NCBI GenBank assembly: GCA_937935075.1
Contig: CALGYB010000039.1
Coordinates: 1-64,000, forward strand
Direction of reading: 5' to 3'
Source: an uncultured Roseiflexus sp.
Lineage (GTDB): Bacteria; Chloroflexota; Chloroflexia; Chloroflexales; Roseiflexaceae
DNA: 64,000 bases
The first letter of the stretch is position 1. The number at the start of each line of letters is the position of its first letter. The notes beneath the pieces are model-generated. The model saw nothing but the letters and a program-made list of their open reading frames with translations. It did no database searches and had not been told where the DNA came from. Positions 1 to 64,000 of this stretch are shown here, piece after piece. A program made the translations under genes and the position numbers.

Positions 1-89
1 GCATTCGTCAAGAAAAAGTTACGAGGGGAGGGGTAGATAACATCCCGCAGGGGTAGGGCGGGCTTCCGCCCACTGCGACGCGGCATTGC

Positions 90-259
90 GCCCGCCTGCC
101 CCACCCCCCTGCCTCCCGCTCCCATCCGGGGAGCAAGGGAAATACCGCTCTCCTCCCCCCTCGTGGGGGAGGGGGAGGGGGAGGGGGTGGGGGATATGGT
201 GTGGTCTCTGCCCGCCTGCCCCTCCCCCCCGCCTCCCGCTCCCATCCGGGGAGCGGGAG
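90..259. repeat. Two direct copies of a GC-rich hairpin unit
   Basis: Positions 90-139 and 209-259 share the order CCCGCCTGCCCC / C-run / GCCTCCCGCTCCCATCCGG / GGAGC at an offset of about 119 bp. Each copy can fold on CTCCC...GGGAG. Similar 'free hairpin' sequence recurs near 27480 and 27730 (CCCCTTCTCCC...GGGAGAAGGGG), which suggests a genome-wide intergenic repeat type. Confidence 0.6.
165..193 (+). other. Potential G-quadruplex tract
   Basis: Five runs of five G occur at 165-169, 171-175, 177-181, 183-187 and 189-193. Each is separated by a single A or T. This exceeds the usual G3+N1-7 quadruplex rule. A C-run just upstream (155-160) could instead pair with the first G-run. Confidence 0.6.
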
Positions 260-449
260 GCGAGGTAGCGCGGACTTCAGTCCGAAGCAACACCCGCGCG
301 CGCGGGCTTGATCGGGGGTGCACAGCCGCGCAGTGGCTCGCACAATTTCAGCCGGGGCTTTAGCCTGTAGCGTCCTTTACATTTTCATTACAGACTGATT
401 GTTTCGTTTACCGCATCAAGATGACCTAAATCAACTATCGCCCTTGAGC

Positions 450-488
450 CGGTCAGATTGCTGTCAGCCGTCTGTCAGGCAGGTGTCA
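450..488 (+). promoter_or_regulatory. PHO-box-like array upstream of the amidase gene
   Basis: Four hexamers sit exactly 11 bp apart: CGGTCA at 450, CTGTCA at 461, CTGTCA at 472 and GTGTCA at 483. The PhoB/PhoP box is known as CTGTCA-N5-CTGTCA direct repeats of 11 bp; the middle pair fits it exactly. A possible -10 (TACGAT, 511-516) follows. It implies phosphate-responsive control of the downstream amidase, which is inference. Confidence 0.55.
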
Positions 489-553
489 GCAATTCCATTG
501 TGTGGCGTTCTACGATGGAACTGAACATCGTATTGGAGGAAGGGGCGGTTTGT

Positions 554-3448
554 ATGCGCACCTGGAAGATTGCACCATTACGTCTCACTGCCATTGCTGC
601 GCTGCTGCTCACAACCATTGCGCTGCTGCTTCCGTCGTATTCGTCAGATGCTGAGGAACAGGCGAGCAATTTGCAGCCGGAGCATACCGTGGCGCCACCT
701 GCGGGCGATGCGCTGCTGGCGTCGATCCAGTCTATCGGGGAATATCTGACAACGCCGGTGCAGACGACGCGACCGTTCAGCCACCTGGTGCTACACTATC
801 AAGCGCAGGTTCCGACGGGCGCAACATTGAGTCTCTTTGTGCGCGCGTCCGCCGACGGCGCTGCCTGGACCGACTGGACCGGGGTAGTCGGCAGCGATGA
901 CATGCGGCGTCCAGAGGATGGTCCCGATGTTGTCTGGAGCGACATCATCGACGCTGGCGCGTTAATGCATTTCTGGCAGGTGCGGGTGGTCATGGCGCCT
1001 GCGACGGATGGCGCCTTCCCGACCATTGGCGCCATCGAAGCGCACACCGTCGATGCGCTGACCGGTCCGGTCGCGCCGCCAGCCGCCGACATCGCCCTGC
1101 CGCAGAGCAGCGGTCCGGCGAAGCCGCCGGTGGTGTCACGCATTGCCTGGGGATCGCCTGATGGCCAGGGGAGCCGCGCCAGGCCCGCGTACTATCCGGT
1201 GAACCATATCATCGTCCACCACACTGCCGATGGCAATACCCTGGCGCCAGGGCAACCAAACTGGGCAGCGCGGGTACGGGCGATCTGGTCATACCACGCG
1301 ATCACGCGCCGGTGGGGCGACATTGGCTACAACTACCTGATCGATCCCAACGGCGTGATCTACGAAGGCCGGGCGGGCGGCGACGATGCGGTTGGGTTCC
1401 ACGATACCGCCAACTACGGCTCAATGGGCATCGCGCTGATCGGAACCTACGCCGGCGTGGCCCCAACCCCCGCTGCACAGGAGGCGCTGGTGCGTCTGAT
1501 CGCCTGGAAAGCCGCGCAGAAGGACATTGATCCGCTCGGACGTTCGTACTACTACGGGTGTTCCCGGTCGAGCAAGTGTTTACCGTTCAATCCAGGCGCG
1601 ATTGTGCCAAATATCGCCGGTCATCGCCAGGTGACGCCGGGACATACCACGTGTCCGGGTGACGCGACAATGGCAATCCTGCCCGATCTGCGCAATCGCG
1701 CGCTCGCATTGATGCGCAACGGTGACGGAACTTACGACAATGGCGATCTGGTCATTGACGAACGCGAGAGCAGTTTCAGCCGGAGCGCCGCGAACTGGTA
1801 CAGCGCAGCATGCGGCGCCGGCGACCACGCATTCTACACTTTTGCAACCAATAACCCGGCAGAAAGCACGAATCGCGGCGTCTGGCGCCCGAACCTGCCG
1901 CACCGTGGCTCATACCGTGTGCTGGCGCACATCCCGCGTAACTGCGGGCTGGGTCCGCTGACGGGGAATGCCAGATATGTGGTGCATAGCGCGGCGGGCA
2001 GTATTGTCGTTCCCGTCAGCCAGGAAAGTGTCGAGGGATGGGTCGATCTCGGCGTCTATACCTTTGATGCAGGGAACGGCGGAGCAGTCGAACTCGACGA
2101 TCTGACCGGCGAGATGCTCACCGCGCGGCGGATCATTATGTTCGATGCGGTCAAATGGGTTCCCGAAAACCCGCAGGCGAACGCGCAGATCGTTGCGGTG
2201 CATTTCGAGCGCGACACGATCGCGGCAGGCGAACTGGTTCGCGTGGATGTAACCGTGCGCAACACCGGATCGACCATGATCGTCGGGCAGGAGCCGCGGG
2301 TTGACCTGACCGCCGGCGGCGGAATGAACAACCCTGCCAATGCCTACGTCTACGAGCAGCACGAGTGCTTCGCGGGTAGTCCTGCCGGCGCCTTCCCGGC
2401 GTTTCCTAAAGAAGCCGGAAAAATCCGCATCACGCTTGGCATGCCCGGCTGGGATGCGCTCTATGGCAGCGGGTGCGCCGGTCCGACCTCCGACTATCCG
2501 TGGCGCTGGGGGCTGAATCGCGAACTGGCGCCGGGTGCAGAGCAGACGATCGTCGGCTATGTGCGCTTCCATACGCCTGGCACATACACGCTACGCGCCG
2601 GACTGATCCACGAATATGTGCGCTATCTGGCGCAGGATGTCGGCGCAACGACGATTACCGTCACCAATGAGCGCACCCCGCCCGATGCCGCAACCTTCGA
2701 CGAATGGCTGCGTCCCACGGCGCGCGTGTATCGTCTTGGTCCCGTGCCGGACAGCCTCCTGGCGCGCGCCGGCGACGCACAGGCGCTTCCATTGGGCGCG
2801 GAGGTCGGCAGCTTCGCCTGGCAGGGCGACCTGCTTGATTGGGGCGATGGCGGACCACTGGGATTGACGGATAACTTCGCTATCGTTCAGACACGCGCGT
2901 TTTACGCGCCGGTCAGCGGTGAGTACATCTTCCGCACCATCAGCGACGATGGCTCGTGGTTGCTGGTGAATGGGCGTACTGTCGTGGCAAATGGCGGTCT
3001 TCATGAGCAATCGGAAGCAACCGGAACGATCTATCTCGACGCAGGGCTACACGTGCTGTCGGTGGTCTTCTTCGAACTGCGCGGTATGGCGGCTGCCGGG
3101 TATGACGTGCAACTGCCGGGTTCCCCGGTCTTTCAGCCGGTCCCCGATGGGCTGGATGCCGCACCGCGCTTCGGCGGAACATTCGCCGGACCGACGATCA
3201 TTACGCTTGCCGCAGATGATCGCGGTGGCAGCGGCATTGCGGCGATCCGCTGGAGCCTGAACGGAGCGCCGTGGCAGACGACCGCAGGACCAATCGCGCG
3301 CATCGATTTGCCTGAGAACGGAACATACCGTCTGCGTTATCAGGCAGTCGATGCAGCCGGCAATGAGAGTCCCATGCGCGAATTGACGGCGCAGGTCGAT
3401 ACGAACCTGACGATCCATCGCATAGCGTTGCCCGTGGTGGCGCGGTGA
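554..3448 (+). CDS. Secreted N-acetylmuramoyl-L-alanine amidase (PGRP/Amidase_2) with PA14 domain
   Basis: Predicted cell-wall hydrolase of 964 aa that cuts the amide bond between N-acetylmuramic acid and the stem peptide. The ATG at 554 is preferred over upstream starts because GGAGG lies just before it and the protein then opens with a signal peptide (MRTWK plus a hydrophobic stretch to about residue 28). Residues about 196-390 form the PGRP/amidase_2 fold with the zinc-ligand pattern VHH (H222/H223) and GHR (H357) followed by HTTCPGD. Residues about 715-855 look like a PA14 carbohydrate-binding domain (SDDGSWLLVNG). The region between has a beta-rich CARDB-like part (VRVDVTVRNTGS). It is much longer than simple amidases, so it is probably anchored on or secreted to the filament surface. 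A PHO-like array precedes it. Confidence 0.85.
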   Translation: MRTWKIAPLRLTAIAALLLTTIALLLPSYSSDAEEQASNLQPEHTVAPPAGDALLASIQSIGEYLTTPVQTTRPFSHLVLHYQAQVPTGATLSLFVRASADGAAWTDWTGVVGSDDMRRPEDGPDVVWSDIIDAGALMHFWQVRVVMAPATDGAFPTIGAIEAHTVDALTGPVAPPAADIALPQSSGPAKPPVVSRIAWGSPDGQGSRARPAYYPVNHIIVHHTADGNTLAPGQPNWAARVRAIWSYHAITRRWGDIGYNYLIDPNGVIYEGRAGGDDAVGFHDTANYGSMGIALIGTYAGVAPTPAAQEALVRLIAWKAAQKDIDPLGRSYYYGCSRSSKCLPFNPGAIVPNIAGHRQVTPGHTTCPGDATMAILPDLRNRALALMRNGDGTYDNGDLVIDERESSFSRSAANWYSAACGAGDHAFYTFATNNPAESTNRGVWRPNLPHRGSYRVLAHIPRNCGLGPLTGNARYVVHSAAGSIVVPVSQESVEGWVDLGVYTFDAGNGGAVELDDLTGEMLTARRIIMFDAVKWVPENPQANAQIVAVHFERDTIAAGELVRVDVTVRNTGSTMIVGQEPRVDLTAGGGMNNPANAYVYEQHECFAGSPAGAFPAFPKEAGKIRITLGMPGWDALYGSGCAGPTSDYPWRWGLNRELAPGAEQTIVGYVRFHTPGTYTLRAGLIHEYVRYLAQDVGATTITVTNERTPPDAATFDEWLRPTARVYRLGPVPDSLLARAGDAQALPLGAEVGSFAWQGDLLDWGDGGPLGLTDNFAIVQTRAFYAPVSGEYIFRTISDDGSWLLVNGRTVVANGGLHEQSEATGTIYLDAGLHVLSVVFFELRGMAAAGYDVQLPGSPVFQPVPDGLDAAPRFGGTFAGPTIITLAADDRGGSGIAAIRWSLNGAPWQTTAGPIARIDLPENGTYRLRYQAVDAAGNESPMRELTAQVDTNLTIHRIALPVVAR

Positions 3449-3450
3449 CG

Positions 3451-3488
3451 TGTCATCCTTTTGACACCTGTTGGTGCTATGGTAGACT
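3451..3488 (+). promoter_or_regulatory. rfbB promoter with overlapping palindrome
   Basis: TTGACA (3461-3466), a 16-bp spacer and TAGACT (3483-3488) form a sigma70-like promoter 37 bp before rfbB. The -35 is the right half of a perfect palindrome TGTCA-N6-TGACA (3451-3466). That position suits a repressor or a class II activator. The palindrome begins three bases after the amidase stop codon. Confidence 0.6.
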
Positions 3489-3524
3489 CCAGCAGATACA
3501 CAACATACGGTTCAGGAGCACACC

Positions 3525-4553
3525 ATGCGCAATATCCTGGTCGCCGGCGGCGCCGGTTTCATCGGCAGCAACTTCGTTGAATTGATGCTGGACAAATACC
3601 CCGACTACCGGATTATTGTCTATGATAAATTGACCTATGCAGGACGGCTGGAAAACCTGGCGCGCTTTCGGGACAATCCGCGCTTTGCGTTTGTGCGCGG
3701 CGACATTTGTGATCCCGCCGCCGTGCGCGAAACCTTCCGCGCCTACGACATCGATACCCTGGTCAATTTTGCCGCCGAGACGCACGTTGATCGTTCGATC
3801 ATGGACCCCGACGCCTTCATTCGCACCGATGTCTACGGGACGTATGTGCTGCTCGAAGCGGTGAAGGAAATGAAACTCGAACGCGCCCTGTTTGTCAGCA
3901 CCGATGAAGTCTATGGGCACATCGAACCGGGGCGCTCGTCGTCTGAGGATGATCCGCTCAAGCCACGCTCCCCATATGCGGCATCAAAGGCGGGCGGCGA
4001 GCATCTGGTATACGCCTACTACATCACCTATGGGCTGCCGGTGCTGATCACCCGCGGCACGAACAACATCGGTCCCTACCAGTACCCCGAAAAAGCCGTG
4101 CCGCTCTTCATCACGAACGCGATCGACGATGTTCCGCTGCCGCTCTACGGCGACGGACGGCAGATGCGCGACTATCAGTATGTGATGGATCACTGTGAGG
4201 GCATCGACGTCGTACTGCACCACGGCGCCATCGGCGAAGCATACAACATCGGCTCAGGCGTTGAGACCGAGAACATCGTGATGGCAAAGGCAATCCTCGA
4301 TCTTCTGGGCAAGCCCTACTCGTTGATCCAGCCGGTGGCGGATCGCCCGGGGCATGACCGACGCTACTCGGTGCGCACCGATAAGATCAAGGCGCTGGGA
4401 TGGCAGTCGCGCCACACATTCGCTCAGGCTATCGAAAAAACCGTGCGCTGGTACATCGAAAACCAGGACTGGTGGCGCCCCATCAAGTCGGGTGAGTTCA
4501 AGGAATACTATCGCAAGCAGTACCTGGAGCGGCAGGCAGCGCCAGTCGGATGA
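3525..4553 (+). CDS. rfbB: dTDP-glucose 4,6-dehydratase
   Basis: A 342-aa short-chain dehydrogenase/reductase of the extended type. It converts dTDP-glucose to dTDP-4-keto-6-deoxyglucose, the branch point for rhamnose and other deoxysugars of surface polysaccharides. The NAD-binding motif GGAGFIGSN is at residues 7-15. The STDEVYG motif carries the dehydratase acid/base residues, and the catalytic YxxxK is Y151/K155 (YAASKAGG). Length matches RmlB. GGAG lies before the ATG. No rmlA, rmlC or rmlD lies beside it, so the rest of the pathway must be elsewhere. Confidence 0.9.
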   Translation: MRNILVAGGAGFIGSNFVELMLDKYPDYRIIVYDKLTYAGRLENLARFRDNPRFAFVRGDICDPAAVRETFRAYDIDTLVNFAAETHVDRSIMDPDAFIRTDVYGTYVLLEAVKEMKLERALFVSTDEVYGHIEPGRSSSEDDPLKPRSPYAASKAGGEHLVYAYYITYGLPVLITRGTNNIGPYQYPEKAVPLFITNAIDDVPLPLYGDGRQMRDYQYVMDHCEGIDVVLHHGAIGEAYNIGSGVETENIVMAKAILDLLGKPYSLIQPVADRPGHDRRYSVRTDKIKALGWQSRHTFAQAIEKTVRWYIENQDWWRPIKSGEFKEYYRKQYLERQAAPVG

Positions 4554-4657
4554 TGAATGCTCCCGGCTTGAACAATCCGCCTGCGTCTCAGCGCCGCTGC
4601 ATCTCCTGCATCCGTCGAGCGCATCGGGCGTGACGCCCCGCCGGTCAAGGCGCGCTC
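4551..4657 (-). pseudogene. Decayed fragment of a glcE 3' end
   Basis: Read on the minus strand this stretch gives ARLDRRGVTPDALD, then after a one-base deletion RMQEMQRR, a TGA stop, and LFKPGAFI. The intact C-terminus of the GlcD-GlcE protein encoded at 8167-10830 reads ARFDRWGFTPDALD, RMQEMRRRW, LNPGAFIV. The DNA of the two places aligns without large gaps, with roughly 80-90% identity in the core. It abuts the rfbB stop codon and is followed by a GAGC-loop hairpin. I read it as a remnant of a paralogous oxidase gene or a duplicated 3' tail. Confidence 0.75.
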
Positions 4658-4679
4658 CCTGAGCTTGTCGAAAGGGGCG
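4653..4679. repeat. Constant-loop hairpin, copy 1
   Basis: The arms CGCTCCCT and AAGGGGCG flank the loop GAGCTTGTCGA. The stem is imperfect. It is the first of four hairpins in the window that share the loop pattern GAGCNNGTCGA and lie downstream of gene ends. Confidence 0.5.
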
Positions 4680-4792
4680 TGCCACTGGCGGCATACCCAA
4701 AGAAATACTGAGTCTTCATTAGCTGCGGGCATACGGTTTTCAACTGGTCGCCGACCTTTTATCCGCCTCTGACACAGATCTCGTCACTCCAT

Positions 4793-5284
4793 TCACGGTT
4801 CATCTTCACTGGCAAGTGACAGAATCCGTCTTCTAATGGTTACCGAAATCCACATTCCTTGATCGCTCAAACGGTTCACAAAAGGTGCAATTCTGTCAAT
4901 CAGTCCGATCCGCTTCGCTTCGATCAACACCTTCAATGTACCCCATACCTGTAATCCGGCTGCCTGTGCGATACGTCGCGCCAGTCTATCATCAAGCAAA
5001 ATAACACGTTCCCGATATTCGAGCGCCAGTGCCATAGCGGCTATTTCACCAGGTCCGAGATCAAGCGCCAGCCATTCTGACGGCATAGCAGAGGGGTTAA
5101 CAATCGTGATCCAGGGATACACATGCAGATCCGGCACATCGTATCCTCTGCTGAACCCGACATTGAGTTCGTCACGCACCGCTTCCGGCGACCAGACTTC
5201 ATTGAACAGGGCAGGCAGAAGTTCTATCGCACCAATGCGATACAGGTACAGCAACGGCGACGTATTGCTGATCGCTTCAGGCAT
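4793..5284 (-). CDS. PIN-like toxin of the DUF3368 family
   Basis: A 163-aa protein starting MPEAISNTSPLLYL, the usual opening of DUF3368 proteins. These are PIN-domain-like putative RNases paired with UPF0175 antitoxins. Acidic positions typical of PIN folds appear at PEAVRDEL, GPGEIAAMALA and LLDDRLARR. The first catalytic Asp is Asn in this copy (SNTSP). The start at 5284 overlaps the antitoxin gene by 8 bp, which indicates translational coupling; an upstream in-frame ATG at 5332 lies deeper in the antitoxin gene and is less likely. Activity is inferred, not shown. Confidence 0.75.
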   Translation of the reverse strand: MPEAISNTSPLLYLYRIGAIELLPALFNEVWSPEAVRDELNVGFSRGYDVPDLHVYPWITIVNPSAMPSEWLALDLGPGEIAAMALALEYRERVILLDDRLARRIAQAAGLQVWGTLKVLIEAKRIGLIDRIAPFVNRLSDQGMWISVTIRRRILSLASEDEP

Positions 5285-5528
5285 GTTCCTGCTCCAGATC
5301 CTCCAGTTCAGTAGCAAAAGGGAACACGCCATACCGACTCAAACTGAGCAAGAATTCGATTCGAGGCATGCCAGCCAATTCCGCCGCCCTTCCTGACGAA
5401 AGGCGTCCCATTTCGTACAGCTTGATTGCTGCCAGCATGCGTAGCTCGCGCCCAAATGAAACAGGATCTGTCTTTTCAGCAAGCAGCACCTTTTCCGGAA
5501 TCTCGAGCGTAATTTGCCTGGTAGTCAT
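5277..5528 (-). CDS. UPF0175 family antitoxin
   Basis: An 83-aa protein beginning MTTRQITLEIPEKV, followed by a predicted helix-turn-helix region (YEMGRLSSGRAAELAGMPRIEF). This is the typical build of UPF0175 proteins, which accompany DUF3368/PIN toxins. GGAGA lies upstream of the ATG at 5528. It is the first gene of a two-gene operon with the toxin and probably autoregulates it, as known for type II modules. Confidence 0.75.
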   Translation of the reverse strand: MTTRQITLEIPEKVLLAEKTDPVSFGRELRMLAAIKLYEMGRLSSGRAAELAGMPRIEFLLSLSRYGVFPFATELEDLEQEHA

Positions 5529-5729
5529 AATGTGTCTCCTGTATCGAATCTGGCTGCCAGATGTATAGGTGTATGCCAGGTCCAGACTCTCAATGCTGCA
5601 TCGTATGAACTACAGAGAGCGCATCGAAGCGCATCGATCTCATTATAAGGTTCTCATCGCACGCTGACAACACGATCACTTCTCTGCGCGAGACGACCAC
5701 AGCCTTATCTTCGGGTTGAGACACGAACA

Positions 5730-5760
5730 GGCATGCCGCCGTCGCTGGCAGCGGCATGCC
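5730..5760. repeat. Palindromic element
   Basis: GGCATGCCGC (5730-5739) pairs with GCGGCATGCC (5751-5760) around an 11-base loop. No U-run follows, so it looks like a REP-type palindrome rather than an intrinsic terminator. Confidence 0.55.
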
Positions 5761-5856
5761 CGTACATCCGCAGAGCCCCATCAGTAACAGGGCTTACGCG
5801 GTGGCGCGTTTTCTGGCTTCGCCAGAGCCTGCGGCAGCGTGGTACTCCCATCAAGG

Positions 5857-5893
5857 TGGTGTGGTGCGGCGGCGAAGTCGCCGCACCACACCA
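5857..5893. repeat. Strong hairpin downstream of the cd1 gene
   Basis: A perfect 15-bp stem TGGTGTGGTGCGGCG (5857-5871) / CGCCGCACCACACCA (5879-5893) with a 7-base loop. It lies about 80 bp past the stop of the minus-strand cytochrome gene. It may protect or end that transcript, but there is no U-tract. Confidence 0.6.
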
Positions 5894-5974
5894 CAAAAGA
5901 AGACAAATACCGCTCTGCCGAAGGCAAAAAGAGTCGTTCCGCGGCTCGTCGGTGAGGCGACCGCGTCACTCCTG

Positions 5975-8044
5975 TCAGTAAATATCGCGCACTGTGTTGT
6001 AGACATTGAACTTACCGGTCGGCGTCACCAGGTTGGGGATGCGCGCCTTTTCGGTCAGCGTTGCATCATCGTACACGACGATCTCGCCCGTTTCGCCCGG
6101 TTTGCTCGCATCGCCCCAGATGCTCACCCATACCTCCGTCCCGGCTGCGTTATACTCGAAATGCACGGCGCGCCCATAGGAACTGGCTTCCCAGCACTTG
6201 TGCGGCTCTGACGGATTTGCCTTCGCAATGACGCAGATCGTTCGCGCCAGCGCCGGATCGGAGTTGAGCGTCATATCCACCCAGATCCACCGGCTCTTCG
6301 GATGCGTCTTGATAAACAGACTTCCGGCGCCGGGCAGCGGCGTGACGCGCACCGCCTTCCAGGCTGAGTCCGGGTGTCCTTCGGGATCGGCGCCGATTGA
6401 GACAATCGCCGGATCACCCAGGTGCCCTGAACTCCAGACAGGACCAAACTCAGGATCGACCCAGTTGGCGCCGCGACCGGGGTGTGGGATTTTCGGCGTG
6501 TCCACCAGCGCAACCATGCGCCCTTCCTGAGCATCGACCACGGCAACCTTGTTCGATTGATTGGCTGCCACCAGGAAGTAGCGATGGGTTGCATCCCAGC
6601 CGCCGTCGTGGAGGAAGCGCGCCGCTGGCAGCATCTTGATCTGCGGCGCCTGCGGATCGGCATAGTTCACCAGCCAGATCTGCCCGATCTCCTTCACATT
6701 GATGATCCACTCCGGCTTGAAGTCGGAGGCGACAATACTGGCAACACGCGGCTCAGGATGGTATTCCTTGGTATCGACAGTATAGCCGCGGGTGCTGACG
6801 ATATGGATTGGTTCCAGGGTCTGACCATCGAGGATGACAAAGTGCGGGGGCCAGTAACAGCCCACCACTGCCAGTTTGTCCGTAAAATCGCCTTCTGGTC
6901 CATTGTACTTGCTGACCTCGACTGAACGTGCGTCGTAGCAGACCTGCACCTCGGCGACTTTAGCGGGCGTTTCCGTCCACAGGTCGATCATCGCCAGTTT
7001 CCCGTCGCGCCCAATCACATAGGCATAGCGTCCGGTCGCCGACATGCGGGTGATATGCACGGCATAGCCGCTGTCAACCTTGCTCACCACCTCATACGTA
7101 TCGCCGTCGATCACCGCCACCTGCCCGGCGTCACGCAGCGTGACCACGAAATAGTTCTGCCAGTTGCGCTTCGTCTGCGGCGTGGTCGGTCGCTGATCCG
7201 GCGCAACATACACCTTCCACGACTCCTTCATCCGTTCCATCGGCAATTCCGGCGGCGCCGGCGGCTCGCGTTGCAGGAATCGCGCCAGCACATCAATCTG
7301 CTCCTGGGTAAAGAAGCCCTGTTTGCCCCAATCGGGCATACCGCGTGATGTGCCGTTGTAGATGATGGTCGACAACCCGACCGTGCCAAGCGGAATGGTG
7401 TGATCAGGTGTCAGCGCCGGACCGGTTGCGCCTTTGCGCAGGGTGCCGTGACATCCGGCGCAGCGCTCGAAATAGATGAGTTTTGCCCAGGCGAACTCGT
7501 CGTCGCTCAGGGTTGGCGCAACTTCGGCTGGAGCGGCGGTTGATTCTTCGGTAACGACCGCTTCCGTTTCGCCGGGAGGCGCTTTCAGGTAGGCGACGAC
7601 CGCCGCCAGTTCCTCTTCAGACAACCCCTGCCCCAATGATGGCGGCATGACCCCCTTCTGGCACGGGCTGCCGTTGCACTCGGGGGCGATGAAGACATCC
7701 GGTTCGAGGATTGCTTCGCGGAGGTATGCTTCGACCGTCGTGGCGTTGCCGGTGTAGGCGTTGCTCTGCATCGTCTGAGCAGCAACCTGTGCGATGTTCG
7801 TGAGGTCCGGTCCGATGGTTCCTCTGGCGTTGGGAACGCCAGGGATGACGTGACACGCGCCACAACCGCCTTTCTGGAACGCCGCCAGTGCGAGATCGCC
7901 AGATGGCGCGGTTGTGGCGGCTACCGGCGCCGCCTGTGGAACTGGCGCGGTTGCGGTTGGCGATACCTCCGCCTGACGCGCACAGGCAACCAGAATGACC
8001 AATCCCAGCATGGCGCCAAAGACGATGTGCTTCCATGGGCGCAT
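5975..8044 (-). CDS. nirS: Cytochrome cd1 nitrite reductase-like lipoprotein with an extra cytochrome c domain (NirC-NirS type fusion)
   Basis: A 689-aa exported protein. The start at 8044 follows AAGGAGG. The signal ends in a lipobox LVAC (C21). Heme c sites are CGACH (61-65) and CAGCH (195-199); NirS normally has only one. Residues about 280-689 form the heme-d1 propeller: GYAVH (H330) matches the d1 ligand, and FLHDGG (H479) and PHPGRGAN (H521) match the two catalytic distal histidines. The C-terminus TPTGKFNVYN is typical of NirS. Known family chemistry is reduction of nitrite to NO. Related d1-binding proteins NirN and NirF are the alternatives, but both catalytic histidines favour NirS. 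No d1-heme synthesis gene lies nearby. The promoter carries a CRP-type site. Confidence 0.8.
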   Translation of the reverse strand: MRPWKHIVFGAMLGLVILVACARQAEVSPTATAPVPQAAPVAATTAPSGDLALAAFQKGGCGACHVIPGVPNARGTIGPDLTNIAQVAAQTMQSNAYTGNATTVEAYLREAILEPDVFIAPECNGSPCQKGVMPPSLGQGLSEEELAAVVAYLKAPPGETEAVVTEESTAAPAEVAPTLSDDEFAWAKLIYFERCAGCHGTLRKGATGPALTPDHTIPLGTVGLSTIIYNGTSRGMPDWGKQGFFTQEQIDVLARFLQREPPAPPELPMERMKESWKVYVAPDQRPTTPQTKRNWQNYFVVTLRDAGQVAVIDGDTYEVVSKVDSGYAVHITRMSATGRYAYVIGRDGKLAMIDLWTETPAKVAEVQVCYDARSVEVSKYNGPEGDFTDKLAVVGCYWPPHFVILDGQTLEPIHIVSTRGYTVDTKEYHPEPRVASIVASDFKPEWIINVKEIGQIWLVNYADPQAPQIKMLPAARFLHDGGWDATHRYFLVAANQSNKVAVVDAQEGRMVALVDTPKIPHPGRGANWVDPEFGPVWSSGHLGDPAIVSIGADPEGHPDSAWKAVRVTPLPGAGSLFIKTHPKSRWIWVDMTLNSDPALARTICVIAKANPSEPHKCWEASSYGRAVHFEYNAAGTEVWVSIWGDASKPGETGEIVVYDDATLTEKARIPNLVTPTGKFNVYNTVRDIY

Positions 8045-8102
8045 AGACAGCCTCCTTGCTGAGTGGGCGACGATGATTCTGCCCCTCCACACACTCGCAA
8101 GG

Positions 8103-8145
8103 AGTATACGCCGCAGGAAACAAACCGTCTGTGACTTTTCTCACA
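8103..8145 (-). promoter_or_regulatory. Class II Crp/Fnr-type promoter of the cd1 gene
   Basis: The palindrome TGTGA-CTTTTC-TCACA (8130-8145) is a perfect CRP-family consensus. On the minus strand it lies 21 bp upstream of TATACT (8103-8108 read on the minus strand), which places its centre near -41.5. There is no good -35, as expected for an activator-dependent promoter. The same module with the same spacing occurs before the ferredoxin gene. Confidence 0.75.
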
Positions 8146-8166
8146 ACCCTCGAACTCGCTGATCCG

Positions 8167-10830
8167 TCAGACGATAAATGCGCCCGGATTGAGGCGTCCA
8201 TCCGCGCCCCAGCGCCGCCGCATCTCCTGCATCCGGTCGAGCGCGTCGGGCGTGAAGCCCCACCGGTCGAAGCGCGCGCGCGCCGGCGCCGCCAGTGCGA
8301 TAGCGTAGCCGTTGAGCGTGCGCGCAGCGATGCGCAGGCGATCCAGCATGCGGGATGCATCCTCCGGGTGCGGCGCCGGCGCGCGCACATACACCTGCCC
8401 CGCCGCCAGATCCGTCAGATACGACTCATTCCCGCCAAAACCGGCGCGCTGCATGAACGCGCGGATATCCTTCGGCGCAACCCCAACCCGCACCAGCAAG
8501 TCTTCCGGTTGTGCGGCATTGATGAATGCGCCCCACAGATCGCAGCCTGAAGGCGCGTTGATCTGAACCGCCGGAATGTCGGCGCTGCGCAGCGCAGCGC
8601 GCACGGCGGCAATCTCCGCCGTGACATCCTCTGCCAGCCCTTCGGCAGTGTAGACGAGCAGCGTTGTTGGGCGACGATCCAGCGCCACCGGCAACTCTGA
8701 CAGCCAATCCCCGCCATCGGCGATCTCCAGTGTCAGCACCGCTGACGCAACCAGCGACTGCTGCGCCAGCGCTGCACCAACGTCGAGCGCCTGCGCAATC
8801 CGCCGTGGCGTGGCGATCACGGTTGCACGCGCGCGCGGCAGCGGCGCCAGTTTCAACGTCACATCACAGAGCAGCCCTAACGTCCCATGTGCGCCAACGT
8901 GCACTTTATGCAGATCGTACCCCGCCACATTCTTGACCACCGGTCGCCCAATGCGTGCCACGCGCCCGTCGGGAAGGGCGATGGTCGCCGCCAGCAGCAT
9001 GTCGCGGATGCTGCCGTAGCGCATGCGGAGCGGTGCATTGGCATTCGCCGCAATCAGGCCGCCAATCGTCGCAGCAGACCAGGGGGATGCCAGCGGCGCC
9101 CACATCCGGTGTTCTTGCAACACTGCCTGCAACTCCTCCAGCCGCATCCCGGCGCCAACGGTCACATACAGGTCTTCCGGGGCAAGCGCGCGAATGCCGG
9201 ACAGACACCCGGTGGAGAGCACTGCATCGGCAGGCGGCAAAAGCGCCGATTTCGTCCCGCCACCGCGAATGCGCACGCTCTTCCCTGCATCGATAAGGGC
9301 GTGCAGCGTTTCTGCCGCTTCCTCCGGGCTTTCTGGCGTAGCGACAGGTGGTGTGGCAGACGCTTCCGCTATTTCCGGCGAGTGTATGACCGGCGCCGAG
9401 TCTGTCGGACGCCCATTGTGCGACGGCGCAACCACCTCTTCACGCGGCGGCAGCACCTTTCCGGGGTTCATAATACCCACCGGATCGAAGATCTCCTTCA
9501 TATCCCACATCAATGAAAGTTCGGTGGGACCGTACATGAGCGACATAAACGCGCGCTTTTCAATGCCGACGCCATGCTCGCCGGTGATGCTGCCGCCTGC
9601 TGCGACGCATGCAGCCAGGATTTTGCGCCCGGTTTCGAGGATGCGCGCAATCAGCGTTCGATCCGAGGGGTCTTCGATCAGAATGAGCGGGTGCAGGTTG
9701 CCGTCGCCAGCGTGGAATACATGACCGGTGCGGAACCCGTCCGCTTCGATGATTTGATTGACGATCGCAAGTGTTTCCGCCAGTTTGCTGCGTGGCACGG
9801 TGCCATCGAGCAGATAGTATGCCGGCGCCAGCCGCGCCATCGCGCCGGCTGCGCTCTTGCGCGCAAACCAGATGCGGTCACGCTCGGCAGCGCTTTGCGC
9901 AATGCGCATTTCGCGCACATTGCACTCGCGAAGCGTTGCTTCGATCTCGGCGATTTGCGGTCCGACGCTTTCGGGGTACCCATCGACCTCGATGATCAGC
10001 ACTGCGCCGGCATCGAGCGGCAATCCGGGATGGGCATACTCCTCGACAATGCGCACAATGCTCGAGTCCATCATTTCCATCGTTGCCGGCACTAACCCAC
10101 GTGCAATAATGGCTGAGACCGCTTCTCCGGCGTGTTCAACACTGTCGAAGGCTGCCAGCATGGTGCGCACGGCGGGCGGGTCGCGCAGCACGCGCAGATC
10201 GGCGCGGGTGATGATGCCGAGTGTGCCTTCACTGCCGACAAACAGCGCCGTCAGGTCGTATGCTGGCATATCAAATGCGCGTCCGCCGGTGTGAATGATT
10301 CGTCCGTCGCTCAGCACAACTTCAAGCCCGGTGACATAGTTGCTCGTGACGCCATATTTGAAGCAGTGCGGTCCGCCAGCGTTTGTGCCGATATTACCGC
10401 CGATCGTCGCCGTGCGCTGACTTGAGGGGTCGGGCGGAAAGAACAGACCGTGCTTGCGCACCTGGTTATCGAAGATCAGGTTCACCGTCCCGGCTTCGAC
10501 AACCGCGCTGTGCCCGATCAGGTCCAGTTCCAGCACCTTGTTCATCAGGCCAAGTTGCACCACCAGCCCGCCGATTTCGGGCACAGCGCCGCCAGCCAGC
10601 CCGGTGCCCGAACCGCGCGCAATCAGGGGGGTGCGATGTTCGGCAGCCCAGCGCACCACCTGGACAACCTCATCAACTGAACGGGGAAACACGACGCCAT
10701 CGGGATGTCCGCGGTCGAAACTGCCATCGACTTCGTAGGTGATCAGTTGCGCCGGATCGACGACAACGCGATCGGGACCGAGACGTGCGGCGAGATCGGC
10801 AAGCAGCGCCTGAGTATCAGCAGTGGTCAT
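8167..10830 (-). CDS. GlcD-GlcE fusion: FAD-linked (glycolate-type) oxidase
   Basis: An 887-aa protein starting at 10830 (GAGG upstream). Residues 1-about 480 are GlcD-like: an FAD PCMH domain (IARGSGTGLAGGAV, SSQRTATIGGNIGTNAGG) and a C-terminal oxidase domain with GDGNLHP and TGEHGVGIEKR. After a linker rich in P/S/E, residues about 540-887 are GlcE-like: a second PCMH domain (IRGGGTKSALL, ATIGGLIAANANAP) ending in GRLNPGAF. In Escherichia coli GlcD and GlcE are separate subunits that act with the iron-sulfur subunit GlcF to oxidise glycolate to glyoxylate. No GlcF-like gene is adjacent. The substrate may be glycolate, lactate or another 2-hydroxyacid. Confidence 0.85.
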   Translation of the reverse strand: MTTADTQALLADLAARLGPDRVVVDPAQLITYEVDGSFDRGHPDGVVFPRSVDEVVQVVRWAAEHRTPLIARGSGTGLAGGAVPEIGGLVVQLGLMNKVLELDLIGHSAVVEAGTVNLIFDNQVRKHGLFFPPDPSSQRTATIGGNIGTNAGGPHCFKYGVTSNYVTGLEVVLSDGRIIHTGGRAFDMPAYDLTALFVGSEGTLGIITRADLRVLRDPPAVRTMLAAFDSVEHAGEAVSAIIARGLVPATMEMMDSSIVRIVEEYAHPGLPLDAGAVLIIEVDGYPESVGPQIAEIEATLRECNVREMRIAQSAAERDRIWFARKSAAGAMARLAPAYYLLDGTVPRSKLAETLAIVNQIIEADGFRTGHVFHAGDGNLHPLILIEDPSDRTLIARILETGRKILAACVAAGGSITGEHGVGIEKRAFMSLMYGPTELSLMWDMKEIFDPVGIMNPGKVLPPREEVVAPSHNGRPTDSAPVIHSPEIAEASATPPVATPESPEEAAETLHALIDAGKSVRIRGGGTKSALLPPADAVLSTGCLSGIRALAPEDLYVTVGAGMRLEELQAVLQEHRMWAPLASPWSAATIGGLIAANANAPLRMRYGSIRDMLLAATIALPDGRVARIGRPVVKNVAGYDLHKVHVGAHGTLGLLCDVTLKLAPLPRARATVIATPRRIAQALDVGAALAQQSLVASAVLTLEIADGGDWLSELPVALDRRPTTLLVYTAEGLAEDVTAEIAAVRAALRSADIPAVQINAPSGCDLWGAFINAAQPEDLLVRVGVAPKDIRAFMQRAGFGGNESYLTDLAAGQVYVRAPAPHPEDASRMLDRLRIAARTLNGYAIALAAPARARFDRWGFTPDALDRMQEMRRRWGADGRLNPGAFIV

Positions 10831-10956
10831 AGCATCCTCGCATCTGGTGTTCTGCTTTGCGGGTATGCGTCTCAGTATATCATACATGCGCGCGGCGCTG
10901 TGTTGATCGCCTGTCTTTCTTCTCGTGGGCGCCTGACAGATGTATTCATTGGCAGG

Positions 10957-11002
10957 AAAAAAAAGCATCCGGCGTCTCACAGTGCGGAAACGCCGGATGC
11001 TT
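10957..11002 (-). terminator. Intrinsic terminator of the FKBP gene
   Basis: Read on the minus strand, AAGCATCCGGCGT (11002-10990) pairs with ACGCCGGATGCTT (10975-10963) and is followed by a run of eight T (10964-10957). It lies 24 bp after the FKBP stop codon. This is the clearest rho-independent terminator in the window. Confidence 0.9.
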
Positions 11003-11025
11003 GTTCTATGTGCCGAAATTGTCGG

Positions 11026-11454
11026 CTATTCAATTGCCACCAGTTCGATATCGAATGTCAATGTGGCGCCTGCCAGCGGATGATTGGCGTCGAATGTCAC
11101 ATCGGACGGCGACACATCGCGCACTGTAACGATGAACGTCTGACCGTCGGGGCGACGCATCTGATACTGCTCGCCAACTGCCGGATCGATCTGCGGTGGA
11201 AGTTCATCACGGCTCAGCGAGAAGACCAGCTCATCGTGATATTCGCCATACGCCTGATCTGGCGTCAGCACAGTGCGGCGCGTCTCACCCTCCTGCATGC
11301 CGACCACTGCCTCCTCGAACCCCTGAATGACCTGCCCGCTGCCCAGCGTAAACACCAGCGGTTCACGACCGTGCGAACTGTCGAAGACGGTGCCATCTTC
11401 CAGCGTGCCGGTGTAGTGCACTGTCACGGTGTCGCCAGTTTGTGCCGTTGCCAT
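11026..11454 (-). CDS. FKBP-type peptidyl-prolyl cis-trans isomerase (SlyD-like)
   Basis: A 142-aa protein with no signal peptide, so probably a cytoplasmic folding helper. It opens MATAQTGDTVTVHYTGTLEDG and has FDSS, GSGQVIQGFE and the C-terminal LTFDIELVAIE strand of FKBP folds. The insert between them (LTPDQAYGEYHDELV... VTFDANHPLAG) is the chaperone flap of SlyD-type FKBPs. The ATG at 11454 follows an AGGAG. It is monocistronic, with a promoter at 11562-11590 and a strong terminator. Confidence 0.9.
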   Translation of the reverse strand: MATAQTGDTVTVHYTGTLEDGTVFDSSHGREPLVFTLGSGQVIQGFEEAVVGMQEGETRRTVLTPDQAYGEYHDELVFSLSRDELPPQIDPAVGEQYQMRRPDGQTFIVTVRDVSPSDVTFDANHPLAGATLTFDIELVAIE

Positions 11455-11561
11455 TGTGTACTCCTGTTTGGTAGCGGCTCGACGATATCGCCGGGCGTGT
11501 GATGCGCATGCACATCCAGGCCAGGAGATGGCGCAAGCCACATCTGTTGTTGCATACGTAC

Positions 11562-11590
11562 AGCATACCATGTGAATGGCAAGGGTGCAA
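11562..11590 (-). promoter_or_regulatory. FKBP promoter
   Basis: On the minus strand TTGCAC (11590-11585), a 17-bp spacer and TATGCT (11567-11562) fit a sigma70-type promoter. It implies a 5' untranslated region of about 100 nt. Confidence 0.5.
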
Positions 11591-11632
11591 AGCGTGTGCA
11601 CGCAGTAAGTATTCACGGTTGCGATAAACGAT

Positions 11633-11738
11633 GCCGCCAGTCGCCCCAAAATGGGGGTTCGGGGGCTGCCCCCGAAAAGGAGCAGCGGCGGCGGAATAGC
11701 CTCAGCGAGCGCCAACGCACGGCGCCCCGAGGCGCCGC
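11633..11738 (+). repeat. Dispersed GC-rich repeat, copy 1
   Basis: The sequence from GCCGCCAGTCGCCCC to CGCACGGCGCCCC matches the reverse complement of 46742-46853 with scattered substitutions and small indels. Shared blocks include CCCCCGAAA, GCGGCGGCGGAA and CGCCAACGCACGGCG. It lies between two divergent genes and has no coding sense. Confidence 0.7.
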
Positions 11739-11967
11739 ATATCACGCCTGCGCTCGCAGGACAAGTGTGAACAGGCGCCGCACGCACAGGGCGCAGTCAT
11801 GAATTGACAATCTCATCGTTCGTTTCTCACGCTTCATTCGCCATCGTGTACAATAGAGAATGATAAGACAATCAAACGCCCGCTTTCAGCCTTCTGTCGT
11901 GTGCAGCACATATTCGGCGGAAGCCTGCGCCGCTTCCCGAAAACTGCACTGGAAAGCGAGGCCATGG

Positions 11968-12639
11968 ATGCCGGTCGAAAGCGCCGAGATTCGTCGCGTC
12001 GAGTTATTTGCCGATCTGCCGGAGCAAGAGTGTGTTGCGCTGGCGTCGATTGCGCTGCGCGTGCGCTACGCCGCCGGCGCGACGCTCTTTCTTGCTGGCG
12101 ATCCATCGCCTGGGCTATATGTGCTCCTCAGCGGTCGGGTGCGCCTGTCACGCATATCGCCAAACGGTCGTGAGCAGGTCATCCATATCGTTACACCAGG
12201 GCATCATTTCAATTCCGTACCCGTGTTCGACGGCGGTCCGTGTCCGGTCAACGCATCGGCTCAGACCGACGTGACGGCGCTGTTGTTTCCAGGCGAGCGG
12301 CTCCATGCCCTCATTCTGGAACATCCGGCGGTTGCGCTGCGCCTGCTGGCCGACTCGTGCAGGTATCTGCGGCAGTTGGTGGATCTGGTGGACGATCTGG
12401 CGCTCACCACGGTGCAGGGTCGCCTGGCGCGTCTGTTGCTGACGCAGGCGGAATCTGGCGAGCAGGGTTTCGTTCAGCCGCTCACCCAAAGTGAAATGGC
12501 GGCGCGCCTTGGCACGGTGCGCGAGATGGTCGGACGATCACTGAAGACCTTCGAGGCAATGGGGCTGATCCGCATTGAGCGCGGTGTCATCGTCATCGTT
12601 GATCGCACAGGTCTTGAACGTGAAAGTGAACGGGAATGA
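11968..12639 (+). CDS. Crp/Fnr family transcriptional regulator
   Basis: A 223-aa regulator. The cyclic-nucleotide-type sensor domain spans residues about 10-120 (GATLFLAGDPSPGLYVLLSG), the dimer helix about 120-150, and the winged helix about 150-215. The recognition helix LGTVREMVGRSL carries R185-E186-x3-R190, the same triad that CRP uses (R180, E181, R185) to read TGTGA. FNR-type N-terminal cysteines are absent, so it is not a classical iron-sulfur FNR. The ATG at 11968 has GAGG upstream; an earlier in-frame start would add 36 unlike residues. TGTGA-type palindromes occur at the cd1 and ferredoxin-ccmE promoters, its likely targets (inference). Confidence 0.85.
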   Translation: MPVESAEIRRVELFADLPEQECVALASIALRVRYAAGATLFLAGDPSPGLYVLLSGRVRLSRISPNGREQVIHIVTPGHHFNSVPVFDGGPCPVNASAQTDVTALLFPGERLHALILEHPAVALRLLADSCRYLRQLVDLVDDLALTTVQGRLARLLLTQAESGEQGFVQPLTQSEMAARLGTVREMVGRSLKTFEAMGLIRIERGVIVIVDRTGLERESERE

Positions 12640-12650
12640 AACCGAACTGC

Positions 12651-12710
12651 GGGCAGGCGAAGGCATTGCCTTCACCTGCCCGGCGGTCGCTGAGCGGGTC
12701 GAAGCGCCGC
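12651..12710. repeat. Two hairpins after the crp gene, the second a constant-loop hairpin (copy 2)
   Basis: GGGCAGGCGAAGGCA (12651-12665) pairs, with one mismatch, with TGCCTTCACCTGCCC ending at 12681. Next, GCGGTCGCT (12683-12691) and AGCGCCGC (12703-12710) flank the loop GAGCGGGTCGA. No U-run follows either. They may mark the 3' end of the crp transcript and of the convergent ccmE transcript. Confidence 0.5.
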
Positions 12711-12740
12711 ACGTCCCATGGCGATGTTTCGGATAAGCGA

Positions 12741-13160
12741 TTAGCGCGCAATATCCTGCTCGTGGTATTTTGACGGACACTTGACCAGCACCTGATCGGC
12801 AAGGAAGAACTGCTGATTCGCGTCGTATCGTCCGATGACTACAATGCTCGTCGCCAATTCGAAGTGCGACGGTTTCGGCTCATGGCTGACGATTGTGACC
12901 CGTCGACCGGTTTCGTCCTCAAGAACGAACGTAAATCGTCCCTGCGCATCATACGTTCCCGCGCTGCTGAGAAAGCCGACCAGTTGAACACTGCGCCCGC
13001 TCTCGATCGCCTCATCGATGCGCTCCGTATAGGGGCGGAACGAGTCCCGCAGCCCGCCATAACTGAGGAGCGCCGCCGCAACGATCAGAATTATTCCCGC
13101 AGCCTGCACCGGCGTGACAGGCAGGCGGCGCTGATGCGGAAGGACCGTGCGCCGGATCAT
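12741..13160 (-). CDS. ccmE: CcmE-like heme chaperone, CxxxY type
   Basis: A 139-aa protein with one N-terminal membrane anchor (about 16-36) and an OB-fold (VQLVGFLSSAGTYDAQGRFTF). CcmE carries heme to apocytochromes in system I cytochrome c maturation, binding it through His in the motif HxxxY. Here the motif is C128-PSK-Y132 within LVKCPSKYHE, the CxxxY variant described for some archaea and sulfate reducers. The start codon overlaps the ferredoxin stop (ATGA), so the two are coupled. No other ccm gene is adjacent. Confidence 0.75.
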   Translation of the reverse strand: MIRRTVLPHQRRLPVTPVQAAGIILIVAAALLSYGGLRDSFRPYTERIDEAIESGRSVQLVGFLSSAGTYDAQGRFTFVLEDETGRRVTIVSHEPKPSHFELATSIVVIGRYDANQQFFLADQVLVKCPSKYHEQDIAR

Positions 13161-13384
13161 ACACTCCTCCATTGCTGGCTGGTCTCGAACACGATGATGA
13201 AGGGACGCCCAATTGCGCCGGTGGGGCATGCCCGCTCACAGGCATCACAATAGGTGCAATCGTATGGGCGAACAATGACGGCTTTGTGCTTGATCAGTTC
13301 CACCGCCTGTGTCGGACAGTGCTGCACACACTGTCCACAGCCGGTGCAGCGGTCGTGATTGATCGCAGGAAGCGTCCAGGGCAT
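13157..13384 (-). CDS. 2[4Fe-4S] ferredoxin
   Basis: A 75-aa protein with two classic cluster motifs: CTGCGQCVQHCP near residues 12-23 and CTYCDACERACP near residues 43-54. It would carry electrons at low potential in the cytoplasm. The start at 13384 has AGAGGAG upstream; the longer frame is rejected because it would begin inside the promoter. It is the first gene of a two-gene operon with ccmE. Its promoter resembles that of the cd1 gene, which hints that it supplies electrons under the same condition. Confidence 0.85.
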   Translation of the reverse strand: MPWTLPAINHDRCTGCGQCVQHCPTQAVELIKHKAVIVRPYDCTYCDACERACPTGAIGRPFIIVFETSQQWRSV

Positions 13385-13428
13385 GGTTATGTGCTCCTCT
13401 CTGCTTGAGCGCCCGCATTCTGACCTCC

Positions 13429-13471
13429 AGTGTACTCTGGCAGGAACGCCTCGTCTGTGACTTTTCTCGCA
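13429..13471 (-). promoter_or_regulatory. Class II Crp/Fnr-type promoter of ferredoxin-ccmE
   Basis: The near-perfect palindrome TGTGA-CTTTTC-TCGCA (13456-13471) lies, on the minus strand, 21 bp upstream of TACACT (13434-13429). Palindrome core and spacing equal those of the cd1 promoter, and even the spacer shares GACG and TTCCTGC. The site also lies 72 bp before the divergent rarD gene and could act there too. Confidence 0.75.
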
Positions 13472-13542
13472 CTCAACGTCGATGACAGATTGTGGTACGA
13501 TAGCGGGGTTGTCGTTCATTTGCTCTGGCGCAGGCGGTATCT

Positions 13543-14475
13543 ATGAACAAAGGCGTGCTCTACGCGGCAGGCGCCTATGCCTGTTGGGGATTGCTTCCCG
13601 TCTTCTGGAAATTGTTACAGCACATCGATGCGCTCGAGATTGTCGCGCATCGGATCATCTGGGCGCTGGCGTTTGCCGTCGTTCTCCTGACTGCCAGCAG
13701 ACGCTGGTCGCGGATCAGCATCGTCTGGCGAAACCGGCGTGTGCTGGCGACTTTTCTGGTCACCGGCGTGTTGCTCACGGCAAACTGGTTTGTCTACATC
13801 TGGGGGGTGAACACCAATCACATTGTCGAGACCAGCCTGGGCTATTTCATCAACCCGCTGGTCAATGTGCTGCTTGGCGCGCTGGTGCTGAAAGAACGCC
13901 TGCGCATCGGGCAGGGCCTGGCAATGAGCGTGGCGCTGATCGGCGTGCTGTACCTGACGTTTCAGTACGGATCGTTTCCGTGGATTGCACTCGTTCTGGC
14001 TGGTACGTTCGCGCTCTACGGCTTATTGCGCAAAACCGCATCACTTGACTCGCTCAACGGCTTTTCACTCGAAACGGCGCTCCTGACCCCGCCCATGGTC
14101 GCATTTCTGGCATACCGTGAACTGACGATGCACACCACGTTCATCCACGGCGATCCGTTGACCTGGCTCCTCCTGATCGCCGCCGGACCAATCACCGCGA
14201 TCCCGCTCTTGCTCTTTGCCGCCGGCGCGCGGCGGGTCTCGCTGGTGACGCTGGGGGTGTTGCAGTATATCGCGCCAACCTTGCAGTTCCTGATCGGTGT
14301 CGGTTTGTACGGCGAACCGTTGACATTGCCGCGACTGATCGGGTTTGTGCTGATCTGGACGGCGCTGGCGATCTATACCTTCGATAGCATGGTGTACCGG
14401 CAGGTGGTCTCGGCGCCGTTGCCTGCGGCGCCTGAGACGCCTGATACAATCGAGCAAGCGCTAAATCGCCCATGA
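13543..14475 (+). CDS. rarD: RarD-type EamA/DMT transporter
   Basis: A 310-aa membrane protein with about ten predicted helices. The start MNKGVLYAAGAYACWGLLPV and the phrase NWFVYIWGVNTNHIVETSLG are characteristic of RarD proteins in the drug/metabolite transporter superfamily. The transported substrate is unknown for the family; the name comes from chloramphenicol sensitivity phenotypes. The last 30 residues are a hydrophilic tail. It is transcribed away from the ferredoxin gene and shares its regulatory region. Confidence 0.9.
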   Translation: MNKGVLYAAGAYACWGLLPVFWKLLQHIDALEIVAHRIIWALAFAVVLLTASRRWSRISIVWRNRRVLATFLVTGVLLTANWFVYIWGVNTNHIVETSLGYFINPLVNVLLGALVLKERLRIGQGLAMSVALIGVLYLTFQYGSFPWIALVLAGTFALYGLLRKTASLDSLNGFSLETALLTPPMVAFLAYRELTMHTTFIHGDPLTWLLLIAAGPITAIPLLLFAAGARRVSLVTLGVLQYIAPTLQFLIGVGLYGEPLTLPRLIGFVLIWTALAIYTFDSMVYRQVVSAPLPAAPETPDTIEQALNRP

Positions 14476-14484
14476 TGGGCCTGA

Positions 14485-14585
14485 GTGGAGCGGCTGACGT
14501 TGGCTGAGCCTGTGGAGCGGCTGACGTTGGCTGAGCCTGTGGAGCGGCTGACGTTGGCTGAGCCTGTCGAAGCCAACGTCAGCCG
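14485..14585. repeat. Three 27-bp tandem units ending in a constant-loop hairpin (copy 3)
   Basis: The unit GTGGAGCGGCTGACGTTGGC/TGAGCCT repeats at 14485, 14512 and 14539 without spacers. The last unit pairs with an inverted copy: a perfect 15-bp stem CGGCTGACGTTGGCT (14545-14559) / AGCCAACGTCAGCCG (14571-14585) around the loop GAGCCTGTCGA. It begins 10 bp after the rarD stop, so it may also act as a transcript end. Confidence 0.75.
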
Positions 14586-14680
14586 CAAGACGGGCAATAC
14601 AGGCCTGACATGTCCGATTTCGACCAGGAAATTGACATCGCTCTGAGCGCTCGCTTCACCGCAGGCAACTGAGCCGAAGA

Positions 14681-14915
14681 TGATACTAACTTGCGGTCAG
14701 TCAGACAAGATGTTCGAGCGCCTGGTTCGCAAGGCGTAACAATCCACAACGCCCTGGCATCAGCAGCCCCAACGGGGCTTGCACGTGCGGTGAGCGCCGT
14801 CGAACCGCGTGCGGTGAGCGCCGTCGAATCGCGTGCGGTGCGCATGGTCGAACTGCGTCCTCAGCGAGGGCTTTAGCCCGCAGCGCCCCGGCAGTATGGT
14901 GCGAATGACCGCGCA
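14681..14915 (+). mobile_element. MITE-like dispersed element, copy A
   Basis: From TGATACTAACTTGCGGTCAG onward this stretch matches the reverse complement of 50235-50439. Shared blocks include the 'ACAAGATGTTCGAGCGC', 'GCATCAGCAGCCCC' and 'GAGGGCTTTAGCCCGCAGCG' parts. A 22-bp unit GTGAGCGCCGTCGAA(C/T)CGCG is duplicated inside this copy. It has no coding capacity, so it would be non-autonomous. Confidence 0.65.
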
Positions 14916-14975
14916 TGCGTATGAGATGATTGTAGCAAAATACTACATTACCGCCTGTGATCTGTGTAAAGATAT

Positions 14976-15096
14976 GAGTCCACTGCAAAAAGGCTTAACC
15001 ACAAAGGACACCAAGCGCACGAAGGTAAAAAATGAAGAGCATTTCCTTTGTGTCCCTTTGTGACCTTCGTGGTTACCGCTTTTTGCAGTGAAGTCA
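14976..15096. repeat. 121-bp imperfect palindromic element, copy 1
   Basis: It runs from GAGTCCACTGCAAAAAGGCT to TTTTGCAGTGAAGTC. The ends are inverted (CACTGCAAAAAG / CTTTTTGCAGTG type), and so are the inner parts (CCACAAAGGACAC / GTGTCCCTTTGTG). The whole can fold into one long hairpin. A nearly identical direct copy lies at 23128-23250. Both sit upstream of histidine kinase genes. Confidence 0.8.
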
Positions 15097-15270
15097 GATA
15101 TGCCATATTCCAAGAGAAGCCCGCACCGGAACGACAAGCATCGAAGTGGACGGTTTCGGGAATCGTTCGCTTACAGTGGTGCGTGCATGCACGTGCGCCC
15201 AACCCACGACTACGCAACGTCTGTCATGCTATAATCCATAATCTGGAACACGCTGCGTCGGAGGCGTGAG

Positions 15271-17553
15271 ATGACAGTTACGCAGCCGCCGCTTGTCGGC
15301 GAAACCTTCGAACAACCGATCAACGATGCGGAACAACGCAGCGAGGTGCTGGCGAACCTGCTGGATGTTTCGACGTACCTCGTGTCGGTGCTCAACCCCA
15401 ACGAGTTGTTCGCCGGGCTTGTCCGGCGTGTGGTTGAGGTGGTTCCCGCCGTGCAGGCCGGTCTGCTCTGGATCTACGACCGACGCCAGACCACGCTGCA
15501 TCTGGAGTCGTTCTATGGTCTCGACTTTGGGCCGGCGAGTGAGGCTGTCTGTCGGTTGCGCCTGCGCCCTGGCGAAGGTCTGGCGGGTGAAGCGCTGCGA
15601 CGCGGTGAGCCGCTGCTGATCGAGACCCGCTCGTCGTACCGCGATCTGGCGCGGCGGGTCAGTCCGCGCAGCGAGCCGGATGTGTGCGCCTTCCTTGAAC
15701 GCCTCCCGCGCGAACTGACTGCGGTCATCCTGCCGCTGCGCATCGGTACGGAAGTGATCGGTGTGCTGGAGTTGATGAACCTCGGCAACCGGCCTCAACT
15801 GCGCCGCACCGATCTCCAGGTGTTGCAGACGTTCAGCAACCTGGCGGCAGGCGCCATCAAAAACGCCCAACTCCATGCACAAATGCAGGCACATCAGCGT
15901 CGTCTGGAAGCGTTTGGCGCGATTGGCACCGTGATCAGCACGGCTGCGGATCTTGATGAACTGGTTCGCAACGTACTGGATGTTGTGCTTGGTGTGGTGG
16001 ATGCGTCGGTTGGCGTCCTGCTGCTCCTCGATCCCGGTCGTGCGATGTTGCAACTCGGCGCCTGGCGCAACATCCCGCCTCAGTTCGTCGAACAGCACCG
16101 CGAGATGCACGTCGCCGGCGCGATGTGTGAGGAAGCCGTGCGTTATGGCCAACCGATCCGCCGTCCATTGATCGCCGGGTCTGGCGAGGAGGCGCTGATC
16201 GAGGAAGGGTTGTCGAGTTGTGCATATATACCACTCCTGGCAGGCGGCACGGTTGTGGGGGTGGTCGGCATCTACGGCGATCCCACGCTCCCGGAACGTA
16301 TCGACGTGCAGACGCTCATGATGATGGGCAACCTGATCGGCTTTGCGATTGCGAACGTGCGACTGTATCAGGAAAGCCATATCGAACGCCGAAAATTGAC
16401 TGCGGTGATCAATAGCATCGTCGAGGGGGTCGTGTTGTGCGACCGCCTCGGACGACTGGTGCTCGCCAATCGCACGGCGATGGAGCTGCTGTCGTCCGAC
16501 TCGTTTCCCTACCAGCAGCCGATCAGTTCAATGGCGGACTTCTACGCCATTCGCGATCTCGACGGACGTGCGCTGCCGGTTGAGCGCCTGCCGCTCACAC
16601 GCGCGCTGGCCGGAGAAGTGTTTCACGATTACCGGGTTTTGTTGCGTGGCGCCAGCGGCGAAGACACGGTGATGAGTTTCAGCGGTGCACCCGTCTACGG
16701 CGATATGAATACTATCGAGGGCGCGGTTGTTATCTTCCGTGATATTACTGAGCATCAGAAACTCGAACGCGCCAAGGACGACTTTCTTGCGGTTGCGGCG
16801 CACGAATTGCGCAGCCCGCTTGCGGCAGTGCGCAGTTACGCCGATCTCCTGATTCGTCGCGAGCAGCGCCGCGAGAAGGAGGATGCCACCGATTTGCGCG
16901 GGCTGACCATCCTTTCCCAGCAAGTGAGCCACATGCTGCGTCTGGTCGATAACCTGCTCGATATGTCGCGCCTCGACGCCGGTCTCTTCAGTCTGCAACT
17001 CCAGCGCGTCAACCTGGTTGCGCTGACCCAGCAGGTGATCGATCAGTTGCGCCCGACGATTGGTGAGCGTGACGTGAAACTGACCAGTGATGCGCCCGAT
17101 CTGTTGGTTACCTGCGATCCGCTGCGCATCCGCCAGGTGCTGACCAATCTGCTGGTCAATGCAGCACGATACAGCGGCTCGGGTGCGCCAATCGAGATGA
17201 CAGAGGTCGTTATTCGATCTGACGTGCTGGCGATGCGGTATACGCACCAGCCACCGGCAACGCTGCGGTCATGGTTGGCCGGTATGCACCATGAGTCACA
17301 ACCACTGGCGTTGATTACGGTGCGTGACTATGGCATTGGCATGTCGGAAGAGACGATGCAGCGCCTGTTCCGCCGGTACGTGCGCGGTCGTCACCGCAGC
17401 GGTGAAGGGCTTGGATTGGGATTGTACCTCAGTTATGAACTGGTGGTGCGGCACGGTGGGACCATCTGGGCGGAGAGCATCGAAGGGCGTGGGAGCACCT
17501 TTTATGTCGTGCTGCCGTTGGAGGGTCCGCCACAATCGAACGGTTCCACGTAG
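15271..17553 (+). CDS. GAF-GAF-PAS sensor histidine kinase (soluble)
   Basis: A 760-aa kinase without membrane segments. Two GAF domains (about 20-185 and 210-370) precede a PAS domain (about 375-500, opening with IVEGVVLCDRLGRLVLAN). The HisKA domain follows with the phosphoacceptor H511 in AAHELRSPL. The HATPase_c domain has NLLVNAARYS, VRDYGIGM and GLGLGLYLSYELV. GGAGG lies before the ATG at 15271. GAF/PAS inputs suggest a small-molecule, redox or light signal, but the ligand cannot be read from sequence. No response regulator is encoded nearby. Confidence 0.9.
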   Translation: MTVTQPPLVGETFEQPINDAEQRSEVLANLLDVSTYLVSVLNPNELFAGLVRRVVEVVPAVQAGLLWIYDRRQTTLHLESFYGLDFGPASEAVCRLRLRPGEGLAGEALRRGEPLLIETRSSYRDLARRVSPRSEPDVCAFLERLPRELTAVILPLRIGTEVIGVLELMNLGNRPQLRRTDLQVLQTFSNLAAGAIKNAQLHAQMQAHQRRLEAFGAIGTVISTAADLDELVRNVLDVVLGVVDASVGVLLLLDPGRAMLQLGAWRNIPPQFVEQHREMHVAGAMCEEAVRYGQPIRRPLIAGSGEEALIEEGLSSCAYIPLLAGGTVVGVVGIYGDPTLPERIDVQTLMMMGNLIGFAIANVRLYQESHIERRKLTAVINSIVEGVVLCDRLGRLVLANRTAMELLSSDSFPYQQPISSMADFYAIRDLDGRALPVERLPLTRALAGEVFHDYRVLLRGASGEDTVMSFSGAPVYGDMNTIEGAVVIFRDITEHQKLERAKDDFLAVAAHELRSPLAAVRSYADLLIRREQRREKEDATDLRGLTILSQQVSHMLRLVDNLLDMSRLDAGLFSLQLQRVNLVALTQQVIDQLRPTIGERDVKLTSDAPDLLVTCDPLRIRQVLTNLLVNAARYSGSGAPIEMTEVVIRSDVLAMRYTHQPPATLRSWLAGMHHESQPLALITVRDYGIGMSEETMQRLFRRYVRGRHRSGEGLGLGLYLSYELVVRHGGTIWAESIEGRGSTFYVVLPLEGPPQSNGST

Positions 17554-17622
17554 GTGGCGTAACTTCCATGCTGTCGATGCGTTCTTATATAAGGCGGACG
17601 CTTGTTCGCAAGGAGATGCGTG

Positions 17623-19011
17623 ATGATTCGCTGTCCGCAGTGTCAGGCCGAGATTGCCGAAGGAAAACGCTTTTGCCCTCAGTGTGGCGCACGCCTCCCT
17701 GAACCGTCTGGCGATGCCGGGCGGACGGTGTTGCTGCCGCCAGAAGCGCGCGCCTCTGAGACAACGCCACCGTCAGCCGCTCCGACCGGAGATGCCGGCA
17801 AGACGATGGTGGTTCCGCCGGCGCCGACGGGAGATGTGGGTCGCACGGTGCTGCTGCCGTCCGAAGGGGATGCCGGCAAGACGATGGTGGTTCCGCCGGC
17901 GCCGACGGGAGATGTGGGCCGCACGGTGCTGCTGCCGTCCGAAGGGGATGCCGGCAAGACGATGGTGGTTCCGCCGGCGCCTCCTTCCGAAACGCCGTCC
18001 AGCAGCGCCGGATTACAGACAATTCTTGCCGATCAGTCCCAGAAGCCGCAACTGCCAGCATCGGGCGCTTCCCCAGCCTCGACCCAACCGCCGGCAAGCG
18101 GCGGATTCGGATTACCGTCCTCCCCGCCATCACCGACGGGGCCTTCAACATCGCCAGCCTCGGGCGGCGGACTCGGATTGCCTCCATCCATCCCCCCCGC
18201 CACAGGCGGCGGGTTTGGATTGCCCTCCTCTGCGTCGTCGCCTGCCGCCAGCAGCCCCGTCGCTCCGCCGCCTGCAACCACGCCCGCCAAAAAGGGACCC
18301 AACTGGCTGCTGATTATTGGCATTATTCTCGGTGTGCTGGTGCTGGGGTGCATCCTGGTCATCGGCGCTCTGTATCTCATCGGGCAGTCGGCGGTTCAGT
18401 CGCTTGGCACGACCGTCTCTGGCACAGTCGTGAGCATCGACAATCCGCCAGCGACGTCCAATTTTCCGAACGTGCTGCTGCGCGACTCGCTTGCGAGTGC
18501 AGCGGGCAGTCAGTTTACCGCCGAACGAACAGACGCCGGCGATTACCGCTTTGAAAATGGCGCGTATGTGATCGAGGCGTTCGAAGCGGATCAGATCGTC
18601 TGGCAGGTTATCGACGGCGTCGTTGATGACGCATCATTTGAGATCGAGGCAACGGTCAGCAAGCCGCGTAGTGCGGCAGTGGCGCTGCTGTTTCGCTATC
18701 AGAACAATCAGAACTTCTACATTCTCAGCGTCGATGGCGCAGGCCGCTATCGCGTCGCCCGTTATGTGAATGACGCCTTCTCGGTGCTGCGCGACTGGAC
18801 ACCGTCGCCGGTCATCAATGCCGCCGGTTCGTCTAACCGGCTGAAGATTGAAATGGTTGGCGACGAACTGACCTTCTACTGTAATGGTCAACGTCTCACG
18901 ACCCTGCGCGATAACGCCTTCCAAAGCGGCGAACTGGCGTTTGGAACCGAAACCTTTGATGAAGGGCAGGGTGTCGTTCGTTTCAGCAACCTGCTGGTAC
19001 GCAGTCGGTAA
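17623..19011 (+). CDS. Zinc-ribbon membrane protein with 26-residue tandem repeats
   Basis: A 462-aa protein of unknown function. The start at 17623 (AAGGAG upstream) puts a double-CxxC zinc ribbon at the N-terminus (IRCPQCQ...FCPQCGA). Residues about 56-117 are a 26-residue unit containing GKTMVVPPAP and GRTVLLPSE, present about two and a half times and almost identical at DNA level. A Pro/Ser/Gly-rich linker follows, then one membrane helix (about 226-250). The outer domain (about 285-462) has the beta pattern of concanavalin/LamG-like folds (FEIEATVSKPRSAAVALLF). The Thr-x-x-x-Pro units could be phosphorylation sites for FHA-type readers, which is speculation. It lies between a kinase and ugd. 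Confidence 0.7.
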   Translation: MIRCPQCQAEIAEGKRFCPQCGARLPEPSGDAGRTVLLPPEARASETTPPSAAPTGDAGKTMVVPPAPTGDVGRTVLLPSEGDAGKTMVVPPAPTGDVGRTVLLPSEGDAGKTMVVPPAPPSETPSSSAGLQTILADQSQKPQLPASGASPASTQPPASGGFGLPSSPPSPTGPSTSPASGGGLGLPPSIPPATGGGFGLPSSASSPAASSPVAPPPATTPAKKGPNWLLIIGIILGVLVLGCILVIGALYLIGQSAVQSLGTTVSGTVVSIDNPPATSNFPNVLLRDSLASAAGSQFTAERTDAGDYRFENGAYVIEAFEADQIVWQVIDGVVDDASFEIEATVSKPRSAAVALLFRYQNNQNFYILSVDGAGRYRVARYVNDAFSVLRDWTPSPVINAAGSSNRLKIEMVGDELTFYCNGQRLTTLRDNAFQSGELAFGTETFDEGQGVVRFSNLLVRSR

Positions 19012-19039
19012 TACTCGTGGATCAAGGAGCGCACGTTCT

Positions 19040-20452
19040 ATGAAAATCATCGTTGTTGGCACCGGTTTCGTTGGTCTGACACATGCAGCGGTCTGCTCAG
19101 AGTATGGCCACGAAGTCTACGCATACGATATTGATCGCCAGCGTATCGAGGCGTATCGGTCGTGCCGCCCTGAAGCAATCGAGCACTATGTGCATGAACC
19201 AGGACTGACCAGCATCATCCTTGAGAACCACGGGCGGTACCTGTTCTTCGTTGACGATATCGAACCGGTGATCGAGGGCGCTGATGCGCTCTTCCTGTGC
19301 CTGCCGACGCCCCCCAAGCCGGATGGCTCATCGGATCTGAGTTATTATTTCGCGGCAGTGCGCCATCTGGCGGAACTGCTGGCGCGACGCCGGGATCAGC
19401 GCCGTGTGGTCGTCATCAACAAGAGCACCGTGCCAATTGGAACGGCGAGACAACTTGAGCGTGTGCTGTGTGACTCCCACGTGCCCAACGTGGGAGTTGC
19501 GTCAAACCCTGAATTCCTCCCTGAAGGCGACGCGGTCGAAAAGTCACGTCGGCCGGATCGGGTGGTGGTCGGCGCAGACTATGAGGAAGATTTTCGTATC
19601 ATCCGCCGGATTTACTCGCAGTTCGTCAACCACGTGCGCATTCGCTACATCGAAACCACGCCGGAGACGGCGGAGGCGATCAAGTATGTGGCCAACACCC
19701 TGTTGTTGACCTATATCTCGTTCTGGAATGGAGTCGGGGCGCGTCTTGCCGAGACCTTCCCGAACATCAGCATGGAGGATCTGAAACGCGGCGTTACGGC
19801 GGATGCGCGCATCAGCACCTGGGGATCGTATGTCTCGAATGGCGCCGGCGGATCATGCTTCGGGAAGGATATTCAGTCGCTCATTTATCAACTGAAGACT
19901 GCGGGGCAGTCGGTCGATATGCTGCAATCGGTCTACGGCATCAATGAATATCAGAAGACCTACCTGATCGATCGCGCGATCCGGGAGGCGGGGGTCAGTT
20001 TCAACAACAAAACGGTGGCGCTGCTGGGGCTGGCATTCAAACAGCGCACCAATGACATGCGCGACTCATCATCGCTCAAGGTGGTCGAAGCGTTGCTGGG
20101 CAGAGGCGTGCGCGCCATTCGCGCCTATGACCCGATGGCGCTGCGGGAGGCGCGCAAGTTCTTCGATCCTGAGAAGAATCACCTGTTTGAACGCATTTCC
20201 TACCACACCTCGGTGCGCGAGGCGCTTGCCGGAACCGATATGCTCTTTATCTCCACCGACTGGGAGGAGTTTCGCGGTCTCTCGCGCACGATCGAAGAAA
20301 CGGTCTCGCCGCCCTACCTGGTGATCGATGGACGACGCATGATTCCCGACTATACAGAACTGGTCGCCGCCGGATACGGGTACCTCGCCGTCGGTTCGCC
20401 CTACATGCCGCCTGGCGAGGTCCTGCCAGACCGCGTCAGGAGTCGTGTCTGA
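19040..20452 (+). CDS. ugd: UDP-glucose/GDP-mannose dehydrogenase family protein
   Basis: A 470-aa enzyme; AAGGAG precedes the ATG. Known chemistry is two NAD-dependent oxidations of a nucleotide sugar to its uronic acid, usually UDP-glucose to UDP-glucuronate for capsule or exopolysaccharide. The NAD site is GTGFVGLTHAAV (residues 7-18). NKSTVPIGT and NPEFLPEGDA are family signatures, and the catalytic cysteine is C273 in GGSCFGKDIQSL. The C-terminal domain has LGLAFKQRTNDMRDSSSLKV. GDP-mannose or UDP-N-acetyl sugars are possible alternative substrates. Confidence 0.85.
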   Translation: MKIIVVGTGFVGLTHAAVCSEYGHEVYAYDIDRQRIEAYRSCRPEAIEHYVHEPGLTSIILENHGRYLFFVDDIEPVIEGADALFLCLPTPPKPDGSSDLSYYFAAVRHLAELLARRRDQRRVVVINKSTVPIGTARQLERVLCDSHVPNVGVASNPEFLPEGDAVEKSRRPDRVVVGADYEEDFRIIRRIYSQFVNHVRIRYIETTPETAEAIKYVANTLLLTYISFWNGVGARLAETFPNISMEDLKRGVTADARISTWGSYVSNGAGGSCFGKDIQSLIYQLKTAGQSVDMLQSVYGINEYQKTYLIDRAIREAGVSFNNKTVALLGLAFKQRTNDMRDSSSLKVVEALLGRGVRAIRAYDPMALREARKFFDPEKNHLFERISYHTSVREALAGTDMLFISTDWEEFRGLSRTIEETVSPPYLVIDGRRMIPDYTELVAAGYGYLAVGSPYMPPGEVLPDRVRSRV

Positions 20453-20563
20453 GAAGTCGCCTGGATGGGCGAAGGCACTGCCTTCGCGTCTGCGTCAGGA
20501 GCAGATAGCGCGTCCAGCCATTGCCTGAGAAGTCGCCTGGATGGGCGAAGGCACTGCCTTCGC
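20450..20563 (+). repeat. Two identical 38-bp repeats with an internal hairpin
   Basis: Positions 20450-20487 and 20526-20563 are identical, starting TGAGAAGTCGCCTGGATGGG. Each holds GCGAAGGCA/TGCCTTCGC type pairing. The first copy includes the ugd stop codon. They may act as transcript ends. Confidence 0.75.
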
Positions 20564-20882
20564 CCACCCAACTGCACCTCAGTGAGGCGAGATTTTAGAC
20601 ACACGCCGAAGATTGTCATCATTTTGTAGTCATCGCGTATCGTTCTGCCTACCTGGATACGATATAATAAAGCGGGGACGTTTTTAAGAAAATATTGATC
20701 CATCCTGTTACGACAACGAGACGTCACCGTGAATGCGCATCCTGATGCCGACCACTGCCTGTCACCCCGAGCGTAGCGAGGAATCTTCCCCCGCACACGC
20801 TTCAGGCTCCTCGTTGCGTCTGGAATGACACGTCTCGTTGTCGTGCTATCATCTGATCGCAATAACCAGAGGCGGCCTGCGC
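20453..20882. other. Intergenic region before the second histidine kinase
   Basis: It holds the 38-bp repeats, a TATAAT box at 20663-20668 and the 135-bp inverted-repeat element at 20710-20844. No gene is supported. Confidence 0.6.
20710..20844. mobile_element. 135-bp element with perfect 15-bp terminal inverted repeats
   Basis: ACGACAACGAGACGT (20710-20724) is inverted perfectly at 20830-20844. Between them is TCACCCCGAGCGTAGCGAGG followed by AATCT and GGAATGACA, a theme common in intergenic repeats of many genomes. It lies directly upstream of the kinase gene and is too short to encode a transposase. Confidence 0.65.
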
Positions 20883-23054
20883 ATGAATCGGCAGACTCCA
20901 ACCGATCAACCCTCCGAAGTTATCGAGCAGCCAGCCGGCTTTGATCCGCGGCTGGAGGGCTTAATGCGCATTGCGCAGACGGTAGAGGCGGCGACAACCC
21001 TGGAACAGTTGCTGCAGCTGTCGCTGATCGAATTGAGTCATGTCTTTCAGTCAGAACGCGCCATCGCCCTCCTGGTCGATGCCCAGGGGCGAGAGATGTT
21101 GGTCTGTGAACATCCATCACCTGGTGACGCATCCCCTCTGACGCTCAAGAGTCTGACCGGCGCTCTGGATGTGATGCAGCTGCGGCATCCGGTGGTTATT
21201 CACGTTCACAATGCATACGATGGTCAGATTGAGCCTGCGCTTCGGGAGCGCGGCATTCAGGCGATGGTCATTGCACCGCTGATCTCTCGTGCTGAAGCGC
21301 TTGGCATTCTGGCAGTCTGCAGCACGCAAACCGCGCGCGTGTTTGGCGAGGACGATGTTGCCTCGATCAGAGCGTTGAGCAGTCAGATGGCGCTGGCGAT
21401 CGCTTCGTTTCGCAGCCGTGAGGCTGCCGAACGACGCACGCAGGAACTCAAAACGCTCAACGACATTGCCGCTGCAGTCACATCGACGCTGGATACGCGT
21501 GAGGTGTATCGGCTGGTCGTCCAGCAACTCAGTGATTACTTCCATGTCGAAGCCGGCTCGTTGCTGCTCCTCGATGAATCGACCGGCGATCTTGAGTTTG
21601 TCATGACTATCGAAGGGGGCGAAGAAAAACTGGCGGGCATTCGCGTACCAGCCGGTCAGGGCGTTGTCGGGCACGTCGTGCGCACCGGTCATTGGGAAAT
21701 TGTGCATGATGTCGCGCATGATCCGCGCTTTTATCGCAAAATCAGTGAGGCGACCGGTTTTCAGACTCGCTCAATTCTCTGTGTGCCGATGATTGCCAAG
21801 GGGCGCGTTATCGGCGCAATCGAGCTGCTCAACAAAATCGGCGGCGATTTCAATGAGGAAGAGGCGCTTCGATTGATGCGTATGGCAACATTCATTGCTG
21901 TTGCCATTGAAAATGCACGCCTCTTCCAGCAAGTCACAGCCGGACGCGATCGCATGGCGTCCATTTTGCGCTCTACCGCCGATGGCATCCTGATGGCGGA
22001 TATGCGCGGCGAAATCCAGCTTGTCAACCCTCTGGCAGCGCGGATATGCGAGTGTGCGGAAGAGACGTTGATTGGACGACGGATCGATGATGTGGTAGCG
22101 GAGTTGCATACGCGCGCGCACGAAGTCTCGGCGCCTGCCTGGGGGCAGGATGCCGTCGCACCGGCTCAGATCAGCGATCTGGCGCTAACCGACGGGACGC
22201 ATCGCTATGTGCGGTTGCTGCGGCTCCCTGTCTATGACGCACACAATGAACCGCGCGGCGAATTGCTCATTCTGCGTGATATTACCCAGGAACGCGAACT
22301 GGAGCAGTTGCGCGAAGATTATACCAGCATGCTGGTGCACGACCTGCGCGCACCGCTGACGTCGATTATGAATGGCGTCATGATGCTCCAGCGCGGCATT
22401 GTCGGTCCGGTCAATGAACAACAGCAGGAATTGCTGAAGATCGCCTATCAGGGCAGTCAGACTATGCTCCAGTTGATCAACACCCTGCTCGACATCTCAA
22501 AACTGGAACAGGGTCAGATGGCGCTGGACCTCAAGCCGCTGCCCGTTTTCAGCGTGATCGATCAGGCGATTGAGCGCCTGCAGAGCCTTGCGGACAGTCG
22601 TCACATCACTATCGAGCAGCGGCTGGCGCCCTACCTTCCGCCGGTTGAGATCGATGGCGAGAAGATTGTGCGTGTACTCCAGAATTTGCTCGACAACGCG
22701 ATCAAGTTTTCTCCATCACCCGGCGTGGTGACCATTGGGGCGTTTCTGGCTGGCGATGCATCCACGTTGCCGGAGAACGTCCCGGTGCACATTCCGTTCA
22801 AGGAAGGGGAGTGCCTGGTTGTGTGGGTGCAGGACCGCGGTCCGGGAATACCTCCTGCCTATTTTCAGCGCATCTTCGAAAAGTTCGGTCAGGTGCGCGG
22901 TCGGAAGGTGCGAGGAACTGGCTTGGGGTTGACCTTCTGCCGTCTGGCAGTTGAAGCGCATGGCGGGCGGATCTGGGTTGAGAGCGCTGAGGGCGTCGGC
23001 AGCGTCTTCGCCTTTACGTTGCCGGTGCGTCGCAATGGCGATCCTCGCGCGTGA
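20883..23054 (+). CDS. GAF-GAF-PAS sensor histidine kinase (soluble)
   Basis: A 723-aa kinase. GAF 1 (about 20-190) and GAF 2 (about 195-355, ending ENARLFQQV) lead to a PAS domain (about 360-470: STADGILMADMRGEIQLVNP). HisKA has the phosphoacceptor H486 in LVHDLRAPL; HATPase_c has NLLDNAIKFSP, DRGPGIP and GTGLGLTFCRLAVEAHGG. The HDLR variant of the H-box is common in GAF-rich kinases. No transmembrane helix is seen. The start at 20883 is chosen over 20838 because the extra residues are unrelated sequence, although its RBS is weak. No cognate regulator lies nearby. Confidence 0.88.
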   Translation: MNRQTPTDQPSEVIEQPAGFDPRLEGLMRIAQTVEAATTLEQLLQLSLIELSHVFQSERAIALLVDAQGREMLVCEHPSPGDASPLTLKSLTGALDVMQLRHPVVIHVHNAYDGQIEPALRERGIQAMVIAPLISRAEALGILAVCSTQTARVFGEDDVASIRALSSQMALAIASFRSREAAERRTQELKTLNDIAAAVTSTLDTREVYRLVVQQLSDYFHVEAGSLLLLDESTGDLEFVMTIEGGEEKLAGIRVPAGQGVVGHVVRTGHWEIVHDVAHDPRFYRKISEATGFQTRSILCVPMIAKGRVIGAIELLNKIGGDFNEEEALRLMRMATFIAVAIENARLFQQVTAGRDRMASILRSTADGILMADMRGEIQLVNPLAARICECAEETLIGRRIDDVVAELHTRAHEVSAPAWGQDAVAPAQISDLALTDGTHRYVRLLRLPVYDAHNEPRGELLILRDITQERELEQLREDYTSMLVHDLRAPLTSIMNGVMMLQRGIVGPVNEQQQELLKIAYQGSQTMLQLINTLLDISKLEQGQMALDLKPLPVFSVIDQAIERLQSLADSRHITIEQRLAPYLPPVEIDGEKIVRVLQNLLDNAIKFSPSPGVVTIGAFLAGDASTLPENVPVHIPFKEGECLVVWVQDRGPGIPPAYFQRIFEKFGQVRGRKVRGTGLGLTFCRLAVEAHGGRIWVESAEGVGSVFAFTLPVRRNGDPRA

Positions 23055-23127
23055 CTGTTTCTTGAATGACAATTTATTCACTGAATACTTGACGGTCTTT
23101 TTAGCCTGATCGCTCTTTTTCATGCTT

Positions 23128-23250
23128 GAGTCCACTGCAAAAAGGCTTAACCACAAAGGACACGAAGCGCACGAAGGTGAATAAAAAATGAAGAGTATTT
23201 TCTTTGTGTCCCTTTGTGACCTTCGTGGTTAGCTTTTTGCAGTGAAGTCA
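23128..23250. repeat. 123-bp imperfect palindromic element, copy 2
   Basis: Near-identical to 14976-15096 in the same orientation: GAGTCCACTGCAAAAAGGCT to AGCTTTTTGCAGTGAAGTCA. It folds on CCACAAAGGACAC / GTGTCCCTTTGTG and the inverted ends. It stops four bases before the -35 of the next kinase gene. Confidence 0.8.
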
Positions 23251-23253
23251 TGC

Positions 23254-23282
23254 TTGATACACGGTTGCGAGACGGCTATAAT
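23254..23282 (+). promoter_or_regulatory. Promoter of the membrane histidine kinase
   Basis: TTGATA (23254-23259), a 17-bp spacer and TATAAT (23277-23282) make a near-consensus sigma70 promoter about 50 bp before the start codon. It is placed immediately after the palindromic element. Confidence 0.75.
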
Positions 23283-23334
23283 AAACCTGTCAATTTGGAT
23301 GTTGTGTAAGTTGATTTCAGAAGGCAAATCGGGT

Positions 23335-26037
23335 ATGCGCGGACTTGTATCGGCTTTCCGCTCACAGATCCGATACAAAATCATCTTTCCCTACCTGGCG
23401 CTGACCCTGGTCGTGATGATGGCAGGCGCAGCGATTGCAGTTGGGCTGGTGGCGGCTTCGTGGGAAGAACGACTTCAGAACCAGCTCGCGCAGGTGGCGC
23501 GCAACTCGACGGATGCGCTCGTGCGGCGTGAACGCAACCATCTGGAGTTTCTGCGCCAAATAGTGTTTGCGCCCGCGAACAACGATATTCCCGCAGTGGC
23601 GGATGCGTTCGCCAGCGGCGACGACACACAGGTGATGCGTGCGCTCGATCCGTACTATCGGTTTGGCGTTGGCAGCGTCAATCTGGATTTTGATCGGATG
23701 GTCGCGTTTGACCGCGACGGCAAAACGCTGGTTGACTGGCTGCGGGTCTCTGAGAATCCTGCCGATCCTCCGCAGCGCATTATGACGACCGACCTTTCCC
23801 AACTGGATTTTGTCCAGCTCATTATTTCGGGCCAAACCATCGACGGCAACGATAAGTTCTCTAACCTGATCTATTTTGCGCCCGACGTGCAACCCTATTT
23901 TTATACCGTGGCGCCGGTGCGCAAAGGCGATCAGGTGGTCGGCGGCATCTTAATTGCAGTCAAGTGTGATCGGCTGCTCCAGTCGCTCGAACGCAGCAGT
24001 CAGGCGGCGGTGACGACATTCTATGATCTGTCTGGTCGAGCCATCAGCACAACCCTGTTGCCGCGCGCTGAATTGAGCGCACTCGATATGCCGCCGCAGG
24101 TGGCGGAATCGCTGCTCAGCGGCAAGGCGCAGTCGATTTTCACGGTTGAGTTGCGTCAGCGTGGGTATCAGCTGGCATACAGCCCGCTGGTCATTGCTGG
24201 CGCCCAGGTGGGGTACTTCTCGGTTGGTCTGTCCCGCGATTTCCAGGTGCAGCAGCTATCCCTCAGCCGGAATGTGGTCATTGCCATTGCCATGGTGCTG
24301 GCAGCCGGATCGGTGATTCTGGGGTACCAGATTGCCCGACGCATCACACGTCCGTTGTCGGATCTGGTGGCGACGGCTGAGGCGGTGACCGGCGGTGACC
24401 TCGAAGCGCGCTCGACGGTGATGTCGCCCGATGAGTTCGGTCGTCTGGCGCTGGCGTTTAACCAGATGACCGAGCACCTGGCGCGGTTGTACCGCACAAG
24501 TCGCGATCTCAATCAGGCGATTGAGGTGACGCCGGTGCTGAAAGTGGCGGAACGCGCGGTGCGTTCGTTGCTTCCTGCCGCCGACGTGCTGGCATTGATC
24601 GCTGAGGACGATGCGCTGAGATATCATATTGATGAAGACCTGCCGAACATCGTTCGCAGCCTGCGACACGTGCGAGTGCCGCTGAGCGACCCGCTGGTGC
24701 GCGAGATCGTCGAAGCACAGCGCGTCATGCTGTTCTCTCCTGCTGAAGAGCCGCGTCTGATATCGTTCGGTCTTGAACAGGTCGCCGGGTATCAGAGCCT
24801 GCTGGTATCGCCGCTGGTGGTGCAGGGGGAACCGGTAGGCCTGTTGATTCTGGCGCATCGCGAACCCGACGCATTCGAGGGTAGCATTTTGCCTTCACTG
24901 ATCGCAATTGCGAATATGACGACCAGCGTGCTCTATAATGCCGTGCTCTTTGATCGGGTTCAGAGCGAGGCGTTGCGACGACGCGCGATCCTTGAGTCGA
25001 TTGCTGATGGGGTCGTTGTTCTCGATCGTCAACGGTATATTGTGATCGCCAATCGTGCAGCGGAGCAGATGCTGGGTCTGCACGACTGGCAACTTGTGCG
25101 GCATTCGTTCGGTGAAATCCCGCTGAAGCAGGTTGATGTGCGCCACGAGGTGTTCAGCGACAATGGCGTGGGGCATTATCGTGAGCATTTCCGTCTCGGT
25201 GATCGCGTGTTGCGCCTGAGCAGCGCTCCGGTTGTCACCGGCGAAGGTGCGCAAATTGGTGAAGTGGTGGTGTTGCACGATATTTCGGCTGAAGCGGCTG
25301 TAGACCGGGCGAAAACCGACTTTATCGCTACTATTTCGCATGAACTGCGTTCGCCGCTGACGGTGATCTATGGCTATATCGATCTGTTGCTGCGCGGCCT
25401 GGTCGGTGAATTGAGCAGCGATCAGCGCGATCTGCTCGAAGCGGTTCGTACTCGTGTTGAGTTGATGAATAATATTGTCAGGAATGTCGTCCTGGTTGCC
25501 AGTATTGAAGCTGATACGCTTCAGACCGATCTCGCCGCTCAGGATGTGCGACGCATCATTGATGAAGTGGTCGCGCCGATGCGCAAAGCATTCGAACGCA
25601 AAGGGTTGACATTGACGGTGAATACGCCCGAGGATCTGCCGTTGGTGCGCGCAGACCGTGAACAACTGTTGATTATGCTTGGGCAGGTGATCGATAATGC
25701 GCGCCGGTATACTCAGCAGGGCGAAGTGGTGATTACAGCGCATCGGCGCGATGATGATATGGTGCAGATTGATGTGACAGACACCGGCCCCGGTATTCCC
25801 GCCGATCATATGCAACGCCTCTTCACGCGTTTCTTCCGGGTCGAAGGCAATAATTCACCCGAGCGCGGCAGTGGTCTTGGTCTGGTGATCACGCGACAGC
25901 TGGTTGAGCGCCACGGCGGAAGAGTCTGGGCGCACAGCGACGTTGGGCGTGGCAGTACATTCAGCATCGCACTCCCTATCGCCCATGAGTACACAGACGC
26001 CATCTCCAACCCCCGCGCGACGCAGGCGACAGCCTGA
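23335..26037 (+). CDS. Membrane sensor histidine kinase with HAMP, GAF-like and PAS domains
   Basis: A 900-aa kinase. A first membrane helix (about 18-42) and a second (about 315-335) enclose an outer sensory domain of about 270 residues with a Cache-like pattern. HAMP follows (ARRITRPLSDLVATAEAVTGGD), then a GAF-like region, a PAS domain (ESIADGVVVLDRQRYIVIAN), HisKA with H669 in TISHELRSPL, and HATPase_c with DTGPGIP and GSGLGLVITRQLV. The ATG at 23335 is preferred because the upstream 31 codons include the promoter. Its last 53 bp overlap the next gene. It has no neighbouring response regulator. Confidence 0.9.
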   Translation: MRGLVSAFRSQIRYKIIFPYLALTLVVMMAGAAIAVGLVAASWEERLQNQLAQVARNSTDALVRRERNHLEFLRQIVFAPANNDIPAVADAFASGDDTQVMRALDPYYRFGVGSVNLDFDRMVAFDRDGKTLVDWLRVSENPADPPQRIMTTDLSQLDFVQLIISGQTIDGNDKFSNLIYFAPDVQPYFYTVAPVRKGDQVVGGILIAVKCDRLLQSLERSSQAAVTTFYDLSGRAISTTLLPRAELSALDMPPQVAESLLSGKAQSIFTVELRQRGYQLAYSPLVIAGAQVGYFSVGLSRDFQVQQLSLSRNVVIAIAMVLAAGSVILGYQIARRITRPLSDLVATAEAVTGGDLEARSTVMSPDEFGRLALAFNQMTEHLARLYRTSRDLNQAIEVTPVLKVAERAVRSLLPAADVLALIAEDDALRYHIDEDLPNIVRSLRHVRVPLSDPLVREIVEAQRVMLFSPAEEPRLISFGLEQVAGYQSLLVSPLVVQGEPVGLLILAHREPDAFEGSILPSLIAIANMTTSVLYNAVLFDRVQSEALRRRAILESIADGVVVLDRQRYIVIANRAAEQMLGLHDWQLVRHSFGEIPLKQVDVRHEVFSDNGVGHYREHFRLGDRVLRLSSAPVVTGEGAQIGEVVVLHDISAEAAVDRAKTDFIATISHELRSPLTVIYGYIDLLLRGLVGELSSDQRDLLEAVRTRVELMNNIVRNVVLVASIEADTLQTDLAAQDVRRIIDEVVAPMRKAFERKGLTLTVNTPEDLPLVRADREQLLIMLGQVIDNARRYTQQGEVVITAHRRDDDMVQIDVTDTGPGIPADHMQRLFTRFFRVEGNNSPERGSGLGLVITRQLVERHGGRVWAHSDVGRGSTFSIALPIAHEYTDAISNPRATQATA

Positions 26038-27412
26038 ACCACTGCGCTGGATTGTTGCCTCGGCTTTGCTGCTGGCGCTGCTTTCGATTTGCTGCGTCGC
26101 CGAAGTTGTCGTGCGCGTCCTCGTCCCCCGCAACCTGGCAACGGCATTGAACCTGCTCTCGAAAGATCGCGCCGACTATAGCCCCTGGTTGACGCCGCTC
26201 GACATTCCTGCCATTCCGCCTGAAGCCGCTGCCGCAGAGGCCGCTGAGCGCGCAACGGCGACCAGTATCGCAGCACGGGGGACGCCAACACCGATCATCG
26301 TCGGAAGCGTTCCGACTGCCCCGGTGCCGGTGGTGCCGCCAGCACTCGATGCGCCCACTCCAACCCCCGGCGATGTGCTCATCGGTGAGCCGCCAACCGT
26401 CACGCCACGGCCGGTTGGCATTATTCCCACCAGTACGCCGGTCGTTGCGACCTTCGAGCCGGTCACGAATACGCCGACCGCACCGCCGCTGAATCAACCG
26501 ACGGCAACCAATACTCAGGTCGTCCAACCAACCGATACGCCGCGCGCCGAGCAGCAACCGACGGCAACATCGATTCCACAGCCAACCAGTACGGTGCAGC
26601 CGACCGGTACGTCGCAACCAACCAGTACGCCGCGTCCGCCGACGTTGCCGCCAACTGCGACGTTCTCGCCGGTCGTTCCTACTGAGACGCCAACGCCGGT
26701 TCCGACGGATACGCCGACGCCACAACCGACCAATACGCCGGTTCCACCGACGCCGGTTCCACCGACGCCGGTTCCACCGACGCCGGTTCCACCGACGCTG
26801 CCGCCAACGCCGACGTTCACGCCGACGCCGACGTTCACGCCGACGCCAACGCCGACGTTCACGCCGACGCCGACGTTCACGCCGACGCCAACGCCGACGT
26901 TCACGCCGACGCCGACTGAGACGCCGACGCCGACGTTCACGCCGACGCCGACTGAGACGCCGACGCCGACGCCGACTGAGACGCCAATTCCTGGCGCCAG
27001 CGTTCAGGTGACGAAGAGCGCATCCAGTACCTCGGTTCAGGTTGGTCAGGCGGTTACCTGGACGATCGAGGTGCTCAATACCGGCGCGACAAATGTGACA
27101 GTCACCCAGATAGAAGATACATTCGAGACAGGTAATGCGCTCGACCCGCCCCGATTTAGTATTGGCTCGTGCAGCAGTCCGCAGGGAGGTTCCTGCACCA
27201 TCGGGCCATTTTCGACCGCAGCAACGTGGACAGGGAGCGTTGTTCTGACGCCAGGGCAAAGTATGCAACTTCAGATAGGCGGCACGTTTGTAAGTCAGCC
27301 TCCGCCCGGCAGCGATGCGCGGTGCAACATTCGTTGGGATGTGACTGTCTCGGAGATCGGTACGATTACTTCAAGCACGCCTGCGCTATGTGTGACGGTT
27401 TTACCGCCGTAG
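25985..27412 (+). CDS. Membrane-anchored Thr/Pro-rich protein with DUF11-like C-terminal domain
   Basis: A 475-aa protein of unknown role. One membrane helix (about 17-40, WIVASALLLALLSICCV) is followed by about 290 residues dominated by TPTP, PTFTPTP and PTSTP units, like a stalk across the envelope. The last 140 residues (SVQVTKSASSTSVQVGQAVTWTIEVLN onward) resemble DUF11/CARDB beta domains of cell-surface proteins. The ATG at 25985 lies inside the kinase gene; no strong RBS is seen, so translation may depend on the kinase. The DNA of the stalk is a degenerate CCGACG(C/A)CGAC tract. Confidence 0.7.
   Translation: MSTQTPSPTPARRRRQPEPLRWIVASALLLALLSICCVAEVVVRVLVPRNLATALNLLSKDRADYSPWLTPLDIPAIPPEAAAAEAAERATATSIAARGTPTPIIVGSVPTAPVPVVPPALDAPTPTPGDVLIGEPPTVTPRPVGIIPTSTPVVATFEPVTNTPTAPPLNQPTATNTQVVQPTDTPRAEQQPTATSIPQPTSTVQPTGTSQPTSTPRPPTLPPTATFSPVVPTETPTPVPTDTPTPQPTNTPVPPTPVPPTPVPPTPVPPTLPPTPTFTPTPTFTPTPTPTFTPTPTFTPTPTPTFTPTPTETPTPTFTPTPTETPTPTPTETPIPGASVQVTKSASSTSVQVGQAVTWTIEVLNTGATNVTVTQIEDTFETGNALDPPRFSIGSCSSPQGGSCTIGPFSTAATWTGSVVLTPGQSMQLQIGGTFVSQPPPGSDARCNIRWDVTVSEIGTITSSTPALCVTVLPP
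26690..26995 (+). repeat. Degenerate tandem tract encoding the TPTP stalk
   Basis: The tract repeats CCGACGCCGAC, GTTCACG and GAGACG blocks, encoding TPTPTFTPTP, VPPTPVPPTP and TPTETPTP runs. Such tracts expand and contract easily, so stalk length may vary between strains. Confidence 0.8.
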
Positions 27413-27840
27413 GCACAGATGATCGTCATCTGAAGGGATGCTGGCGCTGCGATGTTGCCCGCAGTCCCTCTTCTGCCCGCCGCCCCCTTGTCCCCGTATG
27501 GGAGAAGGGGGCGGTTGGGTGTCCTCATATGCCTGAGCGAGTGATGTCGAACCCGGACGCGGGCGGGACGCCCGCGCTCGCAGATGACGCTCGCGCTTCT
27601 GGAGAGAATGCCCACGACTTCTGATGCGGGCGGGACGCCCGCGCTCCCAGGGGTGATCGATGGATGCGGGCGGGGATGCCCGCGCTCCTGGATGGAGCGC
27701 CCACGAACTGTAATGCGGTAAGCGCCCCCTTCTCCCCTTGTGGGAGAAGGGGGGTGGGGGGATGAGGGGAAAACGGAACACGCACCAGAAACCTGCCCGG
27801 CGACAGCGATTGCTGCTTGCCGATGTCATCACCCGGAAGA
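27413..27840. other. Intergenic region with GC-hairpin repeats
   Basis: No gene is supported. It lies between two convergent genes. It holds GCGGGCGGGACGCCCGCGCTC (27559-27579), again at 27626-27646 and with one inserted base at 27666-27687. It also carries two CCCCTTCTCCC/GGGAGAAGGGG-like hairpins near 27480-27515 and 27725-27755. Confidence 0.7.
27559..27687. repeat. Three copies of a 21-bp GC hairpin
   Basis: Each copy contains GCGGGC-GGGA-CGCCCGC-GCTC and folds on GCGGGCG / CGCCCGC. Start-to-start distances are 67 and 40 bp. The intervals are not equal and share little sequence, so this is not a CRISPR array. Confidence 0.75.
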
Positions 27841-30800
27841 TCAAGGCGTCACAACGATTGGCAGGTAGACCCGAGACGCTTCAGGCGGCACGGTCCCGAC
27901 CAGACGGTTGCTGTGCAACGTCACGATCTCGGTCTGCGCGTTGGCAGCGTTGTGATGATAGAGCAAGAGCACGTCCTGCGTGCGGCGCAACGTCAGCGCG
28001 TCCTGATTGACGCTGCCGGTGATCTGCGCGCCATCAACCCCGAAGAAAAAGGGTGTTGGCAGTCCAGCCCGGACTACGCCAGTGTCGGGCAGGGTGTTGA
28101 GCGGCGCGACTGCCGGTGAGCGAAGATCGTAGGCAATCACGCCGCTGGCGGGTGCACGGTCGATCCGCTCGGTGAATCCGCCCGCGTCGCGCGCATATGT
28201 TTCGACATAATAATTGAACGTCGGCGCGTCTGGCATGAGACCAAGGAACCCTGCCGTGGTCGCTAATGCCATCACCGACGTATCGAACGGCGCGCTGTCG
28301 AGAAACGGCGCCAGCGATGGCGGCGGAATAAAGTTCCAGTCGGTCAGGCGCAGCACGGTCAATGAGCCGTCCGGCTGAATTCGATACAGAATAGCGCGGA
28401 ACACATCGTTAGGGCGGGTGAACCCCTCTGCGCCGCTCACGGGAAGCACGGCGCCAAGACTCGTATTGACCAGCACGAACTCGGGGATGTCGTCTGGCGG
28501 TCCTGATCCGCCAGGACCGGTCGTGCTGATGTAGACGCGATACTGCACCTCATTCGGCGTTGCCCAGGCGGCATACCCTGCCAGACCGAAGAAGATGACG
28601 GTGTTGCTGCCCTCCCAACCACGCGCCGGGTAGCTGCTGGTCACACCGACATAGCGAATATCGGCGGGACGCAGGTTGGGCGCCAATCCCGCGATTTCCG
28701 GGCTACGCCCTTGAGGATCGAGTTCGTAGGCGCTCACCAGCGGCGTTTGCGAGCCACGCGGCGACGAGAGTTGATTGCGTGCGCCACTGTTGCGCAGCGC
28801 GATGCTGAACGTGGTTGCACCAGGTGGAATTGCCGCCTCCGGTTGTATCGCTGAGATCTCTGAAGCGGATTTTGGAATGATCTGGAACGGAACGCGGGTG
28901 GTCTGTTCATTGATCAACCGTCCGCGACCGGTAAAGCCACGCAGCGACCACGACGCATTGCTGCCGCCGATCACCAGGATCACTTCGCCGGAACCGGCAA
29001 CAAACTCTCTGCTGGCAGCCGACGACGACGTGGATGGCGAACTGCCGGCGCGGAGGAAGCGCACTTTGTGGTTGCCGGGGTTCGTCACGCTGAATGCGCT
29101 GACCGAGCCAACCGGAAGGTTGGCGACCAGCAACGCGCCGTCGAGATAGACATCAACCGCTGAACCGTCGCGGAGCGGATCGCCGTTGAACACGTGCAGC
29201 ATGACCCTGTCACGCGGTACGGATGGATCAGGGATGTTGTCGATCAGCGCCAGCTGCGGATTGCGCCACGAACCATAGACCACAACCGTATAGTCGCGCC
29301 CGTCGGTCACATCAAACTCGGCAGCGACCAGCGGCGGAGACGTCAGCGGCGCTCCGGGCTGAAATATGCGCACCAGCCGACGCCCCGGACTGAATGCGCG
29401 ATATCTGCCGGTTCGTCCAGGGCTGATCGATGGTTCGAGCACCCGGTCATCAATGACGACCGTAACCCGATCAAAGTCGCCGGCGTGCGCCGCGCGCAGC
29501 CGCGCGCCGAGCGTGCTGCGAATTTCGATGACGCCGCTCTGTTCTGCCATGTAGTATCGTTCAAAGACAGGCGGATCGCCCGTTTGACGCGGCGGCGTCG
29601 TTGCATCGCGCGTGAAATCGAGTGCTGCTGGATCGACGGATACGTTGACCGGCACATCCACGGTTTGACCCGGCAGCAACTCATATGGACCGGGCGACGC
29701 TTCGATTTGAACTCCTGGTTCATCGGCGGCGACGACCGGAGCAATGCGCAGGGTGCGCGTGTGACTGCCGGTGTTGAGAATACGCAACGTCCGCTGGACC
29801 TGCTGCGGCTGGCTGATCCACGGTGCGCCCAACGATAGAGCGACGGCGGAAGGATTGTCGGCATCAAACGCCAGCACGTCATAGGCAAACAACGTCGATA
29901 CATCGAGCCTGCCGGCGCCCGCGAGCGATGGCGGATACAGGTTGCCGGACGCATCACGGGTTGGGCGAGCCGCATTCATCAGCGCCGCCTTGATCTGCTC
30001 AGGCGTCCAGGAAGGATGGATCTGGCGCAGCAGCGCCGCTGCGCCTGCCACCTGCGGCGCAGCGATTGATGTGCCGCTGAGGGACTGGGCGCCGTTACCG
30101 GCGCCGGCAGCCGCCGAGCGCAGCGCCAACCCGGGCGCGACCAGATCGGGCTTGAGGATGCGAGCGCGCTGCGGACCGCGCGAAGTCAGCAGATCGAGGC
30201 TGTCGGGCGGCAGTGACGGATCGCGTCCGACATCGACTGACGCGCCGACTGTGATGGCTCGACCGGCGGATGCAGGCGAGTTGACGCTGTAAAACGTGTT
30301 GCCGGCATCGCCGGCTGCCGCCACAACCACGACGCCGGCTTCCACAGCCCGGTTGACTGCAACAACGTCGGGGTCGGTTTCGCCGCCGAATGGCGATCCC
30401 AGCGAAATGTTCAACACATCGACCAGGCGATCATCAGTGTTGCCGTCGCCGTTCGGATCGATGGCGTAGTCAATAGCGCGGGTGAGGAAGGTCGTCGTGC
30501 CGCGACAGCCAAAGATTTTCAGGGCGATAAGCGATGCGCCTGGGGCTGCGCCGGGCGCGACGATGAACTCCTCGAACGAGACGCTCCCGGAATAGAGTCC
30601 CCGATACGTCTTGCCTTCTGGATCGACGCCATAACCGGCGGCGATGCCTGCCACGTGGGTGCCATGCCCGCCGCTGATGCGTCGTGCGGCATCGGCGCCA
30701 TCTCCGGCGCAATCGAGCGGGTCGGGATCGGGAGCAGGAAGCGGCGATCCAAACCGACCTGATGCATCATATGAATCGCCGACAAAATCGTAGCCTGCAA

Positions 30801-31419
30801 TGACCTTTTCGGTTGGAAATGTACCAGGTTCGACAATTGTCGGATTATTGGTACGAAACGCCTCGGGCGTGCCTGGACCTCCAAATGTGGCATGGGTATA
30901 ATCAATGCCGCTGTCGATAATGCCAATGCGCACGCCGTTGCCGGTCATCTGACCTGTTGCGCTCCAGAACTGCGGTGCGCCGACGAATGAAATGGCGCGC
31001 GCAGTCGAGCGTTCTTTCGGGGTCATAATATGAATGCCGGCAACACCTGGCAGGTTGCGTAAGAGCGCCAGCCGGTCCGGCGTCGCCGCTACGGCGATGC
31101 CGCTGTAGGCAGTGCGCGTCTGAAAGAGCACGGGAATATTTGCCGCTTCCAGCAACCGTCGAATCTCTCCGGGATCGACTGTGACGCTTTGAGGCGCGGC
31201 GACGCTGTCTGGCGGGCGTTCCGCCGCACCCGCTAATTCGAGCATAATCGTCAGCGGTTGGCGAGGATCGACGTATCCGGGAGGGGCGATGATGCGTCCT
31301 GATGTGTCAGTTGTAAACGGAAAAGGATCTGCTTCATCAGCCCGAGAAGCGCTTGTGAAGAACACCGAAGACAGGACGATGCCCCATACGGCAAGCAGCA
31401 GCGTCAATCGTTGTCGCAT
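27841..31419 (-). CDS. Secreted subtilisin-like serine protease (S8)
   Basis: A 1192-aa exported protease. A signal peptide (about 1-26) and a propeptide-like part precede the catalytic domain. The triad is visible: D169 in IGIIDSGID, H252 in GGHGTHVAG and S451 in SLSGTSIAAP, with N374 (DAGNTFYS) as the oxyanion residue. The insert between His and Ser fits PA-type or lactocepin-like subtilases. About 650 residues after the domain are beta-rich, with no recognised anchor. It probably degrades extracellular protein or processes surface proteins. It is monocistronic, with TATGAT on the minus strand (31463-31468) as a possible -10. Confidence 0.9.
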   Translation of the reverse strand: MRQRLTLLLAVWGIVLSSVFFTSASRADEADPFPFTTDTSGRIIAPPGYVDPRQPLTIMLELAGAAERPPDSVAAPQSVTVDPGEIRRLLEAANIPVLFQTRTAYSGIAVAATPDRLALLRNLPGVAGIHIMTPKERSTARAISFVGAPQFWSATGQMTGNGVRIGIIDSGIDYTHATFGGPGTPEAFRTNNPTIVEPGTFPTEKVIAGYDFVGDSYDASGRFGSPLPAPDPDPLDCAGDGADAARRISGGHGTHVAGIAAGYGVDPEGKTYRGLYSGSVSFEEFIVAPGAAPGASLIALKIFGCRGTTTFLTRAIDYAIDPNGDGNTDDRLVDVLNISLGSPFGGETDPDVVAVNRAVEAGVVVVAAAGDAGNTFYSVNSPASAGRAITVGASVDVGRDPSLPPDSLDLLTSRGPQRARILKPDLVAPGLALRSAAAGAGNGAQSLSGTSIAAPQVAGAAALLRQIHPSWTPEQIKAALMNAARPTRDASGNLYPPSLAGAGRLDVSTLFAYDVLAFDADNPSAVALSLGAPWISQPQQVQRTLRILNTGSHTRTLRIAPVVAADEPGVQIEASPGPYELLPGQTVDVPVNVSVDPAALDFTRDATTPPRQTGDPPVFERYYMAEQSGVIEIRSTLGARLRAAHAGDFDRVTVVIDDRVLEPSISPGRTGRYRAFSPGRRLVRIFQPGAPLTSPPLVAAEFDVTDGRDYTVVVYGSWRNPQLALIDNIPDPSVPRDRVMLHVFNGDPLRDGSAVDVYLDGALLVANLPVGSVSAFSVTNPGNHKVRFLRAGSSPSTSSSAASREFVAGSGEVILVIGGSNASWSLRGFTGRGRLINEQTTRVPFQIIPKSASEISAIQPEAAIPPGATTFSIALRNSGARNQLSSPRGSQTPLVSAYELDPQGRSPEIAGLAPNLRPADIRYVGVTSSYPARGWEGSNTVIFFGLAGYAAWATPNEVQYRVYISTTGPGGSGPPDDIPEFVLVNTSLGAVLPVSGAEGFTRPNDVFRAILYRIQPDGSLTVLRLTDWNFIPPPSLAPFLDSAPFDTSVMALATTAGFLGLMPDAPTFNYYVETYARDAGGFTERIDRAPASGVIAYDLRSPAVAPLNTLPDTGVVRAGLPTPFFFGVDGAQITGSVNQDALTLRRTQDVLLLYHHNAANAQTEIVTLHSNRLVGTVPPEASRVYLPIVVTP

Positions 31420-31534
31420 ATTCTATCAGGGTCTCACTTCGGGATAACACTGCGTTTATCTTATCATACGATGCAACTTCGTAGAATGACGATTTATTCA
31501 CAGAGAATCGTCCCGAATCTTAGTAACTATTTCT

Positions 31535-32299
31535 TTACAGTAGCGGGCGCGCTCCGGCAAGTCCCCAGATAAGAAGGTACATAAGCGCGCCAATGCACAG
31601 GAATGTGCCATAGGAAATGTACTGTGGCACATCGCGTTTGCCGATGCGTCGCACTGCCACCAGCACCGCCGAAAATGCGCCGGCCAGAAGCATGCCGTAC
31701 AGGAGGGCGCCGGGCAGGTTCGTCAGTCCAAGTGCAGCGCCAATAAACATGCCCAGGTAGACGTCTCCCAATCCGAACGGTGCGCGGTGTGCGGGAAACA
31801 GAACGCGCGCCAGCAGGTAGAAAATGACAAATAAGACACCGGCGACGACCATGCCTGCCAGTGCGTTCAGCAGACTGTGGTGTGGAATGGCAAAAGCGAC
31901 GAGGACTGCCGCGAATGTGGCGCCAAGGGTCGGGAGGGTGTAGATCAGACGATGCTGCCAGTCGATAGCGCCGGTCACAATCAGTACCGCAGCCACGGTC
32001 GCGCCATAGACCATACTGATGCTCAGGCGATGCTGGAAGTAGAGTAGCGCGAGGGTTCCGGCGGTGATCAGATCAACGAGGGGATGGAGCACATCAAGGC
32101 GTTGACCGCAACAGCGGGCGCGCCCGCCCTGCACCAGCCATCCCAAGACCGGCAGGACCTGCCACCACGCCAGACGTTGACCGCAGCGCGTACAACGGGG
32201 CCAACCGCCAAATCCCTGCTCGCGCGGCAGACGAATGATGACCAGATTCAGCAGAGCGCCGAGCAGAAGCCCGGCCAGCGCAACCAGAACGACATCCAC
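31535..32299 (-). CDS. Prepilin peptidase (type IV leader peptidase, A24)
   Basis: A 254-aa polytopic membrane protein. It would cleave, and in PilD-type enzymes N-methylate, type IV pilin-like precursors at the inner membrane. The N-terminal cytoplasmic loop has the zinc-type cysteine pattern CTRCGQ...CCGQ. The two catalytic aspartates are in GAIDWQHRLIY and GLGDVYLG (the GxGD motif). It is the last gene of the coaBC operon, 9 bp after aroE. Pilus genes are not in the window; in a gliding filament it would serve motility or adhesion. Confidence 0.88.
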   Translation of the reverse strand: MDVVLVALAGLLLGALLNLVIIRLPREQGFGGWPRCTRCGQRLAWWQVLPVLGWLVQGGRARCCGQRLDVLHPLVDLITAGTLALLYFQHRLSISMVYGATVAAVLIVTGAIDWQHRLIYTLPTLGATFAAVLVAFAIPHHSLLNALAGMVVAGVLFVIFYLLARVLFPAHRAPFGLGDVYLGMFIGAALGLTNLPGALLYGMLLAGAFSAVLVAVRRIGKRDVPQYISYGTFLCIGALMYLLIWGLAGARPLL

Positions 32300-32308
32300 G
32301 CGATAACC

Positions 32309-33160
32309 CTATGCAGCCAGCGCACGAGCCTGGTCGAATGCAGCGAACATCACCTCAAGCGGCGCCGGCGCGCCGGTCCAGCGCTCGAATGACAACGCCG
32401 CCTGCCGCACCAGCATGCCGCGTCCATCGAGCGTTGCGGCGCCTGCCTGCGCCGCCTCACGCAGCAGGCGCGTCGGACGGTAGACCATGTCGAACACCAG
32501 CGCTGTCGCCGGGATGAGATGCCCCGGCAGCGGCGTTTCATCGGCGCGCCAGCCGACCGATGTGGCGTTGATGATGACATCTGTGGCACGGATCGCTTCG
32601 GGAACGTCCGGGTCGTCGGGCGCCAGTGCGCGCAGATACGGATCATCATCGCTGCTGGCGAGGACATCCGCCAGCAATTCCTCGGCGCGCTCCAGCGTTC
32701 GATTGATGATCGTCAGCGCAGCAACCTGCGCGGCAATCAGCGCGAATGCCGCAGCGCGAGCAGCGCCGCTCGCTCCCAGAATCACCACCCGTTTTCCTGC
32801 CGGATCGAAACCAGCATCTTCCCGTAGTGTCGCAATTGTGGCAGGCGCATCGGTGTTGGTTCCTTCGAGGCGCCCATCGGGAAGACGCACAATGGTATTG
32901 ACTGCGCCAATCTGCGCTGCCTGGGGATCGAGCCGATCAAGGAGCGACACGACGGTGATCTTGTGCGGTAATGTCACGTTTGCGCCCAGTATGTGCGGTG
33001 CGCGCAACGAGTCAATCCGCGCCGGCAATTCCGCACTGCGCGTTTGCCAGCGCTCATAGCGCGCTGCAATGCCAAGATGCTCAAACGCCGCGTTATGAAG
33101 AAAGGGCGACAGGCTGTGACTCACCGGATCGCCAATGACGCCGGCTAACGCGATGGACAT
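32309..33160 (-). CDS. aroE: Shikimate dehydrogenase
   Basis: A 283-aa enzyme that reduces 3-dehydroshikimate with NADPH in aromatic amino acid synthesis. Substrate motifs are HSLSPFLHNAAF, NVTLPHK (catalytic lysine) and NTDAPA; the cofactor loop is VILGASGAARAAAFAL, and GMLVRQAALSFERW lies near the end. The start at 33160 has GGGAG and overlaps the mltG end by 16 bp, which signals coupling. Length fits AroE. The longer in-frame extension reads mltG sequence. Confidence 0.93.
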   Translation of the reverse strand: MSIALAGVIGDPVSHSLSPFLHNAAFEHLGIAARYERWQTRSAELPARIDSLRAPHILGANVTLPHKITVVSLLDRLDPQAAQIGAVNTIVRLPDGRLEGTNTDAPATIATLREDAGFDPAGKRVVILGASGAARAAAFALIAAQVAALTIINRTLERAEELLADVLASSDDDPYLRALAPDDPDVPEAIRATDVIINATSVGWRADETPLPGHLIPATALVFDMVYRPTRLLREAAQAGAATLDGRGMLVRQAALSFERWTGAPAPLEVMFAAFDQARALAA

Positions 33161-34254
33161 GTCAGATACTCCCGCTCGAAACGCTGAAATTCCTCGAAGG
33201 TGACAGCAAAATTGTGCGCACCGGGGTTCGTGCACGACGCGACGAAGTACAGGTAGGGCGCCGACTCATCGGGACGCGCGGCGGCACGCAGCGCCGCCAG
33301 TCCCGGACTGGCGATCGGACCGGGGGGCAGACCCGGATTGACGCGCGTGTTGTACGGGCTGGCAATGCCATTGATCTCATCGATGCTCAACGAATCGAGG
33401 CGGGGCCACCAGTTGCCGCGTTGCCCCAGAATATACTGCACCGTCGGATCGGCGCCTAATTTGCCGCCGCCGGTCTCAGCGAGGTGTTCCGGTTTGAGGC
33501 GGTTCCAGAAGACGGCGGCGATCTTGGGCATTTCGTCTTCACGGGCTGCCTCGCGTTGTACGATCGACGCCATCGTGACGATTTCGTGCACACTCACACG
33601 CGGCACAGTGACGTCGCGTTCGAATGTTGCATACTGCTGATCGAAGCGGTCGAGCATAATTTCGACCACCTCGGTAACAGTGGCTGTCACAGCGAAGCGG
33701 TAGGTATCGGGGAACAGATATCCTTCCAGACTGGCGCCGGGCGGCAGGCTGTTGAGATAGAAATGCTGCGACTGAAATGCAGCGCCGTTGCGCGCCGCAC
33801 GCAAAAATGCCTGCTCGGTCACATTGACCAACCCGGCAGCGGCGAGTTGTTCGGCGATTTCTTCGAGCCGCGATCCTTCGATGATTGTCACTTGCACCTC
33901 TTCGACCCGGCTGTTCTGCAGGGCTGCAATGATCTCGCTCATGGTCATATTGGCGCGCAACAGGTAGCGCCCTGCCTGCAATTCGCCGTCGAGGCCCTGC
34001 AGACGAACCAGGATTGTAAAGAGCAGCGGCTGACGAATAAGATTGGCGGCGCCAAGGCGGGTGGCAATAACGCTGGCGCTATCACCGGGTTCAACGATAA
34101 ACTCGACGGGCGCGGCATCGGTCCCTGCCGGGCGTCGGATTTCGCTCAGCAGAAGATAACCGGCACACGCCGCGCTCAACGCCAGCAGCGCGACGCCAAG
34201 GAAGATTGCGCGCAGGGTTTTGGCAAAAGCGGTTCCACGGACAGTGTCAGACAT
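33145..34254 (-). CDS. mltG: Endolytic murein transglycosylase MltG (YceG family)
   Basis: A 369-aa protein with one N-terminal membrane helix (about 12-34), then a LysM-like part (FIVEPGDSASVIATRLGAANLI) and the YceG catalytic domain. The catalytic glutamate is expected in MASIVQREAA. GYLFPDTY, NTRVNPGLPPGPIASPGLAAL and YFVAS are conserved family stretches. MltG cuts nascent glycan strands and sets their length. It is in the middle of the coaBC-pilD operon, 18 bp after the HEAT/SH3 gene. Confidence 0.9.
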   Translation of the reverse strand: MSDTVRGTAFAKTLRAIFLGVALLALSAACAGYLLLSEIRRPAGTDAAPVEFIVEPGDSASVIATRLGAANLIRQPLLFTILVRLQGLDGELQAGRYLLRANMTMSEIIAALQNSRVEEVQVTIIEGSRLEEIAEQLAAAGLVNVTEQAFLRAARNGAAFQSQHFYLNSLPPGASLEGYLFPDTYRFAVTATVTEVVEIMLDRFDQQYATFERDVTVPRVSVHEIVTMASIVQREAAREDEMPKIAAVFWNRLKPEHLAETGGGKLGADPTVQYILGQRGNWWPRLDSLSIDEINGIASPYNTRVNPGLPPGPIASPGLAALRAAARPDESAPYLYFVASCTNPGAHNFAVTFEEFQRFEREYLTCPSR

Positions 34255-34272
34255 GGTTCTTGGCGGTCTCCA

Positions 34273-35388
34273 TCACGGCGTTGGCGTCGGCAATGGTGGC
34301 GGCGTTTCGACCGGTACACCCTCGGGGGCAGTGACAAGTGATGTGCTGATCCACCCGCTTCCGTCCACGCTGCGGATCTGTGAAGAGGCCGCAGTCGAAG
34401 AACCGAGGCGCACGCGGTACCAGGCGCCGTCGGGGGTCATTGCCAGGAAAATCAACGTATCTCCCGCTGTCACGCTGCCAATGACGTTATCGGGCAAGCG
34501 TGCCGGTGTGGCGCGCACATTTCCCGATGTGATCACGACACCGATCAATTCCGGCGAAACAGCAGGGGCAGGCGTTGCAGGGGGAGACGTCGGCGGGGTC
34601 GTTGGCGGCAGCGCCGGCGTTGGCGGCGTGATGACCGCCTGTGGCGCGGTTGTAGGCATAGGCGGCGCGATGATTACCGGCGCCGGTTCAACCTGCCCCA
34701 CCTGGTTCAGTTCGTCGCGCAGTTCGGTCAGGACGCTCCACGCGAAGATCAGCGAAACAAGCATCAGCACACAGGCAATGGCGGTTTTGATCAGTTCGGC
34801 GACACGCGCCAGCAGGGTGCGGCTCTGCATTTGATCCAGCACCGCGCGCGCCGTATCACCGACCGACTCGCCCCAACTGGTTTTACTGCGATCGGTTCGC
34901 GCAACGCGGCGCAGTTCCAGCAGCGCGCGCGCATCACCAACCGTCGCCAGAGCGCGAATTGCTCCCCAGCGCACATTACTGTTCGGATGGCGGAGCGCTT
35001 CTATCAGAGAACCAGCAGCGCGACCATCGCCGATCTGACCCAACGCCTCGGTTGCACGGTACGCAAGCAGCCAGGGTTCATGGGTGCGTAGCGCCTCGAT
35101 CAACGCCGGAACCGCCGGTTCACCAAGAGCCGCCAGGTCATCGACGGCGCGCGGGTACAGCGGGTGACCCGGATCGCCAAGCGCGCCGATCAGCACCATA
35201 ATCCGCTGCCGTAGCGCAGCATCGGCGATATGTGCGCTCATCCGCCGGTCGGATGTGGTGAGCGTGCGGGTCGCCTGCACCAGGCTGCGTGTGGCTGCCG
35301 GCGCGCCACCGGTTGGCTCGTCGCCGGTCGCTTCCACAGGCGAGCCATTGACATCGTCTGGCTTCTGGGGAGCGTCAGGTTGCGTCAT
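34273..35388 (-). CDS. HEAT-repeat membrane protein with SH3-like C-terminal domain
   Basis: A 371-aa protein without an assigned function. Residues about 55-165 carry two to three HEAT/PBS-like repeats (AVPALIEALRTHEPWLLAYRATEALGQIGD). A membrane helix follows (about 205-225, IACVLMLVSLIFAWSVL), then a Pro-rich linker and a bacterial SH3-type domain (about 290-360, GNVRATPARLPDNVIGSVTAGD) likely outside the cell. The start at 35388 is 9 bp after coaBC. Next to MltG, the SH3 part may bind peptidoglycan, which is inference. Confidence 0.75.
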   Translation of the reverse strand: MTQPDAPQKPDDVNGSPVEATGDEPTGGAPAATRSLVQATRTLTTSDRRMSAHIADAALRQRIMVLIGALGDPGHPLYPRAVDDLAALGEPAVPALIEALRTHEPWLLAYRATEALGQIGDGRAAGSLIEALRHPNSNVRWGAIRALATVGDARALLELRRVARTDRSKTSWGESVGDTARAVLDQMQSRTLLARVAELIKTAIACVLMLVSLIFAWSVLTELRDELNQVGQVEPAPVIIAPPMPTTAPQAVITPPTPALPPTTPPTSPPATPAPAVSPELIGVVITSGNVRATPARLPDNVIGSVTAGDTLIFLAMTPDGAWYRVRLGSSTAASSQIRSVDGSGWISTSLVTAPEGVPVETPPPLPTPTP

Positions 35389-35396
35389 AGGCCTCG

Positions 35397-36632
35397 TCAA
35401 TCGTGTGCAGCGCCGGATTCCAATCCGGGAGCGCACAGTCGTGCAGCGAACCGCTCAACAATCGCGTCGAGAAGGACCTCCGCCGCTGCGGTTTTGGGCA
35501 GCAGCGGCAGTCGTTCGATTCCCTGCGCATCGATCAGCACGAGTTGGATCTCTTCAGCCCCAATGCTGGCGACCGCCTCATTCGCCACGATCATATCCAG
35601 CCCTTTGCGCTCGCGTTTATCGCGCGCATACTCCAGCAGATTGTGGGTTTCCGCAGCAAATCCGATCTTGACCAGATTGCGACGATGCGCGATACTGGCA
35701 AGAATATCAGGATTGCGCACTAGGCGGATCGTCAACTCTTCATCGTCGCCCTTCTTGATTTTTTGTCCGGCAACGACCGCTGGTCGAAAATCGGCGACAG
35801 CAGCGTTCATGATCAATAGATCGGCATCGGCAAGAGCAGATTCGACTTCGCGTTGCATCTCAAGCGCCGTTTCGACGCGCACCAGGGTAACTGCGGCTGG
35901 CGGTTGCACTGTCGCCGGGCCGCTGATCAGCGTCACCGCTGCGCCGCGATCGCGGGCGGCGGCGGCGATGGCGTATCCCATTCTGCCTGATGCACGATTG
36001 CCAATAAACCGGACCGGGTCGATAGGTTCGTGTGTGCCGCCGGCGGTGACCACCACGCGGCGTCCGCGCAGCGGACCAGACGTTCGCCCAAGGAGGGCGC
36101 GGATCTCTGCTTCGATCACCGATGGCTCCGGCAATCGTCCGCGACCGATCACCGGTTCCGCCATGCGCCCATACTCCGGTTCGAGGACGATCGCGCCACG
36201 TTGCCGCAGCAGCGCGATGTTCGCCTGTGTCGCCGGATGTTCGTACATACGCGGGTTCATTGCGGGAGCGATCAGGATCGGCGCGGTTGTCGCCAGGGCG
36301 GTAGTTGTGAGCAGATCGTCACACAATCCGGCGGCGAGCCGTGCGATGGTATGAGCGGTAGCGGGGGCGATGACCAGCAGATCGGCGTGCTGCCCGAGCG
36401 ACACATGCCCGACAACGCCATCTTCGGGAAGCGCCCACATATCATCGAGCACGGGGCGCCCGGTCAGCGCCTGAAAGGTCGCTGCGCCAACGAAACGGTG
36501 TGCGGCAGCCGTCATGATCACATCGACCACTGCACCGTCGAGTGTCAGATGACGGGCGAGTTCGGCGACTTTGTAGGCGGCAATGCTGCCGGTGACGCCA
36601 AGAAGAATGTGTTTACCGGTCAGGATGCTCAT
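35397..36632 (-). CDS. coaBC: Bifunctional phosphopantothenoylcysteine decarboxylase / phosphopantothenate-cysteine ligase
   Basis: A 411-aa enzyme for two steps of coenzyme A synthesis. The CoaC half (1-about 185) binds FMN: LLGVTGSIAAYKVAEL at the start, then PAMNPRMYEHPATQ with the decarboxylase residues. The CoaB half begins near GRRVVVTAGGTHEPIDPVRFIGNRASGRMG, the signature of the ligase. VGFAAETHNLLEYA and LDMIVANE are also typical. It is the first gene of a five-gene minus-strand operon. Confidence 0.95.
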   Translation of the reverse strand: MSILTGKHILLGVTGSIAAYKVAELARHLTLDGAVVDVIMTAAAHRFVGAATFQALTGRPVLDDMWALPEDGVVGHVSLGQHADLLVIAPATAHTIARLAAGLCDDLLTTTALATTAPILIAPAMNPRMYEHPATQANIALLRQRGAIVLEPEYGRMAEPVIGRGRLPEPSVIEAEIRALLGRTSGPLRGRRVVVTAGGTHEPIDPVRFIGNRASGRMGYAIAAAARDRGAAVTLISGPATVQPPAAVTLVRVETALEMQREVESALADADLLIMNAAVADFRPAVVAGQKIKKGDDEELTIRLVRNPDILASIAHRRNLVKIGFAAETHNLLEYARDKRERKGLDMIVANEAVASIGAEEIQLVLIDAQGIERLPLLPKTAAAEVLLDAIVERFAARLCAPGLESGAAHD

Positions 36633-36730
36633 CTGCCATACTCATCAGGCAACGACACGCTGCATGTTGCGGATGCGGGCGCATTGTAGCACCGGCGACA
36701 GGCGGCGTCAATGAATGGGAGCACGAAATT

Positions 36731-37897
36731 ATGCCAGGTTTTCTGTACGGCGAGGATCTCTCGCCCAATGCCATCGAGCGCGCCCGAAGGGCGACTGGCG
36801 GGTACATTGACCTGACGAGCAGCAATCCGACGTATCAGGGGCTTTTGTTTCCCGCAGATGTCCTGTGTGAGGCATCTGCTGCGTACTGGTCGAACCGACG
36901 GTACGACCCGGAGCCGCGCGGGCTGCGCTCGGCGCGTATGGCGATTGCACGGTACTACGCCGAACGCACGCCGCCGCTGTCGCTGGATGCCGATCAGATT
37001 GTAGTGACAGCAAGTACGAGCGAGGCATACAGCCTGCTGTTTGCATTGCTGACCGATCCGGGCGACAATGTACTGGCGCCGGCGATCACCTACCCGCTCT
37101 TCGAGTATCTGGCGATGGCGCACCATGTCGAACTGCGCCCCTATGCGCTGGACGAACGGCGGAGCTGGCGCATCGATCCGGCGAGCCTCCGGTTGCAGGC
37201 GGATGAACGCACCCGCGCCGTTCTGGTCGTGTCGCCGCATAACCCGACCGGCGCCGTGCTGGCATCGCGGACGCCGGCGCTGCGCGCCCTCGATGTGCCC
37301 ATTATCTGTGATGAGGTATTCGCAGCGTTTCCGTATCGTGCAGCGACAGTTCCTCCGGTTGGCGCGCTCTACCCGGAACTGCCGGTCTTCCACCTGAACG
37401 GTATCTCGAAGATGTTTGCCCTGCCTGATCTGAAACTTGGCTGGATTGCGCTGAACGATGCGGCGCACGACCAGTTTGGCGAACGTCTCGAAGTCTTGAA
37501 CGATACCTTTCTCAGCGCCAATACCCTGACGCAAACTATGCTGCCGGCTATCTTCGAGCGCGGTCGCGCATTTACTGCTGCCATGCATGATCGCGTTCGC
37601 CAATCGCTGGACATGGCGATCACCCTGTTGTCCGCCTGTGATATGGTGCGTGTGCATCCGCCCGATGGCGGGTATTATCTGTTTCCCGAGATTGTCGGAT
37701 GGAACGACGAAGATGCGTTGACCCTCTATCTGCTCAACCATGGCGTGCTGGTGCATCCGGGCTACTTCTATGGCTATGAGCAGGGAGCGCACATCGTCAT
37801 CTCGTGCCTGGTCGAGCCGTCGCAGTTGCGTGTGGGGATCGAGCGCCTGCTGGCGGCGCTTTCCGCATGGGTTTCAGCGCGCGACTCCTCATCGTAG
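36731..37897 (+). CDS. PLP-dependent aminotransferase class I/II
   Basis: A 388-aa fold-type I enzyme. GGGAG lies before the ATG at 36731. The N-terminal LTSSNPTYQG, the PLP-contact SPHNPTGAV and DEVF, and the Schiff-base lysine K227 in NGISKMFALPDLKLGW are visible. An arginine for substrate carboxylate is expected near the C-terminus. Substrate is not clear: the sequence is near the aspartate/alanine and valine-pyruvate aminotransferase groups. It is transcribed alone, divergently from coaBC. Confidence 0.85.
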   Translation: MPGFLYGEDLSPNAIERARRATGGYIDLTSSNPTYQGLLFPADVLCEASAAYWSNRRYDPEPRGLRSARMAIARYYAERTPPLSLDADQIVVTASTSEAYSLLFALLTDPGDNVLAPAITYPLFEYLAMAHHVELRPYALDERRSWRIDPASLRLQADERTRAVLVVSPHNPTGAVLASRTPALRALDVPIICDEVFAAFPYRAATVPPVGALYPELPVFHLNGISKMFALPDLKLGWIALNDAAHDQFGERLEVLNDTFLSANTLTQTMLPAIFERGRAFTAAMHDRVRQSLDMAITLLSACDMVRVHPPDGGYYLFPEIVGWNDEDALTLYLLNHGVLVHPGYFYGYEQGAHIVISCLVEPSQLRVGIERLLAALSAWVSARDSSS

Positions 37898-37930
37898 CGA
37901 ACCATGTGGCATAGTAGTCGTAAAAAACGC

Positions 37931-37959
37931 TTGACAGTAATGGTATGATAGTGGAAAAT
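37931..37959 (+). promoter_or_regulatory. Possible minC promoter
   Basis: TTGACA (37931-37936), a 17-bp spacer and GAAAAT (37954-37959) lie 50 bp before the minC start. The -10 is weak. A second candidate -10, TATGAT, is too close to this -35. Confidence 0.4.
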
Positions 37960-38008
37960 AGACTGCAACATCTGTTTCGGGGCGCCTCTTTTTGCGTTTG
38001 TGCTGCGC

Positions 38009-38686
38009 ATGACAATGCTGGTTGCGATCAAGGGCGGAAAAGATGGTCTCCGGTTGCATCTCAACGAGGCAGCCGGATGGCCTGATGTGCTGGGAGCATT
38101 GCGCAATCAGCTCGACCAGGGGGCGCACTTCTTCAATGGCGCCCGGGTCATCATTGATATTGGCAACCGGTCGCTCACAGAAGAACAGCTTGCGGAATTG
38201 ATGATGCTGATGCGTGAGCATCATCTTGAGGCGTTGGCGCTGGCGTCAACCTCGCGCGAAAGCCGATCGGCAGCGCGTGCTGCCGGTGTGGTTGCGCGTC
38301 CGGTCACGCGAAGCGTCACCGCTCCCGAATCGCCCGACGGCGCGCTGTTTGTCTGGCGCACGGTGCGATCCGGGCAGATCGTTCGCCACCACGGGCATAT
38401 AACCGTTGTTGGCGATGTGAATGCTGGCGCAGAGGTCGTGGCTGGCGGCAGCGTCGTGGTGTGGGGGCGGTTGCGTGGAACGGTGCATGCCGGCGCCCTT
38501 GGCGATCGCACCGTGATCATCTGTGCCATTGAGTTGCGTCCGATGCAGTTGCGGATTGCCGATCTGATCGCGCGAGCGCCCGATGGTGGCGCAGCAGGGC
38601 ATCCGGAAGTGGCATACGTCGATGGCGATCAGATCGCTGTGGAATCATGGGAACGATACCGAAGGTCGAATCGCAGCGACCTGTGA
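38009..38686 (+). CDS. minC: Septum site-determining protein MinC
   Basis: A 225-aa inhibitor of FtsZ assembly. The N-terminal domain (about 1-100) is weakly conserved, as usual. The C-terminal beta-helix (about 118-215) is clear: VRSGQIVRHHGHITVVGDV followed by NAGAEV, GGSVVVWGRLRGTVHAG and ICAIELRPMQLRIADL, which bind MinD. In-frame GTG (38000), ATG (38009) and ATG (38015) are all possible starts; I favour 38009. minD follows after 40 bp. Confidence 0.9.
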   Translation: MTMLVAIKGGKDGLRLHLNEAAGWPDVLGALRNQLDQGAHFFNGARVIIDIGNRSLTEEQLAELMMLMREHHLEALALASTSRESRSAARAAGVVARPVTRSVTAPESPDGALFVWRTVRSGQIVRHHGHITVVGDVNAGAEVVAGGSVVVWGRLRGTVHAGALGDRTVIICAIELRPMQLRIADLIARAPDGGAAGHPEVAYVDGDQIAVESWERYRRSNRSDL

Positions 38687-38726
38687 TGCAGCGGGTCGGG
38701 TGATTCTTCCTTCAGGGAGAGAACAC

Positions 38727-39539
38727 ATGTCGCGGGTCATTACGATTACTTCCGGCAAAGGCGGCGTCGGGAAGACGACGTCGACCGCTAACCTGGGCAC
38801 TGCGCTGGCACTACAGGGGCTGAAAGTGGCGGTGGTCGACGCCGACATTGGCCTGCGCAACCTGGACGTCGTTCTGGGTCTGGAGAATCGGATCGTCTAT
38901 GACCTGGTCGATGTGGTCGAGGGACGCTGCCGTCTGCGCCAGGCGTTGATCAAGGACAAGCATTTTCCCGATCTCTGTCTGCTTCCGGCGGCGCAAACGC
39001 GCGATAAGGACGCTGTGACGGCGGATGACATGATTGCGCTGACCAATCAGTTGCGCGCAGAATTCGACTATGTGTTGATCGACAGTCCAGCCGGGATTGA
39101 AGCCGGGTTCCGCAACGCCATCGCCGGCGCTGATGAAGTGCTGATCGTTACGACGCCGGAAGTCGCCGCTGTGCGTGATGCTGATCGGATCATTGGTCTG
39201 GTCGAAGCATTTGAAAAAGGGCATCCGCGCCTGATTATCAATCGCCTCAAACCGCGCATGGTGAGCCGCGGCGAGATGATGAGCATCGATGATGTCTTGC
39301 AAATCCTGGCGATCGACCTGATCGGCGTGGTGCCCGACGATGAACTGATCGTCACCAGCACCAATCGTGGTGAAGTCGCTGTGCTGGACCGCAACTCGCG
39401 CGCGGGGCGGGCGTTCGCCGAGATTGCCCGTCGGCTGGCAGGCGAGGATATACCAATCACCGTGTTTGATGATAGTTCGGGCCTCTTGAACCGAATTTTT
39501 GGCGCATTTGGCATTCGACCGAGGGGAAGTGAGCGATAG
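38727..39539 (+). CDS. minD: Septum site-determining ATPase MinD
   Basis: A 270-aa ParA/MinD ATPase. The deviant Walker A motif is SGKGGVGKTT (residues 9-18), with DADIGLRNLDVVLGLENR next and DSPAGIEAGF as switch/Walker B. The C-terminus LLNRIFGAFGIRPRG fits the amphipathic membrane-targeting helix. AGGGAGAG precedes the ATG. It recruits MinC and is released from the membrane by MinE to place the division site. A longer in-frame frame from 38583 overlaps minC and is rejected. Confidence 0.95.
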   Translation: MSRVITITSGKGGVGKTTSTANLGTALALQGLKVAVVDADIGLRNLDVVLGLENRIVYDLVDVVEGRCRLRQALIKDKHFPDLCLLPAAQTRDKDAVTADDMIALTNQLRAEFDYVLIDSPAGIEAGFRNAIAGADEVLIVTTPEVAAVRDADRIIGLVEAFEKGHPRLIINRLKPRMVSRGEMMSIDDVLQILAIDLIGVVPDDELIVTSTNRGEVAVLDRNSRAGRAFAEIARRLAGEDIPITVFDDSSGLLNRIFGAFGIRPRGSER

Positions 39540-39607
39540 GTCCTGTGGTTCCCGAAGATGGAAGCGCTTCGGACCTGTTCGGCTATCAAGCGCAAACGAG
39601 GGATGCG

Positions 39608-39871
39608 ATGAGTTTTCTGGATGCATTGTTTGGCAAGCGTGAGCGTAGCTCCGATGTTGCGCGTGAGCGTCTGTTGACGGTACTGGTCCATGATCGGGTT
39701 AAGTTGACGCCTGATATGATGGAGCAGCTGAAGGCCGATCTTTCGGCGGTCATTGCACGGTATGTGCCTTCGGTTGATGCTGGCGCGATTGAGGTGACGC
39801 TTCTGCGTGGCGAGGCGGTCGATCATCTCAAGGCGGATATTCCGTTGCGACGGACGCCGCAGAAGTTGTGA
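39608..39871 (+). CDS. minE: Cell division topological specificity factor MinE
   Basis: An 87-aa protein. MSFLDALFGK is the membrane-binding N-terminus. ARERLLTVLVHDR is the MinD-contact segment that stimulates ATPase activity. The rest is the dimeric topological domain (LKADLSAVIARYV). GAGGG precedes the ATG at 39608; the in-frame upstream part from 39545 has no family match. It completes a minCDE operon. Confidence 0.93.
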   Translation: MSFLDALFGKRERSSDVARERLLTVLVHDRVKLTPDMMEQLKADLSAVIARYVPSVDAGAIEVTLLRGEAVDHLKADIPLRRTPQKL

Positions 39872-40226
39872 GGGGTGAGGGGTGAGGCGTTAGGCGTGAG
39901 GCGTGAGGCGTGAGGCGTGAGGCGTTAGGCGAACCCTCTCGCCCTTCCCCTTCAACGTGCAACCTTCAGACCTTCGCACCCGCTGCCGTCTCTCTGTGCT
40001 GCTGTATTCCCACGTGCCACGTTCAACTTTCCCCTTCAACGTGCAACCTTCAGACCTTCGCACCTCCCGTTCAACATCCCCGCTTTCCAAACGTTCAACA
40101 TTCAACGCGCAACGTTCAACACCTGCCCGCCTGGCGCGTTCAACCGTGTTTTACATTCCATCACAGGCATCCATGCGGTACAATAGCGAGAGGATCATCT
40201 CCGCATTTTTACGCCCGGAGGTTCGC
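39869..40226. repeat. Repeat-rich stretch after minE
   Basis: GTGAGGCGT/TAGGCGT octamers run in tandem at 39869-39932. A 36-bp sequence beginning TTCCCCTTCAACGTGCAACC occurs identically at 39945-39980 and 40029-40064. CGTTCAACCTT-type motifs continue to about 40140. A TACAAT box (40179-40184) lies before the transporter gene. No gene is supported. Confidence 0.7.
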
Positions 40227-41447
40227 ATGAGCACTGAAGCTCGCCCGATCCGTTTTTCCCCAACCGTCAAATTGATCACAATGGCACTGATTGCAGCACT
40301 GTTCTTCTGGCTGATCCGCGGATTGGGGAATGTGCTGATCCCGTTTGTAGGAGCGGCGATTACGGCCTATTTGTTCAATCCGCTCATCACCTGGCTGCAC
40401 CGCCGCACGCGCGTTGGTCGGGCAATCTGGATCGGACTGCTGTATGTGGTGATCGGGAGCATGATCTATGGTCTCTGGCGGACGCTTGGTCCGGCGATCG
40501 AACGCGAGTATGGCGGCTTGCAGGCGCAGATACCGCATACGCTGAACCTCATCCAGCAGGAGTTGCTGCTGCGCAATCAAGTCATGGTTGCCGGCATCAG
40601 CGTTGATGTCGCACCGATCAATGAAGCGCTGCGCGAAGCGCTCGCCGATTTCGGACGACGCCTGCCGGAGCATGTGCCGCATCTGGTTGCCATTGCCTTC
40701 GAGACGTTGCTGCTGTTCGTCACCTATCTGATCGTCACGTTCTATCTGTTGCTGGAAGCGCCGCGGATTGTCGAGTGGATGTATGGGCTTGCGCCTGCGC
40801 CCTACCGCGCCGAAATTCGCGCGCTCGGCGCTCAGATTGATCGCATCCTGGCAGGGTATGTGCGCGGAACGCTGATGCTCATTCCGATTATGGCGACGCT
40901 GACCACTATCGCATTGATGCTCCTGGGGGTGCGCTATGCGCTGGTGTTAGGGATAGTGACCGGTATTCTGGAAACGATCCCGCTCCTTGGTCCCTGGTCG
41001 GCGGCTGGAATTGCGATTGTTGTGGCGCTGTTTCAAACGCCGGCGCCGTGGGGATGGCCTGCATGGATGATCGCAGGATTGATCGGTTTGACCTACTTTG
41101 TATTGCGCATGTTCGAGGACAATTTCATTATTCCGCATGTGGTCGGTCCTGCGGTTCATCTCCACCCTATGCTGGTCATTTTTGCCATTCTGGCAGGCGG
41201 CGCGCTTGGCGGACCGTTTGGCCTGTTCATTTCAATCCCGGTCGCTGCGGTTGCGCGCCTGCTGCTGCGTTATCTGTACTATAAGCTGATCGATGCGCCT
41301 GACCTGCCGCTCGATCTCACCCCGGCGCATCATGCCCCGGTGTCAGCGTCACCGAACGCTGCCCAACCCGATCACGAGGCGTCCATAGATCACGCGCCTG
41401 GAACGTCGGTTGATCAAACCGACAAGGTGATCACTCCGGCAAACTGA
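40227..41447 (+). CDS. AI-2E family transporter (PF01594)
   Basis: A 406-aa membrane protein; CGGAGG precedes the ATG. About eight helices: two at the N-terminus (LIAALFFWLIRGLGNVLIPF), an extended soluble segment, then a cluster with TYLIVTFYLLLEAPRIV and FEDNFIIPHVVGPAVHLHPM, a hallmark of the family. Members are linked to export of small molecules, autoinducer-2 in TqsA, or to Na+/H+ exchange, so the substrate is open. The C-terminal 60 residues are a hydrophilic tail. The last 17 bp overlap the convergent fabI gene. Confidence 0.88.
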   Translation: MSTEARPIRFSPTVKLITMALIAALFFWLIRGLGNVLIPFVGAAITAYLFNPLITWLHRRTRVGRAIWIGLLYVVIGSMIYGLWRTLGPAIEREYGGLQAQIPHTLNLIQQELLLRNQVMVAGISVDVAPINEALREALADFGRRLPEHVPHLVAIAFETLLLFVTYLIVTFYLLLEAPRIVEWMYGLAPAPYRAEIRALGAQIDRILAGYVRGTLMLIPIMATLTTIALMLLGVRYALVLGIVTGILETIPLLGPWSAAGIAIVVALFQTPAPWGWPAWMIAGLIGLTYFVLRMFEDNFIIPHVVGPAVHLHPMLVIFAILAGGALGGPFGLFISIPVAAVARLLLRYLYYKLIDAPDLPLDLTPAHHAPVSASPNAAQPDHEASIDHAPGTSVDQTDKVITPAN

Positions 41448-42210
41448 TCGAAATGTTGCGGAAGCCTGCATCAACATAGATGATCTCGCCGGTCACTGCC
41501 GATGACCAGTCGCTGCACAGCCAGACAGCAGCATTCCCGACGTCTTCGATTGTGACATTGCGGCGCAGCGGTGCGACTTCGGCGAACTGTTTGTGCAGCG
41601 TGCGAAAGCCGGCGATGCCGCTGGCTGCCAGGGTTCGGATCGGACCGGCGCTGATCGCATTCACCCGAATGCCGCGCGGACCCAGGTCATTCGCCAGGTA
41701 GCGCACACTGGCCTCCAGCGCCGCCTTGGCGACCCCCATGACGTTGTAGTTTTGGGCAACCTGCTGCGATCCATGGTACGTGAGCGTGACAATCGATGCG
41801 CCAGGAGCGAGCAGGTGCTGCGCGGCTTTGACGACCGCCGTCAGTGAATAGGCGCTCACGTCGAGCGCCAGGCGAAACCCTTCGCGCGTGGTTTTCAGGT
41901 AGGGTCCGTTCAGTTCATCGCGGTTGGCGAAGGCAATCGCGTGAATGATGATGTCGAGTGAGCCGTAGACATACCGCGCACGCGCCATCAGGGCCTCGAT
42001 GTCCTCATCGCGCTGCACATCGCACGGCTCGATCAGGCGCGCGCCGAGGCTCTCGGCAAGCGGACGCACCCGCCGCTCGAGCGCCTCGCCGACATAGGTG
42101 AAGCCAAGATCGGCGCCCTGTGCGTGGAGCGCCTTTGCGATTCCCCAGGCGATGGAATGGTCATTGGCGACACCCATCACCAGACCCTTTTTGCCTTGCA
42201 GCAGGCTCAT
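41431..42210 (-). CDS. fabI: Enoyl-[acyl-carrier-protein] reductase (NADH), FabI type
   Basis: A 259-aa SDR enzyme that reduces trans-2-enoyl-ACP in the last step of each fatty-acid elongation round. It opens MSLLQGKKGLVMGVANDHSIAWG, typical of FabI rather than FabL or FabV. The active site fits Y-x6-K in NYNVMGVAKAALE. NAISAGPIRTLAASGI is the substrate-loop region targeted by triclosan in the family. AGGAGG precedes the ATG. Confidence 0.94.
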   Translation of the reverse strand: MSLLQGKKGLVMGVANDHSIAWGIAKALHAQGADLGFTYVGEALERRVRPLAESLGARLIEPCDVQRDEDIEALMARARYVYGSLDIIIHAIAFANRDELNGPYLKTTREGFRLALDVSAYSLTAVVKAAQHLLAPGASIVTLTYHGSQQVAQNYNVMGVAKAALEASVRYLANDLGPRGIRVNAISAGPIRTLAASGIAGFRTLHKQFAEVAPLRRNVTIEDVGNAAVWLCSDWSSAVTGEIIYVDAGFRNISISLPE

Positions 42211-42285
42211 TGGTTCCTCCTTGACAGTGCTGTGACATTGTGTCGGGTATGATACTATGAAGTTTGATTGTTATCGAGGGGATCT

Positions 42286-43359
42286 ATGTCGCTCTTTCTT
42301 CGTGCGCTGCTGTTAGCAGTGATCATCTACGAGTTCCTGGCTGACATTCGCAGATGGCGCGGGCTGAGCTGGGGGCATCCGGCGTTGCGTCCGTTGCTGG
42401 CGCTGGCGGCGCTGGCGCTGCATCCGCGCCATGCCACGTGGCGGCAACGGGCGCCTGCGCTGGCGCTGGCGGCGTTTCCGGCGCTGATGCTTCAGGCGGC
42501 AGCGGCAGGTATGCGGCGGCGCTCGCTCGACTCGCGCGCGACGCTGAAACCCGGGTTGTACGATGATTGCACCGTGGCGCGCGTTGACATTCCGATGCCG
42601 GAAGCCTCTATGCCCGCGTTGTATGTCGTGCCGCGCGCAGGCGCACAGGCGGCGGCAGCAGTATTGCACGGCTCCGGGTGTGACAAAACCTATTTCGCGT
42701 GGCGCCTGACCAATGCGTTGTTGCGGCAGAGAATGGCTGTGCTGCTGGTCGATCTCGACGGTCACGGCGAGAACCCGCGGGTGCAACGCTATCCACAGAT
42801 GCTCGAGTGTGCCACCGAGGCGGTACGCTGGTTGCGTGCCCGCCATGCGCGGGTTGGGATACTGGGCATCAGCCTGGGCGGATGCCTGGCAGCGCGTGCG
42901 GTAGCGGACGGTTTGGAGGTCGATGCGCTGGCGATTATGGAAGCCCCGCCGGTGTTGCGCTTCGATAACCATGACCGGTGGAACGAGGTGCGCACGCTTT
43001 TTCAGCCATACGTGATCGATCTCCTCCGCGAGGCGTCGATCATGCACCTGGGGAGCGCCGTCTATCGTCTGGTGCGCGCACAGCGCACGCCAAGCATTCG
43101 CGCGGCGATCAGCACCTGGGACCTGATCGCTGCATGTGATCTGTGTGGCAGCCTGTCGCGTATCGAGACGCCGCTGCTCCTGGTGTACGGCGAACGCGAT
43201 GCGATCGTCAAGCGGGTGCAGGCGGAGGATGTATGGCGTGCTGCGCCATCCGGCGCCACCATGCTGCTCGTGCCGGATGCGGGTCACCTGACGCTTATTT
43301 TGCATCCGGAAGCGCTCCGGCGCATGGCGGCGTGGATGGCGGGGCGTTTGAACGCCTGA
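42286..43359 (+). CDS. Alpha/beta hydrolase
   Basis: A 357-aa protein with an N-terminal hydrophobic segment (about 3-20) and further apolar helices to about 75, then an alpha/beta hydrolase core. The nucleophile elbow is GISLGG, the acid is in VYGERDAIV and the histidine in PDAGHLTLI. HGSGCDKTY is the oxyanion region. GAGGGG precedes the ATG at 42286. Substrate is unknown. It diverges from fabI with 75 bp between them. Confidence 0.82.
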   Translation: MSLFLRALLLAVIIYEFLADIRRWRGLSWGHPALRPLLALAALALHPRHATWRQRAPALALAAFPALMLQAAAAGMRRRSLDSRATLKPGLYDDCTVARVDIPMPEASMPALYVVPRAGAQAAAAVLHGSGCDKTYFAWRLTNALLRQRMAVLLVDLDGHGENPRVQRYPQMLECATEAVRWLRARHARVGILGISLGGCLAARAVADGLEVDALAIMEAPPVLRFDNHDRWNEVRTLFQPYVIDLLREASIMHLGSAVYRLVRAQRTPSIRAAISTWDLIAACDLCGSLSRIETPLLLVYGERDAIVKRVQAEDVWRAAPSGATMLLVPDAGHLTLILHPEALRRMAAWMAGRLNA

Positions 43360-43364
43360 ATGCC

Positions 43365-43976
43365 CTATGCTGGCGTTGACGCCGGAAGTTTCTTCGATTC
43401 AAGGATGGCGTCGATAAAGCCGTATTCGCGCGCCTCTTGCGCAGTCATAAAGCGGTCGCGGCTGAAATCACGGGCGATTTCTTCGACTGTCCTTCCGGTA
43501 TCTCTGGCAAGCAGGCTGTTGCCGAGTTCCTGAATGCGCAACAGTTCTTTGACGATACGCTCCATATCGGGCGCATACCCTTCGGCGCCGCCGCCGGCCG
43601 GATGGAAGTGGATTGTGGCGTTCGGGAGGGCGTAGCGTTTGCCGCGTGCGCCGCCGGCAAGCAGAATGGTGGCCATGCTGCCAGCGCGCCCAAGGCAGAC
43701 GGTGCATACATCGGGCGAGATCAGTTTCATCGTATCATAAATGGCAAGCCCGTCGCGCACACTGCCGCCGGGACTGTTGATATAAAACCAGATGTCGCGG
43801 TCGGGATCGGTATGTTGCAGATATAACAGTTGCGCAACGATCAATGAAGCGACTTCGTCGTCGATAGGGGTGCCAAGCAGGATGATGCGTTCCTGCAGGA
43901 GGCGCGAGAAAAGATCCCATGAGCGTTCACCACGCGGGGTGCGCTCAACAATCGTTGGAACCGGTACGTATGGCAC
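43365..43976 (-). CDS. clpP: ATP-dependent Clp protease proteolytic subunit
   Basis: A 203-aa serine protease subunit. I place the start at the GTG at 43976: GGGAG lies eight bases upstream and the length becomes that of ClpP. The frame open further upstream runs into the promoter and a repeat-like region. Catalytic residues are S100 (GRAGSMAT), H123 (ATIHFHP, where most ClpP have IHQP) and D170 (EEIARDFSRDRF). It forms a barrel fed by ClpX or ClpA/C; no such ATPase lies here. The changed histidine loop may mark a second, divergent ClpP. Confidence 0.9.
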   Translation of the reverse strand: MPYVPVPTIVERTPRGERSWDLFSRLLQERIILLGTPIDDEVASLIVAQLLYLQHTDPDRDIWFYINSPGGSVRDGLAIYDTMKLISPDVCTVCLGRAGSMATILLAGGARGKRYALPNATIHFHPAGGGAEGYAPDMERIVKELLRIQELGNSLLARDTGRTVEEIARDFSRDRFMTAQEAREYGFIDAILESKKLPASTPA

Positions 43977-44222
43977 GGTTATCTCCCAGACAATGGTATT
44001 CGTTCTGAGTGAAGTATACCATGAAGCGGGGAGGAGAACCGAGAACCAATCCTTGCTGGTCGCCCTGCTTAGCCAGAAACCAGGAACCAACCTGCAACGA
44101 ACGTGTGGAACAACTCTGTGCCCTCTGTGTCTCTGTGGTTATTGCTCCAGACGCAGGGAAGGCGCAGACGTTCAGTTCACGAGAATGCCCGGTATGGCGT
44201 TCGGATGAAGAGGAGACGAACC

Positions 44223-44510
44223 ATGACCGACGAAGAGCCACGACCCGCGTGTCGGGTTGGCGTAACGACGGACGATCTGGCGCGCGAGGCGGATCGTGCG
44301 GTGCTCTACGGCGCCATTCTGACGGCGCAACGACCGGGAGTGAAGATCAAGCCGCATCTGGCAGACGCTGTGAGCGCACTGCTGCCCGCAGTACGCGCGT
44401 ATCTCGATGGCGAGGAAAACGATCTGTCGGCGTATGCACTGGAATATGCGCGTGCGTGCGGTGCAGAAGCATTTTTGCAGTCGAAACGTAAGCCTTCGAC
44501 GTTGCTCTGA
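44223..44510 (+). CDS. Hypothetical protein
   Basis: A 95-aa acidic, mostly helical protein (MTDEEPRPACRVGV onward). GAGGAGA lies before the ATG at 44223. I do not recognise the family. It is convergent with the Sak4-like ATPase gene, with 58 bp between the stops. Codon use resembles its neighbours and the RBS is good, so I think it is a real gene. Confidence 0.6.
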   Translation: MTDEEPRPACRVGVTTDDLAREADRAVLYGAILTAQRPGVKIKPHLADAVSALLPAVRAYLDGEENDLSAYALEYARACGAEAFLQSKRKPSTLL

Positions 44511-44568
44511 TACGCCCGGCTACGCCCAACCCGGATGCTGGTCAACTGGTGCAGCCGCCATTTCTGTG

Positions 44569-45567
44569 TTACGCCGACATAACCGATACCCCTTCGGCGC
44601 GGGCGCGGTCGCGCACTGCTTCGGCGACGGCGATCCAGCCTTCGACCGTCGTTGGGCGCGGGGCGCGGCTCTGCAAATAGCGCTGCACATCGGACCACGC
44701 CGTACCGCCGATGACACCGGCATAGCGGGCGTAGAACCGCTGTTCCGCCTCGGCGGCATCGCGCGGCGGCGCTGCAGGCGCAGATGTTGTGACCGGTTCG
44801 GGTGCAGCGGGCGGCGTTGCTTCCGTTGGTTCCTCTGATGCGGCTATGATGGCTGCCGTTTTGCGTCGTGGCTTTGCATCGTTTTCAGGCGCCTGTTCGG
44901 GGTAGAGAGCCGCCAGCGATGCAGGGTAGCGTTTGCCCAATTTCAGATGCGCCGGGCGCGGCGGCTTGATGATTGGCATGACGAACCGCTCATCGCCGTC
45001 GCGCTCGACAAGCAGAATAGCGTCTGCTTCATACGCAATCTGATCGTCCGCCAGCACACGCAATCCCTCATCGTGCAGCCCGCCATCGTCGAGCGCGCGG
45101 TATTTACGCGCCAGATGCCCGATGATGATGACGTGGAACCCGGCATGCTTCAGCTCGGTCAGCCCGGTGTAAACCGCCTGCATGTTGCGATTGACCGAAG
45201 CGTGCTCATCATACGCGATCCCCGTCTTCCGATCGGTCTCGGCGCCGGCGCGCCGTTGCGCATAGGCGCGCATCGCCTGAAAGACTTTGGAGATCGAGTC
45301 GAGAATCACGGTATCGCCAGGTTTGCCCTGCGTGCGGATCTCGTCCATCGCCGCAGTGAGCGCCCGCAGCGACAGTGATTGCAGGACCTGGACGCGCCGG
45401 TGAATGCCGGGTTTGCCGGCAAGGTTCTGCGCTGCGCCTTCGGTGTCGAGCACCCATAACGTTCCAGTGCGGCGAGCGGCAGCGGCAAGATGTGACTTGC
45501 CCGCTCCCGCCTGACCGGTCAGGATATACAGGCTGCCGGTATGCAACTCGTCGAGACGCTGAAACAT
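44569..45567 (-). CDS. Sak4-like / AAA_24 P-loop ATPase (RecA-like)
   Basis: A 332-aa protein. AAGGAGGA lies before the ATG at 45567; the much longer open frame upstream covers the next gene in another frame. Walker A is GQAGAGKSH (about 16-24), a WVLDTEG strand follows, and Walker B is DTVILDSIS. HVIIIGHLARKY fits the sensor region. This pattern suits phage-type nucleotide-binding proteins (AAA_24) such as the single-strand annealing protein Sak4, a shortened RecA homologue. A Pro/Ala-rich linker and a C-terminal helical part (about 260-332) are extra. No phage genes are nearby. KaiC/RadA-type ATPases are alternatives. Confidence 0.65.
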   Translation of the reverse strand: MFQRLDELHTGSLYILTGQAGAGKSHLAAAARRTGTLWVLDTEGAAQNLAGKPGIHRRVQVLQSLSLRALTAAMDEIRTQGKPGDTVILDSISKVFQAMRAYAQRRAGAETDRKTGIAYDEHASVNRNMQAVYTGLTELKHAGFHVIIIGHLARKYRALDDGGLHDEGLRVLADDQIAYEADAILLVERDGDERFVMPIIKPPRPAHLKLGKRYPASLAALYPEQAPENDAKPRRKTAAIIAASEEPTEATPPAAPEPVTTSAPAAPPRDAAEAEQRFYARYAGVIGGTAWSDVQRYLQSRAPRPTTVEGWIAVAEAVRDRARAEGVSVMSA

Positions 45568-45674
45568 GCCATTCCTCCTTGTTTGGAACCCGTGTGAGTA
45601 GTATAGCACAAGTGTTCTATTCTGTAAAGAGGAAGGCTTTACTCTTTCACCTGAAGGCAGGCTGCGGGGCAGGT

Positions 45675-46655
45675 TCACCAGCCCAGCACCAGGGCGAATA
45701 TCAGCGGCGCAACGATGGCGGCGTCCGATTCGATGATGAATTTTGGCGTATCCACTGCGAGTTTGCCCCAGGTGATCTTTTCGTTCGGCACCGCGCCCGA
45801 ATACGATCCATAACTGGTCGTTGAGTCGCTGATCTGGCAGAAGTATCCCCAGACCGGCACATTCGTGCGGTGGAGGTCCTGGTGCAGCATGGGTACGACA
45901 CAGATCGGAAAATCGCCTGCAATCCCGCCGCCGATCTGGAAAAATCCAATCGAGTGCCTGGCAGACGTCCTGGTATACCAGTCTGCCAGGTCGATCATAT
46001 ATTCGATCCCGCTGCGCACCGTATGAACATTCGTGATGTCGCCGGCAATACAGTGTGCGGCATAGATGTTGCCGGTCGTCGAGTCTTCCCATCCCGGCAC
46101 ATAGATCGGCAGGTCTCGTTCCATTGCCGCATACACCCACGAGTCGCGCGGGTCGATCTGATAGTACTGTTCCAGCGCGCCTGAGCGCAGGATGCGGTAG
46201 AGAAACTGATGGGGGAAACAAGCCTCACCAGTTTGATCGGCGCGTTTCCATTCTTCGATCAGCGCCTTTTCAAGGCGGCGTATGGCTTCCTCTTCGGGAA
46301 TGCAGGTGTCGGTCACGCGGTTCATGTGCCGCTCCAACAACTCCTGCTCCTGCTGCGGCGTGAGATCGCGATAGTGTGGCAGACGCTCATAGAAATTGTG
46401 GGCGATCAGGTTGAAGATGTCTTCTTCAAGATTGGCGCCGGTGCACGAAATCGCATGCACCTTGTCCTGCCGGATCATTTCCGCCAGTGACAGCCCGAGT
46501 TCTGCGGTGCTCATCGCGCCGGCAAGCGTGATCATCATCTTGCCGCCTTTATCGAGATGCCTGCGGTAGGCCTCGGCGGCATCTACAAGCGTTGCAGCAT
46601 TGAAGTGGCGGAAATGATGCCGTAAAAACTGGCTGACAGGTCCACTGGTTTGCAT
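45675..46655 (-). CDS. Deoxyhypusine synthase-like protein
   Basis: A 326-aa NAD/spermidine-type enzyme. The C-terminal NEKITWGKLAVDTPKFIIES matches the eukaryotic DHS segment around its catalytic lysine (SWGK); here that is K298. SCTGANLEEDIFNLIAHN and GGGIAGDFPICVVPML are further family stretches. In eukaryotes and archaea DHS transfers aminobutyl from spermidine to eIF5A/aIF5A. Bacteria have no such target, and relatives include homospermidine synthase, so the substrate here is open. GGAGG precedes the ATG at 46655. Length is normal and no residue loss is evident. Confidence 0.85.
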   Translation of the reverse strand: MQTSGPVSQFLRHHFRHFNAATLVDAAEAYRRHLDKGGKMMITLAGAMSTAELGLSLAEMIRQDKVHAISCTGANLEEDIFNLIAHNFYERLPHYRDLTPQQEQELLERHMNRVTDTCIPEEEAIRRLEKALIEEWKRADQTGEACFPHQFLYRILRSGALEQYYQIDPRDSWVYAAMERDLPIYVPGWEDSTTGNIYAAHCIAGDITNVHTVRSGIEYMIDLADWYTRTSARHSIGFFQIGGGIAGDFPICVVPMLHQDLHRTNVPVWGYFCQISDSTTSYGSYSGAVPNEKITWGKLAVDTPKFIIESDAAIVAPLIFALVLGW

Positions 46656-46741
46656 TGGAACCTCCTTCTCTGTCCACAAAGGACACGAACTAGCACGAAG
46701 GCAACTGTCCACGCCCTTCCTGGGAGCGGCAGGCGTTATGC

Positions 46742-46853
46742 GCAGCGCCCTGGGGCGGCGGAACGCCGTGCGTTGGCGTTTGCCAAGGTCCTTTCCGCCG
46801 CCGCTTCTTCCTTTCGGGGGTTGCCCCCGCCCCCGCTTTGGGCGACCGGCGGC
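46742..46853 (-). repeat. Dispersed GC-rich repeat, copy 2
   Basis: Reverse complement of 11633-11738 with substitutions. It lies in the gap between the convergent-side end of the ABC exporter and the DHS-like start. The preceding bases (46676-46703) resemble the CACAAAGGACACGAA theme of the 121-bp palindromic element. Confidence 0.65.
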
Positions 46854-46891
46854 ATCGCCTGTCCTGACCGTGAACGGTTGCGTACGAATCC

Positions 46892-48688
46892 CTACCCCAC
46901 CATCACTCCCTCACGAAACTGCAAGGCGTAGAGGCGCGCATACAATCCCTGGTTCGCCAGGAGTTCCTCGTGGGTTCCCTGCTCGACGATGCGCCCGTGG
47001 TTGAGCACGATAATTCGGTGGGCAATTGACACGGTGCTGAGGCGATGGGCAATAATGACCGACGTGCGACCGCGCATGAGGCGCTCGAACGCTTCCTGCA
47101 CCAGCGCCTCCGATTCGCTGTCGAGCGAACTCGTGGCTTCGTCGAGGAGCAGGATGCGCGGGTTCTTCAGCATCACGCGCGCAATCGCAATGCGCTGGCG
47201 CTGACCGCCGCTCAGTTTGATGCCGCGCTCGCCGACCAGTGTGTCGTACCCGCGTGGCGTCGCCATGATGAAGTCGTGCGCGTTGGCGGCTTTTGCTGCG
47301 GCAACGATCTCCTCGTCGCTGGCGTCCAGTTTTCCGTACACAATATTCTCACGGATCGTTCCGCCGAAGAGCATCGTTTCCTGCGGCACCAGACCGATCT
47401 GTTCCCGCAGGCTGCGTTGGGTGACGCTGCGCAGGTCGTATCCATCGATCAGGACGCGCCCGGATGTCGGGTCGTAGAAACGCGGGATCAGGTTGAACAG
47501 CGTACTCTTGCCGGCGCCGCTCGGTCCCACCAGCGCCACGATCTCGCCCGGTTGCACGGTGAGCGCGATGTCGTGCAACACGCCCTGCCCCGTTTCGTAC
47601 TCGAATGACACATTGTCGAATGTGATCTCGCCGCGCACCGGGGGCAGATCACGCGCATCCGGCGCATCGCCGATGGCCGGCTGCGTGTCGAGGATCTCGA
47701 ATACGCGCCGCACAGCGCCAACCGCTTCGCGGAACTGGCCGTATAACCCGGAGAGTTGCGCCAGGCTGGCGCCGATGGTGATCGCATAGATCAGAAAACC
47801 GCTGATCGTCGCAAACGACATGCGCCCTGCCAGCACCTCGCTGCCGCTGAACCAGAGGATGGCCGCGATGCCGCTGAATCCGAGAAACGCCATCAGGCCG
47901 CCAAACCCGGATCGGAGCAGCGCCAGGCGCAACGCCGCCTTCAGGGTGCGCTGCATGGCGCGCTCGTACCGTTCGATCTCATACGACTCGCGGACAAAAC
48001 TCTTGACTACCCGCACCCCCTGCAATCCCTCCTCGACCGCCACCGTTGCATCTGCCAGTTCGTCCTGAACGCGGGTGCTGAAACGCTGCAACCAGCGCCC
48101 AAAGATAGCGGCAACGGCAACAACGCTGATCGCCAGCGCCAGCACGAACCCCACCAGTCGCGGGTTGAGCAGGAACACAATGATGATCGCACCGATCAGC
48201 GCGACGATGCTTGACAGAAATTGGGTGACATTGTTCGTCAGAATAGCGCGCACCTGCGTCACATCGCTGGAGATGCGCGACACAAGTTCACCGACGCGTC
48301 GGTTGGCGAAGAAACTCAACGACAGCGCGTGCAAATGACGATACAACTGGACGCGCATATCGAGAACGATCCGCTCACCGACGATGTTGAGGATGTATCC
48401 CTGGAGGAATGTCAGAAATGCCTGGAGGAAGAAGAGCGCAATCAGCGCAAGCGTCAGATTCGTCAGCACCGTTTGATCGCCCTGCTGGAGCACCGCTTCC
48501 AGGAGTTGGACAATGACGAGCGGGAATCCGAGGTTGATGGCGCTTGCGCCTGCCAGCGCCAGCAGCGCGCCTGCCATGTGCCGCTGATACGGGTTCAGGT
48601 AGGTTAGCAAGCGGCGCCAGTCAACGGCGCGAACGGGAAGCGTTTCAGCAGCATTGAGCGCATTATGCGAACGCCGATTGATCATCAT
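46892..48688 (-). CDS. ABC transporter, fused membrane and ATPase domains (MsbA-like)
   Basis: A 598-aa half-transporter that should act as a homodimer or paired heterodimer. Six helices span about 38-325. The ATPase domain carries Walker A GPSGAGKST, a Q-loop LVPQETMLFGG, the signature LSGGQRQR, Walker B LLLDEATSSLDSES and the switch histidine in IIAHRLSTV. The family exports lipids, drugs or peptides; the substrate is not readable from sequence. TATACT on the minus strand (48732-48737) is a possible -10. Confidence 0.92.
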   Translation of the reverse strand: MMINRRSHNALNAAETLPVRAVDWRRLLTYLNPYQRHMAGALLALAGASAINLGFPLVIVQLLEAVLQQGDQTVLTNLTLALIALFFLQAFLTFLQGYILNIVGERIVLDMRVQLYRHLHALSLSFFANRRVGELVSRISSDVTQVRAILTNNVTQFLSSIVALIGAIIIVFLLNPRLVGFVLALAISVVAVAAIFGRWLQRFSTRVQDELADATVAVEEGLQGVRVVKSFVRESYEIERYERAMQRTLKAALRLALLRSGFGGLMAFLGFSGIAAILWFSGSEVLAGRMSFATISGFLIYAITIGASLAQLSGLYGQFREAVGAVRRVFEILDTQPAIGDAPDARDLPPVRGEITFDNVSFEYETGQGVLHDIALTVQPGEIVALVGPSGAGKSTLFNLIPRFYDPTSGRVLIDGYDLRSVTQRSLREQIGLVPQETMLFGGTIRENIVYGKLDASDEEIVAAAKAANAHDFIMATPRGYDTLVGERGIKLSGGQRQRIAIARVMLKNPRILLLDEATSSLDSESEALVQEAFERLMRGRTSVIIAHRLSTVSIAHRIIVLNHGRIVEQGTHEELLANQGLYARLYALQFREGVMVG

Positions 48689-48838
48689 ACGTCAGATGCC
48701 TGTCTATGAGCGACTGCCGGGTAGAGGCTTCAGTATAGCACAGGCGTCGGGGAACGACTTTTGAGATTCGCTACGAGTTACTGCGCTGGCTATACTGTGG
48801 ATATTTCCGGCAGCGAAAGAGAAGCCAGAAGGAACGCC

Positions 48839-49534
48839 ATGAACTCGATAGATACGATTGTTGCCCATGCTATCGCGGAGATCGAGGCGTGTCATGCTGC
48901 GCGCGAGCGAGCATTGACCCTGGCGCGCGCGCTGACGCGCCAGTGCGCCAACACCATTCGTGCGGCGCATCGTCGTGAGTTTGCCGAGGCTGCCGTATTG
49001 TTGGCGGAAGCGGGCGCGTCAGCGCGCGCGTTGCGCGAGAGCCTTGCCGATCATCCCGATCTGTTGTACGCTGGCTACTCACAAGACGCGCTCAAGGAGT
49101 ACGCCGAGGCTGCGCTGGTGTATGCGTTTCTCCACGGCGACCCGCCGCCGGATGCGGCGGCGCTGGGAGTTGATGCAGCGGCATATCTTAACGGACTGGC
49201 TGAGGCGGCGTCGGAATTGCGCCGCGCCATTCTCGACAGCCTGCGCACAGGCGCAACCGCCCGCAGCGCCGAACTGCTGGCAGTGATGGAAGATGTCTAC
49301 AGTCTTCTGATGACGGTGGACTACCCCGAAGCCGTCACCGGCGGCCTGCGGCGCACGACCGACGCGCTGCGCGCCGTGCTCGAACGGACCCGCGGCGATG
49401 TCACTGCTGCGATCCGCCAGGATCAACTGATGATGGCGCTGGAAGCCTTCGAGCGTCGTCTTGATCGGCATACCGCCGTCGATCCAGACTCGGTCAACGA
49501 TGCACTCTCTCCAGGCTCATCCGGCGCGCTGTAA
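48839..49534 (+). CDS. Translin family protein
   Basis: A 231-aa all-helical protein. The order REFAEAAVLLAEA, then SQDALKEYAEAALVYAFLHG, then AAYLNGLAEAASELRRAILD and VMEDVYSLLMTVDYPEAVTGGLRRTTD follows the translin fold. Eukaryotic translin and TRAX form an octameric nucleic-acid-binding complex with RNase activity (C3PO); prokaryotic members may have RNase activity. The TRAX-type acidic catalytic set cannot be confirmed by eye. AAGGA lies before the ATG at 48839. adk follows 38 bp later, probably in one transcript. Confidence 0.8.
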   Translation: MNSIDTIVAHAIAEIEACHAARERALTLARALTRQCANTIRAAHRREFAEAAVLLAEAGASARALRESLADHPDLLYAGYSQDALKEYAEAALVYAFLHGDPPPDAAALGVDAAAYLNGLAEAASELRRAILDSLRTGATARSAELLAVMEDVYSLLMTVDYPEAVTGGLRRTTDALRAVLERTRGDVTAAIRQDQLMMALEAFERRLDRHTAVDPDSVNDALSPGSSGAL

Positions 49535-49572
49535 ACATTCTTTGGGAGTGAGAATCTGGAAGCGAGAAGCGC

Positions 49573-50238
49573 ATGAATGCCGTGCTCAACATTGTCCTGC
49601 TGGGTCCGCCTGGCGCTGGCAAGAGTACCATTGCCGAAGAACTCGTCCATCAGTTGCCGCTGGTTCCGATCTCGACCGGAGCGCTGCTGCGCGCCGAGAT
49701 CAAAGGCCGCACATCCATCGGACGTGAGGTGGCGCCGCTGCTCGAACGCGGCGACCTGGCGCCCGATGCGCTGATGGATCGGGTGCTGCGCGCCCGCCTG
49801 GAAACGCTCGATCCAGACCAGGGCATCCTGCTCGATGGTTACCCGCGCACCATGCGCCAGGCGCTGGGCCTTGCCGCGATGCTCGCCGACTGTGATCGTG
49901 TCCTGCGCATGGTCATTGCCATCGATGTCGCCGATGATGAGGTGGTGCGCCGTCTGAGCGGACGGCGCATCTGCGAAGGGGCTGGCGAGCCGTTCCCGGT
50001 GCATATCGACGATCTGGCGAGCATCATGCGCTGTCGGGAGCGCGGCGGACGGCTGGTGCAGCGCGACGACGACCGTCCTGATGTGGTGCGGCAGCGCCTG
50101 GCGGCGTACCACCAGCAGACTGCGCCGTTGATTGCCTACTATGACGATCAGGGGATTCTGCGTCGCATCGACGGCTCTGGCACGCCTGCCGAGGTTGCGC
50201 GTCGAACGCTGGCGGTGATCAGGGGTTGCGAGAACTGA
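49573..50238 (+). CDS. adk: Adenylate kinase
   Basis: A 221-aa nucleoside monophosphate kinase (AMP + ATP to 2 ADP). The P-loop is LLGPPGAGKST (9-19), the AMP site includes ISTGALLRAEIKG, and LLDGYPRTMRQA is the family signature. The LID region (RRICEGAGEPFPVHIDD ... MRCRERGG) is unusual: only two cysteines are seen in place of the four-cysteine zinc LID. So it may be a second, divergent Adk copy. GAAGCGAGAAGCGC before the ATG is a weak RBS. The last 4 bp overlap a repeat element. Confidence 0.85.
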   Translation: MNAVLNIVLLGPPGAGKSTIAEELVHQLPLVPISTGALLRAEIKGRTSIGREVAPLLERGDLAPDALMDRVLRARLETLDPDQGILLDGYPRTMRQALGLAAMLADCDRVLRMVIAIDVADDEVVRRLSGRRICEGAGEPFPVHIDDLASIMRCRERGGRLVQRDDDRPDVVRQRLAAYHQQTAPLIAYYDDQGILRRIDGSGTPAEVARRTLAVIRGCEN

Positions 50239-50439
50239 TACTAATGTGCGATCATTCGTACAATACTGCCGGGGCGCTGCGGGCTAAAGCCCTCGCTGAG
50301 GCAAGTAAAAGCCCCGCCGGGGCTGCTGATGCCAATGCGCAGTCATGCGTCCACAACCGCCAGCGCGCGTTGTGGATCAGTATGCCTTGCGAACCGGGCG
50401 CTCGAACATCTTGTCTGACTGACCGCAAGGTAGTATGAG
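50235..50439 (-). mobile_element. MITE-like dispersed element, copy B
   Basis: Inverted relative to 14681-14915. The ends are imperfect inverted repeats: CTGATACTAATGTGCGATCA on the left and, on the other strand, CTCATACTACCTTGCGGTCA on the right. Inside it carries the GGGCTAAAGCCCTCGC and AGCCCCGCCGGGGCT palindromes. It starts inside the adk stop region. No coding capacity is present. Confidence 0.7.
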
Positions 50440-50573
50440 AACAAAGAACCGAGGGGCAGGCGTCGGGCGCCGGGCGAGGAGAGACGTTCTACCAACTGAT
50501 GCTTGCCGCAGCGCCGCGATCAGTGCCTCAAGGAAACCCCTGGCGCGCCGTTGCGTTGGGAGTTTGGGATGCT
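50239..50573. other. Intergenic region after adk
   Basis: It is mostly the MITE-like element. Downstream, GCAGCGCCGCGATCAGTGCCTCA (about 50508-50530) partly repeats the 3' end of the following TPR remnant (GCAGCGCCGCGATTAGTTGG, about 50579). No gene is supported. Confidence 0.5.
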
Positions 50574-50830
50574 TCACCGCAGCGCCGCGATTAGTTGGTT
50601 CAGCTGTTTTTGCAACTGCGGATCGGTTGTTATGGCACGGGCGCGCTCGAAATCGGCGCGCGCTCCTTTCCGGTCGCCCTGCTGGTAGCGGACGAGACCC
50701 CGGTTGATATACGTGATTACATTTGGGTCCAGCGCCAGCGCCTTGTCGAAGTCGGCGATCGCTCCCGCCAGGTCGCCCCGATAATGGTGGGCGAAGCCCC
50801 GGCGGATGCCGGCGCGCTCAGCAACCGCCG
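50574..50830 (-). pseudogene. TPR protein remnant
   Basis: The minus-strand frame encodes about 85 residues with two tetratricopeptide units (RGFAHHYRGDLAGAIADFDKALALDPN and INRGLVRYQQGDRKGARADFERA), ending LNQLIAALR and a stop. No ATG or convincing RBS is found at its N-terminal side. Upstream the frame becomes Arg/Pro-rich sequence without domain character. I read it as the 3' end of a larger TPR gene cut off by rearrangement, although a short non-ATG-started protein cannot be excluded. Confidence 0.5.
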
Positions 50831-51061
50831 TATTGCTGCGGGTTGGACCCGCAGCCGAGGAGTGCGCGCCTCCTTTCCCAGCACGCGCCAGCCTGGCGCA
50901 ATTGCGCCGACGGGGCGACCGGACCGCCACGCCGGAAGAGGGGAGCGAGGTCGCCGGGGGGGCGCGCACCGTTCGGCGCACGCGCGCGACGCCGCAGGGC
51001 GCCAATGGATGTGCTACAATACGAACGTCTGTTGCACGCTCTTCGTCAGGAGGTCTCACCG

Positions 51062-51937
51062 ATGACCCGCACCACGGTCCATCCCCCGCCCGCGTCCGAG
51101 ACGGCGCGCGCCGACGACCCGTTTCGCTACGGCTGGCGCTTCGTGCGGCGTCCCACGCCGGATGATCCCAACAATCTAGAACAGGTTCCGCTGACGCTGG
51201 AGGATGTGCTGCACCCGGAAGTGGGAGATTTCATCGTGCATAGCGACCGCCACGAGACCGACCGGATGTACCTGACTGCGGTGTTGCGCGCGCGGCTGGA
51301 GGGGTCCGGCGCGGCGATTGTGCTCAGCGACGTGCGCATCGCCTGGGACCTGCCCGACCTGCGGGCGCACGGACCGGACGTGATGGTGATTCCGGGGATT
51401 GCGGAACGGCGGGACTGGAGCACGTTCGAGGTGGCGGTCGAGGGGGCGCGTCCGGCGCTGATCATCGAGATCACATCGCCGGAGACGCGTGAGAATGACC
51501 TGGAGCGCAAGGTGGAGCACTATGCGCGGGCGGGGGTGGGGCAGTACGTGATTGTGGACGATGTGAGGCGCGGGGGAGTGCGGCGGGTGCGGCTGCTCGA
51601 CTACCGGCTGGAGGGCGGGAGGTATCGGCTGCGTCCGCCGGACGGCGAAGGACGGGTGCATCTGGAGATTGCCGACGTGTGGCTGGGGGTCGAGGGGGAC
51701 CACGTGGTGTGCTACGACGAGCGCGGGGAGGCGTTCGGCGACTATGCGACGGTGGTGCGGCAGGCGGCGGCGGCGGAGGAGCAGGCGCGGCGGGAAGCGG
51801 CGGCGCGGGCGGCGGAAGCGGCGGCGCGGGCGGCGGCGGAGGAGCAGGCGCGACGCGAAGCGGCGGCGCGGGAAGCCGCCGAAACGCGACTGCGCGCCCT
51901 GGAAGAGGAGTTGCGCCGACTGCGCGGCGAGGGATGA
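51062..51937 (+). CDS. Uma2 family (DUF820) putative endonuclease
   Basis: A 291-aa protein with a PD-(D/E)xK-type core. AGGAGG lies before the ATG. The core motifs are GPDVMVIPG and ALIIEITSPETRENDLERKVEHYARAGVGQYVIVDD, with the expected D, E and K positions. The last 65 residues are an Ala/Arg/Glu coiled coil encoded by a GCGGCG-rich tract (QARREAAARAAEAAARAAAE). Uma2 genes are numerous in cyanobacteria and Chloroflexota; their biological role is unproven. A second, shorter Uma2 gene lies in the nuo operon. Confidence 0.85.
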   Translation: MTRTTVHPPPASETARADDPFRYGWRFVRRPTPDDPNNLEQVPLTLEDVLHPEVGDFIVHSDRHETDRMYLTAVLRARLEGSGAAIVLSDVRIAWDLPDLRAHGPDVMVIPGIAERRDWSTFEVAVEGARPALIIEITSPETRENDLERKVEHYARAGVGQYVIVDDVRRGGVRRVRLLDYRLEGGRYRLRPPDGEGRVHLEIADVWLGVEGDHVVCYDERGEAFGDYATVVRQAAAAEEQARREAAARAAEAAARAAAEEQARREAAAREAAETRLRALEEELRRLRGEG

Positions 51938-52021
51938 CGCCCCGCACGGCGCGTCCGGCCAGAGACCGAACCTCTGTGCTGGACTGGCAAGAAAGTCAAC
52001 TAATGGCGCTGGCTGGGCGCT

Positions 52022-52050
52022 GCGCTGGCTGAGCCTGTCGAAGCCAGCGC
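52022..52050. repeat. Constant-loop hairpin, copy 4
   Basis: GCGCTGGCT (52022-52030) pairs perfectly with AGCCAGCGC (52042-52050) around the loop GAGCCTGTCGA. The loop is identical to that of copy 3 (14545-14585) while the stem differs. The following GCAAGACGG is also shared with copy 3. It lies 85 bp after the Uma2 stop. Confidence 0.7.
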
Positions 52051-52216
52051 CAATTGCAAGACGGTCAACGCGCGCGCTATTGTAAGTGCGGTAGCTGCAT
52101 CATTGCAAAGCGATAGCAAGCAATTTCCTGTGTAACGAGCGCTTGTTTCATTGCTTGCGCTCATTGGAGTGATGGCAGCACAGAGTTATTCGGACAGTCT
52201 CTTGCTCAGTCCTGCC

Positions 52217-52697
52217 CTATCTTCTGCGCTGTCGCTTCGGCGGCTTTTCCCCAGGCAACAGGAGGAGATCCACGTCAATCAAATCTTGGGGACGGCCTGA
52301 GGCCAGTTTTGCTTTGATTCAGATCAGACCTGGAAATGAAGGGCGCAATCAAGTCATCAAAAGGTACTTCATATCGCTATTGCCAGGCAAACTCAAACTC
52401 CACGCCTGGGATTCCCACGAATACATCGACTCGTAGCGGAGGAACGCCCATCTGGGAGATGGTCTCTTCTTCCATAAAATCACGTTCCGTCAGACCAGAC
52501 AGAGGAGCGCCAAACGCTCGCAATGCCTGGTAGACCGCTCTGGCGTTCTGCTCATCTGTACCAATCCACAGATCGAGATCTTTCGTGTACCTGGGTTCAG
52601 CGTACTGGACGACGGCGTAGCCGCCAATAACAAGATACCGGATGCCGCTGGCGTTGAAAAGTCTCAACAGATCGCTGAAGTCTGAGTTGACAAACAT
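52217..52697 (-). pseudogene. Nucleotidyltransferase (DUF6036/AbiEii-like), inactivated
   Basis: The intact part (106 codons from 52697) has the nucleotidyltransferase opening YLVIGGYAVVQYAEPRYTKDLDLWI with the G(G/S)-x-D-x-D core. It meets a TAG at 52379-52377. After the stop the frame continues RYEVPFDDLIAPFISRSDLN, the next part of the same fold. At AAGCAAAACTGG one extra A shifts the frame; the shifted reading gives LASGRPQDLIDVDLLLLPG and ends at TAG 52219-52217. One nonsense change and one 1-bp insertion therefore separate it from an intact gene of about 160 codons. Confidence 0.8.
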
Positions 52698-52848
52698 CGA
52701 CGCCCTTTACCCGGTGCGCATGGACAACCAATTCCCATGCTGCTGCAAATCGGTCGCGTGGCTCTTGAGCCTGCCAGAAAGCCCGGTTGAATGAGCGATT
52801 CATGTCTTCAATTCGTCCTGTGCGTTCTACGAAATTCATTCGTTTCAT
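52597..52848 (-). CDS. Small protein upstream of the nucleotidyltransferase remnant
   Basis: An 83-aa protein (MKRMNFVERTGRIEDMNRSF, then WQAQEPRDRFAAAWELVVHAH). Its frame overlaps the 5' end of the nucleotidyltransferase gene by about 100 bp in another phase. I believe such small helical proteins often precede these nucleotidyltransferase genes, so it may be a partner or antitoxin-like component; this is from general memory of the arrangement. A second in-frame ATG lies at 52839. With its partner broken it may be a relict. Confidence 0.5.
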   Translation of the reverse strand: MKRMNFVERTGRIEDMNRSFNRAFWQAQEPRDRFAAAWELVVHAHRVKGVDVCQLRLQRSVETFQRQRHPVSCYWRLRRRPVR

Positions 52849-52975
52849 TGTGCAACGCCCATCAGGGCTGATCTGGTCTTTTCTGTCGGTTGTAATTATA
52901 CGCCAGTCTCAGAACGAGCGACTGCTGAACCAGGTCTCAATGCGATAGCAGTCCTTAAGATAAGGAAGGAAAAGA

Positions 52976-54841
52976 ATGGTCGTGAACGCCAGTCTCTCAT
53001 GCGACATTGCCATCATCGGCGCCGGCCTGGGAGGGGTGGCGGCGGCGCTCGCCGCCTGCGACAATGGCGCCTCGGTCGTGCTCACCGAAGCCACCGACTG
53101 GCCCGGCGGTCAGGCGACCAGCCAGGGAGTCAGCGCCCTCGATGAGCACCGCTACATCGAGACATTCGGCGCCACCCGCCGGTATGCGGCGTTCCGCGAG
53201 GCGATCCGCGAGCATTATCGTCGCCGGTATGGCGTAACGGCCATGCCCGACGGCTCGCCGCTCAACCCCGGCGATGGGTGGGTTTCGGCGCTCTGCTTCG
53301 AGCCGCGTGTCGGCGTGGCGGCCATTGCGGAGTTGCTGGCGCCGCACATCGTCAGTGGGCGATTGACGATTCTGTACCACTATACCCCGATTGCCGCCGT
53401 CGTGCAGGACGATGCGATCATCCGCGTCACGGTGACGGGCGCCGAGGGAGATGTGACGATCACGGCGGGCTTCTTCCTCGATGCGACAGACCTCGGCGAC
53501 CTGCTGCCGCTGGTGGATGCGCCGTGGGTGACGGGCGCGGAAGCGCGCGACGATACGGGCGAAGCCGATGCGCCGGAAGAGGCGCGCCCTGGCGAAGTGC
53601 AGGGGTTCACGTTCTGTTTCGCCGTCGAATATCGCCCCGGCGAGGACCATACGATTCCGAAGCCGGACGGGTACGAGCGCCTGCGTGATGCGCAACCGTT
53701 CACGCTGACCCTCACGGCATCCGATGGGTCACCGCGCCCGTTCCGCGTGTTCGAGACCGGACCGACCGGGCTGCCGCCGTTCTGGACCTATCGCCGTTTG
53801 CTGTCGGGGCGCCTGTTCGATCCTTCCGGCGCGTTGCACGACATTGCAATGATCAACTGGAATGCGAACGATTATCACCACGCCGATCTGATCGGCGCAG
53901 CGCCCGCAGAGCGTGAGCGGATTCTCGATGAAGCAAAACGGCTGTCCCTGTCGTTTCTCTACTGGTTACAAACCGAAGTTCCGCGTGATGACGGCAGCGG
54001 GTATGGTTACCCTGGTCTCCGTCTCCTGCACGAGGTCATGGGAACCGCCGATGGTCTGTCGAAGGCGCCGTACATCCGCGAGTCGCGCCGCATCCGGGCG
54101 CTGCGGCGTGTGACTGCCGGCGATATCCTGGCTGCCGGACGCACAACGGCGCGCGCGGCGCACTTCTCCGATTCGTGCGGCGTCGGGTGGTATTTTATGG
54201 ACCTCCACGCGGCAGTGGGGAATCCGCGCAGCATGTTCGCGCCAACGCTGCCGTTCCAGATACCGCTGGGCGCGCTTATCCCGCAGCGTCCGGCGAATCT
54301 GCTGGCGGCGTGCAAGAACATTGGCACGACCCATCTCTCCAATGGTTCGTATCGGCTCCATCCGGTGGAATGGAACATCGGCGAGGCGGCTGGCGCGCTG
54401 GCGGCGTTCTGCCTGACCCACCGCGTCCATCCGCGCGAGGTGTGGGAAGGACCGCTGCTGCGCGTCTTTCAGCGCCATCTGCTCGCCCAGGGTGTGCCGT
54501 TGGAATGGACGATCGATATTCCTCCCGGTCATCCGCATTTCATTCCAACGCAACTGCTGTTGCTCGAAGGAGCGCTGGACGGACACGGACCGCGCGCAGC
54601 ATCGCTCGCCATCTCGCCGGATCAACCGGTAGCGCGCGCCGACGCTCCTGCCGTGCTCCGCGCATTGCTGCGCGTCGCCGGCTCGCCGGCTGAGCCGGTG
54701 CTCGATCCGGCGCCTGATCATCAGCCGCTCAGCCGCGCAGAAGCAGCGGCAACCCTGGCGCTCGCGGAGTTGCCCGCAACCGGCCTGAGCGACCCTCCCA
54801 CCTGGTCGGATCTGTGTACGACTATGCGCCCGCTCGTTTGA
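52976..54841 (+). CDS. FAD-dependent oxidoreductase (FAD_oxidored family)
   Basis: A 621-aa flavoprotein. AAGGAAGG precedes the ATG. The dinucleotide fold is IAIIGAGLGGVAAALAA (10-26). TDWPGGQATSQGVSALDE and FLDATDLGDLLPL are typical of the FAD_oxidored group (PF12831-like). YRLHPVEWNIGEAAGALAAFC is the second FAD contact. There is no secretion signal. The substrate is unknown. It is convergent with the sarcosine oxidase-like gene, overlapping by 20 bp. Confidence 0.85.
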   Translation: MVVNASLSCDIAIIGAGLGGVAAALAACDNGASVVLTEATDWPGGQATSQGVSALDEHRYIETFGATRRYAAFREAIREHYRRRYGVTAMPDGSPLNPGDGWVSALCFEPRVGVAAIAELLAPHIVSGRLTILYHYTPIAAVVQDDAIIRVTVTGAEGDVTITAGFFLDATDLGDLLPLVDAPWVTGAEARDDTGEADAPEEARPGEVQGFTFCFAVEYRPGEDHTIPKPDGYERLRDAQPFTLTLTASDGSPRPFRVFETGPTGLPPFWTYRRLLSGRLFDPSGALHDIAMINWNANDYHHADLIGAAPAERERILDEAKRLSLSFLYWLQTEVPRDDGSGYGYPGLRLLHEVMGTADGLSKAPYIRESRRIRALRRVTAGDILAAGRTTARAAHFSDSCGVGWYFMDLHAAVGNPRSMFAPTLPFQIPLGALIPQRPANLLAACKNIGTTHLSNGSYRLHPVEWNIGEAAGALAAFCLTHRVHPREVWEGPLLRVFQRHLLAQGVPLEWTIDIPPGHPHFIPTQLLLLEGALDGHGPRAASLAISPDQPVARADAPAVLRALLRVAGSPAEPVLDPAPDHQPLSRAEAAATLALAELPATGLSDPPTWSDLCTTMRPLV

Positions 54842-55967
54842 AGCGCGCCGGATCGAAGAGCGCAATCGGGTGACAGGTGTTGCCGGTCATTGCCAGGTCT
54901 GCCAGGATTTCGCCGATCACGCTGGCAAATTTGTACCCGTGACCCGAACAGGGCGACGCAACGATCACCTGCGGCATATGCGGATGCGGCGCAATGATGA
55001 AATGGTGATCAGGCGTGAGGGTGTAGAGACAGGTAGCCGTCGCCACGAGCGCCCCGTTCAGTGACGGAATACGCTGCGCCAGAGCAGCGCGCATTTCCGC
55101 GATCTCCTCCGGGTGCACCATGCGATCCACCCGATCCGGGTCGGTCGGATGCCCGCGGTAGAAGAACGCGACCTTGACGCCGCCCGGTGGTCCGTCCTGC
55201 GCCGGAAACCCGTAGAGCGCATCGCCCCCGGCATCCTCCCAGATGTAGATCGGGAATCGACCAGCGCTGAACGGCGCGCGTCCGCCAACCGGCTCGAACC
55301 AGTAGAGCGCCTGGCGCTCGACGGTCAGCGGCAGCGCCAGATCGGCAAGCAGACGCGGCGCCCATGCGCCTGGCGCGATAACGGCGCGTTCGGCTTCGTA
55401 GACCCCCTGCGGCGTAGTGACGCGCACACCGCCGCCGGGAGTTGTTTCCCAGGCAGTGACCGGTTCGTTGAAGTGCAGATCGGCGCCGTGGCGCGCCGCC
55501 TGATCGAGGTGCGCCCGAACCGTCGCTTCGGGGTCGAGAAACCCGGCGTGCGCCTCGTACAGTGCAACCTCGTCGTTGCTGACGTTAAGGGGTGGGAAAC
55601 GGCGGCGAATGTCGGCGGCATCGAGCAGTTCGTGGGGCAGGTTGTGCATTTGGGCGCTGCGCAGGGCGCCGCTCACAACCTGGCTGTTTGCCCGACCGAT
55701 CATCAGACCGCCGGTGATCGTCAGCAGCGGCTCACTACTCGTGCGTTGGAGTTCTTCCCACAATTCGTAGGCGCGCAGCAGCAACGGCACATACGCCGGG
55801 TCCTCGAAATACGCCTGGCGAATGATCCGCGATCTGCCGTGGCTCGATCCGCGATCGTGCGCGGGTGTGAAGCGTTCCAGCCCAATCACCTGTTGCCCGC
55901 GCCGTGCCAGGTGGTACGCTGCGGCGCTTCCCATTCCGCCTAGCCCGATAACAATGACGTTCCCCAT
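54822..55967 (-). CDS. Monomeric sarcosine oxidase / N-methyltryptophan oxidase-like FAD enzyme
   Basis: A 381-aa flavoenzyme of the MSOX/SolA group, which oxidises N-methyl amino acids with release of formaldehyde and H2O2. The start MGNVIVIGLGGMGSAAAYHLA is the FAD fold. GSSHGRSRIIRQAYFEDP, with the RxxR flavin contact, and ASPCSGHGYKFASVIGEILADL, with the usual covalent-flavin cysteine region (PCSGHG), fit the family. GGAGG precedes the ATG. It ends 10 bp upstream of nothing on its strand; the glycosyltransferase gene lies immediately beyond its start. Confidence 0.88.
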   Translation of the reverse strand: MGNVIVIGLGGMGSAAAYHLARRGQQVIGLERFTPAHDRGSSHGRSRIIRQAYFEDPAYVPLLLRAYELWEELQRTSSEPLLTITGGLMIGRANSQVVSGALRSAQMHNLPHELLDAADIRRRFPPLNVSNDEVALYEAHAGFLDPEATVRAHLDQAARHGADLHFNEPVTAWETTPGGGVRVTTPQGVYEAERAVIAPGAWAPRLLADLALPLTVERQALYWFEPVGGRAPFSAGRFPIYIWEDAGGDALYGFPAQDGPPGGVKVAFFYRGHPTDPDRVDRMVHPEEIAEMRAALAQRIPSLNGALVATATCLYTLTPDHHFIIAPHPHMPQVIVASPCSGHGYKFASVIGEILADLAMTGNTCHPIALFDPARFKRAGA

Positions 55968-55976
55968 GGAACCTCC

Positions 55977-57197
55977 TTACCGGCGCGCAAGTTCGAGCGC
56001 CTGCTGCAAGCCGCAACGCAACGGCTCCTCGGTGTAGCGCAGTGCGTTGGCGCGTCCCTTGCGAATCAGTTCTGCGCGCAGTTCCGCATCTTCCTTGATC
56101 GCCAGAATTGCGTCGGCAATGGTGCAGGCGCCGACAAAGTGCTGCCAGCCGCCCGAACTGTGGATGGCGCTGTCGATCGGTTCGAGCAGATACGCCCCAT
56201 CGCCAACGACCTCCGCCATTGCGCTGCGGTCATTCGTCACTGCTGAAGGTACGCCACAGAGCGCGGCTTCGAGCGGCGCCAGCTCAAATGCGCCAGAGTG
56301 GGGGACATTCACCAGCAGATCGCACAAATTGAGCCGTTCGACATACGTAAAGTTCGCCGGAATAGTCGGGCGCTCCGGCGGCGCGTCCTCGCCGGCAGGA
56401 GCGTCTGCGTCGTAGGGAATCCCGCTCAGTTGCCGGAAATCGCCCTGCGGGAAGAGCGCCAGGTCAGACACGCCGAGATGGTCGGCGACGTGGATCAGGT
56501 TCCAGCTGCCGAGCCAGGGATCTTCGTTGGTTGGCTGACAATGGAAATAGGCGATGATGTCGTCTGCCCGACCGCGCGCCCGCAACTGCTGCAACGCCAT
56601 CATCACGCGCGGTTGCTGTTTGCGCTCGGTGTTGCGCCCAAACACGCCGACAACGAAGCGCCCGTCCAGACCGGCGGCGTGGCGCAGCGCCTCGCGGTTC
56701 GGCAGCGGGCGAAACAGGCGGGCATCGACCGGGTGCGGCGCGGCGATGATATTGGGAATGCCAAGCGACGCACTATAGTTCGCTGCGGCGTATGTCGGCG
56801 TCAACGCAGCGCGAAAGCCGCGCAACACCTGCATCAGATCGCGATCAAAAGGAATGGTGTCGATCACGAAATGGCAGATCATGGGACCCGACCAGCCCGC
56901 AGCGCGCACGGCGGCGGCAAAGCGGGCGACAGCGCCGAGATCGTAGTGGATGAATACAAGGTCCGGTCGTTCAGCTTCCAGAAAACCGGGGAGGAGCGGC
57001 AGCGCCTCTTTCTGGTCGCGCGGCATCGGCACAATCCGGCACGGGTAGCGTGTCGGGTCGAACGGCTGGTCCGCCGCGCACACGCCGAACACCACCGTCT
57101 CGTGCCCCCATTCGGCGAGGATGCGCGTCAGATGGCGGGCGTGAATGCCAAAACCGGTCGCCACCGACGGCGACTCGGAGAGAAGAGCAATTTTCAT
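55977..57197 (-). CDS. Glycosyltransferase (GT4-like, GT-B fold)
   Basis: A 406-aa enzyme. MKIALLSESPSVATGFGIHARHLTRIL is the glycine-rich acceptor-side start of GT4 proteins. The donor half begins near FVVGVFGRNTERKQ, and SGAFELAPLEAALCGVPSAVTN is the E-x7-E-type region that binds the sugar nucleotide. The start at 57197 is preferred since the upstream in-frame part crosses the nuoF promoter. It is 9 bp upstream of the flavoenzyme gene and probably cotranscribed. The sugar is not identifiable. Confidence 0.82.
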   Translation of the reverse strand: MKIALLSESPSVATGFGIHARHLTRILAEWGHETVVFGVCAADQPFDPTRYPCRIVPMPRDQKEALPLLPGFLEAERPDLVFIHYDLGAVARFAAAVRAAGWSGPMICHFVIDTIPFDRDLMQVLRGFRAALTPTYAAANYSASLGIPNIIAAPHPVDARLFRPLPNREALRHAAGLDGRFVVGVFGRNTERKQQPRVMMALQQLRARGRADDIIAYFHCQPTNEDPWLGSWNLIHVADHLGVSDLALFPQGDFRQLSGIPYDADAPAGEDAPPERPTIPANFTYVERLNLCDLLVNVPHSGAFELAPLEAALCGVPSAVTNDRSAMAEVVGDGAYLLEPIDSAIHSSGGWQHFVGACTIADAILAIKEDAELRAELIRKGRANALRYTEEPLRCGLQQALELARR

Positions 57198-57292
57198 AGC
57201 ATCTCTGGCGATAGCGGCATCCGCCGTAAACCACATGGTAGTATACCGCAGAGAAGCGCGCCGTAGATCTCTGATCCTCAAACAAGCGCAAA

Positions 57293-57332
57293 CTTTGTGC
57301 CATTTGACACAAAGCCTGCGTAGTGGTAGAGT
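57293..57332 (+). promoter_or_regulatory. nuoF promoter with Rex-like operator
   Basis: TTGACA (57304-57309), a 17-bp spacer and TAGAGT (57327-57332) form a good sigma70 promoter. A palindrome CTTTGTG-N8-CACAAAG (57293-57314) covers the -35. Rex, the NADH/NAD+ sensing repressor, is known to bind TTGTGAA-N4-TTCACAA, that is TTGTG-N8-CACAA, and to control NADH-linked genes. The outer half-sites match; the inner AA/TT do not. Confidence 0.65.
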
Positions 57333-57398
57333 ACACGTGAGATATGCGCCATATCGGGCGCATGCCGATGTCAGCGCTGGAAAGCGAGTTGTCTGTCT

Positions 57399-58700
57399 AT
57401 GTCTCCGCTCGCCGAGCATATCGTTCTCCGCGATCTGGACATCGAAAACATCGCTGATTTCGACGTCTATCTGCACCACGGCGGCTACGAGGCGTTTCGT
57501 ATCGCTGTCACCGAATGCACCCCTGCCGATATTGTTCAAACGGTGAAAGACGCCGGGTTACGCGGTCGCGGCGGTGCGGGATTTCCCACCGGCGTCAAGT
57601 GGGGGTTCCTGCCCAAAGGGGTCTACCCGCGCTATCTGCTCTGCAATTGCGATGAGAGCGAACCAGGCACGTTCAACAATCACCAGATCATTGATCGCAA
57701 CCCACACCAATTGATCGAAGGGATTGCGATTTCCGCTTACGCGATCGAAGCCAACCTGGCGTACATCTACATCCGTGGCGAGTTCGCCGCTGCAGCGCGC
57801 CGCCTGGAACGCGCCATTGCGCGGGCGTATGAGCATGGTTTCCTCGGTAAGAACATTTTCGGCAAAGGGTATGACCTCGACATCTATGTGCATCGTGGCG
57901 CAGGAGCGTACATCTGCGGCGAAGAAACGGCGCTCATGGAGTCGCTCGAAGGGAAGATCGGTCAACCACGGTTGCGCCCTCCCTTCCCGGCGGTCGCCGG
58001 TCTGTACGGCAAGCCAACGATCATTAACAATGTCGAGACGCTGACGAACGTGCCGATGATCGTGCGCCACGGCGCTTCCTGGTATCGTCAGTTCGGCACC
58101 GAAAAAAGTCCGGGTACGAAAGTCTTCTCGATCTCTGGTCATGTGAAGCGCCCTGGCAACTATGAAGCGCCATTCGGCATCCCGCTGCGTGAACTGATCT
58201 TTTCTCCCGATTATTGCCAGGGCATGCGCAGTGATCGCAACGTCAAGATCGTCGTGCCTGGCGGCGCCTCAGCCGGTTGGCTCACCGCCGACGATCTCGA
58301 TGTGACGATGGACTATGAGGCGCTGGCGGCGAAGGGGAGCATGCTTGGCTCCGGCGGCGTGATCGTGCTCGATGAAAGCGTTAGCGCCGTTGAAGCAGCA
58401 TACAAGATGGACGAGTTCTTCAAGCATGAGTCGTGCGGCAAGTGCACGCCGTGCCGTGAAGGAACGTACTTCCTGGTCAAGGTGCTGCATCGTATCACGC
58501 ATGGTCACGGCCGCCAGGAAGATATTCCGCTGCTCCACGATGTGTATAATCAAATGGCGGGCAACTGCTTCTGTCTGCTGGGCGAAAGCGCCGTCGTGCC
58601 GATCCGCAGCGCACTGCGCCTTTTCCCGCACGAGTTCGAGCAGGCGATCGCCCGGACCGGCAATGGATACCACGACACAAAGGCGCTGTCGGTTCACTGA
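57399..58700 (+). CDS. nuoF: NADH-quinone oxidoreductase subunit F
   Basis: A 433-aa subunit that holds FMN, the NADH site and cluster N3 in the peripheral arm of complex I. GLRGRGGAGFPTGVKW binds NADH; NCDESEPGTFNN and RGAGAYICGEETALMESLEG line the FMN site. The N3 ligands are in ESCGKCTPCREGT, with a distant C in GNCFCLLGE. The RBS is weak. It leads a nuo operon in which nuoE is absent; the Uma2 gene follows after 9 bp. Confidence 0.95.
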   Translation: MSPLAEHIVLRDLDIENIADFDVYLHHGGYEAFRIAVTECTPADIVQTVKDAGLRGRGGAGFPTGVKWGFLPKGVYPRYLLCNCDESEPGTFNNHQIIDRNPHQLIEGIAISAYAIEANLAYIYIRGEFAAAARRLERAIARAYEHGFLGKNIFGKGYDLDIYVHRGAGAYICGEETALMESLEGKIGQPRLRPPFPAVAGLYGKPTIINNVETLTNVPMIVRHGASWYRQFGTEKSPGTKVFSISGHVKRPGNYEAPFGIPLRELIFSPDYCQGMRSDRNVKIVVPGGASAGWLTADDLDVTMDYEALAAKGSMLGSGGVIVLDESVSAVEAAYKMDEFFKHESCGKCTPCREGTYFLVKVLHRITHGHGRQEDIPLLHDVYNQMAGNCFCLLGESAVVPIRSALRLFPHEFEQAIARTGNGYHDTKALSVH

Positions 58701-58709
58701 GGTTTTCCG

Positions 58710-59273
58710 ATGACGACCATCACGCGCTGGACAGTCGAGATTGTCGAGACGCTGCCGCAACTTGAAGGCGGGCGGTATGAGGTTATTGATGGAGAACTGT
58801 ATGTGACCCATCAGCCTCACGTGCGCCATCAGATGACGTGCGATAATATCATTGTGGCGCTTGGAGGCTGGAGCCTGACAACCGGCGCCAGGAGAACGAT
58901 CCAAGCGCCCGGTTTGATTTTTGCCGATGATGAAGCGGTCGCTCCGGATCTGGTGTGGATCGGTCGCGCGCGACTGCCGGATGTGATGGGCGACGATGGA
59001 AAACTCCACGCCGCGCCTGACCTGATCGTGGAGATTGTGTCTCCTGGCAAAGCCAATGAGGAGCGCGATCGCAAAAAGAAGTTCGCGCTGTATGACCGGC
59101 GCGGCGTTCCAGAGTACTGGATCGTTGACTGGCAGGCGATGACGGTCGATGTCTTTCGCCGCGACCATGAGGCGCTACAGCATGTGGCAACACTCCATGC
59201 TGACGATGTGATCACTTCTCCGCTGCTCCCCGGTTTTTCCTGCGAGATTGGACGCTTCTTTGCGATAGAATAA
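58710..59273 (+). CDS. Uma2 family (DUF820) putative endonuclease within the nuo operon
   Basis: A 187-aa single-domain Uma2 protein. GGRYEVIDGELYVT is the N-terminal strand pair; APDLVWIG, PDLIVEIVSPGKANEERDRKKKF and GVPEYWIVDWQ give the PD-(D/E)xK residues. GAGG lies before the ATG. It sits between nuoF and nuoG, 9 bp and 35 bp away, in the same direction, so it must be cotranscribed with complex I. It looks like an insertion that has kept the operon transcribed. No repeats border it. Confidence 0.88.
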   Translation: MTTITRWTVEIVETLPQLEGGRYEVIDGELYVTHQPHVRHQMTCDNIIVALGGWSLTTGARRTIQAPGLIFADDEAVAPDLVWIGRARLPDVMGDDGKLHAAPDLIVEIVSPGKANEERDRKKKFALYDRRGVPEYWIVDWQAMTVDVFRRDHEALQHVATLHADDVITSPLLPGFSCEIGRFFAIE

Positions 59274-59308
59274 CCAGCCCGCCGTAACGCGGCGCTAGAG
59301 GTGTGCAT

Positions 59309-62080
59309 ATGCCCGATGTAACCCTGGTCATCGATGGACAGACGGTGACCGTCCCGGCTGGAACAAACATCGTGGATGCGGCGCGGGTCGCCGGGGTCGC
59401 TATTCCGGTCTTCTGCTACCACCCTAAACTCAAGCCGGTCGGCATGTGCCGGATGTGCCTGGTTGAGGTGTGGACGCCGAAGATCGACCCGGTGACACGC
59501 CAGGTGGTGATCGGTGAGGATGGCCGGCCCGTGCTGGCGTTGATGATGGGGAAATTGCAACCCGGTTGCGTCACGCCGGTCGGCGAGGGTATGGAGGTGC
59601 GCACCACGACGCCGAAGGTGCGGTTTGCGCAGAAGGGGCAACTCGAATTTCTGCTGACCTCGCATCCCCTCGATTGCCCGGTGTGCGACAAAGGCGGCGA
59701 GTGCCCGTTGCAGAATCTGACGATGCAGTTCGGTCCGAGCATGTCGCGCTTCGACTATGACGACAAGATTCATTTCGAGAAGCCGATCCCGCTTGGCGAT
59801 CTGATCTACCTCGACCGCGAGCGTTGCATCCTTTGCTCACGGTGTGTGCGCTTCCAGGATGATCTTGCCGGCGACCCGGTGCTTGGCTTCGATAACCGCG
59901 GGCGCGCCTGGGAGATTATCTCGCAGTCCGATCCGCCGTTCGACTCGAAGTTTTCGGGCAATACTACCGATATCTGTCCGGTCGGCGCGCTGACGACCGC
60001 CGATTTCCGGTTCAGGGCGCGCGTCTGGGAATTGCGCCCGACTCCCAGTATTTGCCCGCACTGCCCGGTGGGGTGCACCATCTCGCTCGATATGCGCTAC
60101 GACCGCCTGATGCGTGTGATGCCGCGCGAGAATGAGTATGTGAATGACATCTGGATCTGCGACAAAGGGCGGTTTGGGATGCGCTTCATTGAAAGCCCGG
60201 AGCGCCTGCGCCAACCGCTCGTTCGCAAGGGCGATGCGCTGACGCCGGCAACCTGGGATGAAGCGATGACCCTGGTCGCTGAGAAGTTAAACGCCATCCG
60301 CACCCACGCAGGTGCGGCGGCGCTCGGCGGGCTGGCAAGCCCCGACCTGCCGAACGAGGATCTCTATCTGTTCCAGAAATTGTTCCGCCAGGTGTTGCGT
60401 TCGCCGAACCTCGACTGCTGCACCGGCGCTCCAGGAGAATCGGAGATCGTCGATCTTGGCGCAACGCTCGGCGTCGGCAAAGGAACCAACCTGTCGAACC
60501 TGGGCGCGGGAACGGCAGTGCTGGTGGTCGGCGCAGACCCCGAAGAAGAAGCGCCGCTCTATGTGCTGCGGCTGCGCGGTATTGTGGCGCGCGGCGGCGA
60601 TCTGACGGTTATCAACCCGTACCCGACGAAACTGGATCGCACCCCTGCGCGGGTTCTTCGCACCCGTGCCGGCGCTGAGACGTTCGTTGCGCTGGCATTG
60701 CTGAAGGTCCTGATCGAAGAGAACCTGATCGCCGCTGACTTCGTGGCGCGCCGTGTGCAGGGTCTCGACGACTTGAAGGCGCGACTACGCAATCACAGTG
60801 TCGCATCGCTCTGTGAGGCCGCCGACGTTGCAGAGGACGAGGTGCGCGCCGCTGCGCGCGCGTTTGCGCAAGCCAGTAACGGTATCATCATGTACGGACG
60901 GGTGGCGCTGGCGGTTGGAACGGACCTGATCGATGCGCTCGCCGATCTGGCGCTGCTGACCGGACACGCCGGCAGTCCGAATAATGGCATTATTCCGCTC
61001 ATTCCTGGCGCGAATGCGCGCGGCGCGCTCGATATGGGCGTGTATCCGGGCGCTGGCAAAAAACGCGGCTTGAAGGCGCGCGAGATGTGGACAGCCGCGC
61101 GCGAAGGGCGTTTGCGTGGCATGATCATCGCCGGAATGGACCCGGTACGTGACAATCCGGCAGTGGCTGAGGCGCTCGATGCGCTGGAGTTTCTGGTCGT
61201 GCAGGATATGTTCCTCACTGAGACGGCGCAACATGCCGATGTTGTGCTGCCGACGGCGTCGATCGCCGGGCGCGAAGGGACATTCACCAACGCCGAGCGG
61301 CGGGTGCAGCGCTTCCGCCAGGCGCGCATTCCCGAATACAACACCCCGGCGGGGTGGGATGTCGCTCAACGTATTGCGCGCTCCTTGCTCTCCATCGGTG
61401 TGAAGCCGGCTGCTCCCGATGGTCAGGGAAATGGGAGCAATGCACAGCGCACGTCGGCAAACGCCGCAGGAGCAACGGTATCACTCGACCAGTGGGATTA
61501 TGTGGTCGCCGGTGATGTGGCGGATGAGATTGCAACGAGGGTGCGCGGCTATGCCGATACGACCTATGAAAGCCTGGGATTGACGCGTAAGCCGCAGTGG
61601 GGGCGACAGCCGAACGAGGCGGTTTTCTATGATGGCACGTCCTACGAAAATACGGAAGGTGTCGGCGTTCAGATCGCTGCTGACGCCGATAATCCGAAAG
61701 CCATGTTTTCGTTGCGCGCACGTGTGCCGTCACAGATTGACATAAACAGTGATCGCCCTTACATGCTGCTGGCGGCGCCACGCGCCTATGATGGCCGCGC
61801 ATGGAGCCGCGACTCGAAACTGTTGCCGCGTATGGTCGCGCCGCACCTGCTGCTGAACGCAGAGGACGCAGCGGTGTTGGACGTTGCGCCCGGCAGTCTG
61901 GTGCGGATCGTGTCCGAGGCCGGCAGCGCCGTTCTGCCTGCGCAGATCGACCGCCGTCTGCCGCGTGGACTGGTGCTGGCGCCCGATGTGAACGGCGCGC
62001 CATTGAGCGCAGTGCAGACCGGTCCGCTCACGCGGATTGCGATGATGGCGCATATCGATGAGACGGTGGAAACACGATGA
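59309..62080 (+). CDS. nuoG: NADH-quinone oxidoreductase subunit G
   Basis: A 923-aa iron-sulfur subunit. The N-terminal 2Fe-2S domain has FCYHPKLKPVGMCRMC; the next domain has HPLDCPVCDKGGECPLQN, and a 4Fe-4S domain RCILCSRCVRF ends with DICPVGALT. The molybdopterin-type domain starts with CPHCPVGC and CDKGR, the ligands of the distal N7 cluster present in Escherichia coli and Thermus. GMDPVRDNP and HADVVLPTASIAGREGTFTNAE are typical of NuoG. ATG 59309 is taken over the GTG two codons earlier. The stop overlaps nuoH (ATGA). Confidence 0.94.
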   Translation: MPDVTLVIDGQTVTVPAGTNIVDAARVAGVAIPVFCYHPKLKPVGMCRMCLVEVWTPKIDPVTRQVVIGEDGRPVLALMMGKLQPGCVTPVGEGMEVRTTTPKVRFAQKGQLEFLLTSHPLDCPVCDKGGECPLQNLTMQFGPSMSRFDYDDKIHFEKPIPLGDLIYLDRERCILCSRCVRFQDDLAGDPVLGFDNRGRAWEIISQSDPPFDSKFSGNTTDICPVGALTTADFRFRARVWELRPTPSICPHCPVGCTISLDMRYDRLMRVMPRENEYVNDIWICDKGRFGMRFIESPERLRQPLVRKGDALTPATWDEAMTLVAEKLNAIRTHAGAAALGGLASPDLPNEDLYLFQKLFRQVLRSPNLDCCTGAPGESEIVDLGATLGVGKGTNLSNLGAGTAVLVVGADPEEEAPLYVLRLRGIVARGGDLTVINPYPTKLDRTPARVLRTRAGAETFVALALLKVLIEENLIAADFVARRVQGLDDLKARLRNHSVASLCEAADVAEDEVRAAARAFAQASNGIIMYGRVALAVGTDLIDALADLALLTGHAGSPNNGIIPLIPGANARGALDMGVYPGAGKKRGLKAREMWTAAREGRLRGMIIAGMDPVRDNPAVAEALDALEFLVVQDMFLTETAQHADVVLPTASIAGREGTFTNAERRVQRFRQARIPEYNTPAGWDVAQRIARSLLSIGVKPAAPDGQGNGSNAQRTSANAAGATVSLDQWDYVVAGDVADEIATRVRGYADTTYESLGLTRKPQWGRQPNEAVFYDGTSYENTEGVGVQIAADADNPKAMFSLRARVPSQIDINSDRPYMLLAAPRAYDGRAWSRDSKLLPRMVAPHLLLNAEDAAVLDVAPGSLVRIVSEAGSAVLPAQIDRRLPRGLVLAPDVNGAPLSAVQTGPLTRIAMMAHIDETVETR

Positions 62081-63249
62081 CCTGGATCGATCTCGTCATT
62101 CTCGTCGTCAAGTGCATTGTCCTGTCGCTGGCAGCGACCACGATTTTCGCCTACTTTACCCTGTTCGAGCGGCGAACGCTGGCGCGATTGCAGAACCGCG
62201 TCGGACCGAACCGCGCCGGGCCGGGTGGATTTCTGCAACCGCTTGCCGACGCAGTTAAGTTGTTTTTCAAGGAAGATGTGACGCCGCTGCTGGCGGATCG
62301 CTGGGTTTACCTGGTGTCGCCTGCTTTTGCGCTCATTCCTGCGATTATCATCTGGGCGACCATTCCGGTCGGCATGTGGCCCGACGGGCAGGGAGGCAAC
62401 TGGTTGCAACTCGCCGAGATTAATGTCGGCGTGCTCTACCTGCTGGCGGTCACATCGGTTGGCGTGTATGGCATTGCAATTGCAGGATGGGCGTCAAACA
62501 ACAAATACTCGATGATCGGCGGTATTCGCGCCTCGGCACAGGTCATCTCCTATGAACTTGCGCTCGGATTGACCGTCCTGGGCGCGGTGATGCAGGCGCA
62601 AAGCTTCAGTACGGCGGAGATCGTCGAACGGCAAATGCAGATGTGGAATATCGTGCCGCAGTTTCTGGGGTTTGTGGTGTTCATCATTGCCGCCACGGCC
62701 GAGGTTGTGCGTGCGCCGTTCGACCTGGTCGAAGCCGAGCAGGAACTCGTCGGCGGATACAACACCGAGTACAGTTCGATGAAATTCGCGTTGTTCTTTA
62801 TGTCGGAGTATGTCAAGCTGGTGGCGATGAACGCGATTGCCGTCGTTCTCTTCCTGGGAGGGTGGCAGTTCCCCGGCTTGCAGACGCTGACCCTGGTCGT
62901 GACGCAACAGTATGGCGCTATGATCGGCAACGCCGTGCTTGGGCTGACATCGCTGGGCGCCTTCCTGCTCAAGGTGCTGCTGCTGTCGTTCGTTTCGGTC
63001 TGGATCCGCGCCACATTGCCACGGGTGCGCTATGATCAGTTGATGACCCTGGGCTGGAAAGTGTTGCTGCCGCTCGCGCTCATCAATGTCGCTATCACCG
63101 CCGTACTGAACGTTCTGCTGCCGGACGCGCCAACCCTCATCGCTATCATCGGGCTGGTCGTTGGCGTCATTATTCTGATGGTCACAGCAATCGTCGGCAG
63201 GCCAGGCAAGGAGAAGCGCACGGTGAAACTGGTGGAGATCAGCGCCTGA
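62077..63249 (+). CDS. nuoH: NADH-quinone oxidoreductase subunit H
   Basis: A 390-aa membrane subunit with eight to nine helices at the joint of the two arms; it helps form the quinone chamber. [58 protein letters not shown] and NTEYSSMKF are hallmark sequences. The start is coupled to the nuoG stop. It is longer than the usual 330 aa through its C-terminal helices and tail. nuoI follows 70 bp later. Confidence 0.95.
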
Positions 63250-63319
63250 TGCTGTGTGGTGTGTATGGACGATCCGCCTCGTGCGATTGGAACGTTTCTA
63301 GTGAAATGAGACCCATGCT

Positions 63320-63817
63320 ATGATCGGCGCCCTGTTCAAAGGTCTTGGCACCACGCTCCGATATCTGTTCCGCAAGCCGGTGACGGTTGAGTACCCGGAA
63401 GTTAAGCGACCGGTGCGCGAGCGTTTCCGTGGTCGGCATCAACTCAAGCGTTTCGCCAACGGCCTGGAGCGCTGCATCGGCTGTTCGCTGTGCGCGGCAG
63501 CCTGCCCGGCAGACGCCATTCTGGTCGTGCCGGCGGAGAACGACCCGGCGGCGCCGAATTCGCCGGGCGAACGATATGCGGCGCGCTATGAAATCAATAT
63601 GCTGCGCTGCATTTTCTGCGGGTATTGTGAAGATGCATGCCCGACGAACGCCATTGTGCTCGAACACCAGTACGAACTCTCGTTCTATGATCGCCGGAGT
63701 TCGATCCTCACCAAAGACGATCTCCTGGTTCCCCCCGACAAGGGGCACGGTGAGATTCCGCCCATCCTGGAGCGCCTGAACCGTCGTCCGAGTCCGCCGG
63801 CGCAGATTGACCTGTAA
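63320..63817 (+). CDS. nuoI: NADH-quinone oxidoreductase subunit I
   Basis: A 165-aa ferredoxin-like subunit that carries clusters N6a and N6b between NuoG and NuoB. The two motifs are [12 protein letters not shown] (about 52-63) and [12 protein letters not shown] (about 95-106). [18 protein letters not shown] is the conserved approach segment. The start [17 protein letters not shown] has the usual membrane-surface helix. The C-terminal tail is proline-rich. Confidence 0.95.
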
Positions 63818-63831
63818 ATGACGAGGCCGCA

Positions 63832-64000
63832 ATGGAACTCATCATCTTCCTGATCACGGCGGCTGTGGCGGTTGCCGGCGCAGTGGCGATGCTGCTCAGT
63901 CCGAATGCCATTCACAGCGCTATTTTTCTGCTGATCAACTTCGTCGCCATTTCGGTGCTCTATGTGCTGCTCTATGCGCCGTTCCTCTTCGTTATTCAGT
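63832..64000 (+). CDS. nuoJ: NADH-quinone oxidoreductase subunit J (partial)
   Basis: The first 56 codons of a membrane subunit: MELIIFLITAAVAVAGAVAM, then SPNAIHSAIFLLINFVAISVLYVLL. This is the NuoJ opening, where two helices surround the SPNAIHSA motif. GAGG lies before the ATG, 15 bp after nuoI. The gene runs off the window, so the rest of the nuo operon (K, L, M, N) is expected beyond it. Confidence 0.88.
   Translation, partial: MELIIFLITAAVAVAGAVAMLLSPNAIHSAIFLLINFVAISVLYVLLYAPFLFVIQ

Follow-up and report, generated by a model that had tools for sequence, protein, structure and literature searches.

Paired Crp-type promoter modules before nirS and ferredoxin-ccmE point to a nitrogen-oxide regulon in Chloroflexota

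Results

Two promoters in the window (the whole 64-kb stretch of DNA analysed) carry the same CRP-type module, and very probably both are class II activator promoters of a single nitrogen-oxide regulon, in which the neighbouring Crp-type protein activates nirS and fdx-ccmE (Table 1). This reading draws on features visible in the sequences compared, namely the sites themselves with a conserved geometry, the repeated finding of such sites ahead of genes for nitrogen-oxide reductases, joint gene absence in congeners and a CRP-like recognition helix. From the same sequences, DNA recognition by the regulator is well supported, while we infer its binding at these sites, activation rather than repression, its ligand, and the roles of the ferredoxin and CcmE.

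On the minus strand, the module before nirS (8145-8103) reads TGTGA-GAAAAG-TCACA, 21 bp, TATACT, and that before fdx-ccmE (13471-13429) reads TGCGA-GAAAAG-TCACA, 21 bp, TACACT. Each comprises a CRP-type palindrome, a 21-bp spacer and a -10 hexamer (assigned by consensus only), 43 bp in total, confirming the positions, identical N6 (GAAAAG) and equal spacing of the original prediction. Because the gap to the -10 box is 21 bp, the operator centre is predicted at -41.5; both sites thus show the class II arrangement of a palindrome about 21 bp before a -10 hexamer with its centre near -41.5, and transcription is predicted to start near 8096 for nirS and near 13422 for fdx-ccmE. Two spacer motifs had also been proposed as shared: GACG does open both spacers, whereas TTCCTGC, although found in both, lies one base out of register and is missing from the orthologous promoters of a second genus (G005). 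For these two reasons TTCCTGC falls outside the conserved module, and we rejected it as a functional spacer element. The description of the promoters as unlinked was loose for the window, where they lie 5.3 kb apart on one strand, but is apt for G005, where nirS and fdx-ccmE reside on different contigs.

Table 1. Coordinates of the promoter elements and genes considered in the window
Feature	Positions	Strand	Remarks
Operator 1, TGTGAGAAAAGTCACA, upstream of nirS	8130..8145	minus	conserved before nirS in G005
nirS promoter -10 hexamer, TATACT (putative)	8103..8108	minus	21 bp past operator 1
Operator 2, TGCGAGAAAAGTCACA, upstream of fdx-ccmE	13456..13471	minus	conserved in G005 with the exact 21-bp geometry
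fdx-ccmE promoter -10 hexamer, TACACT (putative)	13429..13434	minus	21 bp past operator 2
nirS, cytochrome cd1 nitrite reductase of the lipoprotein type, with one more cytochrome c domain at the N-terminus (C1-C2-NirS)	5975..8044	minus	Pfam Cytochrom_D1, 425 bits
fdx, small 2[4Fe-4S] ferredoxin	13157..13384	minus	Pfam Fer4 and Fer4_7; start, ribosome-binding site
ccmE, stand-alone second CcmE, CPSKY type	12741..13160	minus	Pfam CcmE
Candidate operator-binding regulator of Crp type (recognition helix GTVREMVGR)	11968..12639	plus	Pfam cNMP_binding and HTH_Crp_2; orthologues, tree

Counts of the palindrome by itself are not significant, since two TGNGA-N6-TCNCA matches occur in the 64 kb against 1.11 expected, and at least two appear in 29 of 100 shuffles. 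The original argument that chance is an implausible source holds for the full module: a pattern search of the 4.85-Mb genome returned exactly two, those at nirS and fdx-ccmE, and a scan of 400 Chloroflexota genomes returned 26 modules versus 2 for reversed controls, with a further phylum-wide count giving 48 versus 3. A TANNNT hexamer stands 21 or 22 bp from 24 of the 26 unique Chloroflexota sites (shuffled mean, 0.76), and from 20 of 22 when the window and G005 are left out. Absence of the module from orthologous promoters had been named as evidence against the prediction; we looked for it there and found it in G005 before both nirS and fdx-ccmE, at 22 and 21 bp respectively. A fortuitous resemblance, or the recent duplication of one promoter, with no common regulatory function behind it, would accommodate the unremarkable number of generic palindromes and the GACG and TTCCTGC common to both spacers; we nevertheless regard it as extremely improbable, given these phylum-wide counts and the retention in G005 of operator and -10 box at both promoters while their spacers differ.

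Most of the phylum-wide sites precede nirK, nirS, nrfHA, nar, nosZ or ferredoxin genes. The predicted recurrence before nitrogen-oxide genes is therefore borne out, with sites of 21- or 22-bp geometry standing before ferredoxin, nirK, nrf and nos genes in other members of the phylum, and with a third genus (G001) harbouring, within a nar/nrf cluster, the regulator orthologue with three module copies around it. (The name NnrS was rejected for a 377-aa membrane protein of that cluster, which matches no Pfam or NCBIfam model; the label protoglobin for another target, L166, is likewise tentative.) A nitrite-reductase regulon is supported by these data, albeit one of wider scope than nitrite reductase. 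The direction of control is unreadable from sequence, and a few modules lie before genes with no known link to nitrogen oxides, for instance sigma-factor genes in one distant lineage, so that the sites might instead repress, or act outside nitrogen-oxide metabolism in general redox or carbon control. We consider this very unlikely: the gap to the -10 box is 21 bp, corresponding to the class II activator position, in 19 of the 26 sites, no conserved -35 box occupies the operator's place, and the targets identified are mostly nitrogen-oxide reductases or their neighbours.

The proposed activator belongs to the Crp/Fnr superfamily, with PF00027 (78.9 bits) followed by PF13545 (59.1 bits), both above cut-off. 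The R, E and R residues of its recognition helix fit TGTGA sites, and all 26 sites carry half-site G at positions 2 and 4 (TGNGA). In two genera its gene adjoins fdx-ccmE; in the window ccmE overlaps fdx by 4 bases. The other CcmE copy of the genome is at G000:C116, and no module was found at the main ccm locus. Nor was an operator found in the window before the regulator gene itself, and we rejected autoregulation there. In cAMP-CRP, the phosphate-binding cassette for cAMP consists of the residues E, R and S/T; alignments place Cys92 of the regulator at the Arg position and a residue other than Glu at the Glu position, and the NCBIfam CRP score is 63 bits against a cut-off of 266, so that cAMP-CRP identity was rejected. 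FNR holds a [4Fe-4S] cluster through a set of cysteines and recognizes TTGAT-N4-ATCAA sites. Identity with FNR was likewise rejected, as the orthologues have no conserved N-terminal cysteine set, the sites are TGYGA-N6-TCACA, and the NCBIfam Fnr score is 21 bits against 228. We also discarded His80/Cys92 as a phylum-wide sensor signature, Cys92 being nearly confined to the Chloroflexia clade, in which His80 is partly kept.

The same genome encodes a Crp paralogue (G000:C124:65112-65738), and the operators could be real with this or another paralogue as their main binder, the adjacent regulator having overlapping or other targets. Its helix (TVREIAGR) presents the same R, E and R contact residues, and in two further genomes (G002 and G003) a ferredoxin gene preceded by TGAGACAAAAGTCGCA-21-TACAGT/TATAGT immediately follows a Crp paralogue. 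This alternative appears quite improbable to us, however, as congeners without nirS, fdx-ccmE and a regulator of the adjacent type still keep the paralogue, and the best matrix score in the paralogue's neighbourhood in G000 is 16.1 versus 35-38 for the two modules. Conversely, the tree places the adjacent regulator in a clade whose members, across many genera, lie beside nirK, nrf, nar or fdx genes with sites. The adjacent protein is thus retained as the likeliest activator of nirS and fdx-ccmE.

Among congeners, nirS is absent, and crp and fdx-ccmE are jointly absent. Orphan operators remain at the scars left by loss of nirS or crp-ccmE-fdx: operator 1 is intact (16/16) at the nirS loss scar of G009 and G010, where it could possibly have some other function, and 15 of 16 positions of operator 2 are kept in G012. 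Across the order, NirS was identified only in G000 and G005 among 82 genomes. The window NirS scores 601 bits against that of Pseudomonas aeruginosa, and has the c-heme motif, d1 domain, and d1-ligand and active-site histidines of the family. In both NirS-bearing genomes no known heme d1 biosynthesis genes were found: NirS alone has a strong d1 domain, PF17805 is absent, and NirJ falls below cut-off. This absence bears on NirS function and leaves the assignment to the enzyme family unaffected, posing the puzzle of intact active-site residues in genomes where the heme d1 pathway was not found.

Discussion

Taken as a mechanism, a Crp dimer would bind TGYGA-NAAAAG-TCACA centred at about -41.5 and touch RNA polymerase sitting at a -10 box that follows after 21 bp, turning on nirS and the fdx-ccmE operon when a nitrogen oxide is sensed (most likely NO or nitrite, perhaps combined with low oxygen). 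The ferredoxin and second CcmE may then contribute redox supply and c-heme loading to the induced multiheme enzyme. More tentatively, and in our estimation unlikely, the regulator may represent the founding member of Chloroflexota-wide nitrogen-oxide sensors whose cAMP pocket was rebuilt (in Chloroflexia through replacement of Arg by Cys92, often with His80) for a heme- or thiol-borne NO signal, with the ferredoxin and second CcmE taking part in a novel supply of heme d1, or a substitute, to NirS; such a route in NirS-bearing members is suggested by the lack of the known d1 pathway.

Chloroflexota carry nirK, nirS, nrfA and nosZ, and in the open-access literature searched we found neither a regulator that controls them in this phylum nor any described Chloroflexota nitrogen-oxide regulator. 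The 43-bp module may permit genome-by-genome prediction of genes for nitrite, nitrate and N2O reduction, names a regulator to assay, and connects NirS with one particular ferredoxin and with a stand-alone CcmE.

With respect to known systems, the window NirS has the domain order of the C1-C2-NirS of Chloroflexi, an extra cytochrome c domain followed by cd1 NirS, described in a study to whose scope regulation did not belong and which mentions neither Crp, FNR, promoter nor ferredoxin (Schwartz et al. 2022, PMC8756737). The half-site TGTGA, the helix R, E and R residues and the class II position recall E. coli cAMP-CRP and actinobacterial Crp/GlxR, but the regulator lacks the cAMP phosphate-binding residues, Cys92 aligning with the cAMP-binding arginine. 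Sites of proteobacterial DNR/NnrR are FNR-like, of the TTGAT/TTGAC type, whereas all 26 sites here are TGNGA rather than TTGAY. These proteins also belong to the Crp/Fnr superfamily and activate nir, nor and nos upon NO (PMC1274295). DNR is a detectable relative of the window's regulator (84 bits), although the regulator's closest solved relative is another protein. HcpR of Desulfovibrio and relatives, again of the Crp/Fnr superfamily, recognizes wTGTGAnnnnnnTCACAw in Desulfovibrio and TTGAC-N4-GTCAA in Geobacter, and has hcp as its core target, with the ferredoxin gene frdX also among the core targets; in Geobacter and Desulfuromonas its regulon takes in nrfHA and nar as well (Rodionov et al. 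2005, PMC1274295). A TGTGA-N6-TCACA operator and a ferredoxin target are common to both systems; here, however, hcp was not seen near the window's regulator, the targets include nirS, nirK and nosZ, and AAAA is constant in the core of the operator. Recurrence of the module across Chloroflexota points to one regulator family, seemingly undescribed, that resembles the HcpR and DNR systems.

Two like modules and the genes they precede

As the original prediction had it, two promoters of the window carry like modules on the minus strand, each consisting of a palindromic operator and, 21 bp on, a -10 hexamer. Two generic palindromes per 64 kb are not unusual (at least two occurred in 29 of 100 shuffles), but the full module is: TGNGANAAANNTCRCA-N21-TANNNT has exactly two matches in the 4.85-Mb genome, both of them the window modules, in line with the accompanying argument that their identical spacing is hard to explain by chance. 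The class II arrangement of CRP/FNR promoters places the centre of the bound dimer at -41.5, facing a polymerase whose -10 box lies 21 bp further on, and a dimer bound to these operators would meet polymerase in the same manner.

Coordinates of modules, genes and orphan operators
Feature	Position	Strand	Remarks
Operator 1, TGTGAGAAAAGTCACA	8145-8130	minus	upstream of cytochrome cd1 nitrite reductase gene (nirS)
-10 hexamer TATACT	8108-8103	minus	21 bp past operator 1
nirS start	8044	minus	AAGGAGG at 8057-8051
Operator 2, TGCGAGAAAAGTCACA	13471-13456	minus	upstream of ferredoxin gene
-10 hexamer TACACT	13434-13429	minus	21 bp past operator 2
fdx, ferredoxin	13384-13157	minus	Pfam match
ccmE	13160-12741	minus	Pfam match; four-base overlap with fdx
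Regulator gene	11968-12639	plus	cNMP-binding and Crp-type HTH domains
G001 module			ahead of cupin-ywiC-nrfH-nrfA; 21 bp; TACACT
G001 module			ahead of fdx and membrane protein; 22 bp; TATACT
G001 module			ahead of cytochrome c-nar; 22 bp; TAGAAT
Orphan operators	L193 2681-2696; L194 7436-7451; L195 8912-8927		at sites of missing nirS or crp-ccmE-fdx

The cd1 protein scored 425 bits against Pfam Cytochrom_D1 and 601 bits against Pseudomonas aeruginosa NirS, possesses two CxxCH motifs together with the d1-ligand and active-site histidine motifs, and shares the extra N-terminal cytochrome domain of the C1-C2-NirS architecture that Schwartz et al. (PMC8756737) reported in Chloroflexi. Directly upstream on the same strand, a single ORF (8167-10830) fuses GlcD-like and GlcE-like halves. 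The main ccmE of this genome lies elsewhere (contig C116), amid genes resembling a ccm operon and with no module found there; the window ccmE, encoding a stand-alone CcmE with a CPSKY motif, is therefore a second copy. Within the family, a second ccmE was identified only in the two NirS genomes, that of the window and G005, a member of another genus; two ccmE rows in G007 are fragments of a single gene.

The supply of heme d1 presents a puzzle. NirS (5975-8044) retains its catalytic histidines, although neither NirS genome (99.95% and 100% complete) yielded a second strong d1-domain protein (NirF, NirN), a PF17805 protein (NirD/L/G/H), or a NirJ above cut-off, a threshold that control genomes also failed to reach, leaving NirJ with no positive control. 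Two further genomes with NirS-like proteins next to the regulator likewise had no NirJ above cut-off.

Conservation and joint loss among relatives

Both orthologous promoters of G005 possess the module: its NirS orthologue (80%) is preceded by TGTGAGAAAAGTCACT, 22 bp and TATACT, and its fdx-ccmE operon, on a different contig, by TGCGAAAAAAGTCACA, 21 bp and TACACT. The G005 regulator, 69% identical, is convergent next to fdx-ccmE as in the window. In G001, from a third genus and without NirS, the regulator orthologue (54%) lies within a nitrate/nitrite cluster with three modules, in which NrfH, NarH, NarJ and NarI score above their NCBIfam cut-offs and NrfA has strong support from Pfam. An operator also precedes a divergent ferredoxin gene in G004.

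NirS was not found in five congeners of the window genome, whose best regulator matches reached just 42-44% identity, no higher than expected of the paralogue. Alignment with G009 and G010 stops at 4535 and restarts at 8128, the palindrome itself, which is retained 16/16 despite the loss of nirS. G012 lacks the crp-ccmE-fdx block, retaining the operator (15/16) with a -10 degraded to TGCATC, and G013 lacks both block and operator. Such orphan operators indicate that nirS or crp-ccmE-fdx were formerly present and later lost; perfect retention in two congeners may mean that the loss was recent or that the site has some other use. Joint absence argues that regulator, nirS and fdx-ccmE belong together, in line with the proposed tie of ferredoxin and ccmE to the cd1 enzyme.

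These losses also bear on the main rival reading, that a Crp paralogue of the window genome (C124:65112-65738), which has the same contact residues, might instead bind the modules. Congeners that lost nirS or crp-ccmE-fdx nevertheless keep the paralogue, and we consider its involvement improbable. Sites, geometry, targets and joint loss are visible in the sequences; from them we infer that the regulator very probably binds the modules and activates nirS and fdx-ccmE on sensing a nitrogen oxide.

Recurrence of the module across Chloroflexota

A GTDB genome scan that took five aligned regulator orthologues as its query returned 68 loci, nearly all labelled Chloroflexota, in which TGNGANAAANNTCNCA matched 24 times, versus once in reversed sequence. 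Among 26 unique sites pooled from the loci, the window, G005 and two paralogue sites, chosen without use of the -10 region, 19 had TANNNT after 21 bp and five had it after 22 bp; shuffled sites gave a mean of 0.76 for both positions together (largest shuffle, 5). Without the window and G005, 20 of 22 fit, compared with about 1.3 expected from the TANNNT rate in the same stretches. A position-weight matrix, trained on sites from these same loci, gave 48 matches versus 3 reversed. The module recurs across Chloroflexota, and the genes that follow it include nirK fused to a cupredoxin, nrfHA, nar, ferredoxin genes and a clade II nosZ (832 bits, above cut-off). When 400 Chloroflexota genomes were scanned independently, 26 modules turned up versus 2 controls; their targets include nirK in six members of a single genus, a ferredoxin gene, an nrfH-like gene and a gene pair for a cupin and a membrane protein.

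Some modules in another lineage precede sigma-factor genes: a sigma-70-like gene lies about 50 bp past the module near 1501 of L218, L219 and L225 (genomes G186, G279 and G265). Two membrane protein families recur next to the regulator, one of 377 aa (L077 8064-9197; no Pfam or NCBIfam match), the other of 150 aa (L152 1849-2298; no NCBIfam match). At L083 and L084, TGAGACAAAAGTCGCA (1504-1519 in both) comes after a paralogous Crp gene, with TACAGT or TATAGT 21 bp further on and then a probable ferredoxin gene, so that a paralogue too has this promoter layout.

The regulator and comparison with known systems

Phylogenetic reconstruction placed the regulator in a 15-member clade (support 98/99) separate from the paralogue of the same genome; most members with sufficient flank adjoin nirK, nrf/nar or fdx. 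Contigs labelled Gracilibacteria (L119) and Phenylobacterium (L126) carry regulators nested in the Chloroflexota clade and are probably misbinned. The recognition helix, GTVREMVGR, is almost invariant across loci, partly by selection, because it was one of the scan's patterns. It retains R, E and R, the residues with which E. coli CRP contacts its site; Rodionov et al. (PMC1274295) reported a correlation of R180 and E181 with site positions G3 and A6.

No NCBIfam equivalog cut-off was reached by the regulator, and among solved structures it is closest to actinobacterial CRPs (132 bits; DNR, 84). The cAMP phosphate-binding cassette is missing, with the cAMP-binding arginine aligning to Cys92, which makes cAMP an unlikely ligand; the FNR cysteine set is also absent. 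Judged from the targets, the likeliest candidates are NO and nitrite.

We found no Chloroflexota nitrogen-oxide regulator in the open-access papers searched. The regulator departs from CRP and FNR in ligand features, and the window modules from DNR/NnrR in type of site. The module regulon would work in like manner to the HcpR and DNR/NnrR regulons, and shares with Desulfovibrio HcpR a TGTGA operator and a ferredoxin target, a likeness of site and target.
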